IMG/VR virus record: IMGVR_UViG_3300042306_000111 | Span: 1-22,900 of that record | Reading direction: 5' to 3' (one strand) | Length of the DNA stretch: 22,900 nt | From: a virus | Translations under genes and position numbers: made by a program | Part shown: positions 1-22,900 of the stretch, piece after piece | Numbering within the stretch: the stretch's first letter is position 1 | Layout: each line of letters opens with the position of its first letter | The notes under the pieces: generated by a model | What the model was told of the DNA's origin: nothing | Database searches by the model: none | The model's input: the letters and a program-made list of their open reading frames with translations, nothing else

Positions 1-351
1 AATCGTATGAAGAAAGAAGATATGATAAACATATCTGATACATATGTTCAACATATGGAAAATGAAAATGAAAATGAAAATACAATTAAAGAAAAGAAGG
101 TATCAGCATTTCAAAAACCATCCATTATTGAAATCAAAACCTATATGACTGAAATCGGAATGGCTGATGTATCCGAGAAGTGGTTTGACTACTACGAATC
201 AAACGGATGGTTAGTTGGTAAAAACAAAATGAAGAACTGGAAGGCAGCCGTCCGAACTTGGAAGAGCAACAACCTTTCAAATAATACCACTACTCCACAA
301 ATTATCCACCGAAAAGTATTTAACTTGCAAGAATATGACGAGCGAACTTGA
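1..351 (+). CDS. C-terminal part of a phage replication-initiation protein (5' end outside window)
   Basis: The frame is open from the first base, so the ATG at position 7 is probably an internal methionine and the gene likely begins upstream. The visible 114 residues hold a hydrophilic linker with alternating N and E (residues about 18-25), then a compact helical segment with the pattern FYES-like, GWLVGKNKMKNW and AVRTW at about residues 61-85. That ending is, from memory, typical of replisome-organiser or DnaD-like proteins of Bacteroidota phages, which load the helicase at the origin. The next gene is a DnaB-type helicase starting 17 bases before this stop, which fits a loader/helicase pair. 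The role is inferred from this ending and the neighbour. The N-terminal DNA-binding part cannot be seen. Confidence 0.6.
   Translation, partial: NRMKKEDMINISDTYVQHMENENENENTIKEKKVSAFQKPSIIEIKTYMTEIGMADVSEKWFDYYESNGWLVGKNKMKNWKAAVRTWKSNNLSNNTTTPQIIHRKVFNLQEYDERT
58..81 (+). repeat. Hexanucleotide tandem repeat (GAAAAT x4)
   Basis: Four perfect copies of GAAAAT lie inside the replication protein and encode the alternating E-N linker. The unit is six bases, so copy-number change would keep the frame. It probably only lengthens a flexible linker between the DNA-binding part and the C-terminal segment. Confidence 0.85.
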
Positions 352-1573
352 AGATTACATAATTGGTCAACTACTATTCTACGACCAAACACGGGCAATG
401 TTGCCGAGAATCAAATCACAATGGTTTGAAACACCACTCAACAAAAGAATCTTTGATGTGATGTTGGAGATGTACATCAACAACGATGAGATTGATGTGC
501 TGACATTAGGCAAGAAGTTTAATCGTGTTGAGATGGTTGCAATCGTTCGTTTGACTCAAGATGTATACGGGATGCCAAACATCAGCAGTCACCTTCCAGC
601 ACTTGAACACAGGTATCTCAAAAAACAATTGATTGATAACATCAGCAACTTGGATTTGACTGCGGACTTAAAAGAAATCCTAACCAATATGCAAACGATG
701 GTCGACAACACCAAGTTCACGACCATCAATGATCCCGTTCAAATTACATCAGTTACCAACAAGACCGTTGATGCAATTATTGAGGCGGTGCAAAGAGGTG
801 ACAAACTCACGGGTAGACAAACGGGATGGGCAGGACTTGACCGAGTATTGGGTGGATGGAACAACGGTGATTTGATTGTGATGGCTGCAAGACCTGGTCA
901 AGGTAAAACGGCACTTGCTTTGTCGCTGATGTATGACTTCGCCAAGATTGGTGGAAAGGGATTGTTTCTTTCTTTGGAGATGAGCAATGAGCAACTGGTT
1001 AAAAGATATTTATCATTGATCACCGACCTTGCCAATTGGAAGATTCGCAATGCAAACCTTCGGGAGTTTGAAGTTCAGCAATTAATCAATTCAGCCAACA
1101 ATCAGACGGTGCAATTCTACATTGACGATGATCCAAATTGCAGTATTCAACAAATTAAATCCAAAGCCAAGATTCACAAAGCAAAACACGGACTTGAGTT
1201 GTTGGTTATTGATTACATCCAGTTAATCAAAGGAACAAAACAAAACAGGGAGCAAGAAATTGCAGAAATATCCCGAAACTTAAAATTGCTTTCTAAGGAA
1301 CTAAACATCACAGTCATAGTGTTGGCTCAGTTATCACGCAAATGTGAGGAGAGAGCGGATAAAAGACCTATGTTGAGCGATATCCGTGAGAGTGGAAGTA
1401 TAGAACAAGATGCGGATGTCGTGATGTTCCCATTCCGCCCGGCATACTATTCAGGTGAGAAGCTCCAACAAGAAGAAGCCGAATTGATTATCGCAAAGAA
1501 TCGTCACGGTGAGTGCTACACAATCAAAACGACATTCATCGGTGAACGCACAATGTACGAAGAACGACTATGA
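335..1573 (+). CDS. Replicative DNA helicase, DnaB type
   Basis: A 412-residue RecA-fold helicase that should unwind DNA as a hexamer at the phage fork. A short N-terminal helical domain (about 1-95) is followed by the ATPase domain. Walker A is AARPGQGKT (184-192), the SLEMS motif is at about 213-217, Walker B is LLVIDYIQL with Asp293, and the segment SDIRESGSIEQDAD (about 348-361) is the conserved DnaB arginine-finger and H4 area. The length is slightly below the 450-470 residues of bacterial DnaB because the N-terminal domain is short. The ATG at 335 overlaps the end of the upstream replication protein, and the TGA overlaps the methyltransferase ATG (ATGA), so the three genes are likely co-translated. 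The identity is firm; host DnaB replacement is inferred. Confidence 0.95.
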   Translation: MTSELEDYIIGQLLFYDQTRAMLPRIKSQWFETPLNKRIFDVMLEMYINNDEIDVLTLGKKFNRVEMVAIVRLTQDVYGMPNISSHLPALEHRYLKKQLIDNISNLDLTADLKEILTNMQTMVDNTKFTTINDPVQITSVTNKTVDAIIEAVQRGDKLTGRQTGWAGLDRVLGGWNNGDLIVMAARPGQGKTALALSLMYDFAKIGGKGLFLSLEMSNEQLVKRYLSLITDLANWKIRNANLREFEVQQLINSANNQTVQFYIDDDPNCSIQQIKSKAKIHKAKHGLELLVIDYIQLIKGTKQNREQEIAEISRNLKLLSKELNITVIVLAQLSRKCEERADKRPMLSDIRESGSIEQDADVVMFPFRPAYYSGEKLQQEEAELIIAKNRHGECYTIKTTFIGERTMYEERL

Positions 1574-2667
1574 GGCACGGAAGTTTATTTTCGGGAATAG
1601 GTGGCTTTGATTTAGCTGCCGAGTGGATGGGATGGGAAAACATCTTTCATTGCGAGTGGATGGAATTTCCACGAAAAGTATTGGACTATCACTTCCCTGA
1701 TGCGGATAGTCACATTGATATATGTAAAACTGATTTCAAAAAATATGCAAACAAAATTGACATTCTCACCGGTGGATTCCCCTGCCAACCATTCTCCCTT
1801 GCCGGGAAAAGAAAAGGCACGGATGATGAACGCTACTTGTGGGGCGAGATGCTTAGAGCAATACAAGAGATTAAACCGAGATTCGTCATCGCGGAAAATG
1901 TCTTTGGTATCACGAATATTGATGGCGGATTGGTATTCGAGCAGGTGTGCCTTGACTTGGAAACTGAAGGGTACGAAGTTCAGCCGTTTATTATTCCAGC
2001 TGCAGCCAAAAACGCACCGCACCGAAGAGATAGATGTTGGTTTATTGCCTACTCCAACGGCAATGATGGACGAAGCACCAATAGAGAAAGTGGATGCGAG
2101 GAATCAAAAACAAATGGAGAAGGGGAACAGTCCATTTATTCTCGGACTTGGGCAACAAGCAATGAGGGGAATGCTACCAACTCCAACAGCAGCGGAACAC
2201 AAGCACGGAAAGTCGGAACGATATTGGGAGAATCGCATTCAAAAAGGCAGACAAGAGGACTTATCAATGATGCTATACAAAAATATGCTACCGACACCAA
2301 CAGCAATGGATTCAACGAACGCAACAGCAACGATGAAATCAACACAAGTCAAGGAGGGGAGTATGCACTCGGTGACATTAACACGAGCAATGTCAATGGG
2401 CATACTGCCAACACCGAGAGCATCGGACGAAAGAAAGCATTGGAGATCGGAGAATTGGAAAGGGGACGATTTAGGTTCAGAAATAAACCACATTTTTGGA
2501 ACTCGTTCCCACTTGAATCCCCGATTTGTGGCGGAGATGATGGGATTCCCACCGAACTGGACGGAATTACCTTTCCAAAGTGGAGAGCAGAATCTATCAA
2601 AGGATACGGAAACGCCATAGTGCCACAAATTGCCTATCAATTATTTCAAATCATCAACGAGCTATGA
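1570..2667 (+). CDS. DNA cytosine-5 methyltransferase
   Basis: A 365-residue C5-MTase transferring a methyl group from SAM to cytosine in DNA. Motif I is LFSGIGGFDLA (6-16), motif IV GGFPCQPFS has the catalytic Cys72, motif VI is ENV (109-111), motif VIII is NAPHRRDRCWF (148-158), and motif X appears as YGNAIVPQ near 346-353. Between about 161 and 290, where the target recognition region should lie, the protein is poor in hydrophobic residues and rich in N, S, G, T and E. Exactly there a second frame reads as an ordered-looking protein (see 1700-2620). The likely role is protecting phage DNA from host restriction; no cognate nuclease is recognised beside it. It starts inside the helicase stop (ATGA) and its own TGA overlaps the next ATG. 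Confidence 0.93.
   Translation: MRHGSLFSGIGGFDLAAEWMGWENIFHCEWMEFPRKVLDYHFPDADSHIDICKTDFKKYANKIDILTGGFPCQPFSLAGKRKGTDDERYLWGEMLRAIQEIKPRFVIAENVFGITNIDGGLVFEQVCLDLETEGYEVQPFIIPAAAKNAPHRRDRCWFIAYSNGNDGRSTNRESGCEESKTNGEGEQSIYSRTWATSNEGNATNSNSSGTQARKVGTILGESHSKRQTRGLINDAIQKYATDTNSNGFNERNSNDEINTSQGGEYALGDINTSNVNGHTANTESIGRKKALEIGELERGRFRFRNKPHFWNSFPLESPICGGDDGIPTELDGITFPKWRAESIKGYGNAIVPQIAYQLFQIINEL
1700..2620 (+). CDS. Candidate overprinted protein in the +1 frame of the methyltransferase
   Basis: The +1 frame is free of stops from 1616 to 2617 and codes 306 residues from its first ATG at 1700. It reads like a real protein: an ALTWKLKGTKFSRLLFQL segment at about 84-101, four LPTP motifs at 116, 159, 197 and 236 (43, 38 and 39 residues apart), and the ending LNPRFVAEMMGFPPNWTELP at 272-291. 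From memory, proteins with this order of TWK...RLLFQL, repeated PTPTASD-like motifs and LNP..V..MMGFP..WT occur in phages and bacteria, sometimes annotated as cytosine methyltransferase-related or hypothetical; this needs a database search. No Shine-Dalgarno is seen before 1700. It could be independently started, reached by a frameshift, or a silent mirror of a conserved nucleotide sequence. Function unknown. Confidence 0.4.
   Translation: MRIVTLIYVKLISKNMQTKLTFSPVDSPANHSPLPGKEKARMMNATCGARCLEQYKRLNRDSSSRKMSLVSRILMADWYSSRCALTWKLKGTKFSRLLFQLQPKTHRTEEIDVGLLPTPTAMMDEAPIEKVDARNQKQMEKGNSPFILGLGQQAMRGMLPTPTAAEHKHGKSERYWENRIQKGRQEDLSMMLYKNMLPTPTAMDSTNATATMKSTQVKEGSMHSVTLTRAMSMGILPTPRASDERKHWRSENWKGDDLGSEINHIFGTRSHLNPRFVAEMMGFPPNWTELPFQSGEQNLSKDTETP
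2045..2427 (+). repeat. Four spaced imperfect direct repeats inside the methyltransferase
   Basis: Copies related to CTACCAACTCCAACAGCA begin at 2045, 2174, 2288 and 2405, with spacings of 129, 114 and 117 bases, all multiples of three. In the methyltransferase frame they read as AYSNGN, ATNSNS, ATDTNSN and TANTES. In the +1 frame they all read LPTP followed by T-A or R-A. The sharper conservation is in the +1 reading. Confidence 0.7.
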
Positions 2668-3140
2668 ACCACTACCAGGAAACACACCTACTGAAACAAG
2701 AAGTTAAACGATTAAAAGGAGTTGTTGCAGAACTAAACCAATCGCGAATGCGAGAGATTCAAAAACTCAAAGAAGAAATCATCAACCCACGATGCAAGAT
2801 CAACGAGATTGATGCCGAATGGACGGAAGCGATGCGAGTGGTTGCCATCATCTATGATGTCACACCTGATGCAATCGTGGACAAGGTTAGAACTCAAAAC
2901 ATTATGGATGCTCGGCACTTGTTTTGCTATTTATGTAGAAAGCATTTGAAGATGACCTATCTTTCAGTCGGCAAGATTCTCAATCGGGATCACTCAACCA
3001 TCATCAACTCCGTACAAGTGTACGAATCACTCATAGAATATGACCGAACAAGTAACAAATTATATGTCGAAGCTCTATCCTTATTGGGTCTGCACCTCCA
3101 CGAAAGGTCTAAGCTCGTCAATCAGTATAGTCCAATCTGA
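2664..3140 (+). CDS. Stand-alone DnaA domain IV-like DNA-binding protein
   Basis: A 158-residue protein. The ATG at 2664 overlaps the methyltransferase stop (ATGA) and is preferred to the in-frame ATG at 2580 inside that gene. Residues about 5-45 are charged and helical, probably a coiled coil. From about 60 onward it resembles the C-terminal helix-turn-helix of DnaA: a helix ending in ARHLFCYLCRKHL, then LSVGKILNRDHSTIINSV, matching the DnaA signature in which DHST contacts the DnaA box. The AAA+ ATPase domain of full DnaA is absent. It may bind origin sequences for the phage or compete with host DnaA; this is inferred from the domain and from its place beside the helicase. Confidence 0.75.
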   Translation: MNHYQETHLLKQEVKRLKGVVAELNQSRMREIQKLKEEIINPRCKINEIDAEWTEAMRVVAIIYDVTPDAIVDKVRTQNIMDARHLFCYLCRKHLKMTYLSVGKILNRDHSTIINSVQVYESLIEYDRTSNKLYVEALSLLGLHLHERSKLVNQYSPI

Positions 3141-3213
3141 GGAGGAAGCGTTACGCATCAAGAAAAAATACGAAAAAGATGGTTATATTTGCATTATTGA
3201 AAAGAAAAGTTGA
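3064..3213 (+). CDS. Small hypothetical protein (49 aa) bridging two genes
   Basis: A short ATG-started frame of 49 codons that begins inside the DnaA-like gene (77-base overlap) and ends in a TGA overlapping the TTG start of the next gene (TTGA). Its C-terminal half is a charged SEEEALRIKKKYEKDGY segment followed by a short beta-like ICIIEKK end, which looks like a genuine small fold. It also explains the 69 bases that would otherwise be an unusual gap in this packed region. It has no recognised family. Confidence 0.5.
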   Translation: MSKLYPYWVCTSTKGLSSSISIVQSEEEALRIKKKYEKDGYICIIEKKS

Positions 3214-3719
3214 CAAAAGCGGATATCATATTGGAGTTATCCAAAGCCGATTGGCTGAGGAAAGCAACGAAGAACATCGCTAAGAACAACGAACTTGCCA
3301 ACGAACTGTATCAATACTTTTTTTTAACCATCCTTGAGAAACCTGATGACTATGTTGAGAAGTTGCACCGAGAAGGATATCTCCAGTTTTGGGCAATCCG
3401 CACTCTTTACCTTTGTATCAACGGCAACAGGCATCCCTTCGGTGGATCTCGCATCTATGACCACTACGATGTTTATGAGCTGGACTTCCCCGAAGAACCC
3501 GACCTACTATTTGAGAGAGAGCAAGAAGAACAAATTGAATCAAACCGAATTAACAAAATAAACCAAGTAACTGACACCGCATATTTCTATGAACGAGAAC
3601 TTTTCAAACTTTGGTGCAGCGGAATGTCAGCGAGAGCCATCCACCGCCAAACCGATATCTCAGTTCGTGAAGTGCTAAGAGTAATTAAACTAATGAAAGA
3701 CCGATGCATACAGAAATAA
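3210..3719 (+). CDS. Phage RNA polymerase sigma-factor-like protein
   Basis: A 169-residue protein with the layout of small sigma-70/ECF-type proteins found in Bacteroidota phages. The N-terminal helical part (about 1-70, with ANELYQYFFLTILEKP and FWAIRTLYLCING) resembles sigma region 2. An acidic linker follows (about 91-115). The C-terminal helix-turn-helix (about 130-166, LWCSGMSARAIHRQTDISVREV) resembles region 4. The TTG at 3210 is chosen because it overlaps the upstream TGA and gives the complete N-terminal helix. It probably directs host polymerase to phage promoters or acts as a transcription regulator. The motif-level similarity is weak enough that a non-sigma HTH regulator is possible. 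Confidence 0.6.
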   Translation: MTKADIILELSKADWLRKATKNIAKNNELANELYQYFFLTILEKPDDYVEKLHREGYLQFWAIRTLYLCINGNRHPFGGSRIYDHYDVYELDFPEEPDLLFEREQEEQIESNRINKINQVTDTAYFYERELFKLWCSGMSARAIHRQTDISVREVLRVIKLMKDRCIQK

Positions 3720-3958
3720 TTGGAATTGCTTGTCTAAGCATCATCATCGTCAACTTCGGCAAACCAGCCGACCTACTCAAACGCTATCTCTACGGAAGCG
3801 ACTACTCCAAATGGAAACGAATGAAACCACTTGACTGTGCTTTTTGTTTGTCGTGGTGGTTGGGCTTATCATTTTTTATATACACCTACGGATTTGTGGG
3901 TATCTTGTACGCATCCATCGCAACCGTAATCGTTGCACTATTAGAAACAAAACTATGA
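3704..3958 (+). CDS. Two-helix membrane protein with a CxxC motif
   Basis: An 84-residue protein with a hydrophobic N-terminal helix (about 4-18), a basic loop (about 20-40, KRYLYGSDYSKWKRMKP), then DCAFCLSWW at 44-52 leading into a second, longer hydrophobic region (about 52-80). The Cys pair (45, 48) lies at the membrane edge and could bind metal or form a disulfide. Its ATG overlaps the sigma-like gene by 16 bases and its TGA overlaps the next ATG. I recall similar small proteins in Bacteroidota phages, without a proven function. A holin is possible from topology alone but its place far from other likely lysis genes argues against it. Confidence 0.65.
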   Translation: MHTEIIGIACLSIIIVNFGKPADLLKRYLYGSDYSKWKRMKPLDCAFCLSWWLGLSFFIYTYGFVGILYASIATVIVALLETKL

Positions 3959-4146
3959 CACCGCAAGAGAAAGCAAAAGAACTGGTTGATAAATTCACCG
4001 TGATTGGTTTGCAACAACGGAATGAAGGGATGCAATGTGCATTAATTGCAGTTGATGAAATAATAAATGTAACGGCAGGATTAAAAGGTTGGATAGATGG
4101 TTTTCAGTATTGGGAAGAAGTAAAAGAAGAAATTGAAAAATTATGA
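3955..4146 (+). CDS. Small conserved phage protein (63 aa)
   Basis: The start at 3955 is preferred over an upstream GTG or TTG-type extension because it forms an ATGA junction with the previous gene and gives the N-terminus MTPQEKAKELVDKF. The middle reads CALIAVDEII and the end WEEVKEEIEKL, a helical pattern seen in many short phage proteins of Bacteroidota. No function is known. It is predicted soluble and helical, with the next ATG overlapping its stop. Confidence 0.7.
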   Translation: MTPQEKAKELVDKFTVIGLQQRNEGMQCALIAVDEIINVTAGLKGWIDGFQYWEEVKEEIEKL

Positions 4147-4403
4147 TAGAATTCATCCAGTCACTCCGCCCGGCATACGAGATCTACAAAAAGACACTCG
4201 TGTTTCAATTAACGCCTGAGCAATCTGCACAACTTCAGAATGTCCATCGTGAGATATTTGGTCGCAATCTACCAAACTGTTCAACTTGTGTGATTGAATC
4301 CGTGTTCTCACTTTTAATTTGGGCAGACCAAAAAGCATTGGAGTTGGCACAACTTGCCGATGATGAGCAGAAACCAAAGAGGAGAAGAAAGAATGAGCAA
4401 TGA
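4143..4403 (+). CDS. Small conserved phage protein with NCSTC motif
   Basis: An 86-residue soluble protein. The central segment FGRNLPNCSTCVIES (about 39-53) holds a Cys pair (46, 49) spaced like half a zinc site, flanked by amphipathic helices; the tail is strongly basic (KPKRRRK). It joins its neighbours by ATGA overlaps. I recall short phage proteins with the same N-C-x-x-C core but know no function. Nucleic-acid contact through the basic tail is possible. Confidence 0.6.
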   Translation: MIEFIQSLRPAYEIYKKTLVFQLTPEQSAQLQNVHREIFGRNLPNCSTCVIESVFSLLIWADQKALELAQLADDEQKPKRRRKNEQ

Positions 4404-4657
4404 AGAAACACACAATGACATACCTAAACCATTTTGGATATGACATAAGTGACTTCATCCCTTGCGAGGTGTGTGGCAAAACTGCCATTGACATCCATCA
4501 CATTGAAGCGAGAGGAATCGGAGGGAGCAAAGAGGCAGACAACATTGAAAACTTGATGGCGTTATGTCGTGAGGATCACTTGAAGTATGGTGATAAAAAA
4601 CAACACAAGGAGTGGTTGAAATCCATTCACGAACAAAGATTGTCAATGGCTAAATAA
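4400..4657 (+). CDS. HNH endonuclease
   Basis: An 85-residue HNH nuclease. CEVC (22-25) and C56/H60 form the structural zinc ligands. The catalytic beta-beta-alpha motif is IDIHHIEARGIGG (30-42), with His33/34 and Asn51 in NIENLMALC. HNH proteins next to the terminase are common in tailed phages, where some are needed together with the large terminase for efficient genome cutting at packaging. Its place directly before the small terminase gene supports that role over a homing nuclease. It overlaps the upstream gene by four bases; a 20-base AT-rich leader separates it from the next. Confidence 0.88.
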   Translation: MKKHTMTYLNHFGYDISDFIPCEVCGKTAIDIHHIEARGIGGSKEADNIENLMALCREDHLKYGDKKQHKEWLKSIHEQRLSMAK

Positions 4658-4677
4658 ATTCGTAATTAATTCGTAAA

Positions 4678-5067
4678 ATGGCAACACAAGTACCAGGAAG
4701 AAACGGAGGAACTTTGACACGACCTGACAAAGGTGAAGTGTTGAATCCGAACGGCAGACCAAAGAAGCTCATCACATTGATGAAGGACATCGGATATACC
4801 AAAACGCAGGTGGAGGAAACGATGTTGTCAATGCTTTCGCTATCACGGAAAGAACTGGAGAAGATAGACAAAGGGGATGAGTACACAATAATGGAACGCA
4901 CGATTGCAGGTGCATTGCTGAAGGGTCACGACAAAAACTCCCTGTTCAACTTGGAGATGTTGCTCACACGATCACAAGGCAAACCAAAAGAAACGATTGA
5001 CCAAACAATAGAATCAAAGAATTTCACAATAACACTAAATTTAGATGAGAGCAAACTGGAGAGATGA
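4678..5067 (+). CDS. terS: Probable terminase small subunit
   Basis: A 129-residue protein with N-terminal NPNGRPKK (24-31), a sequence seen in phage small-terminase-like and DUF5681-type proteins, followed by helical segments and a charged C-terminus. Small terminase recognises the packaging site and brings DNA to the large subunit. The assignment rests on this motif and on position: downstream of an HNH gene and upstream of the large terminase. It follows an AT-rich leader with the repeated word ATTCGTAA (4659-4666 region and again before the ATG). The gap to the large subunit, filled by three unrelated genes, is unusual. Confidence 0.65.
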   Translation: MATQVPGRNGGTLTRPDKGEVLNPNGRPKKLITLMKDIGYTKTQVEETMLSMLSLSRKELEKIDKGDEYTIMERTIAGALLKGHDKNSLFNLEMLLTRSQGKPKETIDQTIESKNFTITLNLDESKLER

Positions 5068-5230
5068 GAACATCCTACCACCTGAAGATGAACGACTTTG
5101 TGTGGTGAGTGATAACCAAGAAATCAAACACCTTGCCCGTTACATTGACGGTTATTGGATTGATGAATTCACAGGGAACTTTGTAGAGATGTTGTACTGG
5201 ATGCCTATCCCGTTATTACCAAACGAATGA
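5045..5230 (+). CDS. DUF551-like small phage protein
   Basis: A 61-residue protein starting inside the previous gene (23-base overlap). It begins W-R-D...LPPEDERLCVV and ends with LYWMPIPLLP, the typical frame of DUF551 proteins (Trp start, LP, variable beta strands, then W-MP-P end). These are widespread in phages; the function is not known. The assignment is by this pattern. The stop overlaps the next ATG (ATGA). Confidence 0.65.
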   Translation: MRANWRDENILPPEDERLCVVSDNQEIKHLARYIDGYWIDEFTGNFVEMLYWMPIPLLPNE

Positions 5231-5970
5231 AAGTAATCCAGTCGGGACATCTCGGTGATTTGATCTATTCACTTACGGCAACCAAGCGAGTTGCGGAGTT
5301 GCACGGTGCAGTAGATTTCCACATCGGATTCCGTGAAAGGAACACCGTTGATGGTCATCCAAGCGGTGGATACTGTATGAACTCAAACTCATACGAATAC
5401 ATCAAACCTTTGCTTGAGCATCAATCGTACATTAAAAGCGTTCAGATGCACTCACACCCCGACATTGATTATGACTTTGATAAGTTCAGGCGTTACGGGT
5501 TGAATCTCGCTGCTGGTGATTTGAGGCGGAATCACTTTCTTGTGTACTCCGAATTAATGACCGACCTTCACGAACCTTGCATTGAAGCGACTGAACCTAT
5601 TCCATACTTTGCGGACAAGATACTTTTGAACTTCTCATCTCGTTACCGCAACTACGACATCAACTACTTCCCACTCAAAGAACACAAGTGCGTTTTCTTT
5701 GGCTATGAAGATGAGTACAATGCATTCACGGATAGATGGCAGTTAGATTGTGAACTTGTCAAATGTCAAGATGCTTTGATGTTGGCAACCATTGTCGGCA
5801 GTTGCAAGGCATTCATCGGAAATCAGTCAAGCACATACGCCATTGCAGAACAAATGAAAGTTAAACGATTGCTTGAGATATGCGTTCACTCACCGAATGT
5901 CATCCCCATCAACAATGGATTTGACTATGTCACCAATCAAGCGTTCAATCACTTACTTAAAACTCTATGA
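5227..5970 (+). CDS. Glycosyltransferase, GT9/heptosyltransferase-like
   Basis: A 247-residue protein. The N-terminus MKVIQSGHLGDLIYSLTA carries the GD-I motif of GT9-like GT-B enzymes at the first beta-alpha turn. Near the C-terminus GSCKAFIGNQSSTYAIAEQM (about 197-216) resembles the donor-binding loop in which a conserved G-N or G-D-S/T precedes an HxA-like helix. It is shorter than the 320-350 residues of bacterial heptosyltransferases. The acceptor is unknown: virion protein, host surface sugar, or modified DNA are all possible. It is joined by ATGA overlaps to both neighbours and forms a pair with the next glycosyltransferase. Confidence 0.7.
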   Translation: MKVIQSGHLGDLIYSLTATKRVAELHGAVDFHIGFRERNTVDGHPSGGYCMNSNSYEYIKPLLEHQSYIKSVQMHSHPDIDYDFDKFRRYGLNLAAGDLRRNHFLVYSELMTDLHEPCIEATEPIPYFADKILLNFSSRYRNYDINYFPLKEHKCVFFGYEDEYNAFTDRWQLDCELVKCQDALMLATIVGSCKAFIGNQSSTYAIAEQMKVKRLLEICVHSPNVIPINNGFDYVTNQAFNHLLKTL

Positions 5971-6956
5971 AATTACTGATACTTACGGACGGAATGAATG
6001 GTGTAGTTTACCACCGATTATTCACGCCACACTTACGGATGCAACTTGACGGACAAGCGGATGTCAGCGTTTGCCAATCACAAGAGGAATGGCTCACACT
6101 TGACTACACCCAATTTGATGTGATCATCTTCTCACGATGGCTTGGTACAAAGCATTATGATGTGTTAAAAAAGATTGCTGATTCAGGCACTCCCTATGTT
6201 GTGGACATTGACGATTATTGGGTGCTTCCAAAATACAACCCGGCATATTGGAACTATCGCAAAGGAATCAAGCAAGGTGTAAAGGATGCCATCAATTACG
6301 CTGATGCGGTAATCACTACAACTCCAGCACTCGCCAAAGAGATTCGGCAGATCAACGAGAATGTGACTGTTGTTTCCAACTGCCTTGACCTAACCCACAA
6401 ACAATGGGAAGCCCAACCACAACCAAGAACGGACAAAATCAAAGTCGGATGGGTTGGTGGAGTTACACACGAGGAGGACTTGAAGCTCATTGCTGAGGAG
6501 ATCAAAGGAATGGACATTGAGTTCTACATCTGCGGTTATACACCAGGAGAGATTTGGAATCGGATTGCCAAGAGTATGCCTGATGCTAAGATTGTGGAAG
6601 GCACAACCGTGTTTGAATACGGTGAGGTGTACAAGCACTTTGACATCGTGGTCGCACCCTTGCAAAATACCAAGTTTAACAACTGCAAATCGGAACTGAA
6701 GATACTGGAAGCGAGTGCCTACAAAAAGCCAATCATTTGTTCTGCCGTCTTGCCTTACCTGTATCACACCGCAAACGATGGGGTGCTATTTCTTCCACGC
6801 AACCAATGGAGATCAGGCATTCAGAAACTGATTGATGCCGGTCACGGAGTTCGTCAGTCAATGGGTCAAAGCAACTACGACTACTGCAACAAGCATCACA
6901 ACCTTGCACTCCACAACTTGACGAGAATGTCGGTGTATCAAAGCTTATGCAAATAA
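5967..6956 (+). CDS. Glycosyltransferase, GT-B fold (GT4-like)
   Basis: A 329-residue protein with two Rossmann-like halves. The N-terminal half includes VVYHRL (about 13-18), FSRWLG, and VDIDDYWVLP (about 78-87), then ADAVITTTPALAKEI (about 112-126), typical of GT4-like enzymes. The second half starts at IKVGWVGG (about 158-165) and holds FDIVVAPLQNTKFNNCKSEL (about 224-243) and ILEASAYKKPII, the donor-sugar binding E-x-x-A-x-x-x-P arrangement. It overlaps the upstream GT by four bases and the large terminase start by ten. The substrate is unknown. A functional pair with the preceding enzyme is inferred from coupling. Confidence 0.85.
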   Translation: MKLLILTDGMNGVVYHRLFTPHLRMQLDGQADVSVCQSQEEWLTLDYTQFDVIIFSRWLGTKHYDVLKKIADSGTPYVVDIDDYWVLPKYNPAYWNYRKGIKQGVKDAINYADAVITTTPALAKEIRQINENVTVVSNCLDLTHKQWEAQPQPRTDKIKVGWVGGVTHEEDLKLIAEEIKGMDIEFYICGYTPGEIWNRIAKSMPDAKIVEGTTVFEYGEVYKHFDIVVAPLQNTKFNNCKSELKILEASAYKKPIICSAVLPYLYHTANDGVLFLPRNQWRSGIQKLIDAGHGVRQSMGQSNYDYCNKHHNLALHNLTRMSVYQSLCK

Positions 6957-8134
6957 ACTACACACGACCATATCTAACCAACTACCAAAAGGACATCCTT
7001 GACTGCGATGCCCGTTTCACTATTACGGCTGCGAGTACCAAGACAGGCAAGACCGCATCACATATCATTTGGCTCTTTGAACAAGCACTCCAATGCAAAG
7101 ATGGTCAGTCGGTGTGGTGGGTTGCTCCAGTTTACCAACAAGCGGAGATTGCATTCCGAAGGATGAAGAACCAAGTCACGGACAAGAACTTCTTTATCAG
7201 CAACGAAACAAAACTATTGTTGACCTTGCCAACGGGATCACGGATTGAGTTCAAGTCAGGTGAGAAGCCGGACAACCTTTATGGTGATGATGTCTATGCT
7301 GCCGTGATTGACGAGGCATCAAGGATGCGTGAGGAATCGTGGTACGCACTGCGTTCAACTTTGACTGCAACACAAGGCAAATGCAAACTGATCGGGAATG
7401 TCAAAGGCAAGAAGAATTGGTTCTACAAATTAGGTGAGAGAGCAAGGCAAGGAGAAGCCGAATACAAGTATTTCAAAATAACGGCATACGATGCAGCAAG
7501 GGAAGGCATCATCTCGGAGAAAGAGATTGAACAAGCCAAGCGTGATCTACCTGATTATGTCTTTCGTGAACTCTACCTTGCAGAACCAGCAGATGACAAG
7601 TCCAATCCGTTCGGCTTGGATGCAATCCGCAAATGTTACCGACCAATATCATCAATGCCGGTTGTTGCTTGGGGAGTGGATTTGGCAAAATACTCGGATT
7701 ACACGGTGATAATCGGACTGGATGCAAACAACTGTGTGTGTTTCTGCGAGAGATTCCAAGCGGATTGGTCAGTCACTCAAGCGAGGATTGTAAAACTGAT
7801 TGGCAACACACCATCGTTTGTGGATTCAACCGGGGTTGGAGATCCTATCGTTGAACAACTCCAGCGACTTTGTCAAAGAGTCAAGGGATTCAAGTTCACA
7901 TCGCAAAGCAAACAACAGTTGATTGAAGGACTCGTGATGTCGGTGCAACAAACCGATGTCTTTTTCCCTGAAGAACCGATTGGCTCGGAGATGGAGAACT
8001 TTGAATTTGAGTACACAAGAACGGGTGTGCGATATACTGCACCGCCCGGTCTACACGATGACTGTGTAATGGCTCTTGCACTTGCCGTTGATTGCAAAGC
8101 CCACAATAGACCAGGCACTTTTTACTTCGCATAA
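6947..8134 (+). CDS. terL: Terminase large subunit (ATPase and nuclease)
   Basis: A 395-residue packaging motor that pumps DNA into proheads and cuts it. Walker A is AASTKTGKT (28-36). Walker B is VYAAVIDEAS with Asp122-Glu123. A coupling-type segment CKLIGNVKG is at about 136-144. The RNase-H-like nuclease begins at WGVDLAKYSDYT (Asp245), continues with FVDSTGVGDP (Asp293), and ends with HDDCVMALALA (His370, Asp371-372), giving the three acidic sites. The length is normal for the short T4/Terminase_6-like class. The ATG lies inside the end of the glycosyltransferase gene. Directly downstream come tail genes rather than a portal gene. Confidence 0.93.
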   Translation: MQINYTRPYLTNYQKDILDCDARFTITAASTKTGKTASHIIWLFEQALQCKDGQSVWWVAPVYQQAEIAFRRMKNQVTDKNFFISNETKLLLTLPTGSRIEFKSGEKPDNLYGDDVYAAVIDEASRMREESWYALRSTLTATQGKCKLIGNVKGKKNWFYKLGERARQGEAEYKYFKITAYDAAREGIISEKEIEQAKRDLPDYVFRELYLAEPADDKSNPFGLDAIRKCYRPISSMPVVAWGVDLAKYSDYTVIIGLDANNCVCFCERFQADWSVTQARIVKLIGNTPSFVDSTGVGDPIVEQLQRLCQRVKGFKFTSQSKQQLIEGLVMSVQQTDVFFPEEPIGSEMENFEFEYTRTGVRYTAPPGLHDDCVMALALAVDCKAHNRPGTFYFA

Positions 8135-8135
8135 T

Positions 8136-8696
8136 ATGAATTGGAAAAACATAACCATCCACCAACTGCAAGAGATTCACTCTTGTCGTGATATGTCTGA
8201 CCTTGAGAGGCAGATGAACATCCTTGCCATTGCTTTGAATCTTTCAATGGATGAGGTAGAATCAATGACCCTTGACAAGCTAACAAACGAGTTTGCAAAG
8301 TTGTCCTTCTTAAATGACCTACCCAAAGCACCCATTCAATTTATGTTCAAACTGCGTGGTCGTTACTTCCGATTAGCCAAAACGCCAAACGAGATGTGTG
8401 GTCACCACTTCATCGAACTCCAGCAAGTATTCAACGGAGATGTCATTGAGTCGCTGAATAAGATTGTTGCCTTGCTTTCGGTTGAGGTGGATTTCTTTGG
8501 AAGGAACAAGAAGGTCGTTGATGCTCAGGCACACTATGAGGATAAATGTGAGTTGATGATGCACTTGCCTGTTCCGCTTCCGTACACTTATGCTCTTTTT
8601 TTTTTGGAAGTTTATCCCGAATTATTGAAAAATATCCTTTGCTCTTTGAAGGAGGAGATGAAGGAGATGACCGAGCAGTTGACCAAAGCCCAATAG
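8136..8696 (+). CDS. Tail assembly chaperone, zero-frame product (G-like)
   Basis: The ATG at 8136, one base after the terminase stop, is preferred to an in-frame ATG at 8076 inside that gene; it gives 186 residues starting MNWKNITIHQLQEI. The N-terminal DLERQMNILAIALNLS...ESMTLDKL pattern, the middle FRLAKTP, and ALFFLEVYPELL near the end resemble tail assembly chaperones of Bacteroidota phages, which hold the tape measure protein during tail tube growth. The gene sits four genes ahead of the tape measure. At residues 154-157 the DNA has a T10 run; a -1 slip there leads into the next frame and would give a fusion of about 253 residues. The zero frame continues 30 codons past the run to its own stop. 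Confidence 0.7.
   Translation: MNWKNITIHQLQEIHSCRDMSDLERQMNILAIALNLSMDEVESMTLDKLTNEFAKLSFLNDLPKAPIQFMFKLRGRYFRLAKTPNEMCGHHFIELQQVFNGDVIESLNKIVALLSVEVDFFGRNKKVVDAQAHYEDKCELMMHLPVPLPYTYALFFLEVYPELLKNILCSLKEEMKEMTEQLTKAQ
8596..8605 (+). promoter_or_regulatory. Candidate -1 ribosomal frameshift site (T10)
   Basis: Ten T in the zero frame read as ctT TTT TTT TTG. Both T_TTT_TTT (8597-8603) and T_TTT_TTG (8600-8606) allow both tRNAs to re-pair after a -1 slip. The -1 frame is open from 8552 to 8893 and its first possible start is a TTG at 8639, with no ATG until about 8762. This matches the G/GT system of tail chaperones. A purine-rich GGAGGAGATGAAGGAG stretch follows about 45 bases downstream. 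Polymerase slippage or a sequencing indel in the homopolymer are alternatives. Confidence 0.6.
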
Positions 8697-8896
8697 TTTG
8701 GCTGGAGATAGTTGACAAGATTGTCAAAGGTGATCGCACCAAATGGGATTTCATACTGGAGATGCCGTTGATTGAGTTCTTGAATTCAATGGCATTCTAC
8801 AAAGCCAAGACCAAAGAACGGCAGAAGCGTTTGGAGGATGCTGCCGGGAAAGGATTCAATCCCTACATCGTTGCTTGTCTGAACGAGATGATTTGA
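8603..8896 (+). CDS. Tail assembly chaperone, frameshifted C-terminal part (T-like)
   Basis: This is the -1 frame downstream of the T10 run, about 97 codons. It begins F-G-S-L-S-R-I-I-E-K-Y-P-L-L-F and goes on to VWLEIVDKIVKGDRTKWD, PLIEFLNSMAFYKAKTKER and a basic end. The W..I...A/V.GD......LP..EFLN pattern is what I expect of the T-like part of tail chaperones, which contacts tail tube subunits. If translated alone it would need the TTG at 8639, which would cut off the IIEKYP helix. The lack of an ATG and the continuity of the frame to the slip site favour a fusion with the preceding gene. Confidence 0.6.
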   Translation, partial: FGSLSRIIEKYPLLFEGGDEGDDRAVDQSPIVWLEIVDKIVKGDRTKWDFILEMPLIEFLNSMAFYKAKTKERQKRLEDAAGKGFNPYIVACLNEMI

Positions 8897-8914
8897 AACG
8901 AATGAGGCAATCGG

Positions 8915-8925
8915 CTATTTTTTAG
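8915..8925 (+). promoter_or_regulatory. CTATTT leader motif before the tail gene
   Basis: CTATTTTTTAG ends one base before the GTG start at 8927, and TTTG stands at 8892-8895, 20 bases upstream of TATTTTTT. This is close to the Bacteroidota promoter form TTTG-N19-TAnnTTTG. If used, transcription would start near the GTG, giving a nearly leaderless mRNA. Related motifs lie at 14744, 17439 and 22655. Confidence 0.35.
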
Positions 8926-8926
8926 C

Positions 8927-10060
8927 GTGGCTCTATCAATCACCCAACAACCCGATTCGTACGCACCAGGATTCAACGACACGAATTTCGTGATCACTGA
9001 GTCAAGCGGTGGTATCTACACCAAAGACAATTTCAAGTTCATTGCAAATGTCAAAGTCGCAGCGACATCCGTTGCCAAGTTAAAAGCACCCATCTACTTT
9101 GGAAGTACAAACAAGGGGGTGTTCAACATTGGTCGCATCCTTGAGAGTTATGTGAGCAACGATTGGAATTTTGCAGATACATCGCCAAGCGGTTGCGTGG
9201 ATTCCTTCAGCGATTACGAAGTGGAGTTTGGGTATGAGTATTCACCATCAGCAACGGGAACAATCACGGAGTATCTTGACTTGACTTCCGCAACTGGAAC
9301 TGTTTGGAATGCTGCCTTGAATCCGTTTGATTTGGTCACTTACTCACAAGCTCAATATCTTGCCACATCATCATCAGCAAAGTTCTTGACAAATGTCAGA
9401 ACAAGATACATCCATCGCACTCAGAAGGATTGGCTCTATGCTTTGAAAGGTGATGCCACAAGCGTTGTAATTACCTACTCCGATGCAAGTACCCAAACAT
9501 TCACATTGCCTTCGTCTAAGGTCGTGAGAATACCTGTGGGAAGCCAACTGACAATACCCGGTGCAGCGACTTACTTTGATGTGGTCTTGAAACTTGGTGG
9601 AACTGAAAAATCGGAAACCTATCGCATCAACATCAAAGACGAGTGCAGTAAATACGAAACAACGGATATCTTCTTTATGAACCGACTCGGAGGATTTGAT
9701 TCCTTCCGTTTTAATATGGTTAGACGAGATACATTTGAGGTTGCGAGAAAGCAATTCCAATCCAATCCGTACACACTCGGTGCAACATACGGTTATGAAA
9801 CAAGTGTTCGCACACGATCAAACTATCATACAACTGCAAGTCAGAAAGTCAAACTCACAAGCAATTGGATTGATGACACCGAATCAATTTGGTTGCGTGA
9901 TCTAATTGAATCTCCGGTGGTGTATATGTATGACGGTACTTTGTATGCGGTCAACATTGACAATGCAACCTACGAGCAAAAGAAGGGTGTTCAAGACAAG
10001 TTGTTCAACCTTGAACTTGATGTTACCTTGTCATTCGCTGACAAATCGCAACGACTATGA
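8927..10060 (+). CDS. Tail protein, probable distal tail/baseplate component
   Basis: A 377-residue mostly beta-strand protein. The GTG at 8927 is taken because the frame has no better start and it gives the N-terminus MALSITQQPDSYAPGFNDTNF. From memory, similar proteins occur beside tape-measure genes in Bacteroidota siphophages. The C-terminal part carries the recognisable segment FMNRLGGFDSFRFNMV (about 250-265) and later IWLRDLIESPVVYMYD (about 324-339). No signal peptide or membrane segment is seen. It overlaps the next large tail gene by an ATGA. Function as a distal tail or baseplate hub element is inferred from position; a portal function is not supported by its beta-rich composition. 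Confidence 0.6.
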   Translation: MALSITQQPDSYAPGFNDTNFVITESSGGIYTKDNFKFIANVKVAATSVAKLKAPIYFGSTNKGVFNIGRILESYVSNDWNFADTSPSGCVDSFSDYEVEFGYEYSPSATGTITEYLDLTSATGTVWNAALNPFDLVTYSQAQYLATSSSAKFLTNVRTRYIHRTQKDWLYALKGDATSVVITYSDASTQTFTLPSSKVVRIPVGSQLTIPGAATYFDVVLKLGGTEKSETYRINIKDECSKYETTDIFFMNRLGGFDSFRFNMVRRDTFEVARKQFQSNPYTLGATYGYETSVRTRSNYHTTASQKVKLTSNWIDDTESIWLRDLIESPVVYMYDGTLYAVNIDNATYEQKKGVQDKLFNLELDVTLSFADKSQRL

Positions 10061-12789
10061 TCAGGTTACTTGTCAATAACTCACCAGTTGACCTATCGGC
10101 TAACTTTGACATTCTCATCTCCAAGTCAATTGCTGACATCAAGTCACCTGAAACAAGGTCAAGTGAGTGGACAAAGACGGTTGTGATTCCTGGTACTCGT
10201 GCAAACAACAAGTTATTTGGTCACATCTTTGAGGTTGAACAAACCATTCAAGGAACTACGCAGTTTGCACCCGATTTCAATCCGAATAAGAAAGCGGATG
10301 TCGTGGTGTTGCTTGATGAGATTGAGCAGATGCGTGGATTCATCAGGTTGATTCAAATCAATGTGCTGGATTCAACGGACATCCAATATGAATGTTCACT
10401 ACACGGACAAACGGCAGATCTATTCACGACCATCGCAGACCGAAAATTGAATGTATTAGAATTTAGCGAGTACAATCACTCCTTGTCTTCAGGCAACATC
10501 TTTGATTCGTGGGATACAAGCATTGTCAAGAACGGAAGCTCACAGGCTTTTGCTTATGGTGAGGGGTATGTGTATTCAATGATTGACAAAGGTCATGTCA
10601 GAAGTATTGCATATTGGCAGTACAACGAACTCACACCTTGTCTTTATGCCAAGACCATCATTGACAAGATATTCACAAACGCTGGGTATTCATACACCAA
10701 CGATTCCTTCTTTAATACTGACCGATTCAAGAGGTTGATTGTGCCACCACCAAACGGATTGATTGCATCGTCTACGCAATTGACAAGCCGATTGTTTTTG
10801 GCAAGTCGGTTGACAACCTCGCAATCATTGCCTTTGGGAACTACGCTGATATTCAACAACGATACAAGCGGTGGGGCTTTTGACAATGGTGCGAACTACA
10901 ACCCCACTACTGGTGCTTATACTGTCCCCGTTGGTGGTACTTATTCTTTCTTCTTGGGATTGGGTATGACCTTGACACTTGATCCTTCATACCGCCCAGT
11001 ATCTCAAGCGGAGATAGACATCAACATTGGGATGTATGTCGATGGAGTTTTGCAATCAACAAAGTACATTTCAGTTGATCCAAATGCAATGCCATCTTCG
11101 TTGGACTACGGGTTTACAAATGTTGCACTTTCCACCAGCGATGTTGTGACTTTTAAGTTAGCACAAGTATACGATTGGGCTGATCAGTACACATTGACAA
11201 ATGCGGATTTCACATTAAATCTAACTGTCGGTTCAACGATTCAGAATGACATTACCGCTTACACCTTCCAGTATGGGGAAACCGTTGATTTCGGAATCTT
11301 CTTTAATACGGAAGTTAAGCAGAGTGAGATGCTGATGTCGTTTGTCAAGATGTTCAACTTATACATTGAGCCAAGCCAAGACCAACCAAAGGTTCTGAGG
11401 ATTGTTCCCCGTGACGATTTCTACAACGGAGTGAATGTGGATTGGACAAAGAAGTTGGACTACTCCCAACCCGTTGAGATTATTCCAATGGGTGAATTAG
11501 ATGCGAATCCTTATGTCTTTACTTACAAACAAGGAAAGGATGATGGAAATGTAAGCTACCAGGAGAACTATCAAACCACCTACGGACAAAGAACCTATCA
11601 GGTAGACAACGATTTTGTCAAAAGTGAAAAGAAAATTGAGATTGTTTTTGTACCTACGCAAATCAGGAACTACGACATTGGACAAAAGAACCTTGTGTTG
11701 TCAGCGGTTGAGGGCAAAGATGATGGAGATTTGAGGGTATTATACTACGGTGGTTTGACAAATGGTGTAAGTGTGCGATTCCTTCCATCATTTGCTCGTA
11801 CTTTTTCCTTGAGTGCGCAGAGAGTGAAGACAGCAATTCCCTTGACAATTCATTATGATTCACTTTCAAACCCTACAATTGACCTTTTGTTTGGAATGCC
11901 CAGAGAAGTGGGTATCGGTGCAGGATACAATTACACCAATTCAAACCTTGTCACTAACTACTACTACCGATTCATCACCGAGATCACCAATAAGAACTCC
12001 AAGATTGTAAGAGCTTATTTCAGAATTACGCCATCGGATTGGTTCAACTTGCGATTTAGCAATTTGTATTTCTTTGAAGGACAATACTGGAGATTGAACA
12101 AGGTCAACGATTACAATCCGGTTGAAGAAGGTGTTTATGAGTGTGAATTCCTTTTGGCTCAATTCATTCCACCAGCGGCAATCACGATCAAAAAAATGGG
12201 TGCTGGAACTGCTCAAGGGTCGCACACCGATGTCTATGGTGATGTGTATCCCGGTGGTCAATTTCCAATCAAACCTGGTATTAAAGGGGTTAGCGTTGGA
12301 ACAAGCGAAGGAAGTGGTGTTTTTGTTGGTGAAAACTTCAGCGGAAACGGCATTAACAATAGTGGATTTGGATCAACAAACATTCATTATCCTAATGGGG
12401 TTGATGGGTCGGTTGTTCTTGTTTCAAATGATTTTGAACCTACCAAACCTGATACACTCTATATCGGAAACTTTGAGATGTATCCAAACTATTTGAGTGG
12501 TGGTGCAGTTACAACCGTATCAGCAAACTATTCGGCAACAAAATATGATTGGTTAATTATAGCGTCAACAACTGCCGGGAATTTTACCATCACTCTACCT
12601 GACCCAAGCGGATTAAGTGGCAAAACTTGGATAATCAAAAAGCCTTTGGCTGGTCATCAAGTGACCATTGACACGGCAACTGCTGCTCAAATAGACGGCA
12701 GCGACACGCACACACAAACAGCACATCATTCATACGATGTCATCACTACTGATGGCGTTCAATTTTACATAATAGCAGAAGGACACTAA
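10057..12789 (+). CDS. Large tail/baseplate protein
   Basis: A 910-residue protein, the largest in the window. The N-terminus has IRLLVNNSPVDLSANFDILI and then ADIKSPETRSSEWTKTVVIP (28-47), a pattern I recall from large tail proteins of Bacteroidota phages. Next come FNPNKKADVVVL and a mixed beta domain, with a beta-rich region around 240-380. LRIVPRDDFYNGVNVDWTKK lies at about 448-467, and the C-terminal 90 residues (TTAGNFTITLPDPSGLSGKTW onward) look like a small beta domain found at tips of phage fibres. It probably forms the central baseplate or tail tip, with a receptor-facing end. It overlaps the tape-measure start by one base (TAATG). Confidence 0.65.
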   Translation: MIRLLVNNSPVDLSANFDILISKSIADIKSPETRSSEWTKTVVIPGTRANNKLFGHIFEVEQTIQGTTQFAPDFNPNKKADVVVLLDEIEQMRGFIRLIQINVLDSTDIQYECSLHGQTADLFTTIADRKLNVLEFSEYNHSLSSGNIFDSWDTSIVKNGSSQAFAYGEGYVYSMIDKGHVRSIAYWQYNELTPCLYAKTIIDKIFTNAGYSYTNDSFFNTDRFKRLIVPPPNGLIASSTQLTSRLFLASRLTTSQSLPLGTTLIFNNDTSGGAFDNGANYNPTTGAYTVPVGGTYSFFLGLGMTLTLDPSYRPVSQAEIDINIGMYVDGVLQSTKYISVDPNAMPSSLDYGFTNVALSTSDVVTFKLAQVYDWADQYTLTNADFTLNLTVGSTIQNDITAYTFQYGETVDFGIFFNTEVKQSEMLMSFVKMFNLYIEPSQDQPKVLRIVPRDDFYNGVNVDWTKKLDYSQPVEIIPMGELDANPYVFTYKQGKDDGNVSYQENYQTTYGQRTYQVDNDFVKSEKKIEIVFVPTQIRNYDIGQKNLVLSAVEGKDDGDLRVLYYGGLTNGVSVRFLPSFARTFSLSAQRVKTAIPLTIHYDSLSNPTIDLLFGMPREVGIGAGYNYTNSNLVTNYYYRFITEITNKNSKIVRAYFRITPSDWFNLRFSNLYFFEGQYWRLNKVNDYNPVEEGVYECEFLLAQFIPPAAITIKKMGAGTAQGSHTDVYGDVYPGGQFPIKPGIKGVSVGTSEGSGVFVGENFSGNGINNSGFGSTNIHYPNGVDGSVVLVSNDFEPTKPDTLYIGNFEMYPNYLSGGAVTTVSANYSATKYDWLIIASTTAGNFTITLPDPSGLSGKTWIIKKPLAGHQVTIDTATAAQIDGSDTHTQTAHHSYDVITTDGVQFYIIAEGH

Positions 12790-14741
12790 TGGCACTAAAC
12801 GCAACGATTGACTTAACCGTCAAAAAGCCCGACTTCAAATCAATGAAGGCGGAAATAAAGGAACTGACCATCGCAGCTCAACAGGCGGTGATGCAGTTCG
12901 GTGAGTTCTCACCTGAAGCAAAAAAGGCGGAAGCCACACTTGCATCAGCTCGTGATAAAATGGATGACTTTAATGATCGTGTGAAAGCGGTCAATCCCGA
13001 TAAGTTTTCACAATTGAACACAGTTGTTTCCGGTGTTGCCAATGGATTCCAAGCAGCACAAGGTGCGATGGCATTGTTCGGAAACGAATCAAAGGACTTT
13101 GAGAAGACGATGATAAAGTTGCAAGGTGCAATGGCATTGACACAAGGTCTTGAAGGATTAGGAAAAGTTCAACAACAATTTCGGGCAATTTTTTCAAGTA
13201 TTGCTGTTGGTGCAAAACAAGCATTTGCAGCAATTAGAGTAGGTATCGGCTCAACAGGTATCGGATTGATTCTTGTTGCACTTGGGGCAATCGTTGCTTA
13301 TTGGGATGAGATTAAAGAGGCGGTGACTGGTGTCGATTCAGAGCAAAAGAAACTTTTAACTGATTCAAAAGCACAAGAAAAAGTTGAACAAGATAAACTT
13401 GATACATTAAACGGACAAGATAGCATCTTGAAGTTGCAAGGATTGACCGAAGAAGAAATTCTCAAACTTAAAATTCAACAAACGAGTGCGGTCATCACCC
13501 AACTTGAGGCACAATTATCCGCCCAAGAAACGATGAAACAAGCTCAGATGGATGCTGCTCAAAGAAACCAAGATATCCTCAAAGGAGTAATTGAGTTCTT
13601 GACATTTCCTCTTACAATGTTGCTCAAGACAATTGACAATGTTGGAAAAGCATTGGGACAAGATTTCGGATTGCAAGATGCATTTAGTGGCACTTTGGCA
13701 AAAATGGTGTTTGATCCAAAGTCAGTAGAAAAGGAAGCCGATGCAGCAATCGCAGAAACCAAGAAACAACTGAACACACTCAAGAACACAAACGCCGGAT
13801 ATCAACTTTCAATCAATGCCATTCATACAAAAGCAGCGGAGGACAAAAAGAAGATTAACGATGATGCTGCACAAAAAGAATTGGATGATGCTGCTAAACT
13901 TGCTGATGAGAAAAAGAAAATCACCGATGATACATTGGCAGCGGAAGCATCCGCAAGAGATGCAGCACGACAAAAAGAACTGGCATTGCTGACTGATGAA
14001 TCGGATAGAATTCAAAAAGAATATGAGAACAAATTAGCCGCACTTGAAGAAGCAAAAGCAGCGGAACTGAAAGCCATCGGTGACAATGCAGAAGCCAAAG
14101 CAGCCATTGAGCGAAAGTATAACGACTTGCAAATCGTGGCAACTGCGGAAGTGGATGCAGCAGAACTCAAACTTGCAGATGATAAAAGATTAAAGCAAAA
14201 GGAGATTGATGATCAACAAGCAGCCGACCAGGCAAAAGCAACTGCCGACCAAATTGCAAACGAGGAAGCATTGGCAGCAGCAAAAGACCAAATGATCGGA
14301 GCAACGAGGGATGCCGTATCGGCACTTGGTGCAATGTTCAAAGAAGGTAGTGATGCAGCAAAAGCCGCAGCATTGGTTGACATTGCAATCGGTACTGGTG
14401 TTGGATTTATCAATGCATTAGACATCGCACAAAAAGGAGCAAAGGCAACAGGACCAGCAGCACCATTTGCATTCCCGATATTCTACGCATCGCAAATTGC
14501 TGCGGTGTTGGGAGCAGCAAACAAGGCAAGAGCAATCTTAAAAAGTGGCAAAGGCGGTGGGTCAGCATCAGCACCATCACAAATGGGTGGAGGTGGAGCT
14601 CCGCAAATGGCAGCACCACAAGTAAGCTCAACACTTCCAACAGTAAGCGGATTTGATACCAAAGTATTTGTGACTGAAGGTGACATCCGCAGAACAAGTG
14701 ATCGTGTAGATTCCACCAAAAAAGTATCCGTTGTAAAATAA
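12789..14741 (+). CDS. Tail tape measure protein
   Basis: A 650-residue protein that sets tail length and is expelled ahead of the DNA. It has an alpha-helical N-terminal part (1-120), a hydrophobic stretch GIGLILVALGAIVAYW at about 157-172, a long Ala/Lys/Glu/Asp-rich coiled coil (about 340-500), a second weakly hydrophobic Ala-rich part (about 510-595), and a Gly/Ser/Pro-rich end (about 596-625). This combination is the usual tape-measure layout. By the general rule of about 0.15 nm per residue, it would specify a tail of roughly 100 nm, at the short end for siphophages; this is an inference. It follows the baseplate gene at a TAATG junction and is followed by head genes. Confidence 0.82.
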   Translation: MALNATIDLTVKKPDFKSMKAEIKELTIAAQQAVMQFGEFSPEAKKAEATLASARDKMDDFNDRVKAVNPDKFSQLNTVVSGVANGFQAAQGAMALFGNESKDFEKTMIKLQGAMALTQGLEGLGKVQQQFRAIFSSIAVGAKQAFAAIRVGIGSTGIGLILVALGAIVAYWDEIKEAVTGVDSEQKKLLTDSKAQEKVEQDKLDTLNGQDSILKLQGLTEEEILKLKIQQTSAVITQLEAQLSAQETMKQAQMDAAQRNQDILKGVIEFLTFPLTMLLKTIDNVGKALGQDFGLQDAFSGTLAKMVFDPKSVEKEADAAIAETKKQLNTLKNTNAGYQLSINAIHTKAAEDKKKINDDAAQKELDDAAKLADEKKKITDDTLAAEASARDAARQKELALLTDESDRIQKEYENKLAALEEAKAAELKAIGDNAEAKAAIERKYNDLQIVATAEVDAAELKLADDKRLKQKEIDDQQAADQAKATADQIANEEALAAAKDQMIGATRDAVSALGAMFKEGSDAAKAAALVDIAIGTGVGFINALDIAQKGAKATGPAAPFAFPIFYASQIAAVLGAANKARAILKSGKGGGSASAPSQMGGGGAPQMAAPQVSSTLPTVSGFDTKVFVTEGDIRRTSDRVDSTKKVSVVK

Positions 14742-14743
14742 CG

Positions 14744-14753
14744 CTATTTAGAG
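14744..14753 (+). promoter_or_regulatory. CTATTT leader motif before the head genes
   Basis: CTATTTAGAG, preceded by CG, lies between the tape-measure stop and the protease ATG. It matches the 8915 and 17439 motifs in its first six bases and in distance to the start, but no TTTG box stands about 19-21 bases upstream. It could be a weak promoter at the tail/head boundary. Confidence 0.25.
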
Positions 14754-15338
14754 ATGATGAAGTTACCAGTATACCGATTAGACATCAATGAATTTGACGA
14801 GGAAACGGGCATTGAGTTTGTTTCTTTGGTTGAAACTCCAGCCATACAAAAGGACTTTCTTGCATTTGCAGAAATTACCCAAAGGTTTGAAATCAAGGAT
14901 GAAGAAAAACGCATCGTTACAGGTGCAGCAATGATTGCCGACCTACCCATTTACCGAAGGGACGATGTGCGTGGTGAATACTATGTGGTATTTGACAAGG
15001 AGAGCATCTTCAAAATTGCCAAGAAGTGGGCAAGAGGCAACAAGTACGATGCGGTAAACACTCACCACAAAACACCAATCGCTGATGGCGTGAGCTTATT
15101 TGAATCATACATCATTGATCGTGAACGGGGCGTGATGCCACCGAAGGGATTTGAAGAGGTTGCCGATGGTTCTTGGTTTGTCAGTTACCTAATAGACAAC
15201 GAAGATGTGTGGGCAAAAGTAAAGTCAGGCGAGTTCAAAGGATTCTCAGTCGAGGGTGTTTTTGACTTTCCCGTTGATGCTGATGAACAACTCCTTGAGC
15301 AAATGAAATCAATCCTTTCCCAATGGAATGGCAAGTAA
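14754..15338 (+). CDS. Prohead maturation protease, XkdF-like
   Basis: A 194-residue protein of the XkdF family of phage serine proteases, which trim scaffold and capsid proteins inside the prohead. The recognisable order is RIVTGAAMIADLPIYRRD (53-70), a strand-helix unit to about 100, NTHHKTP (about 102-108) with the likely catalytic His, ESYIIDRERG (about 117-126), a GSWFVSYLIDNEDVWAKVKS segment (about 141-160) and FKGFSVEGVF (about 163-172) with the likely Ser in GFSVEG. Its place directly before a scaffold-like gene and the capsid gene is what the family predicts. The start may be 14754 or the adjacent ATG at 14757. Confidence 0.82.
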   Translation: MMKLPVYRLDINEFDEETGIEFVSLVETPAIQKDFLAFAEITQRFEIKDEEKRIVTGAAMIADLPIYRRDDVRGEYYVVFDKESIFKIAKKWARGNKYDAVNTHHKTPIADGVSLFESYIIDRERGVMPPKGFEEVADGSWFVSYLIDNEDVWAKVKSGEFKGFSVEGVFDFPVDADEQLLEQMKSILSQWNGK

Positions 15339-15377
15339 AATTGCAACACTTACAACTAAAAACTAATTAATATACAA

Positions 15378-15911
15378 ATGAACGCAAAAGAAACATTGAA
15401 AGAAATCCGCACTATGCTCGGATTCTCTGACGAAGAAATCAAAGTTGAGATGGCAACTGCCACTTTGACTGATGGGACTGTAATCTCTTACGAAGGCGAA
15501 TTGGCAATCGGAACTGCCATCTTCGTTCAAACTGCTGAAGGTGACATTCCAGCACCTGATGCAACTCACGAGGTTGAAGGTGGTTTGTTGGTGACAACTG
15601 TTGACGGAATCGTTACTGAAATCGTTGAACCTGAAATCGAAGTTGAAGTAGAAGCCGAAGAGTTCGCAACCGTATCTGCATTCAACGAAGTTGTTGCTAA
15701 GATGGAAACTGCCATTGCTGAATTGACTGCTAAGGTAGCAACATTGACTGCATCTAACAACAACCACAAAGAAGCAATGAGCAAAGCAATTGACTTGATC
15801 GAGAAAGTTGCTGACTTGCCTTCAGAAGAACCAACCAAAACTCCCGTTTCAAACAAGAAGAATGATCAGTTTGAAGCATTGAAAAGATTAAAAAACTCAC
15901 TAAATAAATAA
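15378..15911 (+). CDS. Probable capsid scaffold protein
   Basis: A 177-residue acidic protein. A beta-rich middle (about 30-90) reads TLTDGTVISYEGELAIGT then PAPDATHEVEGG, followed by a run of E/V pairs and a helical coiled coil (about 95-140, with VAKMETAIAELTAKVATLTA). The basic C-terminus (KKNDQFEALKRLKNSLNK) would contact the capsid shell. This form and its place between protease and capsid genes point to a scaffold. It is preceded by a 39-base A/T-rich leader with no Shine-Dalgarno, the longest leader in this block, consistent with strong expression in Bacteroidota. Confidence 0.65.
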   Translation: MNAKETLKEIRTMLGFSDEEIKVEMATATLTDGTVISYEGELAIGTAIFVQTAEGDIPAPDATHEVEGGLLVTTVDGIVTEIVEPEIEVEVEAEEFATVSAFNEVVAKMETAIAELTAKVATLTASNNNHKEAMSKAIDLIEKVADLPSEEPTKTPVSNKKNDQFEALKRLKNSLNK

Positions 15912-15920
15912 ACTAAAACT

Positions 15921-16850
15921 ATGGCATTTTCAGTCGGATCTCTCGTTAATTACAACAACGAACAATCAACAGACTTGTTGGTTAAAGCATTGTTCAGCGG
16001 CAAAACTGCTGCTGCGATGTACGCTGCAAATCAGGTGCAGGTAGGTGTTAAGTCATCTGCTGCCTTGAACATTATCGCTTCAACTGTATTCTTTCAAGCC
16101 GATGGCTGCGGATACAATCCAAGTGGTACAACTACCTTCACACAAAGAAACATCACCGTTGGTGCTGTGAAAGTTGAAGAAACTCTTTGTCCTAAAACTT
16201 TGGAAGCAAAGTGGATGCAAACACAAATTATGCCCGGCTCACCAACAATGATTCCTTTTGAGGAGCAGATTGGTAACGAGAAGGTAGCCGTGATTGCACA
16301 AACTTTGGAAACTGCTCTTTGGCAGGGTGATACTGCAAGTGGTAATCCTAACTTGAACCGCTTTGATGGTTTGAACAAGATCATCTCTGCTGCATCTCCA
16401 ACATTGGCAAATGCTGCCCCAACAACTTTCACAACTGTAACTTCTGCAAACATCGATGAGATCTTAGATCAAGTTTATGCAAACATCCCTGCTGCCGTTG
16501 CTGAGAAAAGCGACTTAGTTTGCTTCTTGGGAATCGATGCTTACAAATTGATGTTGGTAAACTTGAAGAACGCTAACTTGTTTCATTATGTTGCTGATGC
16601 AGCTACTACAATGGAGATGGTGTATCCTGGTACTAATATGAAGTTGATCGGAGTTGGTGGTTTGAACGGAACAAACAAGATTGTTGCTGGTTCATTGTCT
16701 AACTTCTTCTTAGGAACTGACCTTGCAAATGAAGAAGAAATCACAAAGCTGTGGTATTCAGAGGACTCAGACGAAGTGCGTTTCCGTTTGACTTTCAAAT
16801 ATGGAGTGCAGGTTGCATTCCCATCTGAAGTTGTTTATTTCACCCTTTAA
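15921..16850 (+). CDS. Major capsid protein
   Basis: A 309-residue protein, probably HK97-fold. It begins MAFSVGSLVNYNNEQSTDLL. It has an N-terminal helical arm, then strands around CGYNPSGTTTFTQRNITVGA (about 62-81). A LCPKTLEAKWMQTQI segment (about 88-102) leads to the long helix PFEEQIGNEKVAVIAQTLE (about 113-131), followed by a glycine-rich turn LWQGDTASGN. The C-terminal half alternates helices and strands ending in FKYGVQVAFPSEVVYF. Base use here favours frequent, simple codons compared with neighbours, as expected of a highly made protein. Its position after protease and scaffold strongly supports the call. The length is typical for small T=7 phage heads. Confidence 0.82.
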   Translation: MAFSVGSLVNYNNEQSTDLLVKALFSGKTAAAMYAANQVQVGVKSSAALNIIASTVFFQADGCGYNPSGTTTFTQRNITVGAVKVEETLCPKTLEAKWMQTQIMPGSPTMIPFEEQIGNEKVAVIAQTLETALWQGDTASGNPNLNRFDGLNKIISAASPTLANAAPTTFTTVTSANIDEILDQVYANIPAAVAEKSDLVCFLGIDAYKLMLVNLKNANLFHYVADAATTMEMVYPGTNMKLIGVGGLNGTNKIVAGSLSNFFLGTDLANEEEITKLWYSEDSDEVRFRLTFKYGVQVAFPSEVVYFTL

Positions 16851-16861
16851 TCTAAGGTAGG

Positions 16862-17368
16862 ATGGCTTGTTTATTAACATCAGGATTTACCCTTGATTGC
16901 AAAGAAGCAATCGGGGGTATCAAAAGCATCCACTTAATCAGTTGGACTGCATCAAAGTTTACCGTTGTTAGTGGTGTAGTAACCGCGACAACTGTTGTAA
17001 GCGGTGATGTATACACTTACGAGCTACCGAAAGCAACCGGCTCAATGACAAACACCACAAATGTGAGCATTGAAAACGGCACATCTTTCAACCAAGCGGA
17101 CATTGCGTTCAAACTTCGCAGATTGTCAACCACCAAGCGTAACGAGATGAAACTCCTTGCACAAGGTCGTTGCTATTGCATCGTTAAAACCAACAATGAT
17201 GAGTATTGGTTAGCCGGTAAGGACTTGGGTTGTGATGTGACCGCAATGGTCAGCAACACGGGAACTGCTATGGGTGACTCTACTGGATACGAGGTGACTC
17301 TATCCGCCATTGAAGCTGAAGCACCATTCTTGGTACAAGCATCAGTGATCACAACATTGGGCATTTAA
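16862..17368 (+). CDS. Virion protein, probable tail tube-like
   Basis: A 168-residue, beta-rich protein. It has ACLLTSGFTLDCKEAIGGIK at 2-21 with three Cys, a Ser/Thr/Val-rich segment (about 33-70), then ADIAFKLRRLSTTKRNEMKL (about 80-99), GRCYCIVKTNNDEYWLAGKD (about 102-121), and TGYEVTLSAIEAEAP (about 140-154). The order helix-strand-GxE/GKD-strand followed by a final TGYE/VTLxAxE strand resembles tail tube or head-completion proteins I recall from Bacteroidota phages. The leader includes AAGGTAGG just before the ATG, one of few purine-rich starts in the window. It is the last gene before a strong terminator, so it ends the head operon. Exact virion place uncertain. Confidence 0.55.
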   Translation: MACLLTSGFTLDCKEAIGGIKSIHLISWTASKFTVVSGVVTATTVVSGDVYTYELPKATGSMTNTTNVSIENGTSFNQADIAFKLRRLSTTKRNEMKLLAQGRCYCIVKTNNDEYWLAGKDLGCDVTAMVSNTGTAMGDSTGYEVTLSAIEAEAPFLVQASVITTLGI

Positions 17369-17392
17369 TTCTGCTTGATTCATAGAGAGAGA

Positions 17393-17418
17393 GGGTGGGC
17401 ATTTGCTCACCCTTTTTT
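17393..17418 (+). terminator. Rho-independent terminator after the head genes
   Basis: Stem GGGTGGGC (17393-17400) pairs with GCTCACCC (17405-17412) with one G-U pair, the loop is ATTT, and a run of six T follows (17413-17418). It stands in an 83-base gap, the largest ordinary intergenic space in the window, so it separates the head transcript from the distal tail genes. Confidence 0.88.
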
Positions 17419-17438
17419 GTTACATAAAAGACAAGTCG

Positions 17439-17447
17439 CTATTTTAG
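17439..17447 (+). promoter_or_regulatory. CTATTT leader motif after the terminator
   Basis: CTATTTTAG, preceded by CG, starts 13 bases before the ATG at 17452. TATTTTAG matches the Bacteroidota -7 form TAnnTTTG in seven of eight places, and TTTG at 17416-17419 lies 21 bases upstream. Being just downstream of a terminator, this is the best candidate promoter in the window. Confidence 0.5.
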
Positions 17448-17451
17448 GTAG

Positions 17452-17802
17452 ATGCTCCAAGTAACTAAGCAAGATTCTGAATACTGGTATGTAACTCTCA
17501 CCGAAAAAGTGACGATTGCAAATCCGTATTTCCTGTTCAGTATGAAGTGCAGACAAACCGATGCGGTCAAGAATTTCATATTGACTGACACATCCACTTT
17601 CAAAGAACGATACAACAAGTTCTTGTTTGATGAAGGTGTAACGGATGCCAAAACTTTGGAGGTCGGTGAACACGAGTACAATATCTACGCTCAGATTTCA
17701 TCCAACAACTTGAATCCATCATTGGCTGATGAGTTGGTTGAAACGGGATTATTGAAAGTTCTTCCATTGTTAAACAACGAGTTATTTTATCAGGTATCGT
17801 GA
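17452..17802 (+). CDS. Small virion-associated protein, probably tail
   Basis: A 116-residue protein opening the distal tail block. Features are WYVTLTEKVTIANPYFLFSM (about 12-31), DTSTFKERYNKFLFDEG (about 46-62), and GEHEYNIYAQISSNNLN (about 72-88), then VETGLLKVL (about 96-104). I recall the same pattern (a strand ending F-F, an RYN-F middle and a G-x-x-x-Y-x-I-Y strand) from proteins before tail-fibre genes in Bacteroidota phages, with no proven role. It overlaps the following GTG by four bases. Confidence 0.55.
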   Translation: MLQVTKQDSEYWYVTLTEKVTIANPYFLFSMKCRQTDAVKNFILTDTSTFKERYNKFLFDEGVTDAKTLEVGEHEYNIYAQISSNNLNPSLADELVETGLLKVLPLLNNELFYQVS

Positions 17803-18026
17803 GCGAGAAAATCTACACCACGAATCGTGATATGGGCGTTGAACACGAAGTATCACTCACCAAGAAACTATTCACCACGAATAGGGATATGGGGTTTGAG
17901 CGAAGCGTGGATGATGTCAAGAAGAACTACGAAGTAGATGCGTTGACGGCTGCTTTCTTATTAACTGAGGATTCATTTTTATTGCTCCAAGAGGATGGAG
18001 GTCGTTTGATAGAAAGTTATGTCTAA
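17799..18026 (+). CDS. Small repeat protein of the tail-fibre region
   Basis: A 75-residue protein started by a GTG overlapping the upstream TGA. Residues about 7-44 are two 19-residue repeats, each beginning TTNRDMG and ending in a K-K plus an aromatic or hydrophobic position. The C-terminal part LTAAFLLTEDSFLLLQEDGG (about 49-68) alternates hydrophobic and acidic residues. I recall such ends in proteins next to tail fibres of Bacteroidota phages. The end overlaps the fibre gene by eight bases. It may be a fibre adaptor; this is inferred from place only. Confidence 0.5.
   Translation: MSEKIYTTNRDMGVEHEVSLTKKLFTTNRDMGFERSVDDVKKNYEVDALTAAFLLTEDSFLLLQEDGGRLIESYV
17816..17929 (+). repeat. Two-copy 57-base tandem repeat
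   Basis: Two units of 57 bases begin with CACCACGAAT at 17816 and 17873. They stay closely similar over the first 20 or so bases, then diverge, encoding two 19-residue TTNRDMG units. Confidence 0.75.
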
Positions 18027-18819
18027 CAAGAAAATTTCACAACTTGATTCCATTGGAACTATTGATGTCAATCAGGACTCAATTCCAATCGTTGACTATT
18101 CCGAGAATGTCACCAAACGGACAAACCTTGCCAACATCGGTCAGCGTGTATTGGAAGCCAGTACAACGACAAACCTTGCCGAAGGAACAAACCTATATTT
18201 CACCAATACACGAGTTTACACGAAGGCAAAGGCAGCGTTCAAAGCTGGTTCAAATACATCCATCACTTTTGACGATGCACTTCAAACCATCACCATCGCA
18301 TCACAGGGCAATGTCCAATCCGTAAACACAAAGACGGGTGCAGTTGTATTGACAACAACGGACATAAGCGAGGGAACAAACGAGTATTTCACCGCAGCGA
18401 GAGTGAGAGCAGTCGTGTTGACGGGTATTTCATTGGTGACAAATGCCGTGATTTCCGCAACTGATTCAGTATTGGTTGCCTTCGGAAAGTTACAAGCACA
18501 GATCACCGCAAACCTTTCAACACTTACATCACACACATCCGATACAAGCAACCCACACGCCACCACAAAAGCACAAGTCGGGTTGGGCAATGTTGCCGAT
18601 GTAGACACTACAAACGCATCAAATATCTCAAGTGGCACATTGGCTGATGCGAGGTTAACATCTGCCGTTACAAAGCAAGGAAACACATTTAACGGAGTAT
18701 CTCAATTAGTACAGTTGGATGCGTCTGCAAAACTTCCTGCCGTTGACGGAAGTAATTTGACAAACTTAAACATTCCACCTTCAACGGGTGGGGATTTATA
18801 CTTATTTTACAACTACTAA
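18019..18819 (+). CDS. Tail fibre protein
   Basis: A 266-residue protein. The N-terminal attachment-like part KKISQLDSIGTIDVNQDSIP (4-23) is followed by repeats of the form EGTN-x-YFT-x-x-RV (about 55-66 and 115-126), separated by an INTKTGAVVLTT-type linker (VNTKTGAVVLTT). SHTSDTSNPHATTKAQVGLG (about 173-192) and NVADVDTTN (about 193-201) are then the phage fibre repeat seen in many tail fibres, followed by ISSGTLADARL. Such fibres are trimeric and mostly beta-helical. It probably reaches the host surface together with the two following proteins. The ATG overlaps the upstream gene by eight bases. Confidence 0.8.
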   Translation: MSNKKISQLDSIGTIDVNQDSIPIVDYSENVTKRTNLANIGQRVLEASTTTNLAEGTNLYFTNTRVYTKAKAAFKAGSNTSITFDDALQTITIASQGNVQSVNTKTGAVVLTTTDISEGTNEYFTAARVRAVVLTGISLVTNAVISATDSVLVAFGKLQAQITANLSTLTSHTSDTSNPHATTKAQVGLGNVADVDTTNASNISSGTLADARLTSAVTKQGNTFNGVSQLVQLDASAKLPAVDGSNLTNLNIPPSTGGDLYLFYNY

Positions 18820-18820
18820 A

Positions 18821-19225
18821 ATGGCAGCAAATACATCACCCATATTCGCACTATCACCAGAACTTGCAATCGCAACGGTGACTACTGCAACAACCGACCG
18901 AACAGGTGCAACGATGACAAACACCGTCACGCTTTTAACTGCTGCAACCAACGGCACGAAGATCACGCAGATTGGGGCAAAGGTTGCTGGAACAAATACC
19001 GCAACTTTGGTTTTGATTTTTGTGAGTGATTCAAGCGGTGCGAACTTTAAGTTGTTTGATGAAATTTCACTTGCTCCAATTACTGGGACAACTACAACAA
19101 CATCTCAAAGGGCGGTAACTGCTTACTCTGATTTGCAGTTAAAAGCAGGTCAAGTCGTAAAAGTTGGAACAACAGTTGCCATCACCGCAGGAGTAAATAT
19201 ATTTGCAGTAAAAGGGGACTATTAA
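18821..19225 (+). CDS. Virion protein with a beta-sandwich look
   Basis: A 134-residue protein. The ATG at 18821, one base after the fibre stop, is taken instead of a start inside the fibre gene. It is Thr/Ala-rich with no charge clusters. The parts are MAANTSPIFALSPELA (1-16), a strand region VTLLTAATNGTKITQIGAKV (about 36-55), TLVLIFVSDSSG, and an end LQLKAGQVVKVGTTVAITAG (about 103-122) then VKGDY. I recall this pattern among phage virion proteins next to fibres and lectin-like proteins. It may decorate the tail or head; function not known. Confidence 0.55.
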   Translation: MAANTSPIFALSPELAIATVTTATTDRTGATMTNTVTLLTAATNGTKITQIGAKVAGTNTATLVLIFVSDSSGANFKLFDEISLAPITGTTTTTSQRAVTAYSDLQLKAGQVVKVGTTVAITAGVNIFAVKGDY

Positions 19226-19226
19226 G

Positions 19227-20105
19227 ATGCCGGACTTTGGGATAATGCGTGGCTTTAATGAAAAATTGTTCGGTGACAAGTTAGTCGCTGGGCAATTGCC
19301 TACGCAGTTGGGGTTAATTGGAAGTCAAGAAGTCAATGATTTTGATGCGGATGCAAATGCATTTTTTGCAAGGGTAACTACCGCAGGGGGAACATTGTCA
19401 GCAACTGAACAAGTTGCAATTGATACTCTTGTCAGACAAATGAAAGCCGATGGAACTTGGACATTAATGAAAGCCATTTATCCAATGGTGGGGGCAAGTG
19501 CGGCAGCGTGTGCGCAGAACTTAAAGAGTTCAAGTTTTACGGGTACATTTACCAGCGGTTGGACTTTTGCGAGTACGGGGGCAACGCCTAACGGAACGAG
19601 TGCGTTTTTGGATACCACATTCAATAGCAATACAAATCAAACTGTCAATAATTTTTCTTTGAGTGCTTATATTAGAACTTCAACAATGGGTAGCGGAGGA
19701 AGAACTGATATTGGAAATTATCAAGGAGGATCAGCACTACCATTGACGCTTATACGAACAAACAATACCACAAGGGATTTCTATTGTTGGGATTATCTGT
19801 CCGCTTATGTATCAGTCACTACATCGAATGCGAGTGGTATGTGGGGGACTTCAAGAAGTGGGGCTTCTTCTTGGATATCATTTGAAAGAAATACCGCAAC
19901 TGCAAGAACAACAACAACCGCACAAACTACTTTACCAAACAACAATGTTTATATAGGAGCTAGTAATGCTAACGGTACTGCCAATGACTTTTCATCAAGA
20001 GAAATAGCGTTTGCACATATGGGGGATTCATTGAGTAATACTCAATTTAATAACTTTTATACCGCAGTACAAGCGTTTCAAACCACCCTTTCACGCCAAG
20101 TATAA
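19227..20105 (+). CDS. Lectin-like tail protein, probable receptor-binding
   Basis: A 292-residue protein. The N-terminus MPDFGIMRGFNEKLFGDKLV is a likely attachment segment. A conserved helical part (about 40-90, FFARVTTAGGTLSATEQVAI and MKAIYPMVGAS) follows. The remainder (about 95-292) is a Ser/Thr/Asn-rich beta domain like concanavalin-type lectin/glucanase folds, with GWTFASTGATPNGTSAFLDT (about 110-129), strands containing NNFSLSAYIRT, and an end EIAFAHMGDSLSNTQFNNFY (about 261-280), where a lectin domain closes with an activity-like AHMG-D-L strand. Such domains bind surface sugars of the host. The call is by fold pattern and location. Confidence 0.65.
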   Translation: MPDFGIMRGFNEKLFGDKLVAGQLPTQLGLIGSQEVNDFDADANAFFARVTTAGGTLSATEQVAIDTLVRQMKADGTWTLMKAIYPMVGASAAACAQNLKSSSFTGTFTSGWTFASTGATPNGTSAFLDTTFNSNTNQTVNNFSLSAYIRTSTMGSGGRTDIGNYQGGSALPLTLIRTNNTTRDFYCWDYLSAYVSVTTSNASGMWGTSRSGASSWISFERNTATARTTTTAQTTLPNNNVYIGASNANGTANDFSSREIAFAHMGDSLSNTQFNNFYTAVQAFQTTLSRQV

Positions 20106-20326
20106 TGATAGGTTACACACTTACACCCGAACAAAAGGATTTGATACAAGGGCAATACTACTCACCTTATCAGTTCTTTAATTGCGTTCAAGATATTAAC
20201 GGCGTTTGGTTTTTGTTCCTTAGCGATGAGGACAAGCCAGAAGTTCAAGCATCACAATACGCTTGGGTTCTAACCTTACCCCAATCCGAATACATCCCAC
20301 CACCACCACCACCATTTCCGATATGA
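20105..20326 (+). CDS. Small proline-tailed phage protein
   Basis: A 73-residue protein beginning one base inside the lectin-like gene stop (TAATG). It has TLTPEQKDLIQGQYYSPYQF (5-24), then FNCVQDINGVWFLFLSDED (about 24-42), an aromatic-rich beta part, and a proline run (PPPPPPFP) at the end. Very similar small proteins follow tail genes in Bacteroidota phages as I recall them; the function is unknown. The proline tail suggests contact with a partner. It overlaps the kinase ATG by four bases. Confidence 0.55.
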   Translation: MIGYTLTPEQKDLIQGQYYSPYQFFNCVQDINGVWFLFLSDEDKPEVQASQYAWVLTLPQSEYIPPPPPPFPI

Positions 20327-21546
20327 AACTAAGCATCCGTAGTTGGATTGCTTTGATAATTGCTGCGGTAATTATGCTGACCTTTCTTTCCGTGCAGTCC
20401 GCACTTGTTTTCAAATACATTGAGCCGACCTACACATCGGCTCTTTTTGGCTATTGGTCAATTATTGCCTTTATACCTTTTTTCTATTTCGTTGTGATTG
20501 AGTTCGTCAGAAAAGCACGACATAAATTCCAATCAATAGATGATACATTCAATGCCATTGATGCCAGTAATATCCTGTTAGAGTTTGACAAGGATGGCAC
20601 AATCACAAAAGCCAATCCAAAGTTCTACACAGTTCTCGGCTATGATGACATTATTGGACAATCGCACAAAGTTCTTGTTGCGGATTTTGTTCAATCACAA
20701 TGGCAGTCGTTTTGGAATGAGCTTAGAGTTGGCAGATTCAAGCAAGGAGAATATCAACGGCTCAAATCAGATGGCTCGGAGATTTGGCTATTCGGTAACT
20801 ACAACCCCATCAAAGATCCATACGGTGAAGTTTACAAAGTGATGCTGATTGCAACCGACATCACCGACAAGAAGATAATTGAAGCGGATGTAAACAAAAA
20901 GAATTCCTATTTGGAACACGCTGCGAAGATTCTAAGACACGATATGCACTCAGGAATCAACACATACATTCCTCGTGGTTTGAGTTCCTTAAAACGGAGA
21001 TTGTCTGAAGAGCAAATTAAGGACTTGAAGATTGATGCACCTTTGCGAATGATTGAAGAGGGATTGACCCACACGCAAAAAGTTTACAAGGGAGTGAAGG
21101 AATTCACCAACCTTGTGAAGGCAGATGCACAACTTGAAAAGAATGAGTTTGATCTGCGTGAAATCCTAATCAGTTACCTGAGCAGTACCAGTTACGAAAA
21201 GCAAGTTGTCATTGAAGAGCTGCCCATCATTGAAGTGAACGAGTCATTGTTTTGTACTGCCGTTGATAACCTAATCAGAAACGGGTTAAAGTACAACGAT
21301 AGTTCAACAAAGGTGATTCGCATATTTGCGGAGGACAACTATCTTTGCATCGTTGACAATGGTCGTGGAATGAGTCAAGAGGATTTGATTCAATGGTCGC
21401 AACCGTATAAACGAAAAGAAGGGCAGAAAGAAGCTGGAAGCGGATTGGGTTTGAACATTTGTATTGCGATAATGGATGAACACAAATTCCCGGTAACTGC
21501 TGAGAAATTAGAAATAGGTACAAAATTAAAGATAAAAATACGATGA
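20323..21546 (+). CDS. Membrane sensor histidine kinase with PAS domain
   Basis: A 407-residue kinase; the ATG at 20323 overlaps the upstream TGA. Two membrane helices (about 7-31 and 42-62) leave a periplasmic loop of only about ten residues, so sensing is probably by the cytoplasmic PAS domain (about 77-190, with LEFDKDGTITKANPKFYTVL and the end IATDITD). The phosphoacceptor box is AKILRHDMHSGIN with His206. The ATP domain has the N box NLIRNGLKYN (316-325), G1 DNGRGM (345-350) and G2 GSGLGLNI (372-379), so it is expected to be active. It is translationally coupled (ATGA) to a receiver protein. A complete kinase of this kind within a phage structural/lysis block is unusual. Confidence 0.9.
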   Translation: MKLSIRSWIALIIAAVIMLTFLSVQSALVFKYIEPTYTSALFGYWSIIAFIPFFYFVVIEFVRKARHKFQSIDDTFNAIDASNILLEFDKDGTITKANPKFYTVLGYDDIIGQSHKVLVADFVQSQWQSFWNELRVGRFKQGEYQRLKSDGSEIWLFGNYNPIKDPYGEVYKVMLIATDITDKKIIEADVNKKNSYLEHAAKILRHDMHSGINTYIPRGLSSLKRRLSEEQIKDLKIDAPLRMIEEGLTHTQKVYKGVKEFTNLVKADAQLEKNEFDLREILISYLSSTSYEKQVVIEELPIIEVNESLFCTAVDNLIRNGLKYNDSSTKVIRIFAEDNYLCIVDNGRGMSQEDLIQWSQPYKRKEGQKEAGSGLGLNICIAIMDEHKFPVTAEKLEIGTKLKIKIR

Positions 21547-21980
21547 TTGATTCCATATTGCTTGTAGATGACGAGGATTTATTCCACTTAGTTTTTGAAG
21601 ATTCTTGCTCGTTGCTGGACATCACACTTTCCCTCCAGAGTTTAACATCTTCAGACGAAGCCGACCGACTATTCAAGAAGTGGTTCAATGAAGGTCCTGT
21701 GGAAGATAGACCCGAATGCGTGTTTGTGGATTTGAACATCATCGGCAGTTCGTTTGATGGGATTGAGTTGATTAGAAAAATCAACACGGAGTACGGCAAC
21801 GGGGTTGTCATCGGAATCATCTCCAGTTCAGACGATAAACAAGAAATTGACAAGGCGAAATCCGTTGGAGCTCAGTTTTGGATTATTAAATCAGATGAGA
21901 TTGAGCCAAGATTGGAATCCTTTCGCAGAGATTATGAAGGGTACAAGAATAAAACTGCTCCGTTTAAGGTATACAAGTGA
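21543..21980 (+). CDS. Receiver-only response regulator
   Basis: A 145-residue CheY-like receiver domain. The acidic pocket LLVDDEDLF holds Asp9 and Asp10, the phosphoacceptor is Asp63 in VFVDLNI, the switch serine lies in GIISSSDD (94-96), and the conserved Lys is in WIIKSD (Lys116). An insertion of some residues around 47-57 (NEGPVEDRPE) lengthens the loop before the Asp63 strand. There is no output domain: the protein ends about 15 residues after the last expected helix. Its phosphorylation by the coupled kinase is inferred from the ATGA overlap. The output must therefore be through protein binding, with the next protein in line as a candidate partner. Confidence 0.88.
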   Translation: MIDSILLVDDEDLFHLVFEDSCSLLDITLSLQSLTSSDEADRLFKKWFNEGPVEDRPECVFVDLNIIGSSFDGIELIRKINTEYGNGVVIGIISSSDDKQEIDKAKSVGAQFWIIKSDEIEPRLESFRRDYEGYKNKTAPFKVYK

Positions 21981-22519
21981 TTCTAAGCAATGATACTGCC
22001 CAACAACTGCTCAACCTATGGAAAACAAAAAAGGTTGGTTTAGAGGGCAATGTCTTGAAAGTCATCCAAACAACGGATGAGGAATTCCAAAGGTACATTG
22101 ACGAGGCAAAGCAGCGTGATCAAGAAACAAGACGGAAACGATTAGAGATTACCAAACAAGTCCAATCACAAAACAAGGACTTAATTGAAAGCCAAGCGGA
22201 TCGTGAGAAGTTGATGATAGATTTGCAAGAATCACTTGCACAATCTGAGATGCTCAAGAACGCAGCGGTTGAGGATTTGGAATCACTACAAAAACGCACT
22301 CAATTTGAACTGATTGGATTGATTGTCAAGGTCGCATTATCGGTGATTGGTGCGGTTTGTATCTTGACCACTATACTTTATTTGTATGTCATCAGTAAAG
22401 GCTTAAATTCTACAATCATTGAAACTACCTGGAGCAATCTATTTGGAATCATCTTGACCAACTCGTTCTCAATCATAGGAACGATTATGGGTGTTAAACA
22501 TATGGCAGATAAAAAGTAA
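21977..22519 (+). CDS. Coiled-coil membrane protein coupled to the regulator
   Basis: A 180-residue protein from a GTG overlapping the regulator stop (GTGA). Residues about 6-32 (TAQQLLNLWKTKKVGLEGNV) form an N-terminal unit with K and G in a LWKTKKVG motif. A long charged coiled coil follows (about 35-108). Two membrane helices stand at about 112-138 and 150-172 (the second around the sequence LTNSFSIIGTIMGVKHM), with a short C-terminal tail. From memory, related proteins with coiled coil and a TWSNLFGIILTNSFSIIGTI-like end occur in phages of aquatic bacteria. The coiled coil would lie in the cytoplasm and could dock the receiver. A holin-like or lysis-timing role is possible by context only. 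Confidence 0.65.
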   Translation: MILSNDTAQQLLNLWKTKKVGLEGNVLKVIQTTDEEFQRYIDEAKQRDQETRRKRLEITKQVQSQNKDLIESQADREKLMIDLQESLAQSEMLKNAAVEDLESLQKRTQFELIGLIVKVALSVIGAVCILTTILYLYVISKGLNSTIIETTWSNLFGIILTNSFSIIGTIMGVKHMADKK

Positions 22520-22650
22520 TGGAAAAGATAGCAGAAATGTACATCGTCAGCATCTTCGCAGGAGCGATGATTGCATTGTTCTTCTTTGGATTGGTGTTCT
22601 TCGTTGATCAGTATTATATGGCGAAAGACAAAAAGCAACACAAGGACTGA
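22519..22650 (+). CDS. Tiny single-helix membrane protein (43 aa)
   Basis: A 43-residue frame whose ATG shares a base with the preceding TAA (TAATG). One membrane helix (about 8-29, IVSIFAGAMIALFFFGLVFF) follows a short polar start, and the end is basic (MAKDKKQHKD). This is the size and topology of small holins, pinholins or partners of spanins. Function is inferred only from size and from its place before a spanin-like gene. Confidence 0.6.
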   Translation: MEKIAEMYIVSIFAGAMIALFFFGLVFFVDQYYMAKDKKQHKD

Positions 22651-22654
22651 TTTT

Positions 22655-22665
22655 CTATTTCTTTG
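22655..22665 (+). promoter_or_regulatory. CTATTT leader motif before the last gene
   Basis: CTATTTCTTTG ends one base before the GTG at 22667, the same distance as at 8915-8925. The two start regions also agree as GCGTGGC, then TCTATCAA with one extra base here. No TTTG box is seen at the usual upstream distance. Confidence 0.3.
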
Positions 22666-22666
22666 C

Positions 22667-22900
22667 GTGGCATCTATCAAAAAACCTTCAGCACTTCCAG
22701 TATCGTTTGACCAATTTAAGAAAAATCCAATTGCTGCCGTGGCTTTTTGTATGCTTGTGGCTGTCAGCTATCTTTACATTGACCTTCGTTCAGGGTATAA
22801 AGAGCAGATTGAAAAGAGTAATCACAAGATAGATCAACTTGATATTAAGATTGACCGATTGACCTACGCCCTAAAGCGTTCGGATTCTGCATTGGCATCA
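22667..22900 (+). CDS. Spanin/Rz-like membrane protein (3' end outside window)
   Basis: At least 78 residues from a GTG start; the frame is still open at the window end. A short cytoplasmic start (FDQFKKNP) is followed by one membrane helix (about 21-38, AAVAFCMLVAVSYLYI) and a charged coiled-coil part (KEQIEKSNHKIDQLDIKIDR). This is an inner-membrane spanin (Rz) layout, and the same FKKNP, membrane and coiled-coil pattern is known to me from small proteins of Bacteroidota phages. The call is limited because the C-terminal half is unseen and no overlapping lipoprotein can be checked. Confidence 0.55.
   Translation, partial: MASIKKPSALPVSFDQFKKNPIAAVAFCMLVAVSYLYIDLRSGYKEQIEKSNHKIDQLDIKIDRLTYALKRSDSALAS

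Follow-up and report, generated by a model that had tools for sequence, protein, structure and literature searches.

Reading frames at the locus

The window analysed here, the whole of a 22.9-kb virus record in IMG/VR, holds a gene of a freshwater phage in which two overlapping reading frames are connected by a homopolymeric T run (Table 1). The codons read in frame across this run are GCT CTT TTT TTT TTG GAA. In the -1 frame, no stop occurs between 8552 and the TGA at 8896, past the end of the 0 frame; a preliminary description of this DNA had stated that the downstream frame is open back through the T10 run and lies in the -1 register, and its coordinates and register are correct. Likewise, the lack of an ATG near the start of the downstream frame, which had also been noted there, was confirmed, the TTG at 8639 being the single common start codon before the downstream domain. 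A -1 shift is predicted to give a product of 253 aa (...YALFFFGSLSRIIEKYPLLF...CLNEMI), which would share its first 156 residues with the predicted 186-aa product of the 0 frame. The same description had regarded the run as a pure T10 without a classical heptamer. This was incorrect, since U_UUU_UUU, a heptamer of the X_XXY_YYZ type, lies within it in exact 0-frame register. About one T10 run is expected by chance in the window (mean of 1.05 in dinucleotide shuffles), and the rarity of the run by itself was therefore dropped as evidence. Accordingly, the significance of the site depends on its register, its conservation and the dual coding, all of which were tested.

Table 1. Coordinates of the overlapping reading frames, the slip site and neighbouring genes in the window.
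Feature	Position	Strand	Remarks
Terminase large subunit (TerL), direct upstream neighbour	6947..8134	+	phrog_2, E 8e-36; adjacent in every lineage checked
0-frame ORF, short product, probable tail assembly chaperone of gpG type	8136..8696	+	ATG 8136 to TAG 8696, 186 aa; in 116 distinct homologous genes
Overlap with both 0 and -1 frames open	8552..8696	+	dual coding from about 8603 (slip site) to 8696
T10 run	8596..8605	+	read directly; T10 in 35/35 distinct near-group genes, T9 or T6 in other lineages
U_UUU_UUU slippery heptamer, probable -1 shift site	8597..8603	+	exact 0-frame register
-1 extension, conserved helical T-like domain (WLEIVDKIVKGDRTKWDFILEMPLIEFLNSMAFYKAKTKER)	8603..8896	+	97 post-slip codons and TGA
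Tape measure protein, downstream of two intervening genes	12789..14741	+	phrog_24676, E 9e-14

Conservation of the slip site and selection on both frames

Homologues were drawn from viral contigs, and the removal of identical genes left 116 distinct complete genes. The -1 relation of the two parts is kept in all 116 of these, and in 113 of them a heptamer, either U_UUU_UUU or U_UUU_UUC, is in register with the 0 frame. The slip codons are CTT TTT TTT TTG in 35 distinct genes, CTT TTT TTT TCG in 32, GTT TTT TTT TCG in 25, TCT TTT TTC TTG in 21 and GTT TTT TCT TTG in three. The T run is T10, T9 or shorter among the homologues, with the differences arising by substitution; a change in run length that would fuse both frames was looked for and was found in none of the 116 genes. 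The 21 genes with TCT TTT TTC TTG belong to one lineage; their run is no longer than T6C, yet the heptamer U_UUU_UUC is retained. In the remaining three genes (L203, L204 and L205, e.g., L203:2957-2990) the codons GTT TTT TCT TTG provide the nonstandard heptamer U_UUU_UCU together with the same -1 ORF, and the shift may involve the P-site only. A fungal -1 site reported in a review, U_UUU_UCC, resembles this heptamer (PMC5009743).

Selection was assessed by simple within-lineage pairwise counts on related sequences, not by a formal likelihood test, and upstream of the slip site these counts gave a pS of 0.29-0.55 and a pN/pS of 0.05-0.14 for the 0 frame. In the overlap, the pS of the 0 frame falls to 0.05-0.16. 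The -1 frame has a pN/pS of 2-5 upstream of the slip site, as expected for non-coding sequence, and of 0.045-0.17 past the 0-frame stop, which corresponds to strong purifying selection. In a per-codon profile, synonymous variation drops to zero at the slip codons and at the codon that contributes the heptamer's first base, and it remains low throughout the overlap. An assembly or sequencing error, in which a homopolymer indel would have split a single true gene, has a negligible probability: homopolymers are error-prone in sequencing, but the 0-frame C-terminus is itself conserved (overlap pN/pS below 1), 35 distinct genes recovered by independent assemblies have T10, and T9 or T6 occurs with an identical frame relation in other lineages.

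The downstream domain might also be initiated independently within the overlap, so that two separate genes would be present. The TTG at 8639 would be available for this in the window, and gp39 of the Nonlabens phage P12024S, which is treated below, is annotated from an internal ATG overlapping the 0-frame stop. Nevertheless, in 77 of the 116 distinct genes the stretch of the -1 frame that separates the slip site from the domain contains neither ATG nor GTG nor TTG, which argues against independent initiation, while an ATG occurs there in only four, and no clear case of two ATG-started genes was found in the family of the window gene. Moreover, the dual-coding constraint reaches up to the slip site, upstream of any such start, and past that site the -1-frame residues are conserved from lineage to lineage. 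We consider a separate downstream gene very unlikely.

Distant relatives and the mode of slippage

A Foldseek search against viral protein models led to protein I6R9M9 of the Nonlabens phage P12024S, which was identified with gp38 of this cultured phage by its length of 175 aa. Like the window gene, gp38 directly follows TerL and has an ORF in the -1 frame, and its T9 run carries an in-register U_UUU_UUU. The differences comprise an identity of about 16% and the annotation as two hypothetical genes with an internal ATG in the overlap. The N parts of the two families were aligned by hhalign with a probability of 93.9 (E 1.5e-7) and the extensions by profile comparison with a probability of 96.4 (E 1.1e-9), with crossed controls at about 2%. 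Both parts of the P12024S locus are contained in PHROGs (gp38 as phrog_32199, gp39 as phrog_38404), where they are labelled as of unknown function. The separately annotated gp39 (L330:23663-23830) forms the terminal portion of gp38's -1 extension and is probably part of a mis-split frameshift gene. In the only cultured member found, the gene has been entered as two proteins of unknown function.

All 43 distinct sequences of gp38 relatives hold T_TTT_TTT in register, which argues for programmed -1 frameshifting and against a sequencing error. In all, some 160 related virus genes share this layout, which resembles how many tailed phages produce their tail assembly helper. The distal -1 extension has a pN/pS of 0.025-0.13 in three lineages of the P12024S family. 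In one family (L361-L393, e.g., L365), the 0 frame runs about 87 codons beyond the slip site and overlaps the -1 extension almost fully; its distal part lacks purifying selection (pN/pS above 2), and the -1 frame has a value of 0.025. With regard to the host of the wider family, P12024S points to Bacteroidetes. No prophage relatives of the window gene were confirmed among the genome contigs searched, and a tblastn comparison of the window proteins with INPHARED gave no match. The gp10 of Flavobacterium phage 6H, a weak BFVD match, was set aside; inspection revealed no slip site that could be used in a corresponding layout.

The proposal that -1 frameshifting joins the two frames agrees with the register, the conservation, the selection and the suppression of synonymous variation from the slip codon onward, and programmed -1 frameshifting at this locus is strongly supported by these sequence comparisons. 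Most ribosomes would read 8136-8696 and produce the 186-aa protein. A minority would slip by -1 on U_UUU_UUU (8597-8603), with two Phe-tRNAs re-pairing one base upstream, and would then translate on in the -1 frame up to 8896; the resulting 253-aa protein would carry a helical C-terminal domain. A counterargument is that A_AAA_AAG shifts more readily than U_UUU_UUU in E. coli, according to a review (PMC5009743).

The frame change might instead arise at the level of transcription, if the polymerase slipped on T9 or T10 and some mRNAs with one additional U or two fewer were translated normally into the -1 frame. A T9 or T10 tract is found in 92 of the 116 distinct genes as well as in 43 of 43 sequences of the distant family, and polymerases typically slip on long homopolymers. 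However, the T6C lineage (21 genes) and L203-L205 have only T6 with an unchanged frame layout, and the variation of tract length by substitution means that no fixed long run is maintained. The T6C lineage retains the exact -1 ribosomal heptamer U_UUU_UUC, which fits ribosomal better than polymerase slippage. Transcriptional slippage appears quite improbable, and ribosomal slippage is likely; both its ribosomal nature and its efficiency are inferred.

Possible stimulators of ribosomal -1 slippage were sought around the heptamer. No downstream pseudoknot or stem-loop stood out from shuffled sequences, and no covariation was seen, which weighs against the proposed slip. The single-sequence z-scores ranged from -1.1 to +0.5 and RNAalifold returned no covarying pairs, tests which are not pseudoknot-specific; they agree with the earlier remark that no strong pseudoknot is visible. 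Inspection by eye of the bases just upstream of the slip site revealed no purine-rich, Shine-Dalgarno-like stretch.

Function of the products and gene neighbourhood

Searches of Pfam and PHROG with 27 and 28 family members gave no convincing match and no tail-chaperone family, although the missing match is weak evidence as tail chaperones diverge fast. Scattered matches with E below 0.01 in single members (e.g., Ribonuc_2-5A, 3.7e-5) look spurious for such a phage protein and were set aside, and the Pfam matches of the window protein itself lie below the curated cut-offs. The PDB yielded zero matches by sequence and nothing significant by Foldseek. The AF2 model of the 0-frame product is mostly helical with middling confidence (pLDDT 69), and that of the -1 extension is helical as well (pLDDT 70.5). 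When the Foldseek PDB list was re-aligned, the HK97 tail assembly chaperone gp13 (2ob9) ranked first for residues 1-63 of the 0-frame model. This likeness is weak and below the reliable level, with a Z of only 3.0, an rmsd of 3.3 over 58 residues and 5% identity.

A close parallel is given by gpG and gpGT of phage lambda, which also consist of a short 0-frame product and a longer -1 fusion sharing its N-terminal part, and whose gene is likewise situated on the same strand upstream of the tape measure gene. The lambda slippery site is GGGAAAG, which differs from the U_UUU_UUU/C found here. Further differences are that the sequences of the present products could not be linked to any named chaperone family, and that the gene immediately follows TerL and is separated by two genes from the tape measure gene. 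The G/GT mechanism of lambda has been described (PMC5009743); by analogy with it, the common part would bind the tape measure protein and the extension would recruit the major tail protein.

The position before the tape measure gene, on which the preliminary description had relied, was upheld only in part. The tape measure gene is located downstream on the same strand, but it starts 3.9 kb away, after genes for proteins of 377 and 910 aa, and TerL is the adjoining gene. The lambda-type position, after the major tail protein and directly before the tape measure gene, does not apply here, and the case for a chaperone role is thus built on the architecture, the class of fold and a weak structural likeness. 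The order of TerL, frameshift gene, 377-aa gene and 910-aa gene is conserved in the lineages checked.

The adjacency to TerL in all lineages checked and in P12024S, together with the lack of a chaperone family matched by sequence, would also suit a real frameshift whose products have another assembly or packaging role tied to the adjacent terminase. This is rather unlikely, since the two-product -1 architecture, the helical extension and the tape measure gene downstream on the same strand fit the G/GT pattern, and since HK97 gp13 ranks first structurally, albeit weakly. A broader conception would see in these genes a wide, unannotated, TerL-adjacent superfamily comprising freshwater phages and a marine lineage of flavobacterial phages, in which a homopolymeric U_UUU_UUU without an RNA stimulator is used, possibly by ribosomal and transcriptional slippage together, and in which the role of the two products in assembly either differs from that of lambda-type chaperones or is ancestral to it. 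This conception is doubtful. We consider with good confidence that the gene encodes a G/GT-type product pair generated by a ribosomal -1 slip, with a likely role as tail assembly chaperone. The chaperone identity, which the preliminary description had already proposed, is probable, as the gene position, the two-product architecture, the helical fold and the weak HK97 gp13 match suggest, and the label is to be read as inferred.

On this reading of the products as probable chaperones, a large environmental phage gene family would be added to the known tail chaperones made by frameshifting. The frameshift was retained across lineages at about 16% protein identity, with the slippery site having drifted between U_UUU_UUU and U_UUU_UUC. 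For the annotation of such genomes, it follows as a rule that the gene after TerL should be read through T9 or T10 in the -1 frame. Moreover, the cultured phage P12024S makes the prediction directly testable.

Further observations concern the surroundings of the gene. Downstream of the -1 ORF, the gap to the 377-aa gene measures about 30 bases in the window and reaches more than 1 kb in relatives (L071, L077, L203-L205 and L229); this variable length suggests an insertion hot spot. No portal family was matched among the window proteins scanned. Between 10057 and 16850, the tape measure gene precedes protease and putative capsid genes, an order which is unusual for a siphophage. A C5 cytosine methylase gene (1570-2667) is overlapped in another frame by a long ORF (1700-2620, 306 aa), which is purely mechanical. 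Finally, a histidine kinase with PAS and HATPase domains is encoded at 20263-21546, and the next gene, which overlaps its end, codes for a response-regulator receiver protein (21543-21980); the region 20263-21980 represents a phage-encoded two-component pair.

Follow-up and report, generated by a model that had tools for sequence, protein, structure and literature searches.

A conserved phage-borne module of a histidine kinase, a receiver-only regulator and a membrane protein, linked to lysis genes in uncultivated viruses

The window analyzed here, the whole 22,900-base IMG/VR virus record IMGVR_UViG_3300042306_000111, encodes a sensor histidine kinase, a receiver-only response regulator (RR) and a third protein, P3, which we conclude with high confidence to be a conserved, phage-owned three-gene signaling module. 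Phage ownership and conservation of this compact unit (∼2.2 kb) are established in this analysis, and the cassette is shown to be statistically linked to lysis genes. A first-pass annotation had described the kinase and RR as a complete pair with intact catalytic residues, set among tail and lysis-type genes. The pair stands, but that interpretation lacked P3, the modularity of the sensor part, how widespread the family is and the statistical association with lysis genes. The annotated element should run to 22519 so as to include P3. The features of the region are as follows.

19227..20326, + strand: upstream neighbors, a 292-aa LamG-like protein, putatively of tail type (phrog_17104, function unknown), and a 73-aa ORF
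20323..21546, + strand: sensor histidine kinase, 407 aa, ATG start (ORF, domain matches)
21543..21980, + strand: receiver-only RR, 145 aa (ORF, domain match, conserved residues)
21977..22519, + strand: P3, 180 aa, starting at GTG, with a coiled coil and two predicted TM helices (ORF, linkage)
22519..22650, + strand: 43-aa ORF with one hydrophobic stretch, overlapping the P3 stop (sequence only)
22667..22900, + strand: Rz/i-spanin-like ORF, one TM segment followed by a coiled coil, running off the contig (sequence)

The kinase consists of two TM helices (∼11–29 and ∼41–59), a PAS domain (∼80–186), a DHp domain containing H206 and a HATPase_c domain (∼300–407), with Pfam matches to PAS_9 (1e-12) and HATPase_c (2e-11). 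The loop outside the membrane between the predicted TM segments is ∼11 residues long, in agreement with the earlier description of a kinase with almost no periplasmic loop. Residues H206, N316/N320, D345xG347xG349 and G372/G374/G376 are invariant among 23 homologues, in which the N, G1 and G2 boxes are kept. The RHDMHSG H-box with its phosphoacceptor His and the HATPase_c domain are both found in 88/88 non-redundant kinases; a strict G2 pattern is failed by some second kinases of tandem pairs. No match of the DHp to a Pfam HisKA family was obtained for the window kinase or, at E 1e-4, in a tally of the 88 kinases, and by its sequence the DHp is divergent. Against PDB sequences, the PAS profile of the kinase scores best with 3ewk (9.5e-24) and 8dik (4e-14), the FAD-binding PAS domains of MmoS and Aer. 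Here this type of sensor is joined to a phage kinase and may bind FAD.

The RR and kinase ORFs share 4 bp (ATGA). The RR matches Response_reg (2e-7; 31.5 bits versus a cut-off of 30.2) and has a receiver fold with DD/D/S-T/K residues and no output domain, as expected from the first-pass statement that the system has no DNA-binding output. The closest folds are those of bacteriophytochrome/Rcp1 regulators. Residues D9, D10, D63, S94 and K116 are invariant among 18 homologues. The catalytic residues originally assigned to both proteins are thus correct and conserved, and homologues keep the phosphoacceptor residues, the loss of which had been named as evidence that would count against the pair.

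The P3 ORF overlaps RR by 4 bp (GTGA), and its predicted TM helices span residues 112–130 and 155–173. The AlphaFold model contains a small N-terminal part, a 107-residue helix that includes both the coiled coil and TM1, and a TM2 hairpin; its pTM is just 0.33, as expected because the helix is extended. On the basis of the predicted TM segments and this low-pTM model, P3 is a small membrane protein with the TM hairpin looked for in a holin. It has no match among known holin families in Pfam and PHROGs, and nothing reliable was found in Pfam or the PDB, where the matches were scattered coiled-coil and membrane proteins. A structure search returned one viral relative, A0A6J5PRT3, with 41% identity. 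P3 represents a protein family without earlier annotation. As modeled, its cytosolic coiled coil and conserved TM hairpin would fit a switch that is read by the receiver, and would also fit a scaffold.

The three genes are tightly associated. Kinase, RR and P3 are all present in 47/47 deduplicated loci with sufficient flank, and P3 directly follows RR, mostly overlapping it, nearly everywhere among loci fetched with the kinase or RR. In a second locus set, composed mostly of large phages, RR and P3 occur together in 84 of 85 loci and are usually overlapping or adjacent. Four RR–P3 loci in this set have no kinase nearby, and because the pair persists there, RR–P3 is the invariant core of the module. 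In two of the four, as read from sequence, the pair adjoins a GH19-endolysin-like gene with a peptidoglycan-binding N-terminus. Mean pairwise identity is 0.83 for the DHp, 0.84 for RR and 0.88 for TM2 of P3, the most conserved segment measured, compared with 0.48 for the TM part and 0.53 for the PAS domain of the kinase. Conservation therefore peaks where the signal is passed on and delivered. The distances of the three proteins are correlated (Mantel r 0.47–0.65, 0/2000 permutations), and dN/dS among close relatives is low (kinase 0.06–0.18, RR 0.05–0.09, P3 0–0.07), indicating that these are genes under selection and not chance ORFs.

While the transmitter core, RR and P3 TM2 are strongly conserved, the sensor part varies strongly. 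Kinase lengths range from 263 to 743 aa, and the types include TM plus PAS (the window), tandem PAS, soluble PAS (L127, discussed below), GAF plus PAS (GAF in 20/88 kinases), TM without PAS (L160, L168 and L180) and one kinase with TPR. Two kinases are present in 16 loci of the second set. In two phages, further genes lie between RR and P3.

L153:6920-8004 and L186:9499-10582: rhodopsin gene and gene for a multi-TM coiled-coil protein, both inserted between those of RR and P3

In both loci (L186 is a 297 kb record with a gp23 capsid gene) the insert encodes a 193-aa microbial rhodopsin and a multi-TM protein whose coiled coil is cytosolic. The rhodopsin matches PF01036 (1.2e-13), carries the RYxDW motif as RYMDW and has a DLTAK lysine that aligns with the Schiff-base Lys of OLPVRII. 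Its nearest solved relatives are OLPVRII, a giant-virus rhodopsin, and proteorhodopsin; we know of no earlier phage rhodopsin. Judged from these sensor sequences, the cue may be light, redox or energy state. Two other ORFs were noted beside the kinase. By eye, a YceI-like ORF (isoprenoid-binding type) lies between kinase and RR at L172:7016-7543, and a 66–80-aa membrane ORF ending in GVWTxFCPSKWFFxKxGxxxxEL is found directly 5′ of the kinase (L160, L126, L153 and L168) and near it in at least 12 loci.

The tail and lysis neighborhood proposed at first pass is supported. Upstream lies the LamG-like, putatively tail-type protein and downstream the spanin-like ORF, a homologue of which gives weak spanin matches (0.018–0.086). 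A near-identical contig, L004, extends beyond the window end. Its order is kinase, RR, P3, 43-aa TM ORF and spanin-like ORF, followed by signal-peptide coiled-coil, 192-aa endolysin-type (phrog_3000/33083 type), 73-aa holin-like and portal-like ORFs, and the 43-aa ORF belongs to this lysis block. To place lysis genes relative to the cassette, Pfam GH19, DUF5675 and M15_3 were located across whole records. Of the 26 records with a match, 11 have a lysis family no more than 2.5 kb from the cassette, one of these records being 430 kb in length, compared with 2.05 expected (P < 5e-6 by simulation), although these records include related phages and hence are not independent; merging two sister pairs gives 10/24. 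GH19 was picked after a GH19-like gene had been seen beside two cassettes, which makes the choice of family partly non-independent, whereas the whole-record positions are independent. A recognized lysis gene within 2.5 kb is present in just 24 of 56 non-redundant loci, a count that is biased because the families were drawn from the neighborhood itself. PHROG tallies of near versus far neighbors point in the same direction but lack the resolution for a count.

The neighborhood is not uniform. In many large-phage records the cassette neighbors are unrelated or unknown, and several phages that carry P3 encode a distinct holin-like gene close by. The window has the 73-aa ORF on one side of the cassette and the spanin-like ORF on the other, whereas L036 carries both of these ORFs, together with the tail gene, downstream of the cassette; this difference in placement indicates that the cassette moves as a unit within one gene block. 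Several other features of the flanks were recorded. Two unannotated families occur directly 3′ of P3 (L107:5127-5453 and L171:3449-3988) in 24 and 17 deduplicated loci, respectively, and DnaK-like ORFs, seemingly full-length by eye, adjoin the cassette at L206:4212-6077 (621 aa) and L257:493-2382 (629 aa). Many proteins in the flanks of L156, L157 and L177 begin with the leader MKIT(R/K)RQLRxLI, as if it marked them for delivery to one shared place, for example the capsid. Elsewhere in the window, a Dcm-type methyltransferase ORF (1570-2667) overlaps a 306-aa, LPTPTA-rich ORF in another frame (1700-2620), possibly reflecting dual coding or a frameshift.

The explanation we favor is a phage-dedicated phosphorelay in which RR, by acting on P3, sets the timing of lysis or of a related membrane event late in infection, a reading that we consider about evenly balanced against its alternatives taken together. 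The membrane kinase would sense a cue in the cell interior or membrane through its TM/PAS part and autophosphorylate H206, and the phosphate would pass to D63 of the stand-alone receiver. RR would act by protein contact, with P3 as the candidate partner: the receiver would bind P3, at its N-terminal domain or its cytosolic coiled coil, and alter the state of the TM hairpin. P3 would then serve as a holin, antiholin or comparable membrane switch under signal control, setting the time of lysis or of a late membrane event coupled to it. We infer phosphotransfer, P3 as the target, lysis timing and the cue from gene linkage, conservation, the correlated distances, the lysis link, the P3 model and the receiver-only nature of RR, which together favor this explanation. 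It is weakened by the 24/56 lysis loci, the unrelated or unknown neighbors in many large phages, the manner in which GH19 was chosen, the lack of a holin-family match, the separate holin-like genes, the metagenomic and often fragmentary nature of the contigs and the P3 pTM. Its parts differ in strength: P3 is likely to be the output of the module, while for lysis timing as the outcome the chances are roughly equal either way. A more tentative proposal, which we regard as possible but rather doubtful, is that a widespread virus-only system couples exchangeable sensors (membrane/PAS, GAF and, in at least two phages, rhodopsin) to one conserved kinase core–receiver–P3 chain. This chain would gate the phage's own membrane protein, so that light, redox or energy state sets the time of lysis.

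An alternative to P3 as the output, unlikely but the strongest of those considered, is that the phosphorylated receiver targets a host protein in motility, envelope or stress signaling and that P3 is a mere membrane anchor or scaffold for kinase and RR. Receiver-only regulators often act on other proteins, the conservation of RR (84% mean pairwise identity) spans most of the protein and may exceed what contact with the kinase requires by itself, and the cytosolic coiled coil of P3 is long. However, the exceptional conservation of TM2 would be needless for a plain anchor, and both the retention of RR–P3 pairs where the kinase is not nearby and the lysis linkage argue against a host target. It is less probable still that the module guards the infected cell by sensing superinfection or host defense, with P3 altering the membrane in exclusion or anti-abortive infection. 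A membrane sensor joined to a membrane effector would suit such a role, as would the strong sensor variation, which suggests changing cues, but the neighbors are enriched for lysis genes and PADLOC, which covers anti-phage defense, gave no match for kinase, RR or P3.

The distribution of the cassette bears on its origin. IMG/VR pattern scans found the kinase in at least 594, RR in at least 385 and P3 in at least 547 stretches (overlapping sets), on contigs of 4 to 430 kb. The search for the same gene pair in phage genomes suggested at first pass thus finds close relatives in hundreds of virus contigs, and the accompanying claim that phages rarely carry such pairs is true of cultured phages but not of IMG/VR: neither RR nor P3 is matched among 50,697 INPHARED phages, and for the kinase there is one partial match with 34% identity. 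A motif scan of 84,980 prokaryote genomes, which finds motif-keeping relatives only, matched one locus, L127, on a contig that also carries terminase-, portal- and PhoH-like ORFs and that we treat as a probable misbinned phage contig. No orthologues were found in the small phylum of its bin (P3 245, RR 199 and kinase 61 genomes), and plasmid relatives are distant (best kinase places 22–28% identity, RR 26–31%). In the collections searched, the cassette is in effect confined to viruses.

Bacteria have many PAS kinases, so a host-derived auxiliary gene pair, carried as a passive moron with no phage-specific role, could be envisaged. Single phages have acquired host kinases, for example the agrC of phiCDHM1 (PMC3901668). 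The single, phage-like match among prokaryote genomes, the low dN/dS and a three-gene order fixed across hundreds of virus contigs make this origin very improbable. Bacterial contamination or a prophage-border artefact, which might be raised because IMG/VR contigs are predictions, was rejected as having a negligible chance, given that the window, itself an entire virus record, encodes a terminase and a tape-measure protein, that T4-type gp23 major capsid genes occur in three cassette records of 237–297 kb (two with a terminase match), and that essentially no bacterial genomes among those scanned have close relatives.

The module shares its H/N/G1/G2 boxes, DD-D-S-K receiver and overlapping operon with canonical two-component systems of a PAS kinase and a CheY/Rcp1-type receiver, but differs from these in being virus-borne, in having no Pfam HisKA match in 88 kinases, in its obligate P3 and in its swappable sensors on a conserved transmitter–RR–P3 core. 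Phages time lysis with holins and antiholins, such as lambda S and T4 T/RI/RIII. P3 resembles these as a predicted small membrane protein, encoded at some loci in or near a lysis block; unlike them, it has no holin-family match, and its proposed control is a phosphorelay, which to our knowledge governs no known holin. Peptides and autoinducers are signals to which phages are known to respond, but we are aware of no published example of a full histidine kinase–receiver circuit that belongs to a phage and has its own conserved membrane partner. The open-access literature searched yielded no description of the three-gene module, and nothing relevant on phage rhodopsin, phage-encoded kinases or lysis timing, beyond one comparable case, phiCDHM1. 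The agr3 genes of this Clostridium difficile phage likewise include a sensor histidine kinase, AgrC; the abstract describes AgrD, AgrB and AgrC as host-derived homologues in one phage group and mentions no regulator, whereas the module here comprises kinase, RR and P3 and is virus-only and widespread (PMC3901668).

The L004 endolysin has relatives among Bacteroides and crAss-like phages, pointing to Bacteroidota as hosts, and the hundreds of uncultivated carrier phages probably infect Bacteroidota. These phages may read the state of the cell to choose the moment of bursting. The module is compact, its core is near-invariant and it is absent from the scanned cellular genomes, which makes it testable in laboratory strains. 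If the module times lysis, environmental sensing would directly control the viral killing of abundant aquatic bacteria.
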